Source: Streptomyces violaceusniger Tu 4113
Lineage (GTDB): Bacteria > Actinomycetota > Actinomycetes > Streptomycetales > Streptomycetaceae
Assembly (NCBI RefSeq): GCF_000147815.2
Contig: NC_015957.1
Span: 5,828,001-5,892,000, forward strand
Direction: 5' to 3'
Length of the DNA stretch: 64,000 bases
In this document: one piece after another, positions 1-64,000 of the stretch
How positions within the stretch are numbered: position 1 is the stretch's first letter
How the letters are laid out: each line of letters opens with the position of its first letter
Notes under the pieces: generated by a model
Databases searched by the model: none
What the model was told of the DNA's origin: nothing
What the model saw: only the letters and a program-made list of their open reading frames with translations
Translations under genes and position numbers: made by a program

Positions 1-22
1 GGCCCGCCCTGGTTCGTCGCGG

Positions 23-829
23 TCACGGGAGCAGCCAATCGCTGGGATGTTGGTCGGCCAGATGGACGGTGCCGCTGGTCAGGGTCATGGAGCCGAGGAC
101 GAACGGCGGGCCCTCGGGGGACGACCAGCGGTAGCCGGAGCGGGTGCCGGAGCTGCGCTGAAGGCGTACCTGGACGGCGACCGGCGGGCCGTGCTTGGAG
201 AACTCCTCGCCGAGTTGCTCACTGCCGAGGTAGGAGCCGATCTGCTGGCTCGACTGGGCGGTCCGGCCGACGGCGCGCACTTCACCGCGGAGCACACCGT
301 AGGTCTGGGTGGGCGCGGACTGCACACTGAGGTCGACCGACGCGCCCGGCCGCACCGACGCCGCCCGGTCCGCGGGGATGTACAGGGTCGCGACCAGGGG
401 ATCGTCGGAGTGGCCGACCCGCTCCACGGAGGCGACGTTGGCGCCGGTGGTCAGCACGGAGCCGATCGAGGCGGTGAGGGTGGTGAGCCGGCCGCCCGCG
501 ATGGTGCGCACGACCGTGGTGCCACGGGTGGTGCGGACCTTCAGCAGTGGTGCGCCCGCCGGGAGGGTGCTGCCCTCCTGGGCGAGGACGGAGGTCACCT
601 GGCCGGCGATCGGGCTCTGCAGCACATAGCTGCCCTGGCCGTGGGTGAGGATCCCGGTGGCATCAAGGGTGTTGGACACGGTGCCGGTGACGGCCCATAC
701 GGCGGCACCGGCCATGACCGCCATCGTGACCGCCAGTGCCAGCCATCCCTGGGGGCGGGCGTAGCGCACCGGCAGGTCGATGTCCTCTGCCGACTGCAGC
801 TTGGAGAGGGCCTGCTGGCGGAACTGCAC
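23..829 (-). CDS. HlyD-family peptide-export adaptor subunit
   Basis: This 268-residue protein looks like the periplasmic-adaptor-type (HlyD) subunit found beside NHLP/C39-type bacteriocin ABC exporters in streptomycetes. It has a short cytoplasmic N-terminus, one membrane segment at about residues 29-50 (ALAVTMAVMAGAAVWAVTG), and a biotinyl-lipoyl-like segment (GQGSYVLQSPIAGQVTSVLA) followed by the usual beta-rich extracytoplasmic part. The start is GTG. It lies 104 nt downstream of a double-glycine precursor gene on the same strand, so it probably helps export that peptide. The ABC transporter genes that normally follow would lie beyond the left edge. The role is inferred from family and neighbour. 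Confidence 0.8.
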   Translation of the reverse strand: MQFRQQALSKLQSAEDIDLPVRYARPQGWLALAVTMAVMAGAAVWAVTGTVSNTLDATGILTHGQGSYVLQSPIAGQVTSVLAQEGSTLPAGAPLLKVRTTRGTTVVRTIAGGRLTTLTASIGSVLTTGANVASVERVGHSDDPLVATLYIPADRAASVRPGASVDLSVQSAPTQTYGVLRGEVRAVGRTAQSSQQIGSYLGSEQLGEEFSKHGPPVAVQVRLQRSSGTRSGYRWSSPEGPPFVLGSMTLTSGTVHLADQHPSDWLLP

Positions 830-884
830 GAGAGTCTTTCCTCAGCCGCGAAGGGAGTGATCAAGGGGGGCCGCGGACCGCCGA

Positions 885-913
885 GTGCCCCGGACCAGGC
901 AGGCCCGGGGCAC
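885..913 (-). terminator. Stem-loop between precursor and exporter genes
   Basis: GTGCCCCGG (885-893) and CCGGGGCAC (905-913) form a perfect 9-bp stem with an 11-nt loop in the 104-nt gap between the precursor peptide gene and the HlyD gene. There is no T-run. Such hairpins after RiPP precursor genes often act as partial terminators or 3' stabilisers that keep precursor mRNA in excess over the export genes. That role is inferred here. Confidence 0.5.
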
Positions 914-933
914 AGGGGAGCGGTAAAGCAGCC

Positions 934-1131
934 TCAGAGGGTGCCGACGACCCCACCGACGATGCCGGTGGTGTTCAGGCCGGTGAGGCCGTCCACGGTG
1001 CCGGTCACGGTGCCGAGGACGCCGGTCACCGGGCCGAGGACGTCGCCCACGGGGCTGGCGATCCCGCCCGCCACGTTGTCCAGCTCGGCGTCGGAGATCT
1101 CCTGGGTCGCGACCTTGGGCGCGTTGTTCAT
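934..1131 (-). CDS. Double-glycine leader precursor peptide (lanthipeptide-A2-like, no Cys)
   Basis: This 65-residue peptide has a classical cleavable leader: residues 1-23 contain EISDAELDNVAGG, ending in a Gly-Gly processing site for a C39 peptidase exporter. The remaining 42 residues are rich in Gly, Val and Thr (for example GPVTGVLGTVTGTVDGLTG) and contain no cysteine, so lanthionine rings cannot form within it. The ATG at 1129-1131 is preceded by AAGGGAG at good spacing; upstream in-frame starts lack such a site. Streptomyces genomes often annotate such peptides as type A2 lantipeptides. No modification enzyme lies in the visible part of the locus; it could be an unmodified exported peptide. 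Confidence 0.72.
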   Translation of the reverse strand: MNNAPKVATQEISDAELDNVAGGIASPVGDVLGPVTGVLGTVTGTVDGLTGLNTTGIVGGVVGTL

Positions 1132-1595
1132 TGTTGCGTCTCCCTTGGGTGAACGTCTCTTTGAGCTTGCAACAGCGCACGGGGGCCGAGGGGAATCAGC
1201 TCCCGCGGCATGGTCACGGGATGCCCGGAGGACACCGGGCTCCGTGAAATGCCTGAGCGCGGAAGGGATGTAACCACGGGGTCCGCCACGCGGCGAATCA
1301 CCCACGAGCCGGAACCGGGCATTCCGCCACTTTCCGATCACACGACGAACACAGTCGCGCACCTCATCGACGCCATTCCCTCACAGGAAGGTCACCGACC
1401 TCACCTGGTATCGCATCCCTCGGGCGAGGTGACGCGCGTCATTTCGGTTCGGACCGCCAGGGCCGGGGCCGAGGTGGCACATGAGCCGGGTGGCACACAT
1501 GGCGTCTGTGTAACAGGTGTGCCGATCGCTTGAAGACCAGGCGAACAAGGCCGCATGCGAGGGCGTGACGGGGCGGGAATGCGACATGTGCGACT
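1132..1595. other. Intergenic region upstream of the precursor gene
   Basis: These 464 bases hold no credible coding frame. They must contain the minus-strand promoter of the precursor/exporter genes near the left part and the 3' end region of the quinone reductase gene on the right. I see no clear -10/-35 pair and no strong inverted repeat. Confidence 0.5.
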
Positions 1596-2624
1596 TCAGA
1601 CCGCCCGGCCCGCCTCCGGTACCACCTCGCCGTCCGGCACCGGACCGGGCGCGGTGCCGTCGCCGAACGGGCGCCCGCCCAGCTCCTCACGGTGATGCGG
1701 GGTCAGCCAGCCGGAGAGGTCGGGGCCGAGCGGAACGATGCCGGTGGGATTGATGTTGGTGTGCACCCGGTAGTAGTGGCGCTTGATGTGGTCGAAGTCG
1801 ACGGTGTCCCCGAAACCCGGTGTCTGGAAGAGGTCACGGACATAGGCCCACAGCACCGGGTCCTCGCTGAGCTTGTTGCGGTTGCACTTGAAGTGGCCGT
1901 GGTAGACGGCGTCGAAGCGGACCAGCGTGGTGAACAGCCGGATGTCGGCCTCGGTGATGGTGTCGCCGACCAGATAGCGGCGCGTGGACAGCCGCTCGGA
2001 CAGCTCGTCGAGGCGGGCGAAGAGTCGCCGGTACGCGTCGTCGTAGGTGTCCTGGTGCTCGGCGAAGCCCGCCCGGTACACACCGTTGTTCACATCGCGG
2101 TAGACCCCCTCCGCCACGTCGTCGATCTCGTCGCGGTGCTCCTCGGGATACAGGTCCGGGGCACCCTCGCGCTGGAGGGCGGTCCATTCGGTGGCGAGGT
2201 CCAGGGTGATCCGGTGGAAGTCGTTGGTGACCAGCGCTCCACTGGGGACGTCCACGACCGCGGGCACGCTCACCCCGCCCGGATATCCGGTCTCGCGGGC
2301 GTCGTACGCCTCGCTGAGGAAGGCGATGCCCAGCACCGGGTCCCGGTCCCCCGGGTCGAGAGTGAAGCGCCAGCTACGCTCGTCCTGGATGGGATCGGTG
2401 ATGGCCAGCGAGAGGGCCGGCTCCAGGCCGAGCAGCCGCCGTGAGATCAGCGCCCGGCTCGCCCACGGACAGGCCCGGCTGGCCACCAGCCGATAGCGCC
2501 CGGCCTCCACCGGCCAGCCGTCCCGGCCGTCGGCGGTGATCCGGTCGGCGAAGTGCGGCCCGGATCGGCGGAACTCCTTGCGCTCGCTGGGTGTCTCCTG
2601 GTCAGCGGTGTTCAACGGGACCAC
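1596..2624 (-). CDS. Glutathionyl/mycothiol-hydroquinone reductase (Xi-class GST)
   Basis: The 342-residue protein belongs to the Xi-class glutathione-transferase family (YqjG/ECM4 type), which reduces thiol-quinone conjugates back to hydroquinones. The catalytic cysteine is Cys52 in SRACPWASRA, followed by the thioredoxin-like half. The all-alpha C-terminal half carries the family segments TLVRFDAVYHGHFKCN and HYYRVHTNINPTGIVP. Length matches the family (about 320-350). Actinobacteria lack glutathione, so mycothiol is the likely thiol, by inference. The GTG start has AAGGTGG just upstream. The gene stands alone, divergent from the EamA exporter gene. It is probably a detoxification enzyme. 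Confidence 0.88.
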   Translation of the reverse strand: MVPLNTADQETPSERKEFRRSGPHFADRITADGRDGWPVEAGRYRLVASRACPWASRALISRRLLGLEPALSLAITDPIQDERSWRFTLDPGDRDPVLGIAFLSEAYDARETGYPGGVSVPAVVDVPSGALVTNDFHRITLDLATEWTALQREGAPDLYPEEHRDEIDDVAEGVYRDVNNGVYRAGFAEHQDTYDDAYRRLFARLDELSERLSTRRYLVGDTITEADIRLFTTLVRFDAVYHGHFKCNRNKLSEDPVLWAYVRDLFQTPGFGDTVDFDHIKRHYYRVHTNINPTGIVPLGPDLSGWLTPHHREELGGRPFGDGTAPGPVPDGEVVPEAGRAV

Positions 2625-2820
2625 CTACCACCTTCCGAAGCGGGAACCGTCATGGACGGTCCATGTCACGGGTTGCCCTCCGAGGCTTGGCTGCCACGGA
2701 TGACACCTACTCGGTTCCACGCCCCGGGAAGGGGTATTCCTCACGGATCGGACAGGGCGGCGCTACGCGGGCGCACCAGCGTTCAAGACCGGAGGCGAGG
2801 CCGGGGGCCAGGGTCGGCGC

Positions 2821-3780
2821 ATGCCTGCGAACAAGGGCTGGAAGAGCCCGTATCTCCTGCTCACGGTCACCATGCTGCTGTGGGGCAGCGCCTTCTCCAG
2901 TTCCAAGTCGGTGGTCGCCCAGATGCCGCACACCGTGGCGGCGCTGCTGCGCTTCGGCGGCGGGGCCATCGCCCTGCTGGCGGCCGTGGCGCTCTTCGGC
3001 AGACCGGCCGCCCCTGCTTCCGCGCGCGGTGGCGGGCGGGCCGCGCTCGCGGGCCTGCTGGGGGTCTTCGCCTACAACGGCTTCTTCTTCTGGGGGCTGT
3101 CGCTGGCGCCCTCGCTCGACGCGGGAATCCTCATCCCCGTCCTGAGCTCGGTGCTCACCAGCGCCTTTCTCCTGTTCACCGGCCGTGACCGGCCCTCCGG
3201 CGCACGGCTGGCGGGGCTCGCGCTCGGGCTCGCCGGGGCAGTGGTGTTCTTCTTCGGCGCGGGCGGCAGCGCGCACGGCGGCGCCACCCGGCTGACGGGC
3301 GATCTGCTCTATCTGCTCAGCGCGGTGTGCTGGGCCGCGTACACGCTCATCGGGCCCCGGGTGCTGGCCGGTGTCGATCCGCTGCGCGCCACGACCTACG
3401 CGACGTGTGCGGGGGCGGTGCTGCTGGGGGCGCTCGCCGTACCCGATATCGGCGATACGCACTGGAGTGAGCTGCCGGCCGGCCTCTGGCTGAACGTGGT
3501 GTTCCTCGCCATCGGCCCGGCCGCCGTCGCCAATCTCCTCTACTACCGCGGAGTGGGCGCGGTGGGTCCCGCGTCCGCGTCGTTGATGATGTTCATGGTC
3601 CCGGTGATCAACACCGTGTGCGCCATGCTCTTCCTGGACGAGTCCTTCGGCGGTCTGCAGGCGCTGGGCGCCCTGGTGCTGCTGTCGGGTGCGGTGCTCG
3701 CCGTCACCCGGGGACGCGGACCGGCACGTCCCCGAGCGGGTACCGCGCCCACCGCGGGAAAGAAGCCCTCGGAGCTGTGA
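2821..3780 (+). CDS. EamA/DMT-family transporter
   Basis: A 319-residue integral membrane protein with ten predicted hydrophobic segments in two homologous halves, typical of EamA (drug/metabolite transporter) exporters. The first half opens with LLLTVTMLLWGSAFSSSKSV, the characteristic early-helix motif. The second half contains LYLLSAVCWAAYTLIGPRVL and LMMFMVPVINTVCAMLFLDE, the conserved end-of-repeat signature. The C-terminal tail is basic and cytoplasmic. These proteins export small metabolites or amino acids; the substrate here cannot be read. The ATG at 2821 gives the expected short N-terminus. It faces a decayed PucR gene across a hairpin. Confidence 0.88.
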   Translation: MPANKGWKSPYLLLTVTMLLWGSAFSSSKSVVAQMPHTVAALLRFGGGAIALLAAVALFGRPAAPASARGGGRAALAGLLGVFAYNGFFFWGLSLAPSLDAGILIPVLSSVLTSAFLLFTGRDRPSGARLAGLALGLAGAVVFFFGAGGSAHGGATRLTGDLLYLLSAVCWAAYTLIGPRVLAGVDPLRATTYATCAGAVLLGALAVPDIGDTHWSELPAGLWLNVVFLAIGPAAVANLLYYRGVGAVGPASASLMMFMVPVINTVCAMLFLDESFGGLQALGALVLLSGAVLAVTRGRGPARPRAGTAPTAGKKPSEL

Positions 3781-3914
3781 AGCACCGTACGGCGCCGGCC
3801 TGCATCACTCCCCTCGTGGTGATACAGACCGGCGTCACGCTGGGAGGCGAGGCTTCGTTCCCGCGCCGCGCGGCAGGAGTGACGGTAAAGCGGATCACCG
3901 GGGCGGGCAACGGT

Positions 3915-3954
3915 GCACGGTGCGCATCGCGCGCCCGCGATATGTGCACCGTGC
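3915..3954. terminator. Long stem-loop between convergent genes
   Basis: GCACGGTGC (3915-3923) pairs with GCACCGTGC (3946-3954), and inside it ATCGCG (3926-3931) pairs with CGCGAT (3936-3941). The hairpin lies between the end of the EamA gene and the stop of the PucR relic, so it can serve either strand as a rho-independent-like terminator. There is no T-tract, which is common in streptomycetes. Confidence 0.55.
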
Positions 3955-3958
3955 GCAG

Positions 3959-4180
3959 TCAGTCCACCGGCTGGAGTCCGGTGATGTGCAGGGCGTGCAC
4001 CAGGTCGTGGATGCCGGAGCCGGTGGTGAGGAGATCACGGCTGAGCAGGTGTTCGGCGGCCCGCAGATGGGCCCTGACGGTGTTCCGGCTGAGACCGGGA
4101 TGGCGGGCGGTCCGCTGGGCGTCGGTGTTCGCGTCGATCCAGGCGCGCAGGGTGGCGTACAGATCGCGGCCACGGGTGTC
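3959..4180 (-). pseudogene. C-terminal HTH remnant of a PucR-family regulator
   Basis: A minus-strand open frame ending in TGA at 3959-3961 encodes a helix-turn-helix tail: LYATLRAWIDANTDAQRTA, then LSRNTVRAHLRAAEHLL, then HDLVHALHITGLQPVD. This matches the C-terminal PucR (DUF/HTH_30) domain. The frame remains open upstream but has no usable start codon or recognisable N-terminal domain; the upstream sequence is arginine/proline-rich noise. I read it as the surviving 3' end of a deleted regulator gene. An alternative is a frameshifted gene whose upstream half is too diverged to see. Confidence 0.6.
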
Positions 4181-4378
4181 CTGGATCCGGCCGGAAGGGC
4201 GGCGAGGACGAGCCTTTCCCGACCCTGTCGTGCAAGGGCGGCAGGGACGGGACGGGGCGAGGGCACCGTGGGGATGAAGGGCGATGACGCCCTGGCGATC
4301 AACTAGAAGGGCCCCGAGGGCGGTTTCGGCGGTCCCGTCGACAGCTTCCGCCGGGCGGGCGGACCTCAGGCACGCTCA

Positions 4379-4411
4379 GGCCACCGCGGGCGGGCAAAGG
4401 CCGCGGTGGCC
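4379..4411 (-). terminator. Inverted repeat downstream of the TetR gene
   Basis: GGCCACCGCGG (4379-4389) and CCGCGGTGGCC (4401-4411) form an 11-bp perfect stem with an 11-nt loop, and CCGCGGTGGCC is repeated at 4421-4431, so two alternative pairings exist. It lies 55 nt beyond the TetR stop codon in the direction of transcription and is a likely terminator. Confidence 0.55.
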
Positions 4412-4466
4412 GACCCACAGCCGCGGTGGCCAAGCGAACGACGACGCGCGTGACGTGGCCGCGGAC

Positions 4467-5075
4467 TCAGTCCACCGAGCGGAACAAGCCCTCCAGCGCG
4501 CTCGCCACCTGGTCGGCCGAGAGTGGGTCGTCGACACCGCCCATCGCGTAGATGCCCCGGTCCAGTTTGATGCCCCGCGTCATCGCGCCGAGCAGCGTGG
4601 CCAGTTCGGTGCCTCGCAGGGCGGGCCGGTGCCCGGCCCGATCGAACAGCCCGTCCAGCATGGTGCCGATACGGCGGCTGAACCGCCTCTCGTGTTCCAC
4701 CAGCGCGGAGGCGGCATCGCCGTCCCGGAGCGCCATCAGCCGGAATTCCAGGTGGATGAAGACCCACCGGGTGTCCAGATGCTCCCCGTTGAAGATCTCG
4801 GCGAAGGTCCGGGCGAGCTGGGGGGTCAGATCCCGTCCGGTGTCCATCTCGGCGATCCGCTCCCCGATGTAGTCGGCGGTGCGGTCGCTGTGCCGCCGGA
4901 AGACATCGAGGAAGAGCTTCAGCTTGCTGTCGTAGTTGGAGTAGAAGGCCCCGGTGGTCCTGCCCGCGCACTGGCAGATGTATCCGATCGAGGCCCCGTG
5001 GAAGCCGCGTTCGGAGAACGCCCGCTCCGCCCCGACGATCAGCGCTTCCACGGTCTTTGACCGCTGCGGCGGCAT
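4467..5075 (-). CDS. TetR/AcrR-family transcriptional regulator
   Basis: This 202-residue protein has an N-terminal TetR DNA-binding domain: AERAFSERGFHGASIGYICQ, then AGRTTGAFYSNYDSKLKLF, the recognition-helix region with the family Y.(N/H)(Y/F)..K motif. The C-terminal half is a helical ligand-binding domain with no obvious ligand signature. It is transcribed divergently from the P450 gene with a palindrome in the 174-nt gap, so it most likely represses itself and the P450 gene until an unknown small molecule binds. Confidence 0.9.
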   Translation of the reverse strand: MPPQRSKTVEALIVGAERAFSERGFHGASIGYICQCAGRTTGAFYSNYDSKLKLFLDVFRRHSDRTADYIGERIAEMDTGRDLTPQLARTFAEIFNGEHLDTRWVFIHLEFRLMALRDGDAASALVEHERRFSRRIGTMLDGLFDRAGHRPALRGTELATLLGAMTRGIKLDRGIYAMGGVDDPLSADQVASALEGLFRSVD

Positions 5076-5147
5076 CGGTGTGCCCCTCTCCTCCAGTTGT
5101 TCGGAAACCTGGCCAGATCCGTACGGTAGCCGATCTGTCCCTCTGTT

Positions 5148-5181
5148 CAGTAGGGAACCCTATCGGTAGCGTTCCCTATTG
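5148..5181. promoter_or_regulatory. Candidate TetR operator in the TetR/P450 divergent promoter
   Basis: CAGTAGGGAAC (5148-5158) and GTTCCCTATTG (5171-5181) form 11-bp inverted arms with one mismatch around a 12-nt spacer. The repeat sits between the divergently transcribed TetR and P450 genes and is the only strong palindrome there, the usual position of a TetR-family operator. Confidence 0.6.
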
Positions 5182-5249
5182 AAAGCCGCGGCCGACGGCT
5201 CCGGGAAGTTCGCCCCGGAAAGTTCGAGGAAGCACGAAGGAGAGCCATC

Positions 5250-6473
5250 GTGAACGCTCCGATGCCCACGACCCATGACGACCTCCGAGACCTCCACGAC
5301 CTCCCTTCATATCCGAACGACCGGGACGACTACGTCAACCCGGCACGTGCGCTGCTCACCGGGCCACCGATCAGCCCGCTGAGGTTCGCCGGCGGCAGCG
5401 CCGGCTGGCTGGTGACCGGGTATCACGAGGCGCGGGAGGTACTGCGGGATTCCCGGTTCAGCGCCGAGCGCTGGCGTGGCGACGACACGATGCGGAAGGT
5501 CCCCGAGTCGGTCCGCCGGGACCGCAGCAGCGGGGCGGGGTCATTCCTGGCCATGGACGCGCCGGAGCACGGCCGCTACCGGGGACAGCTCACGCGGTAC
5601 TTCACGGTGCGGCGGATGCGCGAGCTGGAAGCGCGCGTAGAAGACATCGTTGCCAACCAACTGGACGCGTTGGAGGCGGCCGGCAAACCGGCCGATCTGG
5701 TGCGGCACTTCGCCCTCCCCATTCCCTCGCTGGTGATCTGCGAGATGCTCGGTGTGCCGTACGAGGAGCGGGAGTTCTTCCAGACCGTCGCCGCGCGGCT
5801 GCTCCGCCAGGACCGCACCGACGAGGAGTTCGTCGCCGGGAAGACCGCACTCGACGACTTCCTGCGCACACTGGTCGAGGCCAAGCGCAAGGAGCCGCAG
5901 GACGATCTGATCTCCCTGTTGACCGCCGTCGACGAGCTCAATGACATGGAGATCGGCGGTATCGCGGGGCTGCTGCTGATCGCCGGCCACGAGACCACCA
6001 CCAACATGCTCAGCCTCGGCACCTTCGCCCTGCTGCGCCGGCCCGAGCAGTTCGAGCGGCTGCGGGCCGACGAGTCGCTCCTTCCGACAGCCGTCGAGGA
6101 GCTGCTGCGCTATCTCAGCATCGTCAATGCCTTCCCCGTCCGTATCGCGCTGGAGGACGTGGTCGTCGGCGGTGTCACCATCGCGGCGGGCCAGTCCGTG
6201 GCCGTCTCGGTCCCGGCGGTCAACCGGGACCCGGCGCTGGTGGACGACCCGGACACGCTCGATGTCGGGCGTCCCCGCAGCAGCCATCTGGCCTTCGGAT
6301 ACGGCATCCATCAGTGTCTCGGTCAGCATCTGGCCAGGATCGAGCTGGTGTCGGGCTACCGCGGATTGATCCGCCGGTTCCCGGGGCTGCGGCTCGCCGT
6401 GCCCCCGGAGGAGGTCCGGATGCGCAGCGACATGGTCATCTACGGAGCACACGAGCTGCCCGTCACCTGGTGA
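5250..6473 (+). CDS. Cytochrome P450 (CYP105/107-like bacterial class)
   Basis: A soluble 407-residue bacterial P450. Visible landmarks are the I-helix oxygen-activation motif (LLIAGHETTTNMLSL), the K-helix ExxR (EELLRYLS is followed by the conserved PVRIALEDV meander), and the haem-binding loop FGYGIHQCLGQHLARIE with Cys356 as thiolate ligand. The GTG start has GAAGGAGA eight bases upstream. No ferredoxin or reductase gene follows, so electrons must come from partners elsewhere. Divergent pairing with a TetR gene suggests induction by a xenobiotic or endogenous substrate. The substrate is not predictable from this sequence. Confidence 0.92.
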   Translation: MNAPMPTTHDDLRDLHDLPSYPNDRDDYVNPARALLTGPPISPLRFAGGSAGWLVTGYHEAREVLRDSRFSAERWRGDDTMRKVPESVRRDRSSGAGSFLAMDAPEHGRYRGQLTRYFTVRRMRELEARVEDIVANQLDALEAAGKPADLVRHFALPIPSLVICEMLGVPYEEREFFQTVAARLLRQDRTDEEFVAGKTALDDFLRTLVEAKRKEPQDDLISLLTAVDELNDMEIGGIAGLLLIAGHETTTNMLSLGTFALLRRPEQFERLRADESLLPTAVEELLRYLSIVNAFPVRIALEDVVVGGVTIAAGQSVAVSVPAVNRDPALVDDPDTLDVGRPRSSHLAFGYGIHQCLGQHLARIELVSGYRGLIRRFPGLRLAVPPEEVRMRSDMVIYGAHELPVTW

Positions 6474-6537
6474 CAACGCCAGGCACGACCCGGCCTCCAC
6501 GCACAGTCTCGGACGGGCCCGGCCTCCGCACAGCCGA

Positions 6538-6581
6538 AATCATCACATGACCTCCACACACACGGAGTTCATGTGATGATT
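6538..6581. promoter_or_regulatory. Long hairpin upstream of the amidase-domain gene
   Basis: AATCATCACATGACCTCC (6538-6555) and GGAGTTCATGTGATGATT (6564-6581) are 18-bp inverted arms with one mismatch and an 8-nt loop (acacacac). The element is more A+T-rich than its surroundings and lies 64 nt after the P450 stop and 47 nt before the amidase-domain start. It could terminate the P450 transcript or act as an operator or 5'-UTR structure for the secreted protein. Confidence 0.5.
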
Positions 6582-6628
6582 CGGTGACCCCGGCCCGTCC
6601 GGGCCGGGGGTGTGGAGGGGAAATACAC

Positions 6629-7765
6629 GTGAAGTCAACGACCTTCAGATCCGCCGTGGGGGCCGTGCTGACGGCGGCCCTGTCCGCCGTGGTCCTGCCC
6701 GCCTCCGCCGCGAGCGCGGCGCAGACCCCGGCGGCGGCCGGCACCGTGGACACCGCGACCGCGCAGTCCTTCGGGCGCCTGGCCGACGCGGTGCTGACCC
6801 AGCGCACGGCGGCGCTGCTGGACACCGAGCAGTCGGTGCGGCGCGCGGCCCCGCTCACCGAGAAGAACGTCCGCCTGTCGGCCGGCCAGAGCCGGACCGA
6901 GGACACCGCGCTGTCCACGCTGCGCTCCCGCAAGGCGCGGCTCGCGGCCCTGGGCGAGGCGTACACATCCGCCGACACCAAGGTGACGGTGGACCGGGTG
7001 CGGGTCGAGGCCGGACACGCCACCGTCCAGGCCACCGAGACCACGACGCTGGCCTACAAGAAGATACGCGGCGACGAGCCCGCGACGACCGGCTTCCAGG
7101 CGCACCACCGGCTGAGCTTCGCCGCCACCGCGGACGGGAAGTGGCGGCTGACCGGCCTCACCTCGACCGACGACGGCCCGCTGGCGGTCAACGAGCCCGC
7201 CACGGCGCCGGTGGCGGCCAGGACGACGGCCCTGCCCGATGCGACGCCCGCCGCCATCTCGGTGCCGTCCCGGCCGCAGACCAAGCCCGCGGGAAGCTAC
7301 AACTACGCGGCGATGGCCGCGTACGCCGAGAAGTACTGGCAGAACTACAACCCTGCCTACCGGAAGTTCAACGAGGCCGGTGGCGACTGCACCAACTTCG
7401 TCAGCCAGGCCCTGAAGGCGGGCGGCTGGGCCAACAAGTCCGGCGACGCCGAGGACTACCGCAGCTGGTGGTACGACACCTCGTACCAGTCGACGTCCTG
7501 GGTGGGCACCAACGAGTGGTCGTGGTTCACGCTGGACTCCAAGCGCGCCACCAACCTGGCGAACGTCTACTACATGGGCGTCGGCGACGTCATGCAGATG
7601 GACTTCGACAAGGACGGGTCCAAGGACCACACCATGGTCGTCACCTACCGGAGCTCCAGCGGGGTCCCGTATCTGACCTACCACTCGGTCAACACCTACC
7701 GGAAGTCCGTGGCCAGCATCATCGCCTCGTACCCGACCTCGGCCTACTATGCCTACCGCATCTGA
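6629..7765 (+). CDS. Secreted amidase-domain (Amidase_6) protein
   Basis: About 378 residues from the GTG at 6629, preceded by GGAGGGG. The N-terminus is a Sec signal peptide: basic KSTTFRSA, hydrophobic core and cleavage after ASAASA. A central helical region of about 180 residues precedes a C-terminal Amidase_6 domain beginning AAYAEKYWQNYNPAYRKF. Its cysteine-type catalytic motif is GGDCTNFVSQAL, with the conserved histidine in KDHTMVVTYR. Homologues are predicted cell-wall or extracellular amidases of the NlpC/P60-like papain fold. The longer upstream frame would add residues before a perfect signal peptide and was rejected. The exact substrate is unknown. Confidence 0.82.
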   Translation: MKSTTFRSAVGAVLTAALSAVVLPASAASAAQTPAAAGTVDTATAQSFGRLADAVLTQRTAALLDTEQSVRRAAPLTEKNVRLSAGQSRTEDTALSTLRSRKARLAALGEAYTSADTKVTVDRVRVEAGHATVQATETTTLAYKKIRGDEPATTGFQAHHRLSFAATADGKWRLTGLTSTDDGPLAVNEPATAPVAARTTALPDATPAAISVPSRPQTKPAGSYNYAAMAAYAEKYWQNYNPAYRKFNEAGGDCTNFVSQALKAGGWANKSGDAEDYRSWWYDTSYQSTSWVGTNEWSWFTLDSKRATNLANVYYMGVGDVMQMDFDKDGSKDHTMVVTYRSSSGVPYLTYHSVNTYRKSVASIIASYPTSAYYAYRI

Positions 7766-7787
7766 GCACCCCTCCCCGTGACCGTGA

Positions 7788-7810
7788 ACCCCGCCCCTCC
7801 CGGGCGGGGT
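7788..7810 (+). terminator. Terminator after the amidase-domain gene
   Basis: ACCCCGCCC (7788-7796) and GGGCGGGGT (7802-7810) form a perfect 9-bp GC stem with a 5-nt loop, 22 nt after the stop codon at 7763-7765. Confidence 0.65.
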
Positions 7811-7888
7811 CCACCGCATTTGCCCCCGGCCCGGGGCGGTATGCCACAGTGGACCGCCCCTCCCCTACTCCCCACCCTTCCGAAAGTG

Positions 7889-8650
7889 ATGCAGTCCACG
7901 ACGTTCCCTCCCCGCACCGCGGATCTGTTCACCCAGGGCCTGGAGGACCGCCCGGGCTCCGCCCTGCTGCGTTTCGGCGCGGCGCGCCGACGCCCGGCCG
8001 GCCGGCTCAGCTGGTCCGGCCCCGGCGCCGTGGCCTGGCTCGATGGCTCCCGGAGTCATGTGTGGAGCGTCGGGAAGCCGGTGGCCGCCGCCGGACTGGT
8101 GCTGGGCGCGGCACAGCGCCTTCCCGACGAGGTGAAGGAGTTCACGGGTCCCCGCGGCACCGACACCCTGGTCGCCCGCCATCTGCCGCTGGCCGATGTG
8201 GTCGAGTGGGTCTTCCGCTGGACACCGGACGAGCCGCCCGTCCATCCGGGTGAGGAGCGCGTGGTGGAGCTCGGCGAGGGCCACCACGAGGAGCTGCTGG
8301 CCTTCCTCCGGGAACACAGCCCGGCCCATTCGACCGGTCCCGACTCCTCGGGTATCAGCCTGTGGGCCGGGATCCGGGACGAGGACGGGCGGCTGGTGGC
8401 CTGCGGCGCCCTGAGCAGCCTGCGGGACAGCGGCGCCCCGCTGATGGCGTCCGTGGCGACCGACGCCCGGCAGCGCGGCCAGGGGCTCGGCGCGGCGCTG
8501 ACCTCCTGGCTCACCCGGTACGCCGTACGCCGGCACGGCTTCTGCACACTGTGGCAGCTCGCCGACAACGCCCCCGCCGAACGGCTCTACACCCGCCTCG
8601 GCTACCGCAACGAGGACCTCTGCGTGGCCGCGCGGATCGCCGCGCACTGA
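7889..8650 (+). CDS. GNAT-family N-acetyltransferase
   Basis: A 253-residue protein with an N-terminal region of about 120 residues without recognisable motifs and a C-terminal GNAT fold. The acetyl-CoA pyrophosphate-binding loop is ARQRGQGLGAALTSWL, preceded by the beta4 strand GAPLMASVATD and followed by ADNAPAERLYTRLGYRNEDL, the typical end of the fold. The ATG at 7889 is chosen because the upstream in-frame sequence is intergenic-like and overlaps the preceding terminator. Substrate unknown. Confidence 0.78.
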   Translation: MQSTTFPPRTADLFTQGLEDRPGSALLRFGAARRRPAGRLSWSGPGAVAWLDGSRSHVWSVGKPVAAAGLVLGAAQRLPDEVKEFTGPRGTDTLVARHLPLADVVEWVFRWTPDEPPVHPGEERVVELGEGHHEELLAFLREHSPAHSTGPDSSGISLWAGIRDEDGRLVACGALSSLRDSGAPLMASVATDARQRGQGLGAALTSWLTRYAVRRHGFCTLWQLADNAPAERLYTRLGYRNEDLCVAARIAAH

Positions 8651-8804
8651 GCCCGACACCTCGATCCCGAAACCCGGCGCACACCGGCGAGCGGCCGACC
8701 GCGTGATGTGATGTCCGCACGGTGTTCACCCGACGGACACCGAAGCAACGTCAGCACGCCTGCGTACACCCACGTCTTCGAGCCGCGAGAGATGAAGTGA
8801 CGCC

Positions 8805-11312
8805 ATGCCGGGCGCCCTGTCACGACGTTCCGCCCTGTCCTTCCTGGGAGGGGCGATGGCCGTCGCCGCCACCGGTGGTGGCGGATGGCCGGCGGCCGCG
8901 GCCGATCCCGCTTCCGGCCCCGGATCCGCGCCCGGTCCCGCAAGTGGTCCCGCCTCCCGGGTGTACTCCCTCATCGGCCGGATGACGCTCGAGGAGAAGG
9001 TCTCGCTGCTGCACGGCGCGAAGGATCCCCTGAGCCTGGGGCAGGCGGGCTACACCCCCGGTGTCCCCCGGCTCGGCGTTCCACCGCTGCGCCTCGCCGA
9101 CGGGCCCGCCGGGGTACGGGTCGCCCGGCGGGCCACCGCGCTGCCCGCGCCGGTGCTGCTCGCCTCCGCCTTCGACCCGGCCCTGGCGCGGGAGTACGGG
9201 CGCACCATCGGGCGCGAGGGCCGCGCGCTGGGCCAGGATGTGCTGCTCTCCCCCATGGTCAATCTCATCCGCACCCCGTACGCCGGGCGCAACTTCGAGA
9301 CCTTCGGCGAGGACCCCCTGCTCGCCTCCGAGCTGGTGGCCGAGGAGGTCCGCGGCATCCAGGGCGAGGGCCTGATCGTCACCGTCAAGCACTTCGCCCT
9401 GAACAACCAGGAGTACGAGCGCGAGTCGATCGATGTCATCGCCGACGAGCGGACGATGCGGGAGACGGAGCTGCCCGGCTTCGAGGCGGCCGTACGGGCG
9501 GGCGCCGGGGCGGTCATGGGCGCTTACAACAAGGTCAACGGGGCCTTCGCCTGCGAGAGCGAGCCGCTGCTGACGGGCGTGTTGCGCGAGGACTGGGGCT
9601 TCGACGGCTGGGTGATGACCGACTGGCACGCCGCCCACAGCACCGCGGCGGCCCTCGGCTCCGGGCTCGACATGGAGATGCCCGACGGCAAGTACTTCGG
9701 CGACACCCTCCTCGAAGCAGTGGCCGACGGGACCGTACCCGAGGCCGAGGTGGATCGCGCGGCCGGTCGCGTCCTGACCGTCATGGACTGCTTCGGCCTG
9801 CTGGACGGCGGCGCCCCGCCGCGGCCCGGCCGGGACCCCGAGGCCGGGGCGCGCACCGCGCTGAAGGTCGCGACGGCGGGCGGCATTCTGCTGCGCAATG
9901 AGCGCGGCACACTGCCACTGACCGGGCCCGCCGCCCGGTCGATCGCCGTCGTCGGGACCGCCGGCTCCATCCCCTTCGTCAGTGGCGGCGGCAGCGCCCA
10001 TGTGGTCCCCGACCACGCCGCGAGCCCGCTGGAGGCGATGCGCGAGCGCGCCGGGAATGGGGCCCGGGTGGACTACGCCCTGGGCGAGGACGTGTTCGGC
10101 AAGAAGCTCCCCGCCGCCGCGCTCTCCCCGGCCACCGGGCTGGCGGAGCGGAAAGTGGCGGCGGGGAAGAGCTGGAGCTACGACGGCACCCTCACCGTCA
10201 CCGAGGCCGATGAGTGGACGTTCGTTCTGCACTTCAGTGGCCCGCCCACCGGCCGCCCGAAGGTCCTGCTGGACGGCGAGGAACTGTTCCCGTTCCGGCC
10301 CGGCCTGGGCGAGTACTTCACCGGTGGCTTCCTGAGTACCGCCCCGGACGGGCTCGCCGTACGCCGGGCGGCCGTCGCGCTGACGGCGGGGAAGCACCGG
10401 CTGAAGGTTACCGCCAAGGGCGGCGGGAAGGGGCTGACCTTCCGGCTGCGCCGCACCACCTCCGCCACTCGCGCCGCCGATGTCGCCAGGGCCGTACGCG
10501 CCGCCCGCGCCGCGCACAGTGTGGTGCTCTTCGCCCACGAGGACGCCACCGAGGGCAGGGACCGCGCCACCATCGCCCTTCCCGGCCATCAGAGCGCGCT
10601 GATCGCCGCCGTCACCGAAGCCAACCCGCGCACCACCGTGGTCCTCAACACCTCCTCGTGCACCTCGATGCCCTGGCTGGACCGTACCGGCGCCGTCCTC
10701 CAGATGTACTACCCGGGCCAGGAGGGCGCCGCCGCCACCACCGCCCTGCTCTTCGGCGACGCCAACCCCGGCGGCCGGCTCACCCAGTCCTTCCCCGTCT
10801 CCGACGAGCGCCATCCGATGGCCGAGGACCTCCGGCGCTACCCCGGGGTCAACGGCCGTGAGGAGTACTCCGAGGGCATCCAGGTCGGCTATCGCTGGTA
10901 CGACGCCGAGGGTGTGCGGCCGCTCTTCCCGTTCGGCCACGGCCTGTCGTACACCACCTTCGGCTATGCGGGGCTGCGGCTGCGAAGACGCGGAAGCGGG
11001 TTGGAGGCGGTCTTCACCGTGCGCAACACCGGGCGGCGGGCCGGGGCGGAAGTGGCCCAGGTGTATGTGGGGCCCTCCCCCGAGCTGCCGCTCGACCAGG
11101 CCGAGCGCGCCCTGGCCGGATTCCGGCGGGTCCATCTGCGGCCCGGTGAGGCGCGAAAGGTGACCGTACGGGTGGCCGCCCGGACGCTGTCCTGCTGGGA
11201 CACCGAACGCCGTGGCTGGGTGCTGGGCACCGGGCGCCGGACCGTGGAAGTGGGCTCCTCCTCCCACGATCCGAGGCTGCGCGGGCAGTTCGAGGTCCGC
11301 CACGGGGCCTAG
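8805..11312 (+). CDS. Tat-secreted GH3 beta-glucosidase with PA14 insert
   Basis: An 835-residue glycoside hydrolase family 3 enzyme. The N-terminus is a twin-arginine signal (SRRSALSFLGG, then a hydrophobic stretch ending near AAAADP). The GH3 N-terminal barrel shows NFETFGEDPLLAS, VKHFALNNQE and the nucleophile region GWVMTDWHAAHS with Asp272 as predicted nucleophile. The C-terminal alpha/beta domain is interrupted by a PA14-like beta domain (about residues 440-540, SWSYDGTLTVTEADEWTFVL), and a fibronectin-III-like domain ends the protein (RNTGRRAGAEVAQVYVG). PA14 inserts in GH3 enzymes usually shape specificity for short beta-glucosides. No CebR box lies upstream. Confidence 0.9.
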   Translation: MPGALSRRSALSFLGGAMAVAATGGGGWPAAAADPASGPGSAPGPASGPASRVYSLIGRMTLEEKVSLLHGAKDPLSLGQAGYTPGVPRLGVPPLRLADGPAGVRVARRATALPAPVLLASAFDPALAREYGRTIGREGRALGQDVLLSPMVNLIRTPYAGRNFETFGEDPLLASELVAEEVRGIQGEGLIVTVKHFALNNQEYERESIDVIADERTMRETELPGFEAAVRAGAGAVMGAYNKVNGAFACESEPLLTGVLREDWGFDGWVMTDWHAAHSTAAALGSGLDMEMPDGKYFGDTLLEAVADGTVPEAEVDRAAGRVLTVMDCFGLLDGGAPPRPGRDPEAGARTALKVATAGGILLRNERGTLPLTGPAARSIAVVGTAGSIPFVSGGGSAHVVPDHAASPLEAMRERAGNGARVDYALGEDVFGKKLPAAALSPATGLAERKVAAGKSWSYDGTLTVTEADEWTFVLHFSGPPTGRPKVLLDGEELFPFRPGLGEYFTGGFLSTAPDGLAVRRAAVALTAGKHRLKVTAKGGGKGLTFRLRRTTSATRAADVARAVRAARAAHSVVLFAHEDATEGRDRATIALPGHQSALIAAVTEANPRTTVVLNTSSCTSMPWLDRTGAVLQMYYPGQEGAAATTALLFGDANPGGRLTQSFPVSDERHPMAEDLRRYPGVNGREEYSEGIQVGYRWYDAEGVRPLFPFGHGLSYTTFGYAGLRLRRRGSGLEAVFTVRNTGRRAGAEVAQVYVGPSPELPLDQAERALAGFRRVHLRPGEARKVTVRVAARTLSCWDTERRGWVLGTGRRTVEVGSSSHDPRLRGQFEVRHGA

Positions 11313-11391
11313 GCCGGTCGTGGCCGGAAGTCCCGTCGGCGGTGGCCGAAGTCTCGTCGGCCGTGGCCGCCTTCGCATACCAGGACTACGC

Positions 11392-11424
11392 TAGTATGGC
11401 GCGTGTGCAACTAATAGCGCACGC
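11392..11424 (+). promoter_or_regulatory. Possible promoter/operator of the SDR gene
   Basis: TAGTAT at 11392-11397 resembles a -10 element, and just downstream GCGTGTGC (11401-11408) and GCGCACGC (11417-11424) form 8-bp inverted arms with one mismatch. This A+T-richer patch ends 29 nt before the SDR start. No convincing -35 hexamer was found, so the call is tentative. Confidence 0.3.
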
Positions 11425-11453
11425 AAGTATTAAGGCATCGACGAAGGAGCGCC

Positions 11454-12248
11454 GTGCAGATCGACCTTTCCGGTAGGACCGCCCTGGTCACCGGCTCCAC
11501 GCAGGGCATCGGATTCGCCATCGCCGCCGGCCTGGCGAGGGCGGGCGCCCGTGTCGCCGTCAACGGGCGCCGGCAGGAGTCCGTCGAGGCCGCCATCCAG
11601 AAGCTGGAGGAGGACACGGAGGGCGGCTCGTTCATCCCCGCCCCCGGCGACATCACCTCCGAGGATGGCGCCCGCGAGGTCACGGGCGCCGTGCCGGACG
11701 CCGATGTCCTGATCAACAACCTCGGCATCTTCGGGGCCACTCCGGCGCTGGAGATCAGCGACGAGGAGTGGCGGCGCTATTTCGAGGTGAACGTCCTGGC
11801 CTCCGTCCGGATGATCCGGAGCCTTCTTCCCGGGATGAAGGAACGCTCATGGGGCCGGATCGTGAACGTCGCCAGTGACTCCGCCGTCGCCATCCCGGCC
11901 GAGATGATCCACTACGGGATGTCGAAGACCGCGCTGCTCGCGGTCACCCGTGGCTTCGCCAAGGAGGCCGCCGGTACGGGCGTCACCGTCAACTCGCTGA
12001 TCGCCGGGCCGACCCACACCGGCGGTGTCGAGGACTTCGTGTATGAACTGGTGGACCCGGAGCTGCCCTGGGACGAGGCCCAGCGGGAGTTCATGGCCAA
12101 GTACCGGCCGCAGTCGCTGCTCCAGCGGCTGATCGAGCCCGAGGAGATCGCCAACATGGCGGTCTACCTCAGCTCGCCGCTCGCCTCGGCCACCACCGGC
12201 GGAGCCGTACGTGCCGACGGCGGCTACGTCGACTCGATCCTCCCCTGA
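11454..12248 (+). CDS. SDR-family oxidoreductase
   Basis: A classical short-chain dehydrogenase/reductase of 264 residues. The dinucleotide-binding motif is TGSTQGIGFAIA near the N-terminus, the NNLG variant of NNAG stabilises the central sheet (DVLINNLGIFG), and the active site is formed by the Ser in NVASDSA and the YGMSK tetrad. The C-terminus has the family AVYLSSPLASATTGGAVRADGGY. The GTG start is preceded by GAAGGAGC. It is a single gene facing the lipid-synthase operon tail. Substrate unknown; an association with that operon cannot be shown, since it is on the opposite strand. Confidence 0.88.
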   Translation: MQIDLSGRTALVTGSTQGIGFAIAAGLARAGARVAVNGRRQESVEAAIQKLEEDTEGGSFIPAPGDITSEDGAREVTGAVPDADVLINNLGIFGATPALEISDEEWRRYFEVNVLASVRMIRSLLPGMKERSWGRIVNVASDSAVAIPAEMIHYGMSKTALLAVTRGFAKEAAGTGVTVNSLIAGPTHTGGVEDFVYELVDPELPWDEAQREFMAKYRPQSLLQRLIEPEEIANMAVYLSSPLASATTGGAVRADGGYVDSILP

Positions 12249-12264
12249 CGCGGGCGTCACCCGC

Positions 12265-12296
12265 TCCCCCGGGCCCCGAGGCGGGACCCGGGGGGG
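12265..12296. terminator. Hairpin between convergent SDR and methyltransferase genes
   Basis: CCCCCGGG (12266-12273) and CCCGGGGG (12287-12294) form an 8-bp stem in the 95-nt gap between two convergent genes; it can end transcription from both sides. Confidence 0.5.
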
Positions 12297-12343
12297 ACAC
12301 CTCAACGGGAGCACCTCAGCGAGGGCCGGGGCGGGCCGGGGCA

Positions 12344-13450
12344 TCACATCGGGGCATCACACCGGGCCACCACCCGGTAGGCGTTGGAGACCTTCCCCCA
12401 CCCCGCCAGCGGCTTGAGCAACAGCCGGTCCAATGTGGTCGCGAGGACCAGCGCGGGGACGGCCGCGAGCAGCAGCGCACAGCGCAGCAGCCAGCGCGCG
12501 CGGCCGGGCGGTCGCGGCAGCGAAGGGGCGTCATCGGGCGGGATGACCGCGTTCAGTGACAGCCATACGGCGCCCAGCAGATCGACGGTGTCGGACGGCT
12601 CGCGGTGCTCCTCGGCGATGACGGTGAAGCCGAGCGCGTCCAGTTCCTTCCGGAGGTTCGCCACCGGCAGGAAGTGCAGATGCTGGGGCTGGAGCCAGGG
12701 CAGCCAGAAACGGCCGAGGAGCCGGGCGAACCAGCACTCCGGATCGGGCACCTCGATCAGCAGATGGCCACCGGGGCGCAACGCCCGCCGGGCCGCCCGC
12801 AGTTCGGCGCGGGGATCGGCGCTGTGCTCCAGATAGTGGAACATGCTCACCACGTCATAGCTCCCGGCCAGGCTCTCCTCGGCCAGTTCGGGGAAACTGC
12901 CACGGATGCCCCGGTCTATGCGCCCTGTCCGCTCGGCCAGTTCGACGCCGTCGGTGAAGTCCAGTCCGTCGAAGCGGGTGGCGGGGAAGACGGTACGGGC
13001 CACCGCGGGGAAGTGGCCGTGTCCCGTGCCGACATCGAGCCAGGTCTTCGGGGGCTCTGCGGAGGGCTCCTGGAACATCGCGCGCCGCCGGTACACCTTG
13101 TCCCGCCCGGCGAAGAGGTTGCCGAGTTCGATCTCCCCCATCCCGTCGTAGAAGTCGCGGTAGTAGAACTCCAGGCCGTCGCCGTTCAGCCTGGGGTTCT
13201 GGAAGACGTGGCGGCACTCGGCGCACGCCTCGAGCGCGAAGTGGCCCGGCTTGCTCTGGTAGCGGTCCCTGGTGCGCAGCCGCCGCTTCAGCCGCGTCGA
13301 GCCGCACCACGGGCAGTCGGTACGGCGCGGTTCGAAGAACCGCCCGGTGCCCCGCGCCAGATCGTCCTGGTAGCGGGGGCGCAGCGCGGCGACGGTCTCG
13401 GCGCGCGACGGCTTCGCGGGCGTACGTGGTGCGTCGGACGTGCGGCTCAT
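12344..13450 (-). CDS. SAM-dependent methyltransferase with zinc-ribbon N-terminus
   Basis: A 368-residue protein and the last gene of the synthase operon. Residues about 45-85 hold two cysteine pairs (CPWCGSTRLKRR and CAECRHVFQNPRL) in a zinc-ribbon arrangement seen in methyltransferases acting on sugars or lipids. The Rossmann methyltransferase domain follows: SAM motif TWLDVGTGHGHFPAVAR, then YDVVSMFHYLEHSADP and LRPGGHLLIEVPDP. A C-terminal hydrophobic segment (WLLRCALLLAAVPALVLATT) could anchor it to the membrane. Its ATG overlaps the glycosyltransferase stop by 4 nt, implying coupled translation. I infer methylation of the sugar or lipid made by this operon. Confidence 0.83.
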   Translation of the reverse strand: MSRTSDAPRTPAKPSRAETVAALRPRYQDDLARGTGRFFEPRRTDCPWCGSTRLKRRLRTRDRYQSKPGHFALEACAECRHVFQNPRLNGDGLEFYYRDFYDGMGEIELGNLFAGRDKVYRRRAMFQEPSAEPPKTWLDVGTGHGHFPAVARTVFPATRFDGLDFTDGVELAERTGRIDRGIRGSFPELAEESLAGSYDVVSMFHYLEHSADPRAELRAARRALRPGGHLLIEVPDPECWFARLLGRFWLPWLQPQHLHFLPVANLRKELDALGFTVIAEEHREPSDTVDLLGAVWLSLNAVIPPDDAPSLPRPPGRARWLLRCALLLAAVPALVLATTLDRLLLKPLAGWGKVSNAYRVVARCDAPM

Positions 13451-14712
13451 CGGTCCCCCTCGGGAGTCGGCGTGGCATGGCCATCGGTCTTCGCGGCCAG
13501 CGCTTCCAGATGTCCGGCTGCCGCGACGGCGCCGCCCGCCGCGCGGAACGAGGCCCCGACGTGCTCAGCGGCGATGCGGTACCCCGGCTCGTACAGGACG
13601 GTGTCCAGCGCCTCGCCGAGCCCGGCCGCCCTCGCCCGGCCGAACCTGACGCGGACGCCCGCGCCCGCGTCCACCACCTGCGCGGCCACCACCGGCTGAT
13701 CGTCCCGGATGGGGGCCACGACGAGCGGTACGCCGTGCCACAGGGTTTCGCAGACCGTGTTGTGGCCCGCGTGGCACACCACCGCGCTCACCCGCTCCAG
13801 CAGGGGGAGTTGAGGGATGTAGCGGCGCACCAGGACGTTCTTGTCGTCCGGGGTGTCCGGGGTGCCCGGGGTGAGTACGCCCTCCGGGTCGACGATGACC
13901 GTCTGGAAACGACCGGCCCGGGCGCGTACTGCCTCCCGGCACTCGGTGAGAAAGCGCGCTCCGGCGTCGGTGTTCGCGGTGCCGAGCGTGACCAGGACGG
14001 CCAGGCGCGCGGGGTCCAGCCACTCCCAGGGGAAGTCCGTCGTGGCCGGCCGCTCGGCGATCGACGGGCCCACGTAACGGATGCGGTCGCCCGCCCGGGC
14101 CGGTCGTCCGGCCAGTTCCTCGGTGGTGAAGGCCAGGACCAGATCGGGTGAGAACCGGGGATCGGCCGTGCTCTCCGGATCGCCGATCCGGCCCCGCACC
14201 TCGTCCATTTGCCCGTCCAGCCAGGCGTCGATCTTGGGCAGACCGTCCAGCGCGCCCGTGAACTCCGCCGAGGTGGTGGCGGATGTGGCCCAGCGCACCC
14301 CCAGCCGTTCGGCCACCAGTCCACCCGCCACGGTCTGCTGGTCGGCGATCACCACATCGGGGCGGAACTCCTCGATGGCCTTGGCGACGCCCGGGGCCAT
14401 GGCCTCGGCGAGTGGCACCAGGAACCGCTCCCACAGGAACCTCAGCGCCGCCGGGCCGCGTACGTCCGGTGGCCGGCCCGCCCCGCCCTCGCCCAGCACC
14501 GGCCCGGCACAGCGGTAGACCGTCGCCCCCTGCCCGGTCAGCCGCCCGACGACCTCGGGCATCCCGGCCCAGGCCACCTGGTGTCCCCGGGCGGTCAGTT
14601 CGGCCGCGACGCCGAGGGTGGGGTTGACGTGGCCGACCAGCGGGGGCACGACGAAGAGAAAGCGGCGGGGTATGCGGGGTGGGGCTGCCTGCGATCTGCT
14701 GGGGTCGCTCAT
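13447..14712 (-). CDS. GT1-family (MGT-like) glycosyltransferase
   Basis: A 421-residue GT-B glycosyltransferase like the macrolide/lipid-type GT1 enzymes. The N-terminal acceptor domain starts RRFLFVVPPLVGHVNPTLG with the catalytic-type His in GHVNP. The C-terminal donor domain carries VVCHAGHNTVCETLWHGVP and VVAPIRDDQPVVAAQV, the sugar-nucleotide-binding region. The ATG at 14710-14712 is chosen because it overlaps the hydrolase stop (ATGA) and begins the natural N-terminus; an upstream in-frame extension runs through the hydrolase gene. It probably attaches a sugar to the operon product, which is the best evidence that the product is a glycolipid or glycosylated polyketide. Confidence 0.87.
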   Translation of the reverse strand: MSDPSRSQAAPPRIPRRFLFVVPPLVGHVNPTLGVAAELTARGHQVAWAGMPEVVGRLTGQGATVYRCAGPVLGEGGAGRPPDVRGPAALRFLWERFLVPLAEAMAPGVAKAIEEFRPDVVIADQQTVAGGLVAERLGVRWATSATTSAEFTGALDGLPKIDAWLDGQMDEVRGRIGDPESTADPRFSPDLVLAFTTEELAGRPARAGDRIRYVGPSIAERPATTDFPWEWLDPARLAVLVTLGTANTDAGARFLTECREAVRARAGRFQTVIVDPEGVLTPGTPDTPDDKNVLVRRYIPQLPLLERVSAVVCHAGHNTVCETLWHGVPLVVAPIRDDQPVVAAQVVDAGAGVRVRFGRARAAGLGEALDTVLYEPGYRIAAEHVGASFRAAGGAVAAAGHLEALAAKTDGHATPTPEGDR

Positions 14713-15659
14713 GAGGCATCGGCCCCCCAAGCCTCCAGGGACGCCCCCGCCGCCGGGGCGCCGGTGCCCGGTTCGCACCCGTGGATCCAGGACAGCAGCA
14801 GTTCGCGGATGCGTATGGGCGCCTCGGCGAGGACCGAATGCCCCTGTCCCGGCAGGACGACGGTCCGGGTGCCGGGCAGTACCGATTCCAGCCACCGCTC
14901 CTGCCCGGCGAGTTCGGAATCGGCGCCGTAGACGGCAAGCACCGGGCAGCGCACCGCGCCGACCTGCTCCTCGCTCACCACCCGGCTCTCCGGTACGTCC
15001 TCGGCGATGGTGGTCGTACGGACAAGGCGGGCGGCCGACTTGGCCAGCCGCGCGGTGTGGGCGCCCCGGTGGGCACTGACCCAGGCCAGCGACTCGGCCT
15101 CATGGACGACCAGTTCGGTGACGACGCGCCGGAGGATTCCGCTGATCTCGGTCAGCCAGCTCTCGGTGGCGGGTTTCGCCTCGATCACCGCGATGCCGGC
15201 CACCCGCTCCGGATGGCGCATGGCGTAGGCGAACGCCACCGTTCCGCCGAAGCAGTTGCCCACCAGATGGACCGGCCCTGTGATGTCCAGCCGGTCGAGC
15301 AGCCGCTCCAGATCGGTGACGAACGTGTCCAGCCGGTAGCCGGAGCCGGGGCGCTCGCTGCGGCCGTGTCCCCGCTGGTCGTACATCACCACCTCCAGCC
15401 CGGCGGCGGCGAGGTCCGGGGCCACCGTGAAGTACCAGCTGGCGAGGGAGTCGGTGAGCAGACCGTGGATGAGTACGGCGGTGGCGGTGGGCGGACGGCC
15501 GTCGGGTGGGGACAGCCGCTGGACATGCAGTCGGACGCCGTCCGGCCCGGTATCCGGACCGGCGTGGTCCGTGGCGTGGTCCGCGTCGTGGCCCGTACCG
15601 CTGCCTGTGCCGCTGCCCGGGCAGTCGCAGGTGCCGCGGCCGGTGTCGATCATCGCCAT
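14709..15659 (-). CDS. Alpha/beta hydrolase with Cys nucleophile (possible offloading thioesterase)
   Basis: A 316-residue alpha/beta-fold hydrolase. The oxyanion strand is AVLIHGLLTD, followed by MYDQRGHGRSERP. The nucleophile elbow reads VGNCFGGTVAF, so the usual serine of GxSxG is a cysteine (TGC codon, clear in the DNA). Asp in VYGADSEL and His in PGQGHSVLAE complete a Cys-Asp-His triad. About 40 N-terminal residues are low-complexity Gly/Asp/His/Thr. It lies in the synthase operon, 3 nt after the ACP gene and overlapping the glycosyltransferase start. By position it may release the acyl chain from an ACP, but this is inferred; neither synthase contains a thioesterase domain. Confidence 0.82.
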   Translation of the reverse strand: MAMIDTGRGTCDCPGSGTGSGTGHDADHATDHAGPDTGPDGVRLHVQRLSPPDGRPPTATAVLIHGLLTDSLASWYFTVAPDLAAAGLEVVMYDQRGHGRSERPGSGYRLDTFVTDLERLLDRLDITGPVHLVGNCFGGTVAFAYAMRHPERVAGIAVIEAKPATESWLTEISGILRRVVTELVVHEAESLAWVSAHRGAHTARLAKSAARLVRTTTIAEDVPESRVVSEEQVGAVRCPVLAVYGADSELAGQERWLESVLPGTRTVVLPGQGHSVLAEAPIRIRELLLSWIHGCEPGTGAPAAGASLEAWGADAS

Positions 15660-15662
15660 GGG

Positions 15663-15989
15663 TCAGCTCTCCCCGGCTGCCCTGAGGCTCCGCACGACGT
15701 ACTCGACGAGTTGCCCCACGGCGAGGTCGATGATCTCGTCGAGCTCCAGACCCGCCACGAACTCGGCGAAGTTGACCTGTCTGCCGTACCGGGCTTCCAG
15801 GCTGCCGGCCAGCGCCACCAGGTCGATGCTCTCCAGCTCCAGATCCTGGGTGAAGCGGGTCTGCATGGTGACCTCGATCTCGTCGAGGCCGTATTCGTCG
15901 AGCATGGTCCGGAGCATCCCGGATATCTCCGCGAGCACGGCAGGTGCGTCGGTGGGGGGTGCCGAGGCGGTCTGATTGACGGTGGTCAC
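15663..15989 (-). CDS. Free-standing acyl carrier protein
   Basis: A 108-residue acidic ACP. The phosphopantetheine attachment site is the serine of DLELESIDLVAL, within a four-helix domain covering about residues 20-95. Its GTG overlaps the stop of the KS-AT-DH gene by 4 nt (GTGA), so the two are translationally coupled. The motif differs from the LSIDSIKRAEI motif of the integrated ACP in the larger synthase, so the two carriers may serve different steps, for instance chain elongation and delivery to the hydrolase. Confidence 0.92.
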   Translation of the reverse strand: MTTVNQTASAPPTDAPAVLAEISGMLRTMLDEYGLDEIEVTMQTRFTQDLELESIDLVALAGSLEARYGRQVNFAEFVAGLELDEIIDLAVGQLVEYVVRSLRAAGES

Positions 15990-18900
15990 TGATCGCTCTC
16001 CTCGTCCTGTTCCTGGTGGTCCGGGCCGGTCGTCCAGGCCACGGCGTAGTCCCTGTCCGGCAGTCCGGGAGGGTTGGCGATGGTGATGCAGTGGATCTGG
16101 TAGCGGCGCGGGCGCTGACCGGGGGCGGTGGCCGCCGTCTCGACGATGAGCCGGGCCGCCGGTGCCGCGTCGCTTTCAGCGGCTCCCGGCTGTATTTCGG
16201 CGATGGTGAGGTCACGTGGCCGGGTGCGCGAGCCGGTGCCCTCCGCCGTGGCGACCGCCTCCTTCGCGGCCCGGAAGGTAGTGGCCCAGCGGGCGTGCGA
16301 GCCACCGCGACCGGCCGTCGCGGCGGCGAGGAGTTCCCGCTCGGCCCGTCCGAAGGCGGCCGCGAGTGCGTGGTCGTCGCGGTCGGCGACCTCCTCGATG
16401 GCGATACCGGGGCCCGGGGCGCCGTGCGCGCGCGGCACCACCAGGGCGACCCCGGCCTCGGCCCGATGTGCCAGCGAGAGGGCCAGTTCGGGCAGGATCC
16501 GGCCGTGGACGCCGATGGCGTACGGGCGCCCCTGGGCGTCGTCGCGTATCCCGATCTCGGCGGGGAAGACCGGGCCTTCGCCGTGGTCCCAGAGCCATCG
16601 CCGTACGGCGTCCTTGGCCGCGATCCTGCCCAGCAGCCACTGTCTGCGGCCACGTGGCGGCTGGTGTTCATAGGCGATGCGCTCGTCGCTGCCCAGGTGG
16701 TTACGCATGATCAGGTCGCGGGAGGCCAGGTCGGGCCAGCGCTCATGGAGCAGCACCCAGCCGCCCGGCTGGGGCCGGGAGAGCGTGTTGTGCTGTGGGA
16801 AGCGCTCCACGGGACGGGTGTCGGGGTGGTTGTCGAACCGGCGGTCCTGCCAGCCGGACAGCTCCGCCCACACCTCGCCGCCGATCAGCAGTTGTGCGTC
16901 GGCCTCCAGCGCGGTATCGGTCAGCGAGGTGATCCTGATCAGGCACTCCACCGGTGTGCCGGGGCGCGGTTGCGGGCCGAAGAAGCGCATCAGACGCATG
17001 CCGACCGGGAAGACCACGGTCCGTTCGGTGCGGGTCGCCATGATCCAGTAGCCGAGGAGCTGTCCGACGTTGTCCAGCAGCGCTCCGGGCGCGGGAGGCG
17101 TGGTGATCGTGCCGCGTATGTGCGACTCGCCGATCGCGGTGAGGGCGGTGAGCCCCTGAAAGGCCGGGCCGTGGAACATCCAGCGCTCGGCGTAGACGAG
17201 ATGTGCGGTGTGGTCGGGGGTGCGCTCGGTGGCGGGGTCGGTGGGCCAGGGGGTGGGGCGGGTCGCGGGGTGGTGGGTGGCGACTTCCACGGTGGCGCGG
17301 GCGCTGCGGCCGAAGGTGACGGTGTAGTGGGCCGCCGAAGTGGGGGTCGCGGTGACGGGTACGGTGCTGGGGGGTGCCGCCGTCACCCACTGGTCGAAGC
17401 GGGCGCCGTGGACGGCGACGGCCACCGGGTTGCCCGCCGTGTGCTCCGCCGCTGTGTGCTCCGCCGCGTCCATGAGGTGCTGGACGATCGTGGTGGCCGG
17501 GACGACGGGCCAGCGGTCCGACTCATCGGGCCAGCCGGGGTGTTGGGGGAAGAAGCAGTGGTCGTGGAGGTAGGGCATGGTCTCGGTGGAGACCTGCAGA
17601 TCGTGGGTGCGCGGGGTCGGTGGGCGGCTTGCCGCGATGACCGCGGTCGCGGTGGTGGCGGTCTCGTCGAGCAGGGCGAGTAGTTCGGCTTCCCACGGGT
17701 CGGACGGCAGGTGCGGGGGCGCGCCATGGGGTGTGCTCGCCGTTGCCGGGTGCGGGTGGGGTGGTGCCCACCCGTTCCGCCCGGGGGGCACCTCCCGGCG
17801 GTAGCCGGGCGAGGAACGATTGCCCACCACGTTGCGCAGCTCGCTCAAGCGCGGCTCGTCGAGCGAGATCAGTGAGCCGTTCAGGTCCAGCCGTACCGGA
17901 GGAAGCGTGGGTGTGGGGCGCGAGGCTTCACGCGACAGCGTGGGGTCCACCTCCGCCCCCTCCGTCCACAGGGCCGTGGCCACGCGGCGGAGCTGGGAGA
18001 TGCCGTCGCGGTGGGGGGAGTTGGCGGCCACCACCAGGTGGTCGCGGCCGTGCAGCGTGTCGCCGATGAGCGACCCCAACTGGCCCGTGCCGACCTGGAC
18101 GAACGCGCGGAAGCCCGCCTCGTACAGGGCCTCGGTCAACAGCCGGAAGCGCACCGGCTCCAGCAGGTGGCGGATGAACAGCTCGCGCACCTCTGCCGCG
18201 GTCGCCGGATACGGTGCGGCGGTCGTCCCGGACCAGACGGGGATCCTGGGCGGCAGGAGCAGCTCGAAGCGTTCCGTCACGGCTCGGATGGGGTCGAGGT
18301 AGGGCGCCAGCATCGGGGTGTGGAAACCGGACTGGAAAGGCAGGAGCTGCGCGATCACGCCCTCGGCGCGCAGGGCCCGGACGAGCTCCTCGACATCGTC
18401 GCGCGGTCCGCACACCATCGACTGGCTGGGCGCGTTGTCGTGCGAGAGCACGATCCGGCCGTCTGCCCGCGCCTCCAGCTCCGCGAGCACCCGTGGCGCA
18501 CCGGCGCCGAGGACGGCGAAGGCCAGGCCGGGCACCCGCAGCGCGTCGGGGTCGAAGGAATCGAGGAAGGCGTCGACCTCCTCGCCCGCGTAGAGGCCGC
18601 CCACGGCCAGCGCGGTCCACTCCCCCACGCTGTGCCCGGCCACCGCGTCCGGTACGACCCCCATGCGCCGCAGCGCCGCGTCCAGCAGTCGGCCGACACC
18701 GAAGACACCGACGCCATGGCGGCCGATGTCGCCCACGCGGGCCGCCTCGCCGAAGCGGTCCCCGGCGGGGCGGGAGAGCCCGAAGTACTCGGCGACGCCG
18801 TCCACGCGGGGGACGAACTCGGCTTCGAGGCCGGGGAAGACGAAGGCGAGCTTTCCCGTGGCCGCCTTTCCCGTGGCCGCCCTTCTCGTGGTCGCCCTTC

Positions 18901-20629
18901 CCGTGGCCGCGTCGCCCGTGGCCGCCGGGCCCGCGCCGAGCAGCGGCGCGGGGGTGAACCAGATGTCGTTGCGGCCACGCCAGGGGCGCCCCTTGGCCAC
19001 CATGCGCCGGGCGAGCGCGAGCCGTTTGGCGGTGGGGTCGACGATGCCCAGCCGGGTACGGGCGTCCCGCCCCGTCACCGTCGTCCGTACGGTAGCGTCG
19101 TCCGCCGCCAGCAGCTCGGCAAGCCGTTCCGGGGTGTCCGCGGCCAGCGCCAGCACCCGCTCCGGTTCGATGACGACGGTCGTGGCGCGCTGCGCCACCG
19201 GCACCGGAACCTGCTCCAGCACCACATGGGCGTTGATCCCGCCGAATCCGAAGGCGTTGACGGCGGCGCGCCGTACGGGCGCCTCCCAGGGCTCGGCCGC
19301 GCCGAGCACCGAGAAGCGGGTGGCCGCCAGCGCCGGATGGGGATCGTCGCAGTGCAGGGTGGGCAGCAGCCGGGCGTGGTGGACCGCGAGGGCGGCCTTC
19401 ACCAGACCGGCCACACCGGCGGCGGGCATGGTGTGGCCGATCATCGACTTCACCGAGCCGATGACGGCCGTCTCACCTGGCGTGCCACCAGTGCCGAACA
19501 CCGCTGCCAGCGTGGCGAGTTCGGCCGTGTCCCCGGCGGGCGTCGCGGTGCCGTGCGCCTCCAGCAGCCCGATGGCGCCCGGCTCGCGCGGATCGAGGCC
19601 CGCGGCCCGCCATGCCTGTCGGACGGCTCGGGTCTGACCGCCCGGGTTCGGGTTGACCAGGCCGGTGGCACGGCCGTCGGAGGCCACACCGGTGCCGCGG
19701 ATCACCGCGTAGACGCGGTCGCCGTCGCGGAGTGCGTCGTCGAGCCGCTTGAGGACGACCACACCGGTGCCCTCGCCGATCAGCAGGCCGTCGGCCGCGC
19801 GGTGGAAGGGCCGGATCCGCTGGCTCGGCGACAGCGCGCGCAGTTGCGAGAACACGCTCCACAGAGTGATGTCGTGGCAGTGGTGCACCCCGCCCGCGAG
19901 CATCACATCGCACCGGCCCGAAGCCAGCTCCCCCACCGCCTGGTCGACGGCGACGAGCGAGGAGGCGCAGGCGGCGTCCACGGTGTACGCGGGGCCACGC
20001 AGATCGAGGCGGTTGGCGATGCGCGAGGCGGCGAGGTTGGGCACCAGGCCGATGGCCGCCTCGGGCCGGTCCGGGCCGAGCCGCTCGGTGAACGCCGCCC
20101 GTACGAGGTCGAGTTGGCCGGGGCCGAGGTCGGGCAGCAGCTCGCCGAGGGTCCGTACGAGCTGGTGGGCGGTGCGCACCCGCTGGTCGAGCCGGACCAG
20201 CCCGGGGGTGAGATAGCCGCCCCGGCCCAGCACCACGCCCACCCGCTGCCGGTCGGGGAGCCGGTCCTCACCGCCCGCGTCGGCGATGGCCGCCGCCGCG
20301 ACGCCCAGGGCGATGAGCTGGTCGGGTTCGGTGCCGGACACCGAGTTCGGCATGATCCCGAACCGCGCGGCGTCGATCCGGGCGAACTCGTCCACGAACC
20401 CGCCCCGTCGGCAGTACACCCGGTCGGGCGCCGCGGGCGTGTCGCCACCACCGTCCGGGGCGTAGAAACCGGCGTCCCACCGCCCGGCCGGGACGTCGCT
20501 GATGGAGTCCACGCCACCGACCAGATTGCGCCAGTAGGTGTCCAGGTCCGGGGAGCCGGGCAGCAGCACGGACATGCCGACGATGGCCACCGGCGGCTGC
20601 CGGTGCGCCTGCTCGTCCGTCACGCTCAC
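15986..20629 (-). CDS. Iterative type I synthase: KS-AT-DH-PPTase
   Basis: A 1547-residue protein. The ketosynthase (about 12-465) is intact: Cys221 in DAACASSLVAVDQA, His in EAHGTATPAGD and His in MIGHTMPAAGVAGL. The acyltransferase (about 590-875) has GHSVGEW and a SGFH motif that suggests malonyl. A dehydratase-like domain (about 1015-1265) shows YLHDHCFFPQ and LLDNVGQLLG, the DxxxQ partner motif. The C-terminal 200 residues are an Sfp-like phosphopantetheinyl transferase (GIAIEEV and TTFRAAKEAV), but the first Mg-binding Asp is Ala. There is no internal ACP, KR or thioesterase. A five-copy 15-nt repeat lies in the KS-AT linker. The DH-PPTase end recalls enediyne and Pfa synthases. The GTG start overlaps the upstream gene by 4 nt. 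Confidence 0.9.
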   Translation of the reverse strand: MSVTDEQAHRQPPVAIVGMSVLLPGSPDLDTYWRNLVGGVDSISDVPAGRWDAGFYAPDGGGDTPAAPDRVYCRRGGFVDEFARIDAARFGIMPNSVSGTEPDQLIALGVAAAAIADAGGEDRLPDRQRVGVVLGRGGYLTPGLVRLDQRVRTAHQLVRTLGELLPDLGPGQLDLVRAAFTERLGPDRPEAAIGLVPNLAASRIANRLDLRGPAYTVDAACASSLVAVDQAVGELASGRCDVMLAGGVHHCHDITLWSVFSQLRALSPSQRIRPFHRAADGLLIGEGTGVVVLKRLDDALRDGDRVYAVIRGTGVASDGRATGLVNPNPGGQTRAVRQAWRAAGLDPREPGAIGLLEAHGTATPAGDTAELATLAAVFGTGGTPGETAVIGSVKSMIGHTMPAAGVAGLVKAALAVHHARLLPTLHCDDPHPALAATRFSVLGAAEPWEAPVRRAAVNAFGFGGINAHVVLEQVPVPVAQRATTVVIEPERVLALAADTPERLAELLAADDATVRTTVTGRDARTRLGIVDPTAKRLALARRMVAKGRPWRGRNDIWFTPAPLLGAGPAATGDAATGRATTRRAATGKAATGKLAFVFPGLEAEFVPRVDGVAEYFGLSRPAGDRFGEAARVGDIGRHGVGVFGVGRLLDAALRRMGVVPDAVAGHSVGEWTALAVGGLYAGEEVDAFLDSFDPDALRVPGLAFAVLGAGAPRVLAELEARADGRIVLSHDNAPSQSMVCGPRDDVEELVRALRAEGVIAQLLPFQSGFHTPMLAPYLDPIRAVTERFELLLPPRIPVWSGTTAAPYPATAAEVRELFIRHLLEPVRFRLLTEALYEAGFRAFVQVGTGQLGSLIGDTLHGRDHLVVAANSPHRDGISQLRRVATALWTEGAEVDPTLSREASRPTPTLPPVRLDLNGSLISLDEPRLSELRNVVGNRSSPGYRREVPPGRNGWAPPHPHPATASTPHGAPPHLPSDPWEAELLALLDETATTATAVIAASRPPTPRTHDLQVSTETMPYLHDHCFFPQHPGWPDESDRWPVVPATTIVQHLMDAAEHTAAEHTAGNPVAVAVHGARFDQWVTAAPPSTVPVTATPTSAAHYTVTFGRSARATVEVATHHPATRPTPWPTDPATERTPDHTAHLVYAERWMFHGPAFQGLTALTAIGESHIRGTITTPPAPGALLDNVGQLLGYWIMATRTERTVVFPVGMRLMRFFGPQPRPGTPVECLIRITSLTDTALEADAQLLIGGEVWAELSGWQDRRFDNHPDTRPVERFPQHNTLSRPQPGGWVLLHERWPDLASRDLIMRNHLGSDERIAYEHQPPRGRRQWLLGRIAAKDAVRRWLWDHGEGPVFPAEIGIRDDAQGRPYAIGVHGRILPELALSLAHRAEAGVALVVPRAHGAPGPGIAIEEVADRDDHALAAAFGRAERELLAAATAGRGGSHARWATTFRAAKEAVATAEGTGSRTRPRDLTIAEIQPGAAESDAAPAARLIVETAATAPGQRPRRYQIHCITIANPPGLPDRDYAVAWTTGPDHQEQDEESDQ
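18852..18926 (-). repeat. 15-nt tandem repeat in the KS-AT linker
   Basis: Five copies of a 15-nt unit (consensus TTTCCCGTGGCCGCC on the plus strand) lie in frame within the synthase gene and encode repeated Ala/Thr/Gly/basic residues (GRATTRRAATGKAATGK). It is a flexible interdomain linker that may vary in copy number between strains. Confidence 0.75.
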
Positions 20630-23600
20630 CAGCCCGAGGCGGTGTAGACGACGGATCCGGTGGACTCCCCGCCCCAGGCCAGCTCGCGCAGCAGCGCCAG
20701 CGTGCCCTCCTCGGGATCGATGAGCGAGATGCCGCGCCGGGCGTACTCGCGGCCCAGCTCCGGTGTGACCATCCCGCCATGGGCGCCAGTCGGTGCCCAG
20801 GGGCCCCAGTGCACGGTCAGCGCCCGGCGGCCGGTGCGGTCCCGCCAGCGCGCGCCGAGGGTCTCCAGCGTGTCGTTGGCCGCCGCGTAGTCCACCTGGC
20901 CACGGTTGCCGAGGGCGGCGGCGATGCTGCCGAACAACACGGCGAACGCCGGGGGTTCGGACAGCTCCGCCAGCGCGTCCAGCAGCGTCCGGGCCCCCTC
21001 CACCTTGGTGCCGTACACCCGTTGGAAGGACTCGGCGGACTTCTCCGCGATCAGCCGGTCCTCGATCACACCGGCCCCGTAGACGACACCGTCCAGCCGT
21101 CCGTGGTCGGCGTGGATCTGCTTCACCGCCTGGAGCACCGCTTCGGCGTCGCGGAAGTCCACCGAGCGATAGCGGACCCGGCCGCCCACGGCGGTCAGCT
21201 CTTCGATGGTGGCGGCGACCTCCCGCCGCGCCAGGATCCGGGCGGCCTCCCGCTGGATCTCGGCGGGCCCCAGACCGCCCCGGGCCGCGAGCGCCGTGCG
21301 CAGGGCCGTCTCATCGCGGGCCCCTGCGGTGGCCGGGTCCTCGGAGCCGACGGGCTCCGGCGTACGGCCGAGCAGCTCGATCCGGCAGCGGGCGGCGGAC
21401 GCGAAGGTGGCGGCGCACCGCGCGGTGATGCCCCGCGCCCCGCCGACCAGCACCACCACCGCGTCCCGGTCCAGGCCGAGCGCGGCGGCCTCCGCCGCGC
21501 CGTCCCCGGCGGGCCCGGCGCCCGAACCGGCGAGCGCGCCCAGCGGGGTCTCCACGAGGTCCAGCCGGTGGCGCCGCCCTTCCGCGGTGCGCAGCACGAC
21601 GGGCGTACGGTCCGGGGCAAGCAGCTCATCGAGCAGACCGTCGGCCACGGCGTCGGCAAAGCGGGGCGCGTCGGTGGGATCGGGCGCTGCGGGGGAACCG
21701 GGCGTGTCGCCGGAACTGGCCACGCGTGCGGACCCGATCGCGTCGGTGGAATGGGCCACGTCGGTGGAACCGGCCGCTTCGGCGGCACCAGGTGCTTCGG
21801 CGGAACCGGCTGCGTCGGTGGACCCAGCCACCTCGACCGCACCGGCCACCTCGACCGCACCAGGTACGTCGGCGGACCCAGCCACCTCGACCGCACCGGC
21901 CACCTCGACCGCACCAGGTGCGTCAGCGGCACCGGCCATGTGTGCGGGCCCAGCCACCTCGGCGGGGAACTCCACCAGCCTGGTGACCATGTCCGGGTAC
22001 TCCCTGGCCACCGTGCGGAAGACCCCGCGCAGCCCGGCCGTGCGTGCGGCGAGCGGGTCGGTGCGGCGAAGCGCCAGCAGCCAGTGCGGGGCGCGCCGCA
22101 GGGCCGACTGGAGGGCTGTGAACGCCTCCGGCAGCACCGGCGCGCCGGAAGTGGCCAGCGGGTCGAGCAGCAGCACACCGTCCACCCGGCCGTCGTCCTC
22201 GGTGAGCGGATGCCCGGCGGCGAGGTGGACGGCCTCGGCACCGCGCTCGCCGAGACGGGCGGCCACCGCCTCGGCCACCCCGTCACCCCTCCCGCCGAGC
22301 AGGGCGAAACGCCGGCCGGTCAGATCGGGCGGTGCGGTGGCACCGTCGTCGGGTGCGCCGAGGGGCACGGGCACCAGCCGCAGCCGTTTGGGCGCCACAC
22401 CGGACACGGCCACGGGCTCGGGCTCCGGCTCGACCACGGCAACGGGCTCGGCCGCCACGTCCTCGACCACCGCCGCCCGTTCGTCGGGCGGTGTGGCGGA
22501 GGCCGCGGGGGCGGGGGAAAGGCGGGCGGTGAGCCAGTCGGTGACGGCGGTGGTGGTACGGGCCTTGGCCAGCTCCTCCAGCTCCTCATCGCCCAGGGCG
22601 GCGGTGTCCGCGCCCGCGACACCGAGGCGCCGCGCCAACTCGCCCGCGATCTCGGCGCGTTTGATGGAGTCGATGCTGAGATCGGCTTCGAGGTCGAGGT
22701 CGGGTTCGATCATGTCGACCGGATAGCCGGTGCGTTCGCTGATGATCTCGGAGACCGCGCGCAGCACATCGGGCCCGGTGGCGGGTGCGGGCGAAGCAGA
22801 TGTGGGAGACACGGCGGCGACCGGCACGGCGGCCCCTGGGGTGACGGCCCCTGAGGTGACGGCCACCGCGGCAGTGGCCACCGGCGCGGCGGCCACCGGG
22901 CCGAGCTCGGCGGGTAAGGGTGCGGCCGTGGCGACCGGAGCCGGTGGCGACGCGTGCCGTTCGCCCGGCGCGCCGCCGAAGTAGGTGAGAAGCACATCGC
23001 GCTGGGCGGCGATCATCTCCCGGCTGGTCCTCAGGAACTCCGAGATCAGGGCGTCCCTGCCCCCGTACTCGCCGCCACCCGTCCGATCGGTCTGGCTCAC
23101 GGTCGCCTCCATGACACGTCGGGCCGGTGCCAGCGCACCGGGAAGGAGCTCACCGTCCGCGGTGCGGACCAGGTGTCCGTCGACCGTCCAGCCGGGCCGT
23201 TTCGGTGGCGGGGCGGATCCCGCCGCCACCGCGTCCCGGCCGTGGAACAGCCAGGCCGTACGCACCGGAACACCGGCGACGGCCAGCCGGGCGAGAGTGT
23301 CGAGAAATCCCCGCGGTCCGGCGGAGCCGGTACGCCGTCCCTCGCAGGCGAGGGCGAGGTGCGGACGGCCGTCGAGGATCTCCCCCACCAGCCGGGTGAG
23401 CACCGTCCCCGGACCGGCCTCCACGAAGATCCGCGCGCCCGCCTCGTACATGGCCTCGATCTGCGCCACGAAGCGGACGGGCGCGCCGATCTGGGCGGCG
23501 AGTTCGGCGCGGATGGCGTCCGGCTCCGCGCCGTGCGGGGCGGCGGTGCGGTTCGCCCAGACGGGGAACTCGGCCGCACGCACCGGATGGCGGGCCAGTG

Positions 23601-26600
23601 CCTCGGCGAACCGCGCACCGGCCCCGGCCACCAGTGGGCTGTGGAAGGCGCAGGCCACCGGGACCCGTTTGACCGAGTGCCCGGCCGCCCGCAGCAGCCG
23701 TACCGCCTCCTGGATGTCCCGCTCGGGCCCGGAGATCACGGTCTGCCGTGGCGCGTTGTGGTTGGCGGTCACCACGCGCTCGGCGAGCCCGGCCGCTCGC
23801 AGCACCGGCTCGACCTCGCCGGGGGGCGCGGTCACGGCCGCCATGGTGCCGGGCTCGTCCCCGGCGGTCTCGGCGGCGCCGAGGATGGCGGCCGCCCGCT
23901 CGGCGCTCAACTGTGGCAGCGTGCGGGGGTCGAGGGCGCCCGCGGCGCACAGTGCGACCAGCTCGCCGTAGCTGTGTCCGGCCGCCATGTCGGGCCGGAC
24001 TCCGGCCGAAGTCAGCAGGGTGTACGCGGCGAGCCCGACCATGCCCAGTGCGGGCTGGGCCACCCGGGTGTCGGTGATGGCGGTGCGCTGCACCGCCTGC
24101 CCGGCCTCGTCGAAGGCGGCCGGGGGATACAGCGCGTCGGTGTAGGCGCGTCCGTGGCGCAACTGGCGCTGGAGTTCGGGGAAGGTGACGAAGGCGTCGG
24201 CGAACATCCCGGGCCGCTGGCTGCCCTGCCCGGGGAAGAGGAAGGCGACCTTGCCGCGCTCCGGCTCGCCCCCAGCCTCTTGGGCCGCGTCCGGGGCGAT
24301 GTGCAGCCCGTCCGTTCCGCGTGGCCCCGGGCCCGGCGGATCGCCCGCGAGCACCTGCCGTAATCGTGCGGCCAGGTCGTCCAGGTCCGAGGCCACCACG
24401 GCCACCCGGGCCGGCTCCTGCCCGGCGTCGGCCCGCCGGGAGGCGGTCAGCGCGACGTCGCGCAGCCGCCATGGCCGTCCGGCCGTGTCATTGGCCATGA
24501 GCTGGTCGAGTGTCTCCTGGACCACCCGCAGCGCCGCCGCCCGGTCGGCCCCGCGGAAGAGGAACAGCTCGGCGGGCCAGGCGTCCAGGCCCTGTGCGGG
24601 TGGCGCTCCCCGGCCGTGTGCCGCCAGCACCACATGGAAGTTGGTCCCGCCGAAGCCGAACGCACTGACACCGGCGACCCGTTCGGCGGGCGCGGCGGCC
24701 CATGGCCGGGCCCGGGTGTGGAAGGCGAAGGGGCTGCGGTCCGCGTCCCATGCCTCGTTGGGCCGGGTCAGATGCAGTGTCGGCGGTGTGATGCCCGTGT
24801 ACAGCGCCATCGTGGCCTTCACCAGTCCGGCGAGCCCCGCGGCGCATTTGGTGTGCCCGATCTGGGACTTCACCGAGCCCAGCGCACACCCGCCCGGTGC
24901 GGCCCCGGCGGCGGTGAACACCTCGCCCAGGACGGTGAGTTCGGTGCGGTCGCCGACGACCGTGCCGGTGCCGTGTGCCTCGATCAGGCCGACGTCGGCG
25001 GGCGAGAGGTGGGCATTGGCGTACGCGCGCTCCAGGGCGGCCCGCTGTCCCTCGGGGCGCGGGGCGGTCAGCCCGAGCGAGCGGCCGTCGCTGGAGGAGC
25101 CGACGCCCTTGATGACGCCGTAGACGCGGTCGCCGTCCCGTTCGGCGTCGGCCAGCCGTTTGAGGACGACGCAGGCGACGCCCTCGCCGAGCGCGATTCC
25201 GTCGGCCGAGCTGTCGAAGGTGCGGGAGCGGCCCGTCGGGGAGAGGGCGTGCACCGAGGAGAAGAGCACATAGTCGTTGATGCCGTTGTGCAGATCGGCG
25301 CCGCCGCACAGTACGAGGTCGCTGGTGCCGGCGGTCAGCTCTTTGCAGGCCACGTCCACGGCGGCCAGCGATGACGCGCATGCGGCGTCCACGGTGTAGT
25401 TGGCGCCGCCGAGGTCGAGCCGGTTGGCGATCCGCCCGGAGATGACGTTGGCGAGCATGCCGGGGAAGGAGTCCTCGGTGAGCCGCGGGAGCTGGTCCAC
25501 GAGGTCCCGCGGCACCTCGTGGACGTAGCGCGGCAGGACGGCGCGCAGCGTCTGGGCGTTGGACAGATCGCTGCCCGCCTCGGCGCCGAACACCACGGAG
25601 GTGCGGGAGCGGTCGAAGGTCCGGCCACCGTCCCCGGGGGCACCGTATCCGGCGTCGTCCAGGGCCCGGCGGGCGGCCTCCAGGGCCAGCAGTTGAACGG
25701 GTTCGATGCTGCCGAGCGAGGCCGGGGGGATGCCGTAGCGCAGTGGGTCGAAGGGGACGGGTGGCAGGAAGCCGCCCCATTTGGAGGCGGAGGCGCCGTC
25801 CTTGTCGCCCGTGTAGTGGACGGCCGGGTCCCAGCGCTCGGCGGGCACTTCGGTGACGGCGTCCACACCGCCCACCACATTGGCCCAGAACGAGGCGAGG
25901 TCGGGCGCCTGCGGAAACATGCACGCCATGCCGACCACGGCCACCTCCAGCGGCGCGGGCGCCTCGGCCTCCGCTGGGGCCGAGGCCACGCCCAGGCGCT
26001 CGCACACCGCCTCGGCGCGTGCGGTGAGGAAGTCGGCGGCGCCGGGGCCCACCGCATGGTGCAGGGCGCCGATCGTGGTGGTGGCCGAGCGCAGCACGGC
26101 GACCTGCCCGGCCATGAACATCCCGCCGCCGAGCTGGTGTTCCTCGTCGACCGAAGTCAACGCGCCGTCGGGCCCGCGGTCCATGCCCTTGCTGGCGATC
26201 CTCAGCCGTCCCACATTCAGCCGCTCCAGCCGCTCCCAGACCTCCCGGTCCGGCAGGCCCTCGTCCCGCAGCCGTTCCTTGACGGTGTCGAAGCTCTCGG
26301 TGAAGGGGCTGGGCACGCAGCGTGTGGCATGGCCGGGGGCGGTCTCCAGCAGCACGGTGTGCTCGGCGGCCACCACGTGGCGCTGGAAAAGCGGCTGTAC
26401 GGCGCCGTGTGCCACGGCCTCCTCGGTGAAGAGATACGCGGTGCCCATCAGCGAGCCGACGGCGACGCCGCGCCGGGTGAGCGGGGCGGCGAGCGCGGCC
26501 ACCATCGCGGCGGAGCGTTCGTCGTGCACTCCCCCGGCGAAGAAGATCTCGATACCCGCGCCGTCGGTGTCGTCAGCCCCGGCGGTCCCGTCGGTGTCGT

Positions 26601-28020
26601 GAGTGTTCGCCGTATGACGCGGGTCGTGCGCGGTGTCGTCGAGGAAGTCCTCGACGACGGCGATCTGGGCCTCCCATAACGGGAAGCTGTTGCGCGGCCC
26701 CACGTGGCCGCCGCATTCGGAGCCCTCGAAGACGAACCGCCGGGCCCCGGCCTGGAGGAACTGGCGCAGCAGCCCCGGCGAGGGCACATGCAGAAAGGTG
26801 GCGATGCCGTCCCGCTCCAGCGCCTTGGCCTGGGACGGCCGTCCGCCCGCGATGATGGCGTGGCTGGGGCGGATCTCCCGTACGGCCTCGAGCTGGGCGT
26901 TCCTGATCTCCTCGGGTGAGAAGCCGAGGACGCCGACGCCCCAGGGGCGTCCGTCCAGCGCGGCCGCGGCCTCCTCCAGCATGGTGCGCGCCTGCTCGCG
27001 TCCGGCCAGGGCGAGCGCGATGAACGGCAGCGCTCCCCCGGCGGCGACGGCGGAGGCGAACGCGCCCTGGTCGCTGACCCTGGTCATCGGGCCCTGCGCG
27101 ATGGGCAGCCGGGTGCCGAGGCGGGTGCTCAGCGGGGCGCCGGGGCGCAGCGCCGAGACGGCGGAGCCGTTCCGTACGGCCTCGTGCGCGGCCTCCCGGA
27201 TGGCGTCGGTGATGCCCCGGACGGTGCGGCCCGCATCCCGCCATCGCTCGGCGAACCGGGCTGCCAGAAAGCCATCCTGACCCACCGTCAGATTTGGCTC
27301 GATGTGCTGCGTGGCGCGCCCCCGGCGCCGCAGGACGCGGCGCCCGTCCAGCACGGTGGTCTCGGAGCCGTCCATGGAGCGGATGGCGGCGGCCCGGTCC
27401 TCCGGGAGCCCCGATTCGGCGAGCAGGGCGAGCTGAGTGTCGAGCACGACCCCGGCCGCGCCGCCGAGTACGGACGCCGCGGCAGTGTGTGGGCCGATGC
27501 CGCCGCAGGCCCACACAGGTAAGGGCACCCGGGGGTCGGCGAGGAGCCGCTGCAGCAGGACGAAGGTGCCCAACGCCCCGATCCGCCCGCCGCTCTCACT
27601 GCCCCGGGCGATCAGCCCATGCGCTCCGGCGCGGACGGCCTCGAGCGCCTCGTCCGGGTCGGTGACCTCGGCCAGCACTCGGCAGCGGTCGGAGACGGCC
27701 TCCACCGGCCAGGGCGAGTCCACCCCGAGCACCACCGTATGCGGACCGGGCGCGCCACCCACTGGGCCGCCGGTGGCCCGGGCGTCCGGCAGGTCCGCGG
27801 GGGTCAGGCGGCAGCCTGCCGCGACCCGCACGCCGTACCGCCCGTCGGCCACCCACTCGCCGATGTCCTCCCACGCCTGGAGGGCCTCACGGCCCGTTGT
27901 TCCCAGGTCGAGAACGCCGAGACCGCCCGCGCGGCTGACCGCTGCGGCGAGTCTGGCGTCCGGTTCCCCGAAGGGAGTGATGCCGATGACAAGATCGCCG
28001 GCGTCCACGGCGGATGACAT
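20626..28020 (-). CDS. Giant type I synthase: NPD-NPD-KS-AT-ACP-KR
   Basis: From the ATG at 28018-28020 (GGAG eight bases upstream) this is 2464 residues; an upstream GTG at 28131 lacks a ribosome site. Residues about 8-300 and 300-640 are two halves resembling nitronate-monooxygenase/PfaD-type FMN enoyl reductases (ARGSESGGRIG with VWACGGIGPHT; EGSECGGHVGPR with IFFAGGVHDE). The KS (about 690-1130) has Cys881 in DAACASSLAAVD, EAHGTGTVVGD and SQIGHTKCAAG. The AT (about 1260-1560) has GHSYGEL and CAFHSP, malonyl-like. The ACP (about 1765-1850) carries LSIDSIKRAEI, the motif of Pfa and enediyne carriers. The KR (about 2180-2420) has LVGGARGITA, LFGSIAAALG and VDYAAAN. An 18-residue repeat sits before the KR. 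It probably starts the operon. Confidence 0.9.
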   Translation of the reverse strand: MSSAVDAGDLVIGITPFGEPDARLAAAVSRAGGLGVLDLGTTGREALQAWEDIGEWVADGRYGVRVAAGCRLTPADLPDARATGGPVGGAPGPHTVVLGVDSPWPVEAVSDRCRVLAEVTDPDEALEAVRAGAHGLIARGSESGGRIGALGTFVLLQRLLADPRVPLPVWACGGIGPHTAAASVLGGAAGVVLDTQLALLAESGLPEDRAAAIRSMDGSETTVLDGRRVLRRRGRATQHIEPNLTVGQDGFLAARFAERWRDAGRTVRGITDAIREAAHEAVRNGSAVSALRPGAPLSTRLGTRLPIAQGPMTRVSDQGAFASAVAAGGALPFIALALAGREQARTMLEEAAAALDGRPWGVGVLGFSPEEIRNAQLEAVREIRPSHAIIAGGRPSQAKALERDGIATFLHVPSPGLLRQFLQAGARRFVFEGSECGGHVGPRNSFPLWEAQIAVVEDFLDDTAHDPRHTANTHDTDGTAGADDTDGAGIEIFFAGGVHDERSAAMVAALAAPLTRRGVAVGSLMGTAYLFTEEAVAHGAVQPLFQRHVVAAEHTVLLETAPGHATRCVPSPFTESFDTVKERLRDEGLPDREVWERLERLNVGRLRIASKGMDRGPDGALTSVDEEHQLGGGMFMAGQVAVLRSATTTIGALHHAVGPGAADFLTARAEAVCERLGVASAPAEAEAPAPLEVAVVGMACMFPQAPDLASFWANVVGGVDAVTEVPAERWDPAVHYTGDKDGASASKWGGFLPPVPFDPLRYGIPPASLGSIEPVQLLALEAARRALDDAGYGAPGDGGRTFDRSRTSVVFGAEAGSDLSNAQTLRAVLPRYVHEVPRDLVDQLPRLTEDSFPGMLANVISGRIANRLDLGGANYTVDAACASSLAAVDVACKELTAGTSDLVLCGGADLHNGINDYVLFSSVHALSPTGRSRTFDSSADGIALGEGVACVVLKRLADAERDGDRVYGVIKGVGSSSDGRSLGLTAPRPEGQRAALERAYANAHLSPADVGLIEAHGTGTVVGDRTELTVLGEVFTAAGAAPGGCALGSVKSQIGHTKCAAGLAGLVKATMALYTGITPPTLHLTRPNEAWDADRSPFAFHTRARPWAAAPAERVAGVSAFGFGGTNFHVVLAAHGRGAPPAQGLDAWPAELFLFRGADRAAALRVVQETLDQLMANDTAGRPWRLRDVALTASRRADAGQEPARVAVVASDLDDLAARLRQVLAGDPPGPGPRGTDGLHIAPDAAQEAGGEPERGKVAFLFPGQGSQRPGMFADAFVTFPELQRQLRHGRAYTDALYPPAAFDEAGQAVQRTAITDTRVAQPALGMVGLAAYTLLTSAGVRPDMAAGHSYGELVALCAAGALDPRTLPQLSAERAAAILGAAETAGDEPGTMAAVTAPPGEVEPVLRAAGLAERVVTANHNAPRQTVISGPERDIQEAVRLLRAAGHSVKRVPVACAFHSPLVAGAGARFAEALARHPVRAAEFPVWANRTAAPHGAEPDAIRAELAAQIGAPVRFVAQIEAMYEAGARIFVEAGPGTVLTRLVGEILDGRPHLALACEGRRTGSAGPRGFLDTLARLAVAGVPVRTAWLFHGRDAVAAGSAPPPKRPGWTVDGHLVRTADGELLPGALAPARRVMEATVSQTDRTGGGEYGGRDALISEFLRTSREMIAAQRDVLLTYFGGAPGERHASPPAPVATAAPLPAELGPVAAAPVATAAVAVTSGAVTPGAAVPVAAVSPTSASPAPATGPDVLRAVSEIISERTGYPVDMIEPDLDLEADLSIDSIKRAEIAGELARRLGVAGADTAALGDEELEELAKARTTTAVTDWLTARLSPAPAASATPPDERAAVVEDVAAEPVAVVEPEPEPVAVSGVAPKRLRLVPVPLGAPDDGATAPPDLTGRRFALLGGRGDGVAEAVAARLGERGAEAVHLAAGHPLTEDDGRVDGVLLLDPLATSGAPVLPEAFTALQSALRRAPHWLLALRRTDPLAARTAGLRGVFRTVAREYPDMVTRLVEFPAEVAGPAHMAGAADAPGAVEVAGAVEVAGSADVPGAVEVAGAVEVAGSTDAAGSAEAPGAAEAAGSTDVAHSTDAIGSARVASSGDTPGSPAAPDPTDAPRFADAVADGLLDELLAPDRTPVVLRTAEGRRHRLDLVETPLGALAGSGAGPAGDGAAEAAALGLDRDAVVVLVGGARGITARCAATFASAARCRIELLGRTPEPVGSEDPATAGARDETALRTALAARGGLGPAEIQREAARILARREVAATIEELTAVGGRVRYRSVDFRDAEAVLQAVKQIHADHGRLDGVVYGAGVIEDRLIAEKSAESFQRVYGTKVEGARTLLDALAELSEPPAFAVLFGSIAAALGNRGQVDYAAANDTLETLGARWRDRTGRRALTVHWGPWAPTGAHGGMVTPELGREYARRGISLIDPEEGTLALLRELAWGGESTGSVVYTASGW
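21821..21928 (-). repeat. 54-nt tandem duplication in the ACP-KR linker
   Basis: A 54-nt unit is repeated nearly exactly twice (21821-21874 and 21875-21928), encoding an 18-residue Val-Glu-Val-Ala-Gly-type unit (VEVAGSADVPGAVEVAGA). Shorter degenerate copies (AGSTDAAGSAEAPGAAEAAG) continue on the left. The whole segment forms a long low-complexity linker of about 100 residues before the KR. Confidence 0.75.
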
Positions 28021-28502
28021 GTTTTCTCCGAAAATCGCTAGCGCAGCAGGAAAGGGAGATAATTCGGGCAACGCATGTCGAACGTATGGCACGGGAATCT
28101 CGCGAAACGGCGCGGGGCTGAAATTAGCCACTTCATTACTGAAGAGTCAACAAGCAGTCGCAAGCCCGCGGCGCGACGGGCTGATTCTCGCCAGACGCGA
28201 AGACATCGGTGGCGTTGCAACCTCCTCCCCTCTGTTAAATCTTCATATATCTCAGGTGAAAGAGATCACTGCCGAAGGTATGCCGGGGCGCATGAGTGAA
28301 CCTTGATTGCGCCTTAACCTGCGCGGACTCCAGATCCCGATTTCGCTGTCGCGAATTTCGTGTACAGGCAGAAGAGGCGGGGTGGCCCGGGCGGGCGGCC
28401 ACGCCTCCCGCGATGGGTTCCCCAAGGTGCACCCTGGAAGAAGGACGGCATCGTTCGACGGGTCCGCACTGTACGCACCTGGCCGAAGGAGGAGGACTGG
28501 GG
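28021..28502. other. Divergent promoter region of the synthase operon
   Basis: These 482 bases separate the minus-strand synthase operon from the plus-strand phosphoribosyltransferase fusion. They are distinctly more A+T-rich than the flanking genes (for example around 28070-28150 and 28225-28265), as expected for regulated promoters. I see no clear palindrome or convincing -35/-10 pair, and no gene. Confidence 0.5.
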
Positions 28503-30509
<2,007 letters not shown>

Positions 30510-30530
30510 CGTCCGCCGTGACGTCCGCCG

Positions 30531-30572
30531 TGTGACCTTCGCCGTGTGACCTTCGCCGTGTGACCTTCGCCG
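30531..30572. repeat. Three-copy 14-nt tandem repeat
   Basis: The unit TGTGACCTTCGCCG occurs three times in a row between the convergent fusion gene and ABC-F gene, preceded by a related duplicated ACGTCCGCCGTG. It is a probable slipped-strand expansion with no coding role. Confidence 0.85.
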
Positions 30573-30609
30573 TGTGATGCCGCGGGTGGCCAGTCGGTCT
30601 CAGCTCGTC

Positions 30610-32298
30610 TCAGTTCCTCTCAGCCACTCCCTCGGCCGCGGATGACGCCTCGAGCAGATCCCGGACCTCGTCGGCACCGGTCTCCCGCAACTCCTCGCCG
30701 ACCAGCAGCCACCGGGTGATGCCGATCGAATCCAGGAACGGCAGATCGTGGCTGGAGACCACGAGCGCACCCTCGTAGGAGTCCAGCGCGCTCGTGAGCT
30801 GCCGCACACTGGCCATGTCCAGGTTGTTGGTCGGCTCGTCGAGCAGCAGCAGTTGCGGGGCCGGTGCGGCGAGCATGGTGGCCGCGAGGGCGGCCCGGAA
30901 ACGTTCGCCACCCGAGAGGGTGCCCGCCGGCTGTTCCGCACGCGCCCCCTTGAACAGGAAGCGCGCGAGCTGGGAGCGGATCTGGTTGTCGGTGATCCCG
31001 GGCGCCCGGCGCGCCACGTTCGCCGCCACGCTCAGCTCGTCGTCCAGCACATCCAGCCGCTGAGGGAGGAACCGCAGCGGCACGAACGCCCTGGCCTCCC
31101 CGGACAGCGGGGAGAGCTGGCCGGTGAGGGTGCGCAGCAGTGTGGTCTTGCCCGCTCCGTTGCGTCCCACCAGCGCGATACGTTCGGGCCCCTGCACATG
31201 GAGGGTGGCGTCGTGCAGGGCGCCGTACCGGGGGCGCAGCTCACTCAGGCTGAGCACGGTGCGGCCCGCGGGCACGGCGGTGTGCGGCAGGCTCACCCGG
31301 ATCTCGGCGTCGTCGCGGACCGCCTCGGCGGCCTCCTCACGCCGCTCACGCGCCTCGTGGAGGCGGTCTTCCTGCAGGTCACGAAGCTTTCCGGCCGACT
31401 CCTGCGCGGACCTCTTACGGGCACCGGCGACGATTCTCGGGGCCCGCCGCTCGACGTCCATCTTCTTGCTGTTCCGCTGCCTGCGTGCCAGTTTGATGTG
31501 GGTCTCCTCCAGTTCGCGCTTTTGCCGACGCACATCCGCCTCGGCGACCCGCAGCATCCGCGCGGCCGACTCCTGCTGGGTGGCCAGCGCCTCCCGGTAG
31601 GCGGACCAGCCGCCGCCGTACCAGGTCACCGACCCGGACCGCAGTTCGGCGATGCGGTCCACCCGCTCCAGCAGCTCACGGTCGTGGCTGACCACGACCA
31701 GCACACCGGAGCGCCAGGAGTCGACGGCGTCGTAGAGCCGCCGCCGTGCGAACAGGTCGAGGTTGTTGGTGGGTTCGTCGAGCAGCAGGACATCGGGGCG
31801 CTCCAGGAGCAGGGCGGCCAGCCGCAGCAGTACGGTCTCCCCGCCGGAGAGATGACCGACGGTGCGGTCCAGTTCGACATCGCCGAGCCCGAGTGAGCCC
31901 AGTGTCGCCAGAGCCCGCTCCTCGACGTCCCAGTCGTCGCCGATCGTCTCGAAGTGGGCCTCGTCGACGTCTCCGGCCTCGATGGCGCTCAGGGCGGCGC
32001 GCCGCTCGGCGATGCCCAGGGCCTGGTCGACGCGGAGGGTGGTGTCGAGGGTGATGTTCTGCGGAAGGTAGGCGAGGCTGCCGCCGACGGTCACCGAGCC
32101 CTGCACGGGACGCAGCCGGCCGGCGATCAGCCCCAGCAGGGCGGACTTGCCACTGCCGTTGGTGCCGACGAGACCGGTGCGGCCCCGTCCGATGCCGAGC
32201 GAGAGCCCGTCGAAGACGGTCGTGCCGTCCGGCCACTGGAAGGACATGGCCGAGCAGGTCACGGAGGCGCTGGGGGTGGGGGTGGGGGTTGCTGCCAT
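30610..32298 (-). CDS. ABC-F ATPase (ribosome-protection type)
   Basis: A 562-residue ABC-F protein with two ATPase domains and no membrane segments. Walker A motifs are GTNGSGKSALLGL and GRNGAGKTTLLRTL; signatures are LSGGETVLLRLAALLLE and LSGGERFRAALAATMLA; both Walker B regions end LLLDEPTNNLD. Between them is a long charged interdomain linker (about residues 235-320, rich in Arg/Glu/Lys), the part that reaches the ribosomal P-site region in antibiotic-resistance ABC-F factors. The ATG at 32298 is preferred; an in-frame ATG at 32424 would add 42 residues but has no ribosome site. It likely protects ribosomes from a 50S-targeting antibiotic; the drug is unknown. Confidence 0.85.
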   Translation of the reverse strand: MAATPTPTPSASVTCSAMSFQWPDGTTVFDGLSLGIGRGRTGLVGTNGSGKSALLGLIAGRLRPVQGSVTVGGSLAYLPQNITLDTTLRVDQALGIAERRAALSAIEAGDVDEAHFETIGDDWDVEERALATLGSLGLGDVELDRTVGHLSGGETVLLRLAALLLERPDVLLLDEPTNNLDLFARRRLYDAVDSWRSGVLVVVSHDRELLERVDRIAELRSGSVTWYGGGWSAYREALATQQESAARMLRVAEADVRRQKRELEETHIKLARRQRNSKKMDVERRAPRIVAGARKRSAQESAGKLRDLQEDRLHEARERREEAAEAVRDDAEIRVSLPHTAVPAGRTVLSLSELRPRYGALHDATLHVQGPERIALVGRNGAGKTTLLRTLTGQLSPLSGEARAFVPLRFLPQRLDVLDDELSVAANVARRAPGITDNQIRSQLARFLFKGARAEQPAGTLSGGERFRAALAATMLAAPAPQLLLLDEPTNNLDMASVRQLTSALDSYEGALVVSSHDLPFLDSIGITRWLLVGEELRETGADEVRDLLEASSAAEGVAERN

Positions 32299-32748
32299 GG
32301 TGTTCTCGCATTCGCAAGCGCTGTGAAAAGGGGCTACGTATGCGAGCACCACGCGGCGACCAAGCCGGGAAAACGGGTGCGGCCCTCCGAAGGGTGAGGG
32401 ACGGCTGACGCGCCGAGGTCGCATTCACACGGGTCACGGGCGGCGAGAAGGCCGACTACGACGTGACGGGCTACGGCTTGTGCCGTACCGCGCGATGATC
32501 GCGAACCTCAGATACGCAACGTCCACCTCTATCAGAGACAACAGGACCCGGAAAGTGTAGCGCAGCCGAGGTGCGTGATGTCGTGTGCGCGGCCGGGCGG
32601 GGCCGCGATGCCACCTTCCTGCCAACCTTTCCCGCGCCCCCCGTTTCCGCGGACGACCGCCGTTACGATCACCCGCGTGACCTGGCGGCGCACCGGTTCC
32701 GAGGCGCGCTGCCCGTTTCGGATCGCATCGGATCAAAGGGCGTGAGAA
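32299..32748. other. Long leader/promoter region of the ABC-F gene
   Basis: These 450 bases contain no confident gene. Reading from the ABC-F gene upstream there is a small perfect hairpin TACGGC-TTGT-GCCGTA (32472-32487) and several short overlapping open frames of about 40 codons. ABC-F resistance genes are often controlled by ribosome-stalling leader peptides and attenuation; this region has room for one, but no single leader frame stands out. The right end must also hold the promoter for the secreted protein gene at 32749. Confidence 0.4.
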
Positions 32749-33405
32749 GTGAATAGCCGGTTGAGCATCGCGGCCGTGTCGGCCGTCTCCCTGGTGGCGT
32801 TCCTGGGTGGTACGACGGTGGCGACGGCCCAGGAGTCCGACCCGGCGCCGAAGTCCTGTGACGGTGTCCGGCTGACCGGTGAGCTTCCCGTTCCGGCGCC
32901 CGGCCAGGCCGTCTCGGGACAGATCACCATAGGCGCCGACTGCAAGCCGGAACCGGTCTCCGTCCAGCACGGACCGGCATCGGAGCGCTCGGCCCGTACC
33001 GCCACCGCCGGGCATCAGCTACGTGGCTGGAACGAGATGTACGACTGCTGCAACATCCGGATGACGGGGCTGTACACCGCCTCCTCGTGGGACACGGCGA
33101 ACGGCCGCGTCACCACGGCCGGCACCACGGCCACCCAGGAGTGGAACCGCGAGCCGTGGGACGCCGGTTGGTCGCTCACCTCGCAGACCGCGAAGGACGA
33201 CTGTGTCACCGACTGCGCCGAGGTCAATTCCGAGGCGCACGCCGACTTCGCGTACCAGGGGGTCTTCGATCCGACCGGCGACTGGTACGACAACACCCAC
33301 CACTCCTACGTCCAGTTGAAGGCCGACGGGACGGCGAGCTGCCGCTTCGATGTGGAGCTGCGGCACACCTTCGTGGGGTGGAACTGGCGGTACGGCTGCG
33401 AATGA
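32749..33405 (+). CDS. Secreted cysteine-rich protein of unknown function
   Basis: A 218-residue exported protein. The signal peptide spans about residues 1-27 (basic start, SIAAVSAVSLVAFLGGTTV core, cleavage after ATA). The mature part has eight cysteines, including NEMYDCCNIRM, KDDCVTDCAEV and the C-terminal YGCE, plus many Trp/Tyr residues, which suggests a small disulfide-stabilised beta-rich domain. I do not recognise the family. GTG start with GTGAGAAG before it. A strong terminator follows. Confidence 0.7.
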   Translation: MNSRLSIAAVSAVSLVAFLGGTTVATAQESDPAPKSCDGVRLTGELPVPAPGQAVSGQITIGADCKPEPVSVQHGPASERSARTATAGHQLRGWNEMYDCCNIRMTGLYTASSWDTANGRVTTAGTTATQEWNREPWDAGWSLTSQTAKDDCVTDCAEVNSEAHADFAYQGVFDPTGDWYDNTHHSYVQLKADGTASCRFDVELRHTFVGWNWRYGCE

Positions 33406-33466
33406 CGGCACCGGCGCCGGGATAGCCCACGACGTAGCCCCCGCCTCGCACGATGCGGGGGGCCGG

Positions 33467-33493
33467 GGTCCCGGGCGAGCACCGCCCGGGACC
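33467..33493. terminator. Bidirectional terminator
   Basis: GGTCCCGGGCG (33467-33477) and CGCCCGGGACC (33483-33493) form an 11-bp perfect stem with a 5-nt loop between two convergent genes. Confidence 0.7.
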
Positions 33494-33512
33494 GGTCAGG
33501 CGGGGTGCGACG

Positions 33513-34214
33513 TCACGATGCCCCAGCACACCGGAGCAGTATCCGGGCCAGCTCACGGGGCTGGGAGATCATCGGCCAATGGCCGGTGTCCATCTCGACC
33601 AGCTCCCAGTGCTCGCTCTTCAGCAGCTCGGCCACGTCGTCCGTCGGCTCGGCGCCGTCGAGCAGACACTTGATGTACGTGGCGGGCAGCCCGCCGAGCG
33701 GGCGCGCCAGGACGGCCGGCTCGGACAGGGTGGCGCCCGGATGCGGTGTGCAGCCGCCCACGATCCGCGCGATCTGCTCGTCGGTGAGCCCCTGACCGTG
33801 GCAGTCGGCCTCGGTCAGGGGCGCCCAGAAGCCGCCGTTCGCGGCCATCGACGCCTCCACCATGGCCCGGCCGCCGGGCCAGCCCGACAGGAACGACTCA
33901 TCGTCCGCCGGAACGTTGGAGTCCACGAACACCACGTGGGCCAGCCGGTCGCCGATGCGCTCGGCGGCCTGACCGACCGGGATGCCCGAATAGCTGTGCC
34001 CCACCAGGACCACATCGCGCAGATCGAGGCGCTCGATCTCGCCGACAATGTCCTGGACGTGGGTCTGCTGCCCGGCCTGCACACCCTGCTTCTCGGCGAG
34101 TCCGGACAGCGTGAGGGCATGGACGCCGTGTCCGGCCGCGCGCAGCTCCGACACCACCCCGTCCCATGCCCACGATCCCAGCCACGCACCCGCCACCAAT
34201 ACGAATTCCGTCAT
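33513..34214 (-). CDS. Alpha/beta hydrolase (SABP2/esterase-like)
   Basis: A 233-residue hydrolase of the small esterase group related to plant SABP2/hydroxynitrile-lyase-like proteins. It starts EFVLVAGAWLGSWAWDGVV with the oxyanion region, has the nucleophile elbow VLVGHSYSGIPVGQAAERI, the acid region around KCLLDGAEPTDD and the catalytic His in DTGHWPMISQP. The start at 34214 places the first strand right at the N-terminus. It is monocistronic. It probably hydrolyses small carboxylic esters; the substrate is unknown. Confidence 0.82.
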   Translation of the reverse strand: MTEFVLVAGAWLGSWAWDGVVSELRAAGHGVHALTLSGLAEKQGVQAGQQTHVQDIVGEIERLDLRDVVLVGHSYSGIPVGQAAERIGDRLAHVVFVDSNVPADDESFLSGWPGGRAMVEASMAANGGFWAPLTEADCHGQGLTDEQIARIVGGCTPHPGATLSEPAVLARPLGGLPATYIKCLLDGAEPTDDVAELLKSEHWELVEMDTGHWPMISQPRELARILLRCAGAS

Positions 34215-34541
34215 GGGGGGCAAGGTAGCGCGGGGGTCCGACAATGGACCGCCGCATCACTCTCCTCCCGGCGCTGTGCCCGGCGGCCACCGTTCGTCCG
34301 GCGCGCGGAGCGCGCAGCAGTACCGCGCCGACGAGCAGGCCCGCGGCGATCGCGGAGGGGGGCGTGGCCGCAGGGGAAGGACCTGCCGGACGCGTGCGTC
34401 GCCGCCCGCCGCGGGGTAGATCGACCCCCGCCCCGGCACTGACCGGAACCGGCGATTTCGAGCGGTTTCATCCGGCCTGAGAAGGAAACCCGCTCGTGTC
34501 GGGCCGCCCCGTCAGGTCGCCCGACAAGGTACGGAGCGCAT
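34215..34541. other. Intergenic region before the hibernation-factor gene
   Basis: These 327 bases contain the divergent promoters of the esterase and the Balon-like gene. Short open frames here have no homology features. I see no strong palindrome. Confidence 0.45.
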
Positions 34542-35645
34542 ATGAAGTTGTCGTTTCTCGATCCGCTCTACGCGCGGCCCGGCCCATGGGCCGCCGTCTA
34601 CCTGGACACCTCCCGTGACATCGAGGATCCGGAAAAGGCGATCGAGCTGCGCTGGCGGCACCTGCGCGACGCGCTGTCCGGCCAGGGCGTGGACAACGTC
34701 ACCCTCTCCGCCCTGCACACCGCCGTGGGCAGCGACCGGGAGGTGTCCGGACGGCACGGCCAGGCCCTGTTCGCCGCCCATGGACGGCTCGGACTGGCCG
34801 AGGAGCTCCCCGAGCCGCCGGCAGCCGATTCGGCCCGCTTCACCTCGATCCCCGATGTGCTGCCCCTGGCGCTGCAACACGCCCCGGACATCCCCTATGT
34901 GGCCGTGGCGCTCTCCCGGGCCTTCGCGGAGACCGACCTGGAAGAGGATGTGGTGGTGCACTACCAAGCCGGGCGGTGGCCCATGAGCCGGGTGGCACCG
35001 GAGCCCCGCTACAACCACATCGGCGCGGCCCGGGACTGGCCGGCGAACGCCTTCGCGGTCGCCCACGAGCTGGAGAATCTGCGCCGCTGGACCGATGCCG
35101 AGACGATCGTGTTGCGGTGCGCGGCGGAGGACGTGTGGTTGCGCGGCGTGCTGGTCAACCATTTGCCCAAGTCCACCCAACATCGCGTCGTCACCGTGCC
35201 CGACAGCGGACGACCGGTGGCCGGACCCGGCCGGGCCCTGTTGGAGGCGGAGCTGACTGACACGCTGCGTGCCACGGTGAACGAACGGGACCGGACCTTG
35301 ACGCACCGCTACATGGCGCAGCGCGCCCGGCACCCGGACACCTCCGAAGGGCTGTCCGCCGCCATCACCGCCCTACAGCGTGGCCAGGCCCACTGCCTGC
35401 TGCTCACCCGCCCGGTGAACCTTCCGGAGTCGCTGTGGGCGGGGCCCGAGCCCACCCACGTCACGCTGACGGAGCCGGACCTCCACACCTTCGGCGTGCA
35501 CACCGGACGGCAGGAGCCCGCCGGGGCCGTGATGGTACGGGCCCTGGTGGGCACCGGCGCCGAGCTGATCACGGTCCCGCGTGAGGAACTGTCGCTGCAG
35601 GACGGGGTCGGGGTGCTGCTGCGCTACCACGACCCGTATACGTGA
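34542..35645 (+). CDS. Balon/Rv2629-type archaeo-eukaryotic release-factor-like protein
   Basis: A 367-residue protein matching the bacterial aeRF1-like (baeRF/Vms1) family that includes mycobacterial Rv2629 and the ribosome-hibernation factor Balon. Landmarks are the N-terminal PGPWAAVYLDTSRDIEDPEKA with the ELRWRHLRDALSGQG helix, the central GRWPMSRVAPEPRYNHIGAA, and the eL30-like C-terminal segment with GQAHCLLLTRPVNLPESLW and HTGRQEPAGAVMVRALVGTG. Length agrees with the family. By family knowledge it would bind idle ribosomes in stress or stationary phase near the A site. It is monocistronic after a 327-nt upstream region. Confidence 0.8.
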   Translation: MKLSFLDPLYARPGPWAAVYLDTSRDIEDPEKAIELRWRHLRDALSGQGVDNVTLSALHTAVGSDREVSGRHGQALFAAHGRLGLAEELPEPPAADSARFTSIPDVLPLALQHAPDIPYVAVALSRAFAETDLEEDVVVHYQAGRWPMSRVAPEPRYNHIGAARDWPANAFAVAHELENLRRWTDAETIVLRCAAEDVWLRGVLVNHLPKSTQHRVVTVPDSGRPVAGPGRALLEAELTDTLRATVNERDRTLTHRYMAQRARHPDTSEGLSAAITALQRGQAHCLLLTRPVNLPESLWAGPEPTHVTLTEPDLHTFGVHTGRQEPAGAVMVRALVGTGAELITVPREELSLQDGVGVLLRYHDPYT

Positions 35646-35731
35646 GGTCCGCCGCGCCCGCATCACGGCCCAGACGCGTAAGACCCGCGTACGTGGAGCC
35701 GCAGCGCCCAAAGCCTCCGAGGATCCCGGGC

Positions 35732-36577
35732 TCAAAGGACCTCGAGTGGCACGGGCCCCGTGGGCGGAGGGAAGGCGCGGTCCAGCGCGTCCAGGTCCTC
35801 CGGGGTGAGCTCGAGATCCAGCGCGGCGCGGTTCTCCTCGACGTGGTCGACCCGCCCGGCCTTGGGGATCGCCGCCACCCCCTGCCTGAGCACCCACGCC
35901 AGCGCCACCTGCGCGGGCGTCGCGCCATGGGCCCGTGCGACCTCCCGCAGCGCACCGGAGCGCGGCAGACGTCCCTGCTCAATGGGCGAATAGGCCATCA
36001 GGGGGATGTCGCGCCGGTGGCACCAGGGCATGAGGTCGTACTCGACACCGCGCCTGGTCAGGTTGTAGAGCACCTGATCGACGGCGACACCGTCGCCACC
36101 GGGGGTGGAGACGAGGTCCGTCATATCGGAGACGTCGAAGTTGCTCACACCCCAGTGGCGGATCTTGCCGCTGTCGGTCAGTTCGGCGAAGGCTTCGAGG
36201 GTCTCCTCCAGCGGGATCCGCCCCCGCCAGTGCAGCAGGTACAGATCCAGCCGGTCCGTGCCGAGCCGCCGCAGGCTGTCCTCACAGGCCGTAATGGTGC
36301 CACTGCGGTCGGCGTGGCCGGGGAGCACCTTGCTGACCAGGAAGACCTCGTCACGGCGGTCGGCGATCGCCTCTCCGACGAGTTCCTCGGAAGCGCCGCT
36401 GCCGTACATCTCGGCCGTGTCCACGAGCGTCATCCCGAGGTCGAGACCATGCCGCAGCGCCGCGATCTCGTCGGCGCGGCGCCGGGGGTCGTCACCGATG
36501 TGCCAGGTGCCCTGGCCGAGCAGCGGCATCCACTCCCCCGAGGGCAGTGGGACGGTGTCCGGTGTGGTGGTCATCAT
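35732..36577 (-). CDS. Aldo/keto reductase
   Basis: A 281-residue (beta/alpha)8 NADPH-dependent aldo-keto reductase. Catalytic residues are visible: Asp and Tyr in VDTAEMYGSG, Lys in FLVSKVLPG and His in LYLLHWRGRIP. The cofactor-binding region near the C-terminus reads GVAAIPKAGRVDHVEENRAA. Two adjacent ATGs (36577 and 36574) follow GGGAGG; the choice does not change the domain. An apparent in-frame extension further upstream is antisense to the next gene and was rejected. Likely a general carbonyl reductase. Confidence 0.9.
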   Translation of the reverse strand: MMTTTPDTVPLPSGEWMPLLGQGTWHIGDDPRRRADEIAALRHGLDLGMTLVDTAEMYGSGASEELVGEAIADRRDEVFLVSKVLPGHADRSGTITACEDSLRRLGTDRLDLYLLHWRGRIPLEETLEAFAELTDSGKIRHWGVSNFDVSDMTDLVSTPGGDGVAVDQVLYNLTRRGVEYDLMPWCHRRDIPLMAYSPIEQGRLPRSGALREVARAHGATPAQVALAWVLRQGVAAIPKAGRVDHVEENRAALDLELTPEDLDALDRAFPPPTGPVPLEVL

Positions 36578-36799
36578 GCCCGCCTCCCTGGTTCTCCGGC
36601 CGCCTCCAACGGTAGGCGAGGCCACGCCATCCGACGCCGCACCGGGTGGCCACGGCGGTGGCGGCACCACCCGGAAGGCGGAGCCCACCGCGAGCGGGAG
36701 CGGCATCGAGTCCATGCTGGGAACAGCCGTCGACCGACAGTCCCGAACGGGCTCGGTGCATTGACTCCGGGCGGACTTCGACCTGCGATGAGGCGTTGT

Positions 36800-37582
36800 A
36801 TGACTGCGATCAGAGCGACCGAGGACCCCGGTATAGCCATTCAGTTCCTGCACGACGAGATACAGGAGATCAGGGAATCCGATGACGCCGCGGCCACCAT
36901 CCACGACCTGATCTTGCCGACCGCGCTCAACGTCCCACTCGCCGGCCCCATCATGACCGAGTCCGCCGAGGCGATCGCGGAGGCCATCGCCGACCGGATG
37001 GCGGACCTCGTGGAGACCGACGAGGGGGAGGGCGTCGAGGTCGTGTTCCCCCCGTCCGCGCTGTCCGACGGCCTCTGGGAGGTCGAGGCCGTCAGGCCCC
37101 TTCCCAGCACGGTGCGGTCCGTCTCCATGGCGGAGACGTTCTCCATGCGCAGCCCGACCGCTCCGACGGGGGCGGCTGTCGGGGACGACCTCTATGTGTT
37201 CGCCAGGGACGACGACGGCCGTGTCCTGTACAACCGGAGCGGCGCCGACGAGGGGTTCTCGGGCTGGGAAGAGGTGCCCGGTGAGCTCGTGAGCGGCACT
37301 CAGCCCGCGGCGGTCAGCAGCGGAGACGAGGTGCTGGTGTTCGCCACCGACACGGAAGGACGCGTGCATTCCAACCGGGTCGGCGCGAACGGGGCGTTCA
37401 CCGGTTGGGAGGAGGTGCCCGGCGACATCACGACCGACGGCGCCGTGGGGGTGGGTTCCCAGGCCGATTCGGTGTTCGTGTTCGCACGGCTCGACGACAA
37501 CCGCATCGCGTTCAACCGGCTGCAGCCGGACGGCACGTACACGGGATGGCTGGACAAGAGCATCGCGTGGCGCGGTGCGTGA
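36800..37582 (+). CDS. Protein with PLL-like beta-propeller repeats, unknown function
   Basis: About 260 residues. The N-terminal 110 residues are acidic and helical with no recognised domain. The C-terminal half contains three repeats of one pattern: DDLYVFARDDDGRVLYNRSG, DEVLVFATDTEGRVHSNRVG and DSVFVFARLDDNRIAFNRLQ, each followed by a GW(E/L)-type turn (FSGWEEVPG, FTGWEEVPG, YTGWLDK). This is the signature of PLL/fucose-lectin-like propeller blades. Three blades alone are too few for a full propeller. No signal peptide is visible. The ATG at 36800 is favoured by GAGG six bases upstream; 36788 is an alternative. Confidence 0.6.
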   Translation: MTAIRATEDPGIAIQFLHDEIQEIRESDDAAATIHDLILPTALNVPLAGPIMTESAEAIAEAIADRMADLVETDEGEGVEVVFPPSALSDGLWEVEAVRPLPSTVRSVSMAETFSMRSPTAPTGAAVGDDLYVFARDDDGRVLYNRSGADEGFSGWEEVPGELVSGTQPAAVSSGDEVLVFATDTEGRVHSNRVGANGAFTGWEEVPGDITTDGAVGVGSQADSVFVFARLDDNRIAFNRLQPDGTYTGWLDKSIAWRGA

Positions 37583-37829
37583 GAGCGGCGCTGAGGGGCG
37601 GATCGCGGCAGCGGTACCAGCGTGCTCACCCCGCCGGACCACTTCGACCCCGAGCTGCGCCGGACCGCCGGCCGGCTGACTGCGGAGGTGCGCTTCGCCA
37701 GCCGCTTCACCACTGACCGTAATTAATTGTCGTCTGGGGGGAGTTCCTGCCGGATACCTTTACCCGCACCCGTGCGCTCCACCACTATGGGCACTCGTCT
37801 CACTGCCGGTGACGCGAGGAGTCGCGAGG

Positions 37830-39686
37830 GTGACCGACCAGCACGGAACCGAGCCCGATGCCACCGCCGGGGAGCGGCCGTACGCCCAACTGTCCGACGC
37901 GGAACTCACCGAGCGCATCCACTCCGGGGCGCCCACCGCCCTCCCGGCCACGCAGCAACTGCGGGAGCGCCACCTGCCGGCGGTGCTGTCCTACGCCCGG
38001 CTCTGCGCCAGGACCCGGACCGACGCCGACCAGCTCGCCGACCTGTCCTTCGGCCTCGCCGCGCAGGAGACCTGTCACGGTATCGACCCCTGGGGACCGT
38101 GGCGGCATCATCTGCTGCTGCTCGTCCAGCGGGTGGCCGCCACCTGGGCGGAGGGCAACCGGGCGGAGAGGCTGGACCCCACGTTCGCCGAGTGGCTCGG
38201 CCGCTCCGGTATCACCGCGGATCGCGAGGCCGGACAGCGGAGGCCGCGGGAGCGTTCGGCCATGCTGGATGGCTTCCTCAGCCTCTCGGCGCGCACCCGT
38301 GATGTCCTGTGGTACAGCGTGGTGGACGAGGATCCCGACACGGCGGTGGCCACCTTCGCGGGGCTGGCGCCGCACACTGTCCCCACGCTCCGGGAGACGG
38401 CACGGGGCGCTCTGCGCGAGGCGTGGCTGCGGACCCATCTGGAGCGTGGCGGCGAGCAGACCTGTCAGGGGTTCCGGGGCCTCATCGAGGCGGCGGTACG
38501 GCCGGACAACCCCCGGCGCTGCGACGACCTGGACCGCCATCTGTCCACCTGCCCGTCGTGTGCCGGGGTGTACACCGACCTGATACGGATGGACGAGGAT
38601 CCCCGGACCGTGATCGCCGACGGGCTCCTGGGGTGGGGCGGGGCGGCCTATGTCACGGCGGGGCCGGTCAACGGTCTGCCCTCGGTCGGATCGGCGACAC
38701 CGTCGTATGCGGAGCCGCGGCAGCCGGACCCGCCCTTGGTCCCCGCTCCCCCGCCGCCGTATCCCCCCGCCGAGACCGCGGAGGGCGCGACGGTCGCGGG
38801 CGTCGCCGGAGTCACGGGGGTCGCCGGGGGCGCCGGCATCGTGCCGGACGTGCCGAACGTGCCGGACGTGCCGGACGTGCCGGACGACGGTGGATCGGCG
38901 GGCCGGTGGCGCCGACCGGCCTGGACGGGCTCCCGGCCGCCCGCGATGACCGCGCTGATCGCGGTGGCGGCCGTGGCGGCGGTGGCCGCCACGGTCGCCG
39001 TGCTGGTGTCCGGCGGGGACGACATGACCCCGGCCGGTCGCACGAACACACCTCCGCCCGCGTCCGCCACCGCCACCCCTTCGGCCCCTTCGGCTCAGCC
39101 GACGACGGATCCGCCGGCTCCGACGAAGCGGCCACAGCGCCCGCCGAACCCCGGTGGCATGACCGAACCGCCCACGACCGCCCCCGCCACACCTCCCCCG
39201 AGCAGCGCCCCGCCGCCGGCCGCCCCGATTCCCAGCGACACCTACACGGCGGTGATCAACGCCGATTCCGGGCTCTGTCTGGACATCCGCGACCAGCGGC
39301 TGGAGAAGCGCACGGACGCCGTCCTGGCCCAGTGCGCCGGGACCGACACCCAGCGGTGGCGGCTGGACTCCGAGGGGCTGCTGCACACCGAGGCCGACCC
39401 CGACTTCTGCCTGGACTCGCGTGGGGACACCGACCGGGGTGTCGGCATCTGGCCGTGCTCCTCCGCCGAGGGCGACAACGGCGAGAACCTGCGGTTCGTG
39501 GTCGACCGCCAGGGGTTGATACGCCCTCATATCGCACCGGACTTCGCCATCACCCCGGACGACGACGACCCCGACAGCCAGGTCGAGCTGCGCTCGGCCG
39601 ACGACCGGAACGACCAGCGGTGGACCGCCGGCCACGCCGACGCCTCGGCCGATGTGTCGGTGTCCGGGCCCGCCCCGGCGCGGTGA
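37830..39686 (+). CDS. Membrane protein: sigma-like region, zinc finger, TM and extracellular ricin-B lectin
   Basis: About 618 residues from a GTG with GAGGA nine bases upstream. Residues about 20-210 resemble an ECF sigma region 2/4 layout (SDAELTERIHSGAP, RERHLPAVLSYARLCARTR, FLSLSARTRDVLWYSVV). A zf-HC2 anti-sigma zinc finger follows (CDDLDRHLSTCPSC), then a Pro-rich stretch, one membrane helix (MTALIAVAAVAAVAATVAVL), a Pro/Thr stalk and an extracellular ricin-B-type lectin half with QxW motifs (DTQRWRL, NDQRWTA). The plan suggests sensing of an external sugar linked to a cytoplasmic transcription module. Such proteins recur in Streptomyces, but the mechanism is unproven. Confidence 0.7.
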   Translation: MTDQHGTEPDATAGERPYAQLSDAELTERIHSGAPTALPATQQLRERHLPAVLSYARLCARTRTDADQLADLSFGLAAQETCHGIDPWGPWRHHLLLLVQRVAATWAEGNRAERLDPTFAEWLGRSGITADREAGQRRPRERSAMLDGFLSLSARTRDVLWYSVVDEDPDTAVATFAGLAPHTVPTLRETARGALREAWLRTHLERGGEQTCQGFRGLIEAAVRPDNPRRCDDLDRHLSTCPSCAGVYTDLIRMDEDPRTVIADGLLGWGGAAYVTAGPVNGLPSVGSATPSYAEPRQPDPPLVPAPPPPYPPAETAEGATVAGVAGVTGVAGGAGIVPDVPNVPDVPDVPDDGGSAGRWRRPAWTGSRPPAMTALIAVAAVAAVAATVAVLVSGGDDMTPAGRTNTPPPASATATPSAPSAQPTTDPPAPTKRPQRPPNPGGMTEPPTTAPATPPPSSAPPPAAPIPSDTYTAVINADSGLCLDIRDQRLEKRTDAVLAQCAGTDTQRWRLDSEGLLHTEADPDFCLDSRGDTDRGVGIWPCSSAEGDNGENLRFVVDRQGLIRPHIAPDFAITPDDDDPDSQVELRSADDRNDQRWTAGHADASADVSVSGPAPAR

Positions 39687-39735
39687 CCGCCGACGGCCCC
39701 CGCATGGCGATCCGGCCGGGGAACCCGACCGGCCC

Positions 39736-40485
39736 TCAGACCGCGCTCCCAGCCTCCGTGGCGCGGCGGAAGAGGGCTGCCCATAAAAACGGCTCCCCGA
39801 AGAGCGGGGAGTCGGATGGCTCGTCGTGCATGCGGCGCAGCTCGATCTCGGTCAGCTCGGAGAAGATCCAGCGCAGGGACTCGGGTGTGTAGGCGAGGCC
39901 ACCGTGGAGAGCGGACTGGCGGTAGAAGGCCGCGTCGGGGAGTTCGGAGCCCATCGCGCCCGCCGCGAAGCAACTGAGGGCGAGATGGCCACCGGGGGCC
40001 AGGGCCCGCTCGAGGAGAGCGAGGTAACTGACCCGGCGATGCGGTGGCAGATGGTGGAAACAGCCTGAATCGCAGATCAGGTCATACGGCCCGGCAAGCT
40101 CACCCGCGGTGAGCGCGAAGGCGTCGCCGCAGTGGAACCGGATCTCGGCTCCGGCCTCACGGGCGCGTTCCGTGGCCCAGGAGATGGCCGTGGGCGAGAG
40201 GTCGACGGCGTCCACCGTGAAGCCCCGGGAGGCGAGGTGGAGGCCGTTGCGGCCGGGGCCGCACCCCAGGTCGAGCGCCCGGCCCGGGGTGACCAGGCCA
40301 CGGTCGAGATACGACACCAGATGCTCGTCGGGCTTCGCCACGAAGAACGGCACGGGCTTGGAGCGGTCCGCGTAGAAACCGTCCCACCACGAGGCACCGT
40401 CGGCCGTCCAGCGGTCGGCCTCCGGTGCGAAGAGGCCGTCCAGGAGTCTCATGACGTCGTCCACCGTGCGGATGTTCCGGTCCAC
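39736..40485 (-). CDS. Class I SAM-dependent methyltransferase
   Basis: A 249-residue methyltransferase. The SAM-binding motif is RALDLGCGPGRNGLHLASRG, followed by acidic loop VDAVDLSPTAISWA, motif II YDLICDSGCFHHLPPH and motif III LAPGGHLALSCF. The GTG start is supported by GGGAAGGGGAG upstream. It is a lone gene; the acceptor is unknown. The weak similarity to tellurite/thiol-type methyltransferases (DSGCFHHLPPHRR) could indicate a small inorganic or thiol substrate, but this is only suggestive. Confidence 0.85.
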   Translation of the reverse strand: MDRNIRTVDDVMRLLDGLFAPEADRWTADGASWWDGFYADRSKPVPFFVAKPDEHLVSYLDRGLVTPGRALDLGCGPGRNGLHLASRGFTVDAVDLSPTAISWATERAREAGAEIRFHCGDAFALTAGELAGPYDLICDSGCFHHLPPHRRVSYLALLERALAPGGHLALSCFAAGAMGSELPDAAFYRQSALHGGLAYTPESLRWIFSELTEIELRRMHDEPSDSPLFGEPFLWAALFRRATEAGSAV

Positions 40486-40650
40486 GCGCTCCCCTTCCCG
40501 AGGGGGAAAACATAGGCGCGCACCCGGCGTAGCGCCAGGTCAGGCTCCACACCGCAAGGGCACTGGTGGCCGCCGGAGGGATGGCGGGCGAGGGGGCGGA
40601 AGTGTTCTCCGTGGCCGTGGGCACCGGCCGTCCACACGCCCGCCGAAGGC

Positions 40651-40683
40651 CGCCAAGGGGCTGGCGAAACCGGCCCCTTGGCG
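40651..40683 (-). terminator. Terminator of the esterase operon
   Basis: CGCCAAGGGGC (40651-40661) and GCCCCTTGGCG (40673-40683) make an 11-bp perfect stem with an 11-nt loop, 33 nt beyond the stop of the CE1-type esterase. Confidence 0.65.
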
Positions 40684-40715
40684 CCTTTCTCATCGTCGCC
40701 CCGGCCGTCAGTAGA

Positions 40716-41699
40716 TCAGCCGGCGTCCAGGCCGAAGAAGGTGATGGCCCGTGCGGCCATGCCGGCGGCCGGAAGGGAGTGTCCCGTGCCCTGAACGCTG
40801 ATCGCCTCGACGGGGGCCTGGTTGCCCGTGGCGCCGTAGCGGGTGCGGGTCCAGGTGGGCTGTGGACGGTCGGTGAGGACGGGGGTCTGGCTCACCCCGA
40901 GGACGTTGGTCCACTGCTTGATCTCTTCGCCGAAGTTCGGATAGCGCAGGGTGCCGTCATCGGTGCCGTGCCACAGTTGCATCCTCGGCCGGGCGCCCTG
41001 GTATCCGGGGTAGGCCCCGCGCGCGAGATCGCCCCACGCCTGCGGTGTCTTGGTGATGGTGCCGTTGGCGCAGGCGGAGTTCCAGCCGGATCCATCGGTG
41101 GTGGCGAAGCAGCCGAAGGGCACGCCCGCAAACGCCGCGCCCGCCTTGAACACATCCGGGTAGTCGCCCAGCAGGACGTTGGTCATCATGGCGCCCGATG
41201 AGGCGCCGGTGACATAGACCCGGTTGGGGTCGGCGTTGTGGCGCTGCTGGGCGTAGCGGACCATCGACACGATGCCCACCGGGTCACTGCCGCCGTCGTG
41301 GCGCAGTGCCTGCGGGGAGGACACGTCGAAGCAGGCGCCGCTTCTGGTGGCGGAGGGGTAGATGACAATGAAGCCGTAACGGTCCGCCAGGGAGGCGAAC
41401 TCGGTGCCGGAGTAGAACGCGGGCCCCGAACCCGTGCAGTAGTGCACCGCCACGAGGACGGCGGGCCGTGCCGCGACGTTGTCCGGCACGTACTCGTACA
41501 TGCGGAGGTTGCTGGGGTTGGTGCCGAAGCCGGTGACCTCGGTGAGCGAGGCCGCCGCCGCGGGGGTCGGGGCCAGCAGGAACAGTGAGGCGAGCAGCGG
41601 CAGTACGCCGCCGAGTAATGCCGCGGCCATCGACCTCGGTGTCCTCCGGCGCCGTCCGGGTATGCGCGTGGTGCCCGCGGACGCGGGGGTGTGGTTCAT
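40716..41699 (-). CDS. Secreted CE1-type esterase (PHB-depolymerase family)
   Basis: A 327-residue exported esterase of the PHB-depolymerase/acetyl-xylan/feruloyl-esterase (CE1) group. A signal peptide follows a basic start (MAAALLGGVLPLLASLFLLA, cleavage near AAA). Motifs are AVLVAVHYCTGSGPAFY for the oxyanion strand, the nucleophile elbow VTGASSGAMMTNVL, an acid region near HGTDDGTLRYPNF and the catalytic His in QGTGHSLPAAGM. GGAAGGA precedes the ATG. It follows the SGNH esterase by 85 nt on the same strand and shares its upstream CebR box, so it probably removes ester side groups from plant cell-wall polysaccharide. Confidence 0.87.
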   Translation of the reverse strand: MNHTPASAGTTRIPGRRRRTPRSMAAALLGGVLPLLASLFLLAPTPAAAASLTEVTGFGTNPSNLRMYEYVPDNVAARPAVLVAVHYCTGSGPAFYSGTEFASLADRYGFIVIYPSATRSGACFDVSSPQALRHDGGSDPVGIVSMVRYAQQRHNADPNRVYVTGASSGAMMTNVLLGDYPDVFKAGAAFAGVPFGCFATTDGSGWNSACANGTITKTPQAWGDLARGAYPGYQGARPRMQLWHGTDDGTLRYPNFGEEIKQWTNVLGVSQTPVLTDRPQPTWTRTRYGATGNQAPVEAISVQGTGHSLPAAGMAARAITFFGLDAG

Positions 41700-41760
41700 G
41701 CGGCTGTCCTTCCTGGACTGTGACGGTGAAGGGGGCGGCCCATACGGCCCATGCCGCCCG

Positions 41761-41805
41761 TGCGGCTCATGCGGCTCATGCGGCTCATGCGGCCCATGCC
41801 GCCCG
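41761..41805. repeat. 9-nt tandem repeat at the SGNH gene end
   Basis: The unit TGCGGCTCA is repeated three times (41761-41787) with degenerate copies to about 41805. It encodes the Ala/Arg-rich C-terminal residues of the SGNH esterase, includes its stop codon, and extends into the spacer before the CE1 esterase. Confidence 0.75.
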
Positions 41806-42597
41806 TGCGGCCGACCCGTAGCCATACGCCGTGGAACCGGCGGTGGCGGACGAGGGGGTGGCGGACGAGGGGGTGGCGGACGAGGGGGTGCCGATGCTGC
41901 CCGGCACCGACAGCAGTGCCCTCCACCAGACGTCGGCCATCTTGTCGTAGCCACCGGCGTTCGGGTGCACCCCGTCGGCCAGATCCGCGGGCGTCAATGC
42001 CCTATACATGTCAACCAGATGGACGCGCTTGCCCGCGTTGACCTTGCTCTGCACGATGCCCGGGATCGCCGCGTTGTAGGCCCGCACGGTCGAGTCCAGG
42101 AAGCCCAGCGGGGTGATGGTGGCGACGAAGAGTTCCGCGTTCGGCGTCTGGGCGGTGACGTGGTCGATCAGGCGGGACAGTCGGGCGGGCGCCCCGGCAG
42201 GGTCGCTGCCGTAGATGTCGTTGGTGCCGATGTGCAGCAGGATGGTGTGCGGGTTCTGGGCGCGCAGCCAGTTGACGACGTTGTCGTCGACCTGCTGGAT
42301 CGTCCAGCCCGAGTGCCCCTCATGGTCGTGATCGCCCAGACCCGACGGGCCGTTGAAGAGCGAGCCGACGAGATCGACCTTGTAGCGGCCCGCCGTGAAT
42401 TTCTGCCACAGGCCGACGCGGTAGCCGCCCGGAACGTTGAACCCGTCGGTGATCGAGTCGCCCAGCGGCATGACCTTCATCCCGCCGTTGGACTCGGCGC
42501 GGGCCGTACCGGCGCCGAGCGGGACGAGGACGGCGAAGACGGCGAGGAACACGAGTAACGGGATCAGGGCGGCGAGCGGATGTCTGGTGCGTGTCAT
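41785..42597 (-). CDS. Secreted SGNH/GDSL carbohydrate esterase (CE3-like)
   Basis: A 270-residue exported SGNH hydrolase. The signal peptide is MTRTRHPLAALIPLL with a long hydrophobic core ending near TARA. Block I is VMPLGDSITDGFNVPGGYR (Ser nucleophile), block III is ILLHIGTNDIYG and block V is DGVHPNAGGYDKMADVWW (Asp-His). These match CE3 acetyl-xylan esterases. The C-terminus is a repeat-derived TPSSA tail. A perfect CebR operator lies 62 nt upstream of the start, so expression is probably induced by cello-oligosaccharides together with the CE1 esterase downstream. Confidence 0.88.
   Translation of the reverse strand: MTRTRHPLAALIPLLVFLAVFAVLVPLGAGTARAESNGGMKVMPLGDSITDGFNVPGGYRVGLWQKFTAGRYKVDLVGSLFNGPSGLGDHDHEGHSGWTIQQVDDNVVNWLRAQNPHTILLHIGTNDIYGSDPAGAPARLSRLIDHVTAQTPNAELFVATITPLGFLDSTVRAYNAAIPGIVQSKVNAGKRVHLVDMYRALTPADLADGVHPNAGGYDKMADVWWRALLSVPGSIGTPSSATPSSATPSSATAGSTAYGYGSAARAAWAA
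41842..41886 (-). repeat. 15-nt triple repeat encoding a TPSSA tail
   Basis: Three exact copies of GGTGGCGGACGAGGG (plus strand) encode TPSSATPSSATPSSA at the end of the SGNH esterase, a flexible Pro/Ser/Thr tail. Confidence 0.85.
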
Positions 42598-42658
42598 GGG
42601 CTTTCCTTTCGGCGGTCCATGAGGTGCGGTCCATGAGTCATGGGAGCCATCGGAGCCA

Positions 42659-42672
42659 TGGGAGCGCTCCCA
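42659..42672. promoter_or_regulatory. CebR operator box
   Basis: TGGGAGCGCTCCCA is a perfect 14-bp palindrome identical to the binding site known for CebR, the LacI-family repressor of cellulose/cello-oligosaccharide use in Streptomyces. It lies 62 nt upstream of the SGNH esterase start, in the expected promoter position, and no other copy was found in the window. Confidence 0.85.
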
Positions 42673-42735
42673 TATCGGTGTAGGGCACCACTCCCCCACC
42701 GTCAACCCCTCGCGTCCGCCCAGCCCTCGCGTCCG

Positions 42736-43248
42736 CTACGGCTGAAGGGCGATCCGCCGGTGGAAGCAGACCCGGTGCTGCCCGGGGCCGTCGTAGTCGC
42801 TGTGCACGGGAACGCCACCGACCTCCTGATCGCCCGGTTCGACGGTGAACCCCATGGCTCGGTGGAAGGCCACGGATCCGGTGTTCGCGGGCGAGGTGAT
42901 GGCGCGCACCTCCCGGCGGCCCGCCTCGGCGGCGCGCTGGAAGAAGGCCGTGTAGAGCCTGCCGCCCACGCCCTGCCCGCGCAGTTGGGGGTCGACCCCG
43001 ACGAAGTGGATGTACGCCTCGTCGTCGTTGTCCGCGGCGTGGAAGCCCACGAGGAACGCCTTGATCCCGTCCTCGTCCTCCAGCACCAGGCTGGTGCCGG
43101 AGAAGAACTGCAGAAACAGCCTGGGCACCAGCCGCGACAGCTCGCGCGCCTGCTCGGGGGTGCGTGAGTCGCCCCACCAGCTCCGCACGCACTGGACGAT
43201 GGTCCCGTGGTCGGAGACATGGGCCCGGCGCAGTGTCATCTCGCTCAT
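42736..43248 (-). CDS. GNAT-family N-acetyltransferase
   Basis: A 170-residue single-domain GNAT enzyme. The acetyl-CoA loop is VDPQLRGQGVGGRLYTAFF, preceded by DDEAYIHFVG and followed by TSPANTGSVAFHRAMGFT. The N-terminus TLRRAHVSDHGTIVQC is the usual first strand and helix. The stop lies 64 nt from the CebR box, so the gene is separate from the esterase operon. Substrate unknown. Confidence 0.87.
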   Translation of the reverse strand: MSEMTLRRAHVSDHGTIVQCVRSWWGDSRTPEQARELSRLVPRLFLQFFSGTSLVLEDEDGIKAFLVGFHAADNDDEAYIHFVGVDPQLRGQGVGGRLYTAFFQRAAEAGRREVRAITSPANTGSVAFHRAMGFTVEPGDQEVGGVPVHSDYDGPGQHRVCFHRRIALQP

Positions 43249-43336
43249 ATCGCACCAGGCTAGTCGGGCAGGGCAGGCCCGGAGCGGCTGAACAAGGCTT
43301 CCGCGACGGCTCGTTCACAGACGAGCGGCCGCCTTC

Positions 43337-43378
43337 CCCTCAGCACCGCGCCGGATCGGTGCGGCGCGGTGCTGAGGG
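43337..43378 (-). terminator. Strong terminator after the aldehyde dehydrogenase operon
   Basis: CCCTCAGCACCGCGCC (43337-43352) and GGCGCGGTGCTGAGGG (43363-43378) form a 16-bp perfect stem with a 10-nt loop, 19 nt beyond the dehydrogenase stop. It is the strongest terminator-like hairpin in the window. Confidence 0.8.
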
Positions 43379-43396
43379 CCGGAAGAGCGGCGGACC

Positions 43397-44845
43397 TCAG
43401 AGGGCCGTCATGACGTGCTTGACGCGGGTGTAGTCCTCGAAGCCGTAGGCGGAGAGGTCCTTGCCGTAGCCGGACTTCTTGTAGCCGCCGTGCGGCATCT
43501 CGGCGGCGAGGATCATATGGGTGTTGATCCATACGCAGCCGAAGTCCAGGGCCTTGGACATCCGCATCGCGCGGGCGTGGTCCTTGGTCCACACCGACGA
43601 GGCGAGGGCGTACTCCACGCCGTTGGCGTACGCGACGGCCTGGGCCTCGTCGCGGAACGGCTGGACGGTGATGACCGGGCCGAAGACCTCGTTCTGGATG
43701 ATCTCGTCGTCCTGCCTGAGCCCGGAGACCACGGTGGGCGCGTAGAAGAAGCCCTTGTCGCCGACCCGGTGGCCGCCCGTCTCAACGGTGGCGTGTGCGG
43801 GGAGCCGCTCGATGAAGCCGGAGACCTGGGCGAGTTGGCCCGCGTTGTTCAACGGCCCGTACAGCACCTCCTCGTCGTCGATGCCACCGCCCGTCCTGGT
43901 CGCGGCGGCGGCCTTGGCCAGCGCGCTCACGAAGGCGTCATGGACCGACTCGTGGACCAGGACCCGGGTGGCCGCGGTGCAGTCCTGTCCGGCGTTGAAG
44001 AATCCGGCGAGGGAGATGCCCTCCACGGCCTCCGCGATATCGGCGTCCTCGAAGACCACCGCCGGGGCCTTGCCGCCCAGTTCGAGATGGACCCGCTTGA
44101 TGTCCTTCGAGGCCGACGCGGCGACCTGCATGCCCGCGCGCACCGAGCCGGTGATGGCCGCCATCGCCGGGGTGGGGTGCTCGACCATCAGCCGGCCGGT
44201 CTCGCGGTCGCCGCACACCACGTTGAAGATGCCGGCCGGAAGGCCCATCTCCTTGAGGATGTCGCCGATGATGCCCGCGAGCAGCACGGTGGAGGCGGGG
44301 GTGGTGTCCGACGGCTTGAGAACGACGGTGTTGCCCGCGGCGAGGGCCGGGGCGAACTTCCACACGCCCATCATCAGCGGGTAGTTCCACGGCGCGACCT
44401 GCGCGCACACCCCGATCGGCTCGCGCCGGATGATCGAGGTCAGGCCCTCCATGTACTCACCGGCCGAGCGGCCCTCCAGCAGCCGTGCGGCACCGGCGAA
44501 GAACCGGATCTGGTCGACGATCGGGGCGATCTCCTCGGTGAGGGTGAGGGCGCGCGGCTTACCGGTGTTGCGGCACTCCGCGTCCGCGATCTCCTCCGCC
44601 CGGGCCTCGACCGCGTCCGCGATCCTCAGCAGCAGCCTCTGCCGGGTGGACGGGGTGGCGTCGCGCCAGACGGGGAAGGCCGCCGCGGCGGCGGCCATCG
44701 CGGCGTCCACGTCGGCGGCGCCCGACCGGGGCGAGGACGCGTACACCTCGCCCGTGACGGGGTCGGTGACCTCCAGGCGGCGGCCGTCGGCCGCGTCGGT
44801 GTACGCGCCGTCGATGTGGTTGGGCAGGACGAGAAGCTCGCTCAT
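43397..44845 (-). CDS. Gamma-aminobutyraldehyde-type dehydrogenase
   Basis: A 482-residue NAD(P)-dependent aldehyde dehydrogenase. The catalytic residues are Glu in VHLELGGKAPAVVF and Cys289 in FNAGQDCTAATR; the cofactor region contains QVAPWNYPLMMGVWKFAPAL and the C-terminus YKKSGYGKDLSAYGFEDYTR. Overall pattern and length match PatD-like gamma-aminobutyraldehyde (or 4-guanidinobutyraldehyde) dehydrogenases. Its ATG overlaps the NTF2-like gene stop by 4 nt. In this operon with an agmatinase-family enzyme it would oxidise the aminoaldehyde to GABA or to guanidinobutyrate. Last gene of the operon. Confidence 0.85.
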   Translation of the reverse strand: MSELLVLPNHIDGAYTDAADGRRLEVTDPVTGEVYASSPRSGAADVDAAMAAAAAAFPVWRDATPSTRQRLLLRIADAVEARAEEIADAECRNTGKPRALTLTEEIAPIVDQIRFFAGAARLLEGRSAGEYMEGLTSIIRREPIGVCAQVAPWNYPLMMGVWKFAPALAAGNTVVLKPSDTTPASTVLLAGIIGDILKEMGLPAGIFNVVCGDRETGRLMVEHPTPAMAAITGSVRAGMQVAASASKDIKRVHLELGGKAPAVVFEDADIAEAVEGISLAGFFNAGQDCTAATRVLVHESVHDAFVSALAKAAAATRTGGGIDDEEVLYGPLNNAGQLAQVSGFIERLPAHATVETGGHRVGDKGFFYAPTVVSGLRQDDEIIQNEVFGPVITVQPFRDEAQAVAYANGVEYALASSVWTKDHARAMRMSKALDFGCVWINTHMILAAEMPHGGYKKSGYGKDLSAYGFEDYTRVKHVMTAL

Positions 44846-45249
44846 CGTTCCGTCTCCATGATCGTGCCGGGTGCTGCGGAGAGATGTTCGTGTACGGCCA
44901 GCCAGTGGCCGTGGGTCTGACGGCGGAAGACGATGGTCTCGCGCTCGTGGGTGGTCTCCTCACCGGCCGTGGTGCTCACCGTGGTCTTCACCAGATGGGT
45001 GAACACCGCTGTGTCGCCGAGGAGTTGGACCAGCCGGTCGGTGGAGGCGCAGGTCAGGACGCGGAAGCCGTCCTCCGCGACCCAGCGGCCCCACAGCGCC
45101 CGGTACTCCGCGGTGGAGTTGAGCCGTTCGGAGGTGGTGTGGAAGACGAACGTGGCATCGGGCGCGAACGCCGCGAAGTAGTCGTCGAGGCGGCCTTCGC
45201 CGAACGCCGCCACCACGGCGTCGGCGGCCTGCAGAACCTCGTCGTTCAT
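44842..45249 (-). CDS. NTF2-like (SnoaL/DUF4440-type) small protein
   Basis: A 135-residue cone-shaped NTF2-fold protein: DEVLQAADAVVAAFGEGRLD, FAPDATFVFHTTSERLNS, then beta strands ending TIVFRRQTHGHWLAVHEHLSA. Members of this group act as small hydrolase/isomerase-like enzymes or ligand-binding partners and often sit in amine or amide catabolism operons. Start ATG at 45249; it is translationally coupled to the dehydrogenase. Exact role unknown. Confidence 0.75.
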   Translation of the reverse strand: MNDEVLQAADAVVAAFGEGRLDDYFAAFAPDATFVFHTTSERLNSTAEYRALWGRWVAEDGFRVLTCASTDRLVQLLGDTAVFTHLVKTTVSTTAGEETTHERETIVFRRQTHGHWLAVHEHLSAAPGTIMETER

Positions 45250-45275
45250 GGGGTGGTGCTCCTTGCGTGGGTGGT

Positions 45276-45935
45276 TCAGCCGACGCGGGCCACGGCCCGC
45301 ACGGGGGCGCCGTCGGCCGCGGGGAGCCGCAGCGGCAGCAGGGAGACCTCGATGGGTTCTCCCGCCGTCTGCGCGTCGAGCAGGGGGTCGAGACCGGTGA
45401 GGTTCTCGGCGATGACGGCGTGGGCGCCGCACAGGATCCGGTGGGCGGGAAAGTCGTCGGCGGGGGTGGGGTCGACGCTCAGCGCGTCGATGCCGACGGT
45501 GCGGATCCCGGCGGCCACCAGGAGTTCGGCGGCCTCCCGGGTCAGATACGGATGGGCGAGGTAGTCGTCGCCGCCCCAGTGCCGCGACCAGCCGGTGGCC
45601 ACGAGCACGATGTCTCCGGCCCGCGGGCGGCCCTCGGACAGGCACCCCTCGAACAGGGACGGTCCGAGCGGAGTCCGGGGCTCCGCGCCACGGGCGTCCA
45701 CCACCACGGCCCGGCCCCAGAAGCGCTCCAGCGGCAGCTCATCCAGGGTGGGCAGCGTGTCGTCGATGTGGAACGGCGCGTCGACATGGGTGCCGGACTG
45801 CGACCCCATGTCCAGGTGCAGCACGTTCACCCCGTCGGCGGCGGCGCTCAGCGCCGGGGCGATGGCCACCCGCGGATCGCCGGGGTAGACCGGCATTCCC
45901 GTGGCTACGGGTACGGACAGGTCGATCAGGCGCAC
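45276..45935 (-). CDS. Cyclase/kynurenine-formamidase-family metal hydrolase
   Basis: A 219-residue member of the cyclase family (PF04199), metal-dependent amidases that include KynB and isatin hydrolase. The metal/catalytic motif SQSGTHVDAPFHI has Gln in place of the first His of HxGTHxDxPxH; the rest is intact. Other landmarks are the VPVATGMPVYPGDP N-terminus and SLDPxxAxDFPAHRILCGAHAVIAENL-like C-terminal part. The GTG start lies 7 nt after the permease stop. In this operon it probably opens a cyclic amide or hydrolyses an amide linked to the imported substrate. Confidence 0.8.
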   Translation of the reverse strand: MRLIDLSVPVATGMPVYPGDPRVAIAPALSAAADGVNVLHLDMGSQSGTHVDAPFHIDDTLPTLDELPLERFWGRAVVVDARGAEPRTPLGPSLFEGCLSEGRPRAGDIVLVATGWSRHWGGDDYLAHPYLTREAAELLVAAGIRTVGIDALSVDPTPADDFPAHRILCGAHAVIAENLTGLDPLLDAQTAGEPIEVSLLPLRLPAADGAPVRAVARVG

Positions 45936-45942
45936 GGTGGCC

Positions 45943-47484
45943 TCATGCCCCTTCCGTCACCGCGGTCACGGGCGCGCCGGTCTCCGTGGTGATCGGCGGC
46001 ACGGGCGCGTCCGAGGCGCGGACCAGCCGCGGCCCCTCGGGCCCGTACACCTCGCGCGGCTCAGGGAAGATCCACAGCAGTGTCAGGTAGAGGAGCGCGG
46101 CGGTGGCGAGACCGACCGGCAGCGAGATGTCCGCGCCGTCGGCCAGATCGCCGAGCGGGCCGACGTACTGCCCGGGGACGTTGACGAACATCAGGGCGAG
46201 CACCGCCGCGGTCAGCCATGCGCCCATGCCACGCCAGTTCCAGCCGTGGTGGAACCAGTAACGGCCGCCGCGCTGGCGCCGGTTGAACACCTGGAGCGAA
46301 TCGGGGTCGTACCAGCCGCGCCGGGTCACATAGCCGAGCACCATGATGATCATCCATGGGGCGGTGCAGGTGATGATCAGGGTGGCGAAGGTGGAGATGG
46401 ACTGGGACAGATTGGCGGCGAACCGGCCGAGGAAGATGAACCCGATCGAGAGCACCCCGACGAACAGCGTAGCCTGCACCCGGCTGAAGCGGGTGAACAC
46501 GCTGGAGAAGTCCAGGCCGGTGCCGTAGAGCGAGGTGGTGCCGGTGGACAGGCCGCCGATGAGCGCGAGCAGGCACACCGGAAGGAAGTACCAGCCGGGC
46601 GAGATGGCCAGCAGTCCGCCGACGTAGTTCGGCGCGTCCGCGTCCATGTACGGTGCGGCCTTCTTGGCGATGATCGAGGCGGTGGCCAGGCCGAAGAAGA
46701 ACGGCAGGATGGTGGCGATCTGCGAGGCGAACGCCGCCGTGACGACCTTCCGGCGGGGGGTGTCGGCGGGGATGTAGCGCGCCCAGTCGCCGAGGAAGGC
46801 CCCGAAGGACACCGGGTTGGACAGCACGATCAGCGCCGAGCCGATGAACGCGGGCCAGAATCCGGCCGTGGACACCGAGGCGAACGAGCCCTGGTAGCCG
46901 GGGTCGAAGTCCCCCACGAAGGCGAAGAATCCGAGGACGAACAGCGTCGAGGCCGCCACCACCGCGATCTTGTTGACGAAGAGCATGAACCGGAAGCCGT
47001 ATACGCACACCGTCAGCACCAGCAGCCCGAAGATGCCGTACGCGAGGGCGAACACGCCGTCGTTCTGCTCCACGCCCATCAGCCGGTGGGCGCCGCCGAC
47101 CAGGGCGTCTCCGGAGGACCACACCGAGATGGAGAAGAACGCGATGGCGGTGAGCAGCGACAGGAAGGAGCCGACGATCCGTCCGTGCACCCCCAGGTGT
47201 GCCGAGGAGGAGACCGCGTTGTTGGTGCCGTTGCGCGGGCCGAACACCGCGAGCGGGGCGAGGATCAGGGAGCCGCCCACCACGCCGAGCACGGTCGCCG
47301 CCAGGCCCTGCCAGAAGGAGAGCCCGAAGAGGATCGGAAAGGCGCCGAGCACACAGGTGGCGAAGGTGTTGGCGCCACCGAACGCGACGCGGAACAGGTC
47401 GAAGGGGGTCGCGCTGCGGTCCGCGTCGGGGATGCGCTCGACCCCGTAGCTCTCGACCTCGGTCAGTGCCGGGGAATCACTCAT
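45943..47484 (-). CDS. NCS1-family purine-cytosine/allantoin-type permease
   Basis: A 513-residue transporter with about 12 membrane helices. The N-terminus has [27 protein letters not shown], an NCS1 signature, and the core has [18 protein letters not shown] and [22 protein letters not shown], the conserved substrate-binding region. NCS1 permeases import nucleobases, hydantoins or related N-rich compounds with Na+ or H+. It overlaps the agmatinase gene by 8 nt, so the substrate is probably the compound degraded by this operon, perhaps a guanidine, ureide or polyamine derivative. Confidence 0.86.
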
Positions 47485-48439
47485 CCGTGGTCTCCCGCTT
47501 CCCCTGGAGTGCGAGCAGGCTGATCAGGTCGTAGGCGACGTGGGAGGCCGCGACCGAGGTGATCTCGGCGTGGTCGTAGGCGGGCGCCACCTCCACCACA
47601 TCGGCGCCCACCAGTCGGCAGCCGGCCAGTCCGCGCAGGATCTCCAGGAGTTCGCGCGAGGTCAGGCCGCCCGCCTCCGGGGTGCCGGTGCCGGGGGCGT
47701 GGGCCGGGTCCAGGCAGTCGATGTCGATGGAGATGTACAGCGGCCGGTCACCGATGCGCTGGCGCAGTTGGTCGGCCACCTCGTCGGCGCCGCGCCGGTA
47801 GACATCGGCGGAGGTGACGATGCCGAAGCCCAGCTTCTCGTCCTCGGTGAGGTCCTGCTTGCCGTACAGCGGGCCGCGGGTGCCGACGTGCGAGAGGGCG
47901 GAGGTGTCGACGACGCCCTCCTCCACGGCCCGGCGGAACGGGGTGCCGTGGGTGTGCTCGGCGCCGAAGTAGGTGTCCCAGGTGTCCAGGTGCGCGTCGA
48001 AGTGGAGCACCGCGACCGGGCCGTGCCGCTGTGCGGCGGCGCGCAGCAGCGGGAGCGCGATGGTGTGGTCGCCGCCGATGGTGACCAGGCGGGTGCCGTC
48101 GGCCTGCAGGCCGTTCGCGGCGTCCTGGATGGTCTCGATGGCCTCGCCGATGTCGAAGGGGTTGACGGCGATGTCACCGGCGTCGGCCACCTGCTGGGTG
48201 GCGAACGGCGACACATCGAGGCCCGGGTGGTAGGGGCGCAGCAGCCGGCTGGCCTCGCGCACCGCGGCGGGCCCGAAGCGGGCACCGGGGCGGTAGGAGA
48301 CACCGCCGTCGAACGGGACACCCACCACGGCCACGTCGGCGCCGGACACCTCGTCGAGGCGGGGCAGCCTGGCGAAGGTGGCCGGGCCTGCGAAGCGCGG
48401 GACCCGGGAGGAGTCGACGGGTCCTCGGGGTTCGGTCAT
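47477..48439 (-). CDS. speB: Agmatinase/guanidinobutyrase-family ureohydrolase
   Basis: A 320-residue binuclear-manganese ureohydrolase. Metal ligands are visible in [27 protein letters not shown] and [19 protein letters not shown]. The family agmatinase N-terminus [18 protein letters not shown] is present. It hydrolyses a guanidino group to urea and an amine; agmatine, 4-guanidinobutyrate or a related compound are possible. The MTEPRG start at 48439 is chosen over upstream alternatives because the upstream residues are low-similarity. It is the first gene of the operon, divergent from the PucR regulator gene across 111 nt. Confidence 0.85.
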
Positions 48440-48550
48440 GGTTCTCGCAGTCCCTTCTTCACGTGCGCCGGTGGGGTCCGGTCGGGCGAGTCTGCACAGC
48501 GGAGGAACCGCGCGACAATCGTTGCTGAGACAAAGAGTTAGGCTCAATTT

Positions 48551-50011
48551 GTGGTGAACAACAAAGAGCAGGGTGTGACGGTCGACGATCTGCTGTCGTA
48601 TCCGGCCCTCCAGCTACGTCTGATCGCGGGTGGCGCCGGGCTGCACCGCTCGGTGTCCTGGGCGCATGTGAGCGAGTTGGACGACCCCACGCCGTGGCTG
48701 CTCGGCTCCGAAATGATCATGACGACGGGGATAGCGATGCCCCGCTCGGCGGCCGGACAGCGCGGCTATCTGGAGCGCCTCGACGACGCCGGGGTGGCCG
48801 CCCTGGCCGTCTCCGCCCAGTTGCGGATGCCCCCGCTGCGCCGGGCGTTCTTCGACGCCGCCGAGGAGCGGGGCATGCCGGTCCTGGAGATCCCGCTGGC
48901 CGTGCCGTTCATGGCGGTGGCGCAGGAAGTGGCCGCCGCCGTCCAGGAGGACGCCCGCCACCGGCTGGGCGCCCAGCTGCAGGTGTTCGGCGCGCTGCGC
49001 TGGCTGACCTCGGAGAATCTGGACACCGCGACGCTCTTCAGCCGGCTGGAGAAGCTGTCCGGTTACGACATCTACCTGTGCACACCCCAGGGCCGGCCGC
49101 TGCTGCCCGGTGTGCCCGCGCCCGACACCTCGGTGATTCCCGGCTCGGCGGACGCCCCGCCGACCATCCCCGGCGGCTTTGCCCTCCCGGTCCCCTCCCC
49201 CGGTGGCCCGGCGGGTTTCCTCATCGCCTTCGAACGGGAGGGCGCCCGCCCGGCGGGGCTCGCCGTGGTGCAGCACATCGCCACGGTGGCCGCCCTCCAG
49301 GTGGCCATGGTCCGCACCGAACGGGAGACGCTGCGCCGCGAGGGCGCGGAGATCCTCGCCGAGCTGCTGCAGGGCGCGCTCGAACCCGCGGTGGCGCGGC
49401 GCCATCTGCTGCGCCACTCCATCGAGGGCGAGACCGTGCTGGCGGTGGTCCGGGGCGTCACCGAGGACGCCGTGCTGCGGGCGTTGGAGGATCAGCCGTG
49501 TCTGCTGCTCAAGCGCGGCGAGGACCGCTATCTGCTCGGCTCACCGGGCCTGGGTGACGCGGTCGAGTCGCTGTCCGGCGTGGCCGCCGGGATGAGCCGC
49601 CCGTTCAGCCCGGGCACGCCGCTGCGGATCGCCCAGCGCGAGGCGCTGTGGGCGGCCTCCCACGCCGTCGCGTCCGGCCGGGCCCTCGTACGGTACGGCG
49701 ACGATGTCACCGGCCGCTGGCTGCCCGACGACCCGGCAGCCCTCACCGACCTGGTCGAGCATGTGCTGGGCGAGGCGCAGCGCTACGACGCGGGGCATGG
49801 TTCACGGCTGCTGCCATCGGTGCGCACCTGGATGGAGCGCGACCGCCGTACGGACGAGGCGGCCGCGGCGCTCCATGTGCACCCCAATACCCTCGCCTAC
49901 CGGCTGCGCCGCTTCAGCGAGCTGACCGGCCGCGATCTGTCCAGCACCGGCGCGTTCGCCGAGGTCTGGCTGGCGATCCGGGCCGCGGGACAGCTCGGCC
50001 TGCTCGACTGA
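48551..50011 (+). CDS. PucR-family transcriptional regulator
   Basis: A 486-residue PucR regulator. The N-terminal PucR domain has [21 protein letters not shown] and [12 protein letters not shown]; a GGDEF-like middle region covers about 270-400; and the C-terminal HTH has [22 protein letters not shown] followed by the [12 protein letters not shown] tail. PucR proteins activate or repress amine, purine and GABA catabolism. It is divergent from the agmatinase operon, which it very likely controls. Two GTG codons (48551, 48554) are possible starts; there is no clear ribosome site, so the mRNA may be leaderless. Confidence 0.87.
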
Positions 50012-50014
50012 GCA

Positions 50015-50035
50015 CCCCCATCCGCTCAGTGGGGG
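50015..50035. terminator. Weak hairpin after the PucR gene
   Basis: CCCCCA (50015-50020) and TGGGGG (50030-50035) form a short stem just after the PucR stop, with a second related GGGGGC at 50066-50071 near the opposing methyltransferase stop. A modest terminator for convergent genes. Confidence 0.35.
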
Positions 50036-50061
50036 CTGAGCACCCCGGCCCTGCCGCCCGC

Positions 50062-50868
50062 TCAGTGGGGGCGCCGGCCCCAGCAGGTGATGAGCGGGGC
50101 GGTGGTGACGTCCATCGCCTCGCCGCGCAGATGGTCCAGATGGCGCTCGATCTCCTCCTCGGTGGCCAGCTCGCCCGCCACCAGCCGCCCGCGTAGCTGG
50201 CGCACGGTGGCCGCCTCCAGCTCCCGGCATGCCGGGGAGGTCAGCGGGAAGCAGCCCTCGGCGCGGACGTCGTGCAGCCCGGCGCCGCGCAGCAGGGCGG
50301 GCAGGGTGCGGCCGAAGGCTAGGTCCACACCGCGCTCGGCGAGCAGCGCGCGGAATCCGCGGCGGATCCGGTTGGCCAGCTCCTCGGCCGGGCCACGCTC
50401 ATCGGGACAGGCCAGGGGCTGGAGCGCCGGGTCGGCGTCCTCCACCACCAGCCATCCGCCCGGCCGCACCGCCTCGGCCATCCGTCGCAGCGCCTCGGCC
50501 CGGTCGGGCAGATGCACCAGCACCAGCCGGGCGTGGACGAGGTCGAAGCCGCCGCCCGGTGGCTCATCGCGGGCCACGTCATGGCGCCGCACCTCGATCG
50601 GAGCGGCGGCCGGGCCGGACAGCTCCGTCAGCCAGGAGGTGTCGATGTCGGTCACCAGCACCTGTCCGGTGGGCCCGGCCCGCTCCGCGAGGGCGGTGGG
50701 CACCGAGGGGCCGCCCGCTCCCACTTCCCAGCAGCGCCAACCGGCGGCCGGGCCGAGGTGGTCGAGGTGGTCGAGGGTCCACGGGTCGAAGAGCTCGGCC
50801 AGCGCGTCGAAGCGCCGCCCGGCCTCGCGTTGCCGGTTGTCCAGCAGATAGCCGGTCTCGGATGTCAT
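50062..50868 (-). CDS. Class I SAM-dependent methyltransferase
   Basis: A 268-residue methyltransferase. The SAM motif is AGWRCWEVGAGGPSVPTALA, followed by VLVTDIDTSWLTELSG, HDVARDEPPGGGFDLVHARL and AVRPGGWLVVEDADPAL. The ATG at 50866-50868 has GGAGGA nine bases upstream. It retains a 4-nt ATGA overlap with the stop of a PucR tail fragment, so it was once coupled to that gene. Apparent longer in-frame reading upstream runs into a TnpB relic and is not one gene. Acceptor unknown. Confidence 0.83.
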   Translation of the reverse strand: MTSETGYLLDNRQREAGRRFDALAELFDPWTLDHLDHLGPAAGWRCWEVGAGGPSVPTALAERAGPTGQVLVTDIDTSWLTELSGPAAAPIEVRRHDVARDEPPGGGFDLVHARLVLVHLPDRAEALRRMAEAVRPGGWLVVEDADPALQPLACPDERGPAEELANRIRRGFRALLAERGVDLAFGRTLPALLRGAGLHDVRAEGCFPLTSPACRELEAATVRQLRGRLVAGELATEEEIERHLDHLRGEAMDVTTAPLITCWGRRPH

Positions 50869-50993
50869 GCGTCCCATCCTCCCGCGCCGGCCGCCGTCAG
50901 CGTATCCAGGGCGGTGACGGCGACATGGAGCTGGGTGCGCTGCACACCGGACTCCAGGTCGCGGCCGAGGAGCCGTTCGATGGTGTGCAGCAG
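50865..50993 (-). pseudogene. C-terminal tail of a PucR-like regulator
   Basis: A 42-codon fragment reads LLHTIERLLGRDLESGVQRT then QLHVAVTALDTLTAAGAGGWDA and stops at 50865-50867. The pattern matches the very end of PucR-type HTH domains. It is preceded directly by TnpB-like sequence in another frame, so the rest of the regulator was lost when the transposase-related DNA arrived or decayed. Confidence 0.5.
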
Positions 50994-50995
50994 GG

Positions 50996-51660
50996 GCCTT
51001 GCCGATGTTGCGGATCTTGAGGTCTTCGTACGCGATGAAGTCGTGCTCACGGAACAGGCTGAGGGCGGTCTTGTGCGCGTGGCCGAGGCTCTGGCGCCGG
51101 ATCTTGCCGTGCAGCTCGGCGACCTTCTCCACGGCACGCTGGTGGTTGGCCGTCCGATCGTGAGCCTTGCGGCGCGGGTACCGTGACAGCGCCCGTTGAG
51201 CGGCTTCGAGCTTCTCGGCGGCCTTCCGCCCGTAGCGCGGCCTGGCGACGAAGGAGCCGCCCGAGTCGGCGAGGAAGTTGGCGATCCCCAGATCGATGCC
51301 GACCACCGAGCCGGTCGGCGCAAGCCGCTCGGGCTGGGCCCGCTCGGCGGTCAGCACGACGAACCACTTACCGCCCTCGCGCTTGACAGACACGGTCTTG
51401 ACGTTGCCGACAACTGCCCGGTGCTGGTGCACCTTGACGTGCCCGACGCACTGAAATCGGACGCGGGTAACGGGGGCGTGCGGGGTGGAGTCCCAGCGGC
51501 AGCCGTCGCCGTCCCTGGGAAATTCCACCGTGTCGAACCAGTTGACCCCGCGAAAGCGCGGGTAGCGGGACGTGACCCGCCGGAAGAACGCCGCGAACGC
51601 TTCGTCGAGACGACGCAGCGTCGCCTACTGCGAGGAGAAGGACCAGCGCCCCTGACGCTC
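50996..51660 (-). pseudogene. Decayed IS200/IS605-type TnpB
   Basis: The minus strand encodes a TnpB (OrfB) fragment: TLRRLDEAFAAFFRRVTSRY, RFRGVNWFDTVEFP, WFVVLTAERAQPE and the RuvC motif VVGIDLGIANFLADSGGSF with the first catalytic Asp, then a helix RRKAHDRTANHQRAVEKVAE and the second acidic motif FIAYEDLKIRNI. An in-frame TAG stop interrupts it near 51625-51627, the N-terminal third is missing, and the zinc-ribbon and third RuvC Asp are absent where it joins the PucR tail. It cannot be active. No flanking tnpA or transposon ends were seen. Confidence 0.82.
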
Positions 51661-51779
51661 CGGGTCGCATGCCCGCCGACAAGGCCCTCGGCTATGTGGT
51701 GGACGACCCGGCCCGGCCACGGTAGGAGGCCCGCTGTGGCGGGGCTCCTGACCGCGGCCGGGTGGCCGGTGCCGGATGG

Positions 51780-51807
51780 CCGGTGCCGGGCGGATACCCG
51801 GCACCGG
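51780..51807 (-). terminator. Terminator after the CocE/NonD hydrolase gene
   Basis: CCGGTGCCGGG (51780-51790) and CCCGGCACCGG (51797-51807) form an 11-bp perfect stem with a 6-nt loop, 54 nt past the hydrolase stop. Confidence 0.65.
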
Positions 51808-51860
51808 GCGGAGAGGTGCACCGGCGGCTGGCGCGCCCCCCGCGCGCGCCAGTCACCGGC

Positions 51861-53567
51861 TCACCGCTCGATGCGGACCACCGGGAGGTCCAGCACCGAG
51901 GCCCCGTGCACGGTGATGCGCACGGGCGTGAGGGTGGTCGCGTCGAGCGCCGGCTCGCCACTTCCGGTGTTGCGGGCGTAACGGGGGTGGGCGCCGCCGC
52001 TGATCTGCAGCCGGACCCGGTGGCCGGGCAGGAAGCGGTGGGCGGTGGAGCTCATCGGCACGGTGACCTCCACGGGCTGCCCCGGCCCGGTCGGCAACCG
52101 CACCAGCCCGTCGCACACATTGACCGAACGGCCCTGTTCGTCGACGTCGCACAGGCGGGCGAAGACATCGGCGTACCCGGTGTCGGTGGAGATCCGCAGC
52201 CGCGCCGCGACCGGGCCGAGGACGTCCATGGGCTCGTCCATCGGCTCGCCGGTGAACGTCAGCACATCGGGGCGCTTCTCGAGATCGCCGTTGTCACGGC
52301 TCCCGGAGGTGGGCGAGAGCAGCGGCCCGCCGATGGACGGGGTGGGGTCGGCCGGGTCGTAGCGGAAGGAGGCCAGTGACGCGGACGTCTCGGGCGGCCG
52401 CCGGGTGAGCCGCCCGCCCTCCACGGGGTACCACGGGGCGGTGTCGGGGGACGGCGGCCAGTCGTCGAGGTCCCGCCAGTGCCCCTGGCCGCCGATGTGC
52501 ACCCGTACCCGGGCCGGGCGCAGCCCCGAGGGGTCGCCGCACAGATGGGCGCGCAGCCAGGCGAGGCTTTCCGCGAAGACCTCCGGCCAGCCCCGCTGGA
52601 GCGCGGAGGTGTGGGTCCACGGTCCGATGAGCAGGGAGGTGTCGCAGCCGGACCGGCGCAGCCTGCCGTACTGCTCGAAGGTCTGGTCCACCAGCGCGTC
52701 CTGCCAGCCGCTGATCAGGCAGGTCGGGATGTGCAGGCCGTCGGCGGCACCACCGGTGGACGCGCCCTTCCAGAACGGGTCACCGGCGTCCGGATGGGAC
52801 ATCACGCCGTCCAGCCAGGGCAGTTCACCCCCGAGGCCACGCACATACGATCCGCGCAGCGGCAGCGCCCGGGTGATGTGCTTCAGATGGCGCCGGAGGC
52901 GCAGCGTGGCCCGTACGAAGGGGCCGAACCCCCGGTGCTGGGCGGTCATGCCGGAGCCGACGAGCAGGGAGTTCTCCAGTTGGAGCGCGCCGCCGCGGTG
53001 GAACAGGGCATGGGGGTCGTGCAGCCCGACCTGCACCACCATCGCCCGCAGCTCCGGCGGCGGGTCCAGGGCGAGCGCCCACTGCACATAGCCGAGATAG
53101 CTGGGGCCGATGGTGCCCAGCGCGCCGTTGAACCAGGGCTGGTCCCGCAGCCACGCCACGGTGGCCCGGCCGTCGGCCGCCTCGTTGCGCCACAGGTCGA
53201 ACGCGCCGCCCGAGCCACCGGTGCCGCGGCAGCTCTGCAGGACGACGTGGAAGCCCTGTTCGGCGAAGAGCATTCCGTACATGGGCGACCAGGGCACTCC
53301 CCTGCCGTAGGGGGAACGCACCAGCAGGGTGGGGAAGTCGCCCTCGGCGCGGGGGAAGTAGTGGTCCGCGCGGAGGGTGCTGCCGTCGGCGGCCGGCATC
53401 TCGAGGTCCGGCTCCCGTCCGGCCTCGTACCGCTTGGCCGGAAGGCCGCGCCAGGTCGCCCTCATCATCCGCGCCGCGAGCGGCGGCCTGCCCGAAGGCG
53501 CGACCCAGGCGGCCGCGGCCACTCCGTCGGTGGTCCCGGACCCACCATCACGCGTAGGTGACGTCAT
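51861..53567 (-). CDS. CocE/NonD-family hydrolase
   Basis: A 568-residue serine hydrolase of the X-Pro dipeptidyl-peptidase/cocaine-esterase (CocE/NonD) family. The alpha/beta domain has TLLVRSPYGRGVPWSPMYG, VVLQSCRGTGGSGG, the nucleophile elbow TIGPSYLGYVQWALA and LISGWQDALVDQTFEQYG with the acid; His lies in GPWTHTSALQRG. The C-terminal jelly-roll domain covers about 400-568 (RLQISGGAHPRYARN). GAGGGGAAC precedes the ATG. It is divergent from a TetR gene with a palindrome between them, so it is probably induced by an ester or amide substrate. Confidence 0.88.
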   Translation of the reverse strand: MTSPTRDGGSGTTDGVAAAAWVAPSGRPPLAARMMRATWRGLPAKRYEAGREPDLEMPAADGSTLRADHYFPRAEGDFPTLLVRSPYGRGVPWSPMYGMLFAEQGFHVVLQSCRGTGGSGGAFDLWRNEAADGRATVAWLRDQPWFNGALGTIGPSYLGYVQWALALDPPPELRAMVVQVGLHDPHALFHRGGALQLENSLLVGSGMTAQHRGFGPFVRATLRLRRHLKHITRALPLRGSYVRGLGGELPWLDGVMSHPDAGDPFWKGASTGGAADGLHIPTCLISGWQDALVDQTFEQYGRLRRSGCDTSLLIGPWTHTSALQRGWPEVFAESLAWLRAHLCGDPSGLRPARVRVHIGGQGHWRDLDDWPPSPDTAPWYPVEGGRLTRRPPETSASLASFRYDPADPTPSIGGPLLSPTSGSRDNGDLEKRPDVLTFTGEPMDEPMDVLGPVAARLRISTDTGYADVFARLCDVDEQGRSVNVCDGLVRLPTGPGQPVEVTVPMSSTAHRFLPGHRVRLQISGGAHPRYARNTGSGEPALDATTLTPVRITVHGASVLDLPVVRIER

Positions 53568-53586
53568 CCCGCGTTCCCCTCTCCGC

Positions 53587-53609
53587 ATTCCCGTACTACG
53601 TACGAGAAT
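53587..53609. promoter_or_regulatory. Candidate TetR operator
   Basis: The 23-bp segment from 53587 has 11-bp arms, ATTCCCGTACT and CGTACGAGAAT, matching at 9 of 11 positions around a central A. It sits in the 98-nt gap between the divergent hydrolase and TetR genes, the expected operator site. Confidence 0.55.
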
Positions 53610-53665
53610 AGTAGGTGCTTGGATGGATTCCGCAAGTCGCCATGGCGGGAAGGAGCGATCAGGTC

Positions 53666-54388
53666 GTGGTTCGCGGTGACGGATCCGGCGCCGGAGGCGT
53701 CGACCCCCAGCAGCTTTGGCAGAGCCCCCAGCAGCCCCGCAAGGGGCGTAAACCCGCCTTCAGCCGTGAGGCGATCACCGCCGCAGCCGTCGCCCTGGCG
53801 GACGCCGAGGGAACCGACGCGGTCACGATGAGGCGGGTGGCGTCGCAGGTCGGCGCCGGGGTCATGTCGCTCTACAGCTACGCTCCCGACAAGGAGACGC
53901 TGCTGCGACTGATGGTCGACCAGGTCAACGGCGAGCTGTCACCACCGGCCCCGCTGACCGGCGACTGGCGCGCCGATCTGAAGGCCATCGCCCACGCCCA
54001 GCGCGCCCTGATGCTGCGCCACCCATGGCTCCCCGCCGCGCTGTTCAACCGCCGCTGGTCCCTCGGACCCAACACCCTGGCCTTCGTGGAACACGCGCTC
54101 GCCGCCCTGCGGCCCACCGCGCTGGACGGCGGTGCGAAGCTGGAGGTGTTCAGCCTGATCACGGGGTTCGTCGCCGGACTCGTCGCCGATGAGATCGCTC
54201 AGGCCGCGCTCGCCGACTCACCCGACCGGGCCGCCGCCGATGCCCGGTACCTCGCCTCGGTGGCCGCCGACGGACACCACCCGGAGCTCGCCGAGGCGCT
54301 CTCCGCCCCCACCCGCCCGCTCACCCCCGACGCCACGTTCGCCCGTCTGCTGGACCGCATGGTCGACGGCCTGGACGCCGGGTCGTAA
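53666..54388 (+). CDS. TetR-family transcriptional regulator
   Basis: About 240 residues from the GTG at 53666, which has AAGGAG ten bases upstream. The HTH reads SREAITAAAVALADAEGTDA, then VTMRRVASQVGAGVMSLYSY, followed by the TetR_C-like ligand-binding domain with HPWLPAALFNRRWSLGPNT. The in-frame ATG at 53642 lacks a ribosome site. It probably represses itself and the CocE/NonD hydrolase gene. Confidence 0.87.
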   Translation: MVRGDGSGAGGVDPQQLWQSPQQPRKGRKPAFSREAITAAAVALADAEGTDAVTMRRVASQVGAGVMSLYSYAPDKETLLRLMVDQVNGELSPPAPLTGDWRADLKAIAHAQRALMLRHPWLPAALFNRRWSLGPNTLAFVEHALAALRPTALDGGAKLEVFSLITGFVAGLVADEIAQAALADSPDRAAADARYLASVAADGHHPELAEALSAPTRPLTPDATFARLLDRMVDGLDAGS

Positions 54389-54406
54389 CGCGGCGGCGGG
54401 AGGCCG

Positions 54407-54865
54407 CTAGGGATTGGTCCACGCCTCGGGGTCCTCGGCGAGGCCCAGGACATCGCCGGGCAGCCGGGCCGCGGCCACCTCCGCGAGGGTCACCTCGCCG
54501 AGGATCTTGCGCACATTGGCCCGCACCGCGATCCACAGCGGCAGCAGCGACTCCGCCGGTCCGCAGTACGACAGCTCGGGCGGGCGTACTCCGCGCACCG
54601 ACACCAGGGGTCCGTCGACCACCCGGATCACCTCGGCGATGCTGATGGTGTCCGCCGGGCGGGCCAGCCGGTAGCCGCCATTGCCCCCGCGCTGGCTGGC
54701 CACCAGCCCGCCCCGGCGCAGATCGCCCAGAATCCCTTCGAGGAACTTGTGCGGGATGCCCTGCGCACCGGCGATCACCTCGGCCTTTACGGAGGTGTCC
54801 GCCCCCGCCGCGGCCAGTTCCAACGCCGCCCGCACCGCATAGTCCGCCTTCGCCGAGATCCGCAT
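54407..54865 (-). CDS. Rrf2-family regulator lacking Fe-S cysteines
   Basis: A 152-residue Rrf2 protein. The winged HTH is visible: MRISAKADYAVRAALELAAA, KAEVIAGAQGIPHKFLEGIL and ASQRGGNGGYRLARPADTIS, with SIAEVIRVVDGPLV as the linker helix. Only one cysteine (SYCGPAES) is present instead of the usual three of Fe-S forms such as IscR, so it resembles CymR-type regulators of sulfur metabolism. It lies 33 nt after the sulfur-acquisition-type flavoprotein gene on the same strand and may control it. Confidence 0.86.
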   Translation of the reverse strand: MRISAKADYAVRAALELAAAGADTSVKAEVIAGAQGIPHKFLEGILGDLRRGGLVASQRGGNGGYRLARPADTISIAEVIRVVDGPLVSVRGVRPPELSYCGPAESLLPLWIAVRANVRKILGEVTLAEVAAARLPGDVLGLAEDPEAWTNP

Positions 54866-54898
54866 ACCGTGATTATCCGCCACCGGCGCGGCGGGCCG

Positions 54899-56095
54899 TC
54901 AGAAGGGCAGGGTGAACGGGGGGTGCTCACCGTTGAGGAAGTAGTCCCCGACCTCGTGGAGCCGGTGGGCGACGGGGTCATAGAGGGTATGGGTGCGCGC
55001 GTTGCGCCAGAAGCGGTCGAATCCGTAGGCGGAGGAGGCGGAGCGCGCGCCGACGACGTCCAGGGCGCGGGCGGTGGCGTCGTGGGCGGCCCGGGAGGCG
55101 GCGGCCTCGGCCGCCGCGGCGAGCACGGTGATCTCGGCGCATTCGTCGTCGGTCAGGTCCTCGCCCCGCGTCAGCCCGCTGTCCAGGGCCTCCAGCGCCT
55201 GATCGGCGAGGGCGGCGGCGGAGAGCGTGGCGACGGTGAGCTCCCCGTAAGTGGTCAGCGCGTACGGATCGCGCGGGGAGGTGTGCGGCCAGGGCGCGTG
55301 CACGGCCCTGGTGTACTCGCGGGCCTCGGCGAGCACTCCCTGCGCGATCCCGAGACAGATCTGCGCCGAGACCAGACGCCCGGTCGGCGCGGCCAGACCG
55401 CTGAAGGGCGACGGGGTGTCCTCGTCCCAGGAGAGCGGGCCGAGCACCGCACCGTCCTCAACCGGCGCCGCGTCGAACTCCACGCTTCCGCCGGCCGCCA
55501 GCCGCTGCCCGAAGGTGTCCCCGTCGTCGCCGCCGCACACCACACCGGGATCGGCGGTGTCGACGAGCACGGCCAGTGGCTCGCCGGTGTCGGCGTGGGT
55601 GGCGCGGACGGCCAGCCGGTCGGCGACCAGGACGCCGGTGGCGTACCCCTGGCGTCCGTTCACCACCCGGCCGTCCCTCCCGGAGGTGAGCGTCAGCCGT
55701 GGCTCGCGGGCGGTCAGCCCGCCGCCCCAGCACCACTGCCCCGCCGCCGACTCCCGCTCCAGCCGGGCGGCCAGATCGGCCCCGCCGAAGAAGCGGGCAC
55801 TGAAGGACAGCAGGTAGTGGCAGCCGAGCACCTGGCCGATCGCGCCATCGGCCGCGGCGATCTTCCGCACCACGGCGCAGGCCGTGGACCAGCCCGCTCC
55901 CCCGCCCCCATGCTCGACGGGGATCAGCAGCGCCAACAGCCCCGCCTCGCGCAACCGGGCGACCTCGTCGTACGGCGTCTTGCCGGCCTGGTCGCGGATG
56001 ACCGCGTCCGTGGCGAGGTCGTCCGCCGCCTCGCCGGCGATCTGCAGCCACCACGCGCGGTCGGGCGCCTCGGCCACCGCATCCACCACCGTCAC
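54899..56095 (-). CDS. SfnB/DszC-like flavin-dependent oxidoreductase
   Basis: A 398-residue acyl-CoA-dehydrogenase-fold flavoprotein of the SfnB/DszC sulfur-acquisition group. Landmarks are LREAGLLALLIPVEHGGGG, IGQVLGCHYLLSFSARFFGG, the GGLTAREPRLTLTS strand region and the C-terminal helical FDRFWRNARTHTLYDPVAHR ending in GDYFLNGEHPPFTLPF. Such enzymes use FMNH2 from a partner reductase to oxidise sulfones or similar compounds and release sulfur. Start GTG with GGAGGGGAG. Pairing with an Rrf2 gene fits a sulfur-responsive unit. No reductase gene adjoins. Confidence 0.8.
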   Translation of the reverse strand: MTVVDAVAEAPDRAWWLQIAGEAADDLATDAVIRDQAGKTPYDEVARLREAGLLALLIPVEHGGGGAGWSTACAVVRKIAAADGAIGQVLGCHYLLSFSARFFGGADLAARLERESAAGQWCWGGGLTAREPRLTLTSGRDGRVVNGRQGYATGVLVADRLAVRATHADTGEPLAVLVDTADPGVVCGGDDGDTFGQRLAAGGSVEFDAAPVEDGAVLGPLSWDEDTPSPFSGLAAPTGRLVSAQICLGIAQGVLAEAREYTRAVHAPWPHTSPRDPYALTTYGELTVATLSAAALADQALEALDSGLTRGEDLTDDECAEITVLAAAAEAAASRAAHDATARALDVVGARSASSAYGFDRFWRNARTHTLYDPVAHRLHEVGDYFLNGEHPPFTLPF

Positions 56096-56128
56096 GCCCG
56101 CTCCCCTCCATCCGGCCGGACTTCATCA

Positions 56129-56160
56129 TTCCCTATTTTTCCAGTAGGGAAAATAGGGAA
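56129..56160. promoter_or_regulatory. Palindromic operator upstream of the flavoprotein gene
   Basis: TTCCCTATTTT (56129-56139) and AAAATAGGGAA (56150-56160) are 11-bp perfect inverted arms around a 10-nt spacer, 33 nt upstream of the flavoprotein start and unusually A+T-rich. It probably overlaps the promoter and is a good candidate site for the Rrf2 protein or another sulfur regulator. Confidence 0.6.
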
Positions 56161-56251
56161 GTTGGCCGCGGATGCCCACTGACCGATGTGCGGCATATGC
56201 CAGTGCTACGTTTGTCCGAGAATGCACTATTCCATGAGGTGAGGTCCGGGG

Positions 56252-56893
56252 ATGGAGGAGCGGCGCGAAACAGACGCGGTGGGGCGCTCCCACTCATGGG
56301 GCGATGAACGGCTTTCCCTGCTCTCGACGGTGGGCGCCGCGCTCAACGACCGTGAGGCACTGCAGCACGCCCTGGACCAGGCGGTCTCCGAGCTGGGCGG
56401 ACTCGCGGGGCTGATGCACTGGTCCTGCGGCCCGGCCGGCAGCCGTACGCTGCGCCTGGTCCTGGCCAGCGGGCTGCCGCTGCCCGCCCTCGGGGGCTGG
56501 GAGGAGATCCGCCAGGACGAGGCCCCGCTCGCCCCCGCCCGGGCCGTGCGGGACGGCTGCTTCGTCTGGCTGCCGGCGGCCATAGGCGAGACCGTCGGAC
56601 CCGGCCAGACCCTCGGACCCGGCCAGACCCTCGGACCCGGCGAGACCCTCGGGCCCGGGGCGACCGGCCGCGCCTCCTCCGGGGCCCTGCCGACGGCGAC
56701 CACGGTGGCATCCGTTCCGCTGACCGGGCCGGACGGGCCGGTGGGCGCGCTGTCCGTCCTCACCGGCCCGCGGGAGCCGACCCCGGAACAGGCCGCCTTC
56801 CTCGAGGCGGTGGGGCGCTGGGCGGAGCAAGTGCATCTGGACGGAACAGCCCATCGCCTGCGGCGGCGCGGTCCAGGAATGCGGCACCCTTCG
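56252..56893 (+). pseudogene. 5' fragment of a GAF-domain sensor protein
   Basis: A frame starting ATG at 56252 with GAGGTGAGG upstream encodes a GAF-like domain: LSLLSTVGAALNDREALQHAL, LVLASGLPLPALGGWEEI and TVASVPLTGPDGPVGALSVL, then PEQAAFLEAVGRWAEQVHLD. This is the N-terminal sensor layout of Streptomyces SpoIIE-type phosphatases, but no effector follows; after residue 212 the frame continues only as antisense of the SDR gene. It contains a four-copy 18-nt repeat (56590-56661, LGPGQT units). A truncated relic is the simplest reading; a short GAF-only protein ending at 57781 is less likely. Confidence 0.55.
56590..56661 (+). repeat. 18-nt tandem repeat in the GAF gene fragment
   Basis: Four copies of an 18-nt unit (consensus GACCCTCGGACCCGGCCA) encode repeated TLGPGQ-type residues inserted in the GAF-like domain. 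Confidence 0.8.
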
Positions 56894-57634
56894 TCAGCCG
56901 ATGGCGAGTTCACCGCCCCGGGCCTCCAGGACGGCGCCGGTGATGTAGCTCGCCCGCGAGGAGACCAGGAACAGAACGGCTTCGGCGATTTCCTCGGGCG
57001 CCGCGGGCCGGTCCAGGACCGTGGCCCGCGCCACGGTCCGGAGGGCCTCCTCCCCCATCTCGGAGGTGCCCGGCGTACGGACCGGGCCCGACCGGACGGC
57101 GTTGACCCGTACTCCCCGGCCGCCGAACTCATCGGCCCACACCCGGGTCAGCAGCTCCAGCGCGGCCTTCGAGGCGCCGTACGCCCCGGCGTTGCGGGCG
57201 GGGGCGCCGGCGGCGATGGTGCTGAGGTTGACGATGGCCCCGTGGCCCCGAGCGGCCATACCCGGTGCGATCCGCCCGACCAGCAGAAGCGGTGCGCGGG
57301 CGTTGATGGCCATATGGACGTCGAACATCTCGGACGAGGTCCCGGCGGTGTCCGCGAACCGGTAGACGCCGGCGTTGTTGACCAGGACGTCCACCTCCCC
57401 CGCCTCGGCGGCCAGCCGCCGCACATCGTCGGCCTCGGCGAGATCCGCCGCCACGAACCGGGCCGTGGCCCCCGCCGCGGACACCTCCTGGACCACTTCC
57501 GCACCCCGCCGCGCGTCCCGGCCGTGCACGACGACCTCGGCCCCCATCGCCGCCAGGCCCAGCGCCACGGCGCGGCCGATCCCCGCCGTGGCGCCCGTGA
57601 CCAGGGCCGTGGCTCCGGACAGCTCACCACTCAT
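56894..57634 (-). CDS. SDR-family oxidoreductase
   Basis: A 246-residue classical SDR. The cofactor motif is TGATAGIGRAVALGLAA, followed by VDVLVNNAGVYRF, the catalytic Ser in VNLSTIAAG and the YGASK tetrad; the C-terminus has AVLFLVSSRASYITGAVLEARGG. The ATG at 57634 has GAGGAGT upstream. Its GC content and repeats do not differ from neighbours. It lies opposite the GAF fragment, and its end lies where that fragment loses recognisable sequence. Substrate unknown. Confidence 0.88.
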   Translation of the reverse strand: MSGELSGATALVTGATAGIGRAVALGLAAMGAEVVVHGRDARRGAEVVQEVSAAGATARFVAADLAEADDVRRLAAEAGEVDVLVNNAGVYRFADTAGTSSEMFDVHMAINARAPLLLVGRIAPGMAARGHGAIVNLSTIAAGAPARNAGAYGASKAALELLTRVWADEFGGRGVRVNAVRSGPVRTPGTSEMGEEALRTVARATVLDRPAAPEEIAEAVLFLVSSRASYITGAVLEARGGELAIG

Positions 57635-57866
57635 GCGGACACTCCTCACCGTGTGCCGGACACCGATCCACCCCGCACGCACCGGATGATTACCGCACCC
57701 GCCCACCCCGGGCCGGACGGCACGCCGTCCCTGAGGCTGAACGGGCGCGGCGGCCCGGTGACAGCACGTCATATCGGCTGATCCGCCCGATGCCGGACGA
57801 CGACGGCCCCGGCTCAGCGGCTGACACGATCTTCCGCGTGGCGCTGGTCTTTGCTGTACTGCGGGG

Positions 57867-58682
57867 GTGCGGGAAACATCGTCAACCAGCCATGTCGCCC
57901 TGGTGACGGGGGCGAACCAGGGAATCGGCGCGGCGACGGCACGAGCGCTGGCGGCCCGCGGCGCCGCGGTGCTCTGCACCTGTCTGCGCCCCCGCGGCCC
58001 CGGTGAGGGGGACGCCCCCGATCCGTACCACGCCGCGCGGTCCATCGACGGCGAAGAGGTCGCGGCGGAGATCCGCCGGGCCGGAGGACGGGCCGAGGCA
58101 TACGAAGCGGACCTCAGCGACCCCGCTGTTCCGGGGCGGCTCTTCGACCTCGCCGAGGACCGACTGGGCCCGGTCGACATCCTGGTCAACAACGCCTCGG
58201 GATGGATCCAGGACACCTTCACCTCCGATCCGGCCGACCGGTTCGACCGGCCGCTGCGCCCCGTCACCGCACAGACCTGGTCCCGGCAGTTCGCGGTGGA
58301 CGCGATGGCGCCGGCGCTGCTGATCGGTGAGCTGGCCCGCCGCCACCGGGCACGCGGTGCCGACTGGGGGCGGATCGTGGGCCTGACGTCGGGAGGGGAG
58401 CTCGGTTTCCCCGGCGAGGTGTCCTACGGGGCGGCGAAAGCCGCGCAGACCGACTACACCCTCTCGGCGGCCGCGGAGCTGGCCGCCCTCGGCATCACGG
58501 CCAATGTGGTGCAGCCGCCCGTGACCGACACCGGGTGGGTTACGAACGAGGTCCGGCGGTTCGTCGCCTCGAGCACCACCCACTTCCATGTCGCCGATCC
58601 GGACGAGGTCGCGAAGACCATCGTCTTCCTCGCCTCGGACGAGGCCGCACTCATCACCGGAAACGTCATCACCCTTCGCTGA
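57867..58682 (+). CDS. SDR-family oxidoreductase
   Basis: A 271-residue SDR. The cofactor motif is TGANQGIGAATARALAA, followed by the DILVNNASGWIQD variant of NNAG, the active-site Ser in LTSGGELGF and YGAAK, and the C-terminal AKTIVFLASDEAALITGNV. An insertion of about 15 residues follows beta2. GTG start. It is 66 nt upstream of the dehydratase gene on the same strand and may be cotranscribed, so it could act on a sugar acid or lactone pathway intermediate; this is inferred from position only. Confidence 0.85.
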   Translation: MRETSSTSHVALVTGANQGIGAATARALAARGAAVLCTCLRPRGPGEGDAPDPYHAARSIDGEEVAAEIRRAGGRAEAYEADLSDPAVPGRLFDLAEDRLGPVDILVNNASGWIQDTFTSDPADRFDRPLRPVTAQTWSRQFAVDAMAPALLIGELARRHRARGADWGRIVGLTSGGELGFPGEVSYGAAKAAQTDYTLSAAAELAALGITANVVQPPVTDTGWVTNEVRRFVASSTTHFHVADPDEVAKTIVFLASDEAALITGNVITLR

Positions 58683-58748
58683 GAAGGCGCTTCGCCGAGA
58701 CCGCCCTTCGTCCAGACGCCATCACCGTTCGCCAGAAGGAGTGCAGAA

Positions 58749-60482
58749 GTGACTGACACGGGAACACACGGTCGGCGGCGCAGCGCGGCCTGGTTCGGCG
58801 CGGAGGGCCGGTCCGGCATGGTCTATCGGTCCTGGATGCGCAACCAGGGCTATTCCGGGGAGGTGTTCGACGGCCGTCCGGTGATCGGCATCGCCACGAC
58901 GTGGTCGGAGCTGGCGCCCTGCAACAGCCATCTGCAGCGGGTGGCGGAGTCGGTGAAGCGCGGGGTCTGGCAGGCCGGTGGCTTTCCGCTGGAGTTCCCG
59001 GCGATGGCGCTGGGCGAGACGCTGATGCGGCCCACCGCGATGCTGTACCGCAATCTGCTGGCCATGGAGGCCGAGGAGCTGATACGGGCCAATCCGCTGG
59101 ACGGTGTGGTGCTGCTGTCCGGCTGCGACAAGACCACCCCCGGTCTGCTGATGGCCGCCTCCAGCGTCGATCTGCCGGCCATCATGGTCACCGGCGGACC
59201 GATGCTCAACGGCAAGTACCGGGGCGGGGATGTGGGCTCGGGCACGCAGGTGTGGCGGTTCGAGGCCGAGCTCGCGGCCGGGCGGATGACCGAGGAGGAG
59301 TGTTTCTTCGCCGAGGGCTGCATGGCCCGGTCCAACGGGCACTGCATGACCATGGGCACCGCGTCCACCATGGCGTCGATGGCCGAGGCGCTCGGCATGC
59401 AACTGCCCTATTCGGCGAGCTGGCCGGCGGTGGACTCGCGGCGGTACGAGACGGCGCAGCGCGCCGGGCAGCGGATCGTGGCCATGGTGGAGGAGGATCT
59501 GCGGCCGTCGCAGATCATGACCCGGGCGGCGTTCGAGAACGCGATACGGGTCAACGCGGCCATCGGCGGCTCCACCAACGCGGTGATCCATCTGCTGGCC
59601 ATCGCGGGGCGGCTGGGGGTGCCGCTGAGTCTCGACGACTTCGACGCGCTGGCCCGGGAGGTGCCCACACTGGTCGATCTGCAGCCCTCCGGACGGTTCC
59701 TGATGGAGGACTTCTGCTACGCCGGGGGCCTGCCGGCGGTGATGCGCGAGCTGGGCGCGCTGCTGCACACCGGTGCGGCCACGGTGAACGGGCGCACGGT
59801 GGCGGAGAACGTCGCCGACGCCGAGTGCTGGAACCGTCAGGTGATCCGGACACTGGACGATCCGTTCCAGGAAGCGGGCACCGGTACCGCGGTGCTGCGC
59901 GGCAATCTCGCACCCGACGGCGCGGTGATCAAACAGTCCGCCGCATCGCGCCACCTGCTCCGGCACCGCGGCCGGGCCCTGGTGTTCGACACACCGGAGG
60001 ACTACATCGCCGTTCACGCCGATGAGGACCTGCCGGTGGACGAGAACACCGTGCTGGTGATCCGGGGCAGCGGCCCTCGTGGCTACCCGGGCATGCCCGA
60101 GGTCTCCAATGTGGTGCTGCCGCCCAAGTTGCTGCGCAAGGGCGTCGAGGACATGGTGCGGATCTGTGACGGCCGGATGTCCGGCACCGGCTTCGGCACC
60201 GTAGTGCTCCATGTGGCCCCCGAGTCCGCCGTCGGCGGCCCGCTGGCGCTGGTGCGCGACGACGACTGGATCACCCTGGACGTCCCGGCCCGTGCGCTCA
60301 CCCTGGAGGTGGGCGAAGCGGAGCTGGAGCGCCGGCGGGCCGCCTGGCAGCCCCCGCCGCCGGTCGCCGCCCGGGGCTGGAGCAGGCTCTACACCGAGCA
60401 TGTGCTCCAGGCGGACCAGGGGCTGGACCTGGACTTCCTGGTCGGCTCCAGCGGACACGAGGTGCCCCACGAGTCCCACTGA
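58749..60482 (+). CDS. IlvD/Edd-family sugar-acid dehydratase
   Basis: A 577-residue [Fe-S] dehydratase. Family cysteines are visible in ELAPCNSHLQRV, LLSGCDKTTPGLLM and FAEGCMARSNGHCMTMGTAS. The N-terminal SAAWFGAEGRSGMVYRSWMRNQGYS is typical of L-arabinonate/D-xylonate-type dehydratases rather than housekeeping IlvD, and length (577) agrees. It removes water from an aldonic acid to give a 2-keto-3-deoxy acid. The GTG start has GAAGGAG eight bases upstream. The preceding SDR may belong to the same pathway; no aldolase or semialdehyde gene is nearby. Confidence 0.85.
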   Translation: MTDTGTHGRRRSAAWFGAEGRSGMVYRSWMRNQGYSGEVFDGRPVIGIATTWSELAPCNSHLQRVAESVKRGVWQAGGFPLEFPAMALGETLMRPTAMLYRNLLAMEAEELIRANPLDGVVLLSGCDKTTPGLLMAASSVDLPAIMVTGGPMLNGKYRGGDVGSGTQVWRFEAELAAGRMTEEECFFAEGCMARSNGHCMTMGTASTMASMAEALGMQLPYSASWPAVDSRRYETAQRAGQRIVAMVEEDLRPSQIMTRAAFENAIRVNAAIGGSTNAVIHLLAIAGRLGVPLSLDDFDALAREVPTLVDLQPSGRFLMEDFCYAGGLPAVMRELGALLHTGAATVNGRTVAENVADAECWNRQVIRTLDDPFQEAGTGTAVLRGNLAPDGAVIKQSAASRHLLRHRGRALVFDTPEDYIAVHADEDLPVDENTVLVIRGSGPRGYPGMPEVSNVVLPPKLLRKGVEDMVRICDGRMSGTGFGTVVLHVAPESAVGGPLALVRDDDWITLDVPARALTLEVGEAELERRRAAWQPPPPVAARGWSRLYTEHVLQADQGLDLDFLVGSSGHEVPHESH

Positions 60483-60546
60483 CCCTCTCGCGCGGCCACC
60501 GCCGCCGGCGGTCGGATCGTTCCCGCGGCGGCCTTCCCGCGGCGGG

Positions 60547-60578
60547 CGTGCGCGGGCCGTACGTACGGCCCGCGCACG
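60547..60578. terminator. 32-bp perfect palindrome between convergent genes
   Basis: A 32-bp uninterrupted palindrome with 16-bp arms (left arm CGTGCGCGGGCCGTAC, right arm its exact complement) lies between the dehydratase (+) and esterase (-) stops. It can act as a bidirectional terminator. Confidence 0.65.
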
Positions 60579-60585
60579 GGCGCCG

Positions 60586-61596
60586 TCAGCGGGCCAGGAG
60601 CCTGCGCAGCCACCGCCGCCGCGCCTCCCGTGCGTCCCGCGAGACGGCGGCCTGCGGTGCCATGCCGCCGAAGCCGTGGAAGGCCCCTGACCAGACGTGC
60701 AGTTCGGCCGATCCCCCGGCCCGCCAGATGCGGCCGGCGTAGTCCACGTCCTCGTCGCGGAAGGTCTCCGCCGAGCCGACGTCGATGAACGCGGGCGGCA
60801 GTCCGGACAGATCCGTGGCACGGGCGGGTGCGGCATACGGCGAGACGTCGTCGCCCCCGCGTGCGTCGCCGAGCAGCGCGGTCCATCCGGCCTCGTTGGC
60901 GGCGCGGTCCCACACCCCGATCCCCGTCATCTGCCGGGCGGACGGTGTGTCGTTGCGGTCGTCGAGCATGGGACACATCAGCAACTGCCCGAACAGGGCC
61001 GGGCCGCCGCGGTCCCGGGCCAGCAGTGTGACGGCCGCGCCGAGGCCGCCACCGGCGCTGCCGCCCACGACCACGATGCGCCCCGGGTCGATGCCCAGCT
61101 CTTCGGCGTGTTCGGCGGTCCAGCGCAGCCCGGCGTAGCAGTCCTCGACCGGCCCCGGATGCCGGGTCCCCGGCGCCAGGCGGTATTCGACGGACACCAC
61201 GGCGAGCCGCAGTTCCTGGGCGAGGTCGAGCAACTCCGGCATACCCAGACGGTTGTGGCCGACCGTCATGCCGCCGCCGTGGATGTGATACAGCGCCGGT
61301 GTGGGAGTGGCCGCGTCCGCCAACCGGCAGATCAGCAGCGAGACCTCCGGCGCGTCCGCCGGGCCGGGGACGGACCGCTCCTCGACCAGGAAGGCTCCGT
61401 CGCGCTCCAGGTCCTCGTTCGTCAGCGTCTCCATACCGGGCACGCCCTGACCGTCCCCCGCCTCCGGATCCGCCCCGGACCCGCCGGGCCGCAGTATCTC
61501 GCCGATTGCCGCGAGTGGCGCGATGAGCTCCGGGTCGAACGGCGGCGGTGGCCCGAGCGGCGCCGTGGCCGCCGGATCGGGGGAGGTGTTCGCCAT
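60586..61596 (-). CDS. HSL-family alpha/beta hydrolase (carboxylesterase)
   Basis: A 336-residue hormone-sensitive-lipase-type esterase. The oxyanion motif is YHIHGGGMTVGHN, followed by VVSVEYRLAPGTRHPG, the nucleophile elbow VVGGSAGGGLGAAVTLLA, acid in IDVGSAETFRDED and His in WSGAFHGFGGMA. The N-terminal 50 residues are variable and Pro/Gly-rich. No signal peptide. Likely hydrolyses short-chain esters; substrate unknown. Confidence 0.88.
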   Translation of the reverse strand: MANTSPDPAATAPLGPPPPFDPELIAPLAAIGEILRPGGSGADPEAGDGQGVPGMETLTNEDLERDGAFLVEERSVPGPADAPEVSLLICRLADAATPTPALYHIHGGGMTVGHNRLGMPELLDLAQELRLAVVSVEYRLAPGTRHPGPVEDCYAGLRWTAEHAEELGIDPGRIVVVGGSAGGGLGAAVTLLARDRGGPALFGQLLMCPMLDDRNDTPSARQMTGIGVWDRAANEAGWTALLGDARGGDDVSPYAAPARATDLSGLPPAFIDVGSAETFRDEDVDYAGRIWRAGGSAELHVWSGAFHGFGGMAPQAAVSRDAREARRRWLRRLLAR

Positions 61597-61730
61597 GGTC
61601 GGCTCCCAGGGTCGTGGTGACGTGCATCCCCCGTCGCCGACCGCCCACCGCTCGAAGAGCAGCCGCCGCGCGGACGATCTTAGCGGCCGGGTGGCGGGAC
61701 GGCGGCCGGTTCGACGGAGCCACCGGGCGG

Positions 61731-62465
61731 TCAGCCGTTCCAGCTCTCGTCGTACGGATCGTGCGGGGCCGGGACCGGCCGGGAGCTGCTGACCTCGAGG
61801 TACGGGATGGTTCCACCGCCCACGGGGTCCTTGGTCCGCTTACGGGTGTAGGTGCCGATGACCTGGAGCCAGGTGTCGGGTTGCAGCACCGGGGGGATCC
61901 GTCCGGTCAGCCCGATCTTCACGGGCTGGGCGTCGGCGGCGCAGCAGTTGAGGGCCATGCGGACGAGGTAGGGGGCGCCGTGGCCGTCGAGGGCGATGAA
62001 GCCGGTGACCTCGACCCTCCGATGTTCCAGGGAGTGCCCGTGGTCGTACACCGCGCGGCCCGCGTAATCGGCCACGTTGAGCGGCAGCGGGTCACCGTCG
62101 GGGAGCGCGGGGAAGCCCCAGGGGCGTTGCAGCGCCGTGCCGGTGTGCATGGCGGTGTACGAGCCCAGCGCGGGCGGCGCCACCAGGATGAGGGCGAACA
62201 GCGGGAGCACGAGGAGCCAGGAGACCCGTGGTTCCCGGTGGGCGTGGCCGCCGTCGCCCTCCTCCGCGTGCGGGTCGCCATCGGCCGTGCGCGGCCGCTC
62301 GTACCAGAGGGTGGCCACGGCGGCCGCGATCAGGACGACACCGGCCGCGAGGAGCAACGGGCGCAGCCCCGCCTTCACATAGCGCAGATACAGGCCGGTG
62401 AAACCGGCCCGCAGCACCGCCCCGCCGATGAGGAACAGCACGATCGCCTGAGCCTTCCGGTTCAC
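61731..62465 (-). CDS. TIGR03943-type membrane protein (YcgQ-like permease partner)
   Basis: A 244-residue protein with membrane helices in the first half (AIVLFLIGGAVLRAGFTG, LLLAAGVVLIAAAVATLW, WLLVLPLFALILVAPPALG), a His/Asp-rich loop between them and a soluble extracytoplasmic half with conserved FIALDGHGAPYLVRMALNCC and GLTGRIPPVLQPDTWLQVIG. This is the TIGR03943 putative permease-subunit family that pairs with YraQ-type permeases. The GTG start overlaps that permease by 4 nt (GTGA), so they are coupled and likely one transport system, possibly for a metal. Confidence 0.8.
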   Translation of the reverse strand: MNRKAQAIVLFLIGGAVLRAGFTGLYLRYVKAGLRPLLLAAGVVLIAAAVATLWYERPRTADGDPHAEEGDGGHAHREPRVSWLLVLPLFALILVAPPALGSYTAMHTGTALQRPWGFPALPDGDPLPLNVADYAGRAVYDHGHSLEHRRVEVTGFIALDGHGAPYLVRMALNCCAADAQPVKIGLTGRIPPVLQPDTWLQVIGTYTRKRTKDPVGGGTIPYLEVSSSRPVPAPHDPYDESWNG

Positions 62466-63475
62466 AGCAGCACCGCCCCGACCAGGACCGACATCAGCAC
62501 GGCGAGGACGAAGGTGGCGGGCGCGAACCGCAGCGCGAACCCGCGGCCGAAGGTTCCGGTCTGCATGGCGAACAGCTTCAGGTCGATCATCGGCCCGACG
62601 ACGAGGAACGCCAGCCGGGCGGTGAGCGAGAACTGCGACAGGGACGCGGCCACGAAGGCGTCGGCCTCGGAGCAGATCGACAGCAGCACCGCGAGGACCG
62701 CCAGGGCGAGGATCGACACCACCGGGTCATCGGCCGCGCCGCGCAGCCAGCTCGCCGGAACCACGGCCTTGAGGGTGGCCGCGGCCATCGCGCCGACGAC
62801 GAGGAAGCCACCGGCGTGCATCACATCGTGGCGTACGGACGCCCAGAACGCGGCGCCCCTGCCGTGGCCGTGGAAGGACGGGCGGGCCGGTGGGCGCAGC
62901 CAGTCGGCCCGCCCCAGCCGCTGCCACAGCCAGCCCATCGCACACGCCACGAGCAGACTGGCCACGAACCGGGCGAGCACCATCTCCGGGTCGCGGGGGA
63001 ACGCGACGGCGGTGGCGGTCAGCACGATCGGGTTGATCGCCGGGGCGGACAGCAGAAACGCCAGCGCCGCCGCGGGGGTGACGCCCCGGCGCACCAGCGC
63101 CCCGGCCACCGGCACCGAGGCGCATTCACAGCCGGGCAGCACCGCCCCGGCCACCCCCGCCACCGGCACCGCGAGGGCGGGCCGCCGCGGCAGCGCGCGG
63201 GCGAAGAACGACGGCGGGACGAACACCGCGATGAGCGCCGACAGCACCACCCCGAGCACGAGGAAGGGCAGGGCCTGGAGGACCACCGCGACGAACACGG
63301 TCATCCAGCTCTGCGTCACCGGAGCCGACAGCGCCCGGCGGATCGGCCCCTGCACCGTGACCACCACGACCAGCAGCATGATCAGACCGAGGGACGAATC
63401 GAACCGCCCGCCCCGCGGATCGCCCGCGTCGCGGCGGCCGGCCCGGGTCGGGGCCGCTTTGGTCGTGGTGCTCAC
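62462..63475 (-). CDS. YraQ/DUF318-type permease
   Basis: A 337-residue integral membrane protein, about eight to ten helices. The family motif LPGCECASVPVAGALVRRG with the CxC pair and FLLSAPAINPIVLTATAVA are present, and the second half has the matching LSICSEADAFVAASLSQFS and FLVVGPMIDLKLFAMQ. The GTG at 63475 is chosen with GGAGGT upstream; an upstream start would add 30 hydrophilic residues. Members of this family are thought to move metal-related or small organoarsenic substrates. Coupled with the downstream TIGR03943 gene. Confidence 0.78.
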   Translation of the reverse strand: MSTTTKAAPTRAGRRDAGDPRGGRFDSSLGLIMLLVVVVTVQGPIRRALSAPVTQSWMTVFVAVVLQALPFLVLGVVLSALIAVFVPPSFFARALPRRPALAVPVAGVAGAVLPGCECASVPVAGALVRRGVTPAAALAFLLSAPAINPIVLTATAVAFPRDPEMVLARFVASLLVACAMGWLWQRLGRADWLRPPARPSFHGHGRGAAFWASVRHDVMHAGGFLVVGAMAAATLKAVVPASWLRGAADDPVVSILALAVLAVLLSICSEADAFVAASLSQFSLTARLAFLVVGPMIDLKLFAMQTGTFGRGFALRFAPATFVLAVLMSVLVGAVLL

Positions 63476-63621
63476 GGGTGAGGTACCTCCGGCGTCGAGG
63501 GTGCGTGCGCGGTTCCCCGCCCCCTCCAGTACGCCGGTTCGGCCCCGAGTGCTCACCGCGGCCACCCACGATCCGGAAGTCCTGTGCCCACCACGATCCG
63601 GATGTCCTTGAGCCGCTCCGC

Positions 63622-64000
63622 TCAGCCGGGGCTCACCCAGGTGCCCCGCTCGGCGGAGCGGGCCATGGCGTCCAGCACGGTGGCGCTGTGCACGGCGTCG
63701 TCCAGGGTGGCGCCGTAGGCGGTGCCCTCGGCGATGGAGCGCACGAAGTGGTACGCCTCGATCACCTTCAGATCGTCATAGCCCATGCTGTTGGCCGCGC
63801 CGGGCTGGAAGGCGGCGTACTCGCCGTGTCCGGGGCCGATGTACACGGTGGAGACGGGCTGGTCCTGGTAGGCGGTGCCGTGGCTGACGCCGAGTTCGCC
63901 CATGCGCCGGAAGTCCCAGAAGAGCGCGCCCTTGGTGCCGTGGATCTCGAAGCCGTAGGTGTTCTGCTCGCCGACCGAGACCCGGCACGCCTCCAGCACC
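63622..64000 (-). CDS. Gfo/Idh/MocA-family oxidoreductase, C-terminal part (cut by window edge)
   Basis: The last 125 or so residues of an oxidoreductase, continuing past the right edge so the start is not visible. Visible are EIHGTKGALFWDFRRMGEL, HGEYAAFQPGAANSMGYDD and VRSIAEGTAYGATLDDAVHSAT, typical of the C-terminal GFO_IDH_MocA substrate domain of sugar or inositol dehydrogenases. The NAD-binding N-terminal domain lies outside the window. Confidence 0.75.
   Translation of the reverse strand, partial: VLEACRVSVGEQNTYGFEIHGTKGALFWDFRRMGELGVSHGTAYQDQPVSTVYIGPGHGEYAAFQPGAANSMGYDDLKVIEAYHFVRSIAEGTAYGATLDDAVHSATVLDAMARSAERGTWVSPG

Follow-up and report, generated by a model that had tools for sequence, protein, structure and literature searches.

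A probable Type M secondary lipid synthase and its tailoring genes in Streptomyces violaceusniger

Introduction

Type M was set out in 2011 by Shulse and Allen, among the types of secondary lipid synthase with uncharacterised products (PMC3098273). The members given there are from Frankia, Actinosynnema mirum, Renibacterium salmoninarum, and Streptomyces avermitilis. The Renibacterium cluster has fused pfaDA and pfaBC genes with a PPTase, and in 2026 its synthase was still called uncharacterised (PMC13291983). Our literature search, which most subscription papers lie outside of, turned up no product of any Type M cluster from actinobacteria.

Type P includes the synthases of Beijerinckia indica ATCC 9039 and Azotobacter vinelandii, which make the alkyl chains of phenolic lipids (PMC3098273). 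ArsA is described as supplying type III PKSs with C23-C25 fatty acids (PMC4824345).

Here, we analyze a 64,000-nucleotide stretch of DNA from Streptomyces violaceusniger Tu 4113 (the window; contig 3, 5,828,001-5,892,000, of a genome of 11.14 Mb). We think, with modest confidence, that six of its genes belong to one biosynthetic unit, in which a Type M synthase would make a reduced very-long chain and tailoring enzymes encoded beside it would glycosylate and methylate this chain. The basis for the unit is its gene set, gene order, conservation, catalytic motifs, and relationships. The family has been known since 2011; what we offer is a sharper prediction of the product. Kinship to the Ars kind of synthase gives a concrete prediction (a reduced very-long chain, glycosylated) instead of a PUFA or hglE-style label.

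Results and discussion

Six packed genes with two large synthases

The operon comprises six tightly packed genes (28020-12344), all of them open reading frames with coding-type GC3. (Coordinates are positions in the window, on the minus strand unless stated otherwise.) These encode a large synthase that we call SynA (20626..28020; 2464 amino acids from the ATG at 28020); a second one, SynB (15986..20629; 1547 amino acids); a free acyl carrier protein or ACP (15663..15989; 108 amino acids, Pfam PP-binding); an alpha/beta hydrolase (14709..15659); a GT1-type glycosyltransferase (13447..14712); and a class I SAM methyltransferase (12344..13450) with four Cys residues in an N-terminal motif and a hydrophobic stretch close to the C-terminus. 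An earlier reading of this DNA, made from the sequence only, had named the same gene set, and the open reading frames and Pfam bear it out. Four of the five gene junctions overlap by 4 bases, and the ACP and hydrolase genes are 3 bases apart. The glycosyltransferase most likely starts at the ATG at 14712, which gives 421 amino acids, and not at the listed GTG at 14895.

SynA has the domain order NPD1-NPD2-KS-AT-ACP-KR, with Pfam matches to NMO (nitronate-monooxygenase-like, equivalent to NPD), KS, AT, PP-binding, and KR. The sequence-only reading had proposed this order for SynA and KS-AT-DH for SynB, and Pfam agrees. Both NPDs match FabK-type enoyl reductases of solved structure (residues 1-250 and 290-680). 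NPD1 (27301..27996) is a FabK-like barrel in which the E-x-GGH motif lacks its His, while NPD2 (26281..27123) is a FabK-like enoyl reductase that keeps it. The His of the ECGGH motif matters in FabK. We audited these residues in 13 SynA proteins: the window's, its paralogue's, and 11 from other Streptomyces genomes. NPD2 has the His of ECGGH in all 13. At the same position, NPD1 has Arg in 11 proteins and Pro in the other two, and the Beijerinckia protein has Gln. The other catalytic residues that we examined in the window's SynA are present: Cys-His-His in the KS (24769..25947), Ser and His in the AT (23272..24243; GHSYGE and CAFHS), Ser in the in-line ACP (22564..22758), and Ser/Tyr/Asn/Lys in the KR (20794..21462). 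The motif LSIDSIKRAEI, which had been noticed before, lies in this in-line ACP. (In one relative, L036, the KR end of SynA was not readable in the frame used.)

SynB has Pfam matches to KS, AT, and PS-DH. Its KS (19349..20593) has the Cys-His-His residues and its AT (17990..18862, outer limits approximate) has the motif GHSVGEW. The dehydratase or DH (16790..17581), which keeps its His and Asp, has a PKS-type double hot-dog fold, not a FabA-type one. The last domain is PPTase-like (16190..16648), with eroded motifs. The predicted structure of the DH and PPTase parts has a mean pLDDT of 82.7, and in Foldseek it matches PKS dehydratases, those of MAS-like and curacin synthases among them; all 50 of the matches listed are on the dehydratase part, and the PPTase part is assigned by sequence.

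Comparison with described types of synthase

As in the Type M cluster described from Renibacterium (PMC13291983), the window has a fused PfaD-PfaA protein and a fused PfaB-PfaC-PPTase protein, with the PPTase eroded. The Type M PPTase motifs hShxH (P1b') and x(G/D)xP (P1a), which are common to other types too, appear in the window as LSLAH and QGRP (PMC3098273). We consider the six-gene unit a probable member of Type M. It differs from the description of Type M in having tailoring genes: the words "glycosyltransferase" and "methyltransferase" are absent from the text of PMC3098273, so these genes are not part of the definition.

The window also resembles ArsA/ArsD of Azotobacter vinelandii and the Type P synthase of Beijerinckia indica, in which NPD-NPD-KS-AT-ACP-KR are in one protein and DH-PPTase in another. 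(We compared sequences with the Beijerinckia proteins; the likeness to Azotobacter is from its description.) SynA aligns with the synthase from the B. indica plasmid pBIND02 across both NPDs (2027 aligned columns, 39%), and the C-terminus of SynB aligns with the DH-PPTase protein encoded nearby (27%, E = 6e-38). A His-less NPD1 is common to SynA and the Beijerinckia synthase. By these comparisons, the closest relative with a known type of chain is the ArsA/ArsD kind. Type P clusters have type III PKSs between the synthase genes, whereas we recognised none in the window's operon or its annotated flanking genes, and the window's synthases are followed by the free ACP, the hydrolase, the GT1, and the methyltransferase. 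Also, SynB has an extra KS-AT that is absent from the Beijerinckia DH-PPTase protein, and this could mean that its chemistry is different from the Ars type.

The sequence-only reading had credited the two synthases with the full set of activities of a PUFA synthase, which does not hold up. SynA scores 872.1 bits against the PfaA model, below the cut-off of 1010.1. SynA and SynB together have one PP-binding stretch, one KS stretch per protein, and no CLF, and with a limit of E <= 5 (and HMMER's filters still applied) they have no FabA-like stretch, that is, no FabA-type dehydratase/isomerase. An over-cut-off PfaA cluster from a genus-mate, taken as a control, shows three stretches each of the PP-binding and FabA-like kinds, and its second protein contains more than one that is KS-like. 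PfaA is over the cut-off in 3 of 26 genomes of the genus; going by description only, these clusters are probably Type L. What SynA does have in common with the Streptomyces synthases of PfaA type is the order KS-AT-ACP-KR and a related KS.

PKSEs have KS-AT-ACP-KR-DH-PPTase in one protein, along with enediyne core genes. Here, the synthase domains are divided over SynA and SynB, and no enediyne core genes were recognised in the operon or the annotated flanking genes, as had been noted earlier. Heterocyst glycolipid synthases (HglE and partners), likened to the window by gene content alone, share the logic of a long-chain synthase with a glycosyltransferase.

To place the KS domains we used a tree of 40 sequences, comprising named Type P synthases, over-cut-off PfaA proteins from genus-mates, and modular KSs among others. 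The SynA KSs form one clade (support 100/99). Their nearest neighbor is a long-branched synthase from a Rhodobacteraceae plasmid (85/65), not Type P; the SynA KSs, this sequence, and Type P group together at 81/70. SynA, Type P, PfaA, and other plasmid-borne relatives form one group (94/93). The SynB KSs form a separate clade (100/100) without a fixed place in the tree. With the AU test, we compared trees that put our KSs in one clade with ten modular-group KSs (nine from modular loci, and that of L203, which falls among them). This was rejected for all the SynA KSs (p = 0.0011) and for SynA and SynB together (p = 0.0021), but only weakly for all the SynB KSs (p = 0.028). Grouping SynA with Type P alone was not rejected (p = 0.42). 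So, for the Pfa-like synthases of the sequence-only reading, a PfaA-like SynA outside the modular PKSs is supported, with its KS alongside Type P and over-cut-off PfaA, while for SynB the separation from them is weak.

We noticed some features of related clusters. The Type P cluster on pBIND02 (L177) has two genes annotated as 3-oxoacyl-ACP synthase III C-terminal proteins, which we read as type III PKSs. It also encodes the DH-PPTase protein, a set of ABC/RND-type exporters, and a glycosyltransferase. A synthase of 2391 amino acids from plasmid pSC52_2 of Rhodobacteraceae SC52 (L180), a further uncharacterised relative, matches SynA from NPD2 through the KS. Genes for a methyltransferase, a TauD-like oxygenase, and a protein that contains a PPTase lie near it.

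A common and probably mobile cassette

With the DH-PPTase region as query, 14 of 41 Streptomyces genomes (including this one) and 42 of 296 genomes of the class (11 of 114 genera) had relatives, and a collection of 84,980 species had 436 confirmed stretches. We compared gene order in the best 80 of the 436. In 69 of these 80 loci, all six genes are present on one strand and in the same order. Among the other 11, five start too near a contig end for SynA and one has no readable ACP; three lack the methyltransferase and two lack the hydrolase, which suggests that those steps are dispensable somewhere. The methyltransferase was also found in 11 of 12 further related loci. Since both the order and the sequences are kept in relatives, the six-gene arrangement is not due to chance.

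Conservation falls off downstream of the methyltransferase: the window's downstream neighbors have close matches in at most 3 of the 80 loci, all from close relatives (87-99% identity), and a few other matches (27-36% identity). The upstream border is harder to place, as the 80 loci scarcely extend beyond SynA. Upstream in the window is a divergent gene (28296-30509, plus strand), whose product joins a phosphoribosyltransferase domain to an erythromycin-esterase domain. It had no match in the roughly 1-3 kb of upstream sequence that 12 longer loci show, which is a weak test.

The same six genes are in a row on a linear 869-kb plasmid of Streptomyces sp. NBC_01243, with transposase genes nearby (the gene table is incomplete), and a second plasmid, from Streptomyces sp. 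NBC_00984, has matches to both SynA and SynB. Most simply, the unit is these six genes, and it is mobile. The cassette is common in Streptomyces, and with one copy sitting on a plasmid, deletion or transfer would be simple ways to look for its product.

We also saw variants of the arrangement. In one genome (G012; L041 and L195), the DH-PPTase stands alone with the ACP, hydrolase, glycosyltransferase, and methyltransferase, and a SynA-like synthase is about 47 kb away, so the cassette is split. In L033 and L075, the tight packing is broken between SynB and the hydrolase by an insert of about 1.4 kb, with a minus-strand open reading frame (399 amino acids in L033).

An eroded PPTase-like domain and a Cys hydrolase

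The sequence-only reading had also given SynB a PPTase activity. The domain is recognisable, but its PF01648 score is 18.7 bits, below the cut-off of 25, and its motifs are eroded: GI[D]xE is GIAIE, and in WxxKEAxxK, Trp has become Arg and the second Lys has become Thr. We take the scored positions to be metal and CoA ligands, by comparison with Sfp-type enzymes. All seven are kept in 77 of 93 DH-PPTase sequences, and the window is not among them. (The 93 include six pairs that are identical over the DH region and are probably the same genome twice. They also include L051, which is split by frame breaks and so is not evaluable but was counted as lost. L052 was too short and was left out, and the PPTase losses of L053 and L089, which have long branches, are possibly assembly faults.) The Asp-to-Ala change is shared with S. 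niphimycinicus, S. samsunensis, S. endocoffeicus, S. sabulosicollis, S. rugosispiralis, and S. iranensis, so it was inherited and is not a sequencing error. As judged from these alignments, the erosion of the motif is new here and is specific to the S. violaceusniger clade, and the fused PPTase of the window looks inactive.

For the P1-P3 half of this domain, the median ratio of pN to that of the DH is 1.83 within the clade (21 pairs) versus 1.36 among matched intact relatives (74 pairs), where the pairs are not independent of each other. By this measure, the P1-P3 half is less constrained within the clade than in the intact relatives. Clade members differ very little in the N-terminal half (median pN = 0.025).

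Downstream of SynB, the free ACP carries Ser 54, a residue kept by at least 95% of the 93 sequences compared. The hydrolase has the predicted fold of an ordinary esterase or thioesterase (mean pLDDT 86.7). Its nucleophile elbow has Ser in 75 of 91 sequences, and has Cys, as in the window (GNCFG), in the other 16. The apparent change from Ser to Cys in the window is new here, and a Cys nucleophile would favor acyl transfer.

Across the 93 sequences, the PPTase motif is lost and the hydrolase has Cys in 13; the motif is intact with Cys in 2, intact with Ser in 71, and lost with Ser in 3; and 4 have no readable hydrolase. On the tree, the Cys hydrolase needs 2 changes and the loss of the PPTase motif needs 5. 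A tree-based test of the two traits found only 1-2 independent pairs (sign test, p = 1). With so few independent events, we do not claim a link, and the overlap may come from shared ancestry. The eroded PPTase and the Ser-to-Cys change are two natural experiments that are open to biochemical testing.

Proposed pathway and alternatives

We propose that SynA and SynB work jointly as an iterative type I synthase. Judging by their motifs, the ATs would load malonyl units, the KSs would extend the chain, and the KR, the DH, and the FMN enoyl reductase NPD2 would reduce each unit. The result would be a very-long acyl chain on the in-line ACP, probably saturated or nearly so, as the Ars synthase makes for alkylresorcinol chains. 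The chain would pass to the free ACP, or straight to the alpha/beta hydrolase, which would release it or move it onto an acceptor. The glycosyltransferase would then add a sugar and the methyltransferase would cap it, if tailoring runs in that order. Since the fused PPTase looks inactive, the ACPs of the window's copy are probably primed in trans, by another PPTase in the cell. This proposal retains the glycosylated and methylated secondary lipid of the sequence-only reading, which fits the gene content.

Because the closest relative with a known chain is the ArsA/ArsD kind, we prefer a reduced very-long glycosylated chain to a PUFA or a polyene. We find it very unlikely that the locus is a true relative of PUFA synthases that makes a glycosylated cis-polyunsaturated fatty acid. 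A score of 872 bits with the PfaA model, the ACP motif LSIDSIKRAEI, and a SynA KS within the larger group that holds PfaA (94/93) would suit such an enzyme, but SynA is below the PfaA cut-off, there is one in-line ACP and no second, CLF-like KS stretch, and FabA-like stretches are absent at E <= 5, where the genus-mate PfaA cluster has three. The sequence-only reading had also allowed for a polyene. If the degenerate NPD1 meant that reduction is partial or skipped, then the product might be a conjugated, pigment-like polyene. Programmed skipping is known in iterative synthases, and the motif His of NPD1 is absent from all 13 SynA proteins. However, NPD2 keeps its His in all 13, the Beijerinckia Type P synthase has a His-less NPD1 as well, and ArsA, which is of the same type, makes C23-C25 fatty acids (PMC4824345), so we consider a polyene unlikely.

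The product might instead be a glycoside of a long alcohol, hydroxylated or of diol type, similar to the heterocyst glycolipids. Surveys of gene clusters would presumably give the window locus the label hglE-KS. Clusters with that label are counted in surveys of Streptomyces (PMC8510958), and the logic of a long chain plus a glycosyltransferase is the same, but the operon has no reductase gene for forming the alcohol, which makes this quite unlikely. Finally, the eroded PPTase domain could be a sign of a decaying cluster, which in the S. violaceusniger clade would make nothing. The motif is lost in the window and its clade, and the P1-P3 half changes faster relative to the DH (1.83 versus 1.36, from the non-independent pairs above). 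Yet in the window, the catalytic motifs that we examined in the KS, AT, ACP, KR, NPD2, and DH domains are intact, and the strong conservation of the N-terminal half of the PPTase also speaks against decay, so we regard it as highly improbable.

Returning to the reduced, glycosylated chain, a bolder version seems rather doubtful to us but is worth stating. It would be a mobile pathway with an Ars engine, in Streptomyces and other actinobacteria, for an undescribed glycosylated very-long-chain lipid; the S. violaceusniger clade would have outsourced the priming of its ACPs; and the release enzyme would have turned from a Ser hydrolase into a Cys acyltransferase. If true, the Cys acyltransferase chemistry would alter what the chain is attached to.

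A second Type M cluster and other synthases in the genome

The genome has a second Type M cluster, at about 7197000-7213400 of contig 3, with SynA, SynB, an ACP, a hydrolase, a glycosyltransferase, and an ABC half-transporter, which stands where the window has the methyltransferase. This SynB is about 66% identical to the window's over the KS-AT, and its PPTase has an intact motif (49.9 bits with PF01648). The whole genome has four PF01648 matches: the paralogue's and three more. We also considered that an intact paralogue might be the general rescue for the eroded PPTase. We searched 19 genomes: 15 (including the window's) that were picked because the hydrolase has Cys, the PPTase motif is lost or unreadable, or both, and 4 intact controls. 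Just 3 of the 19 have two Type M loci (the window's, S. niphimycinicus (L045), and L059, whose PPTase is intact), so we rejected this idea. The ABC version of the cassette is also found in 1 of 12 other loci (L040).

Elsewhere on contig 3 are two more synthases of two genes each, at 5540001-5556000 (L043) and 2929001-2945000 (L044), in which an AT-ACP protein lies beside a KS protein of about 2000 amino acids. The KSs of L043 and L044 pair in the tree on long branches, and the large protein of L043 also has SDR, KR, and DH domains.
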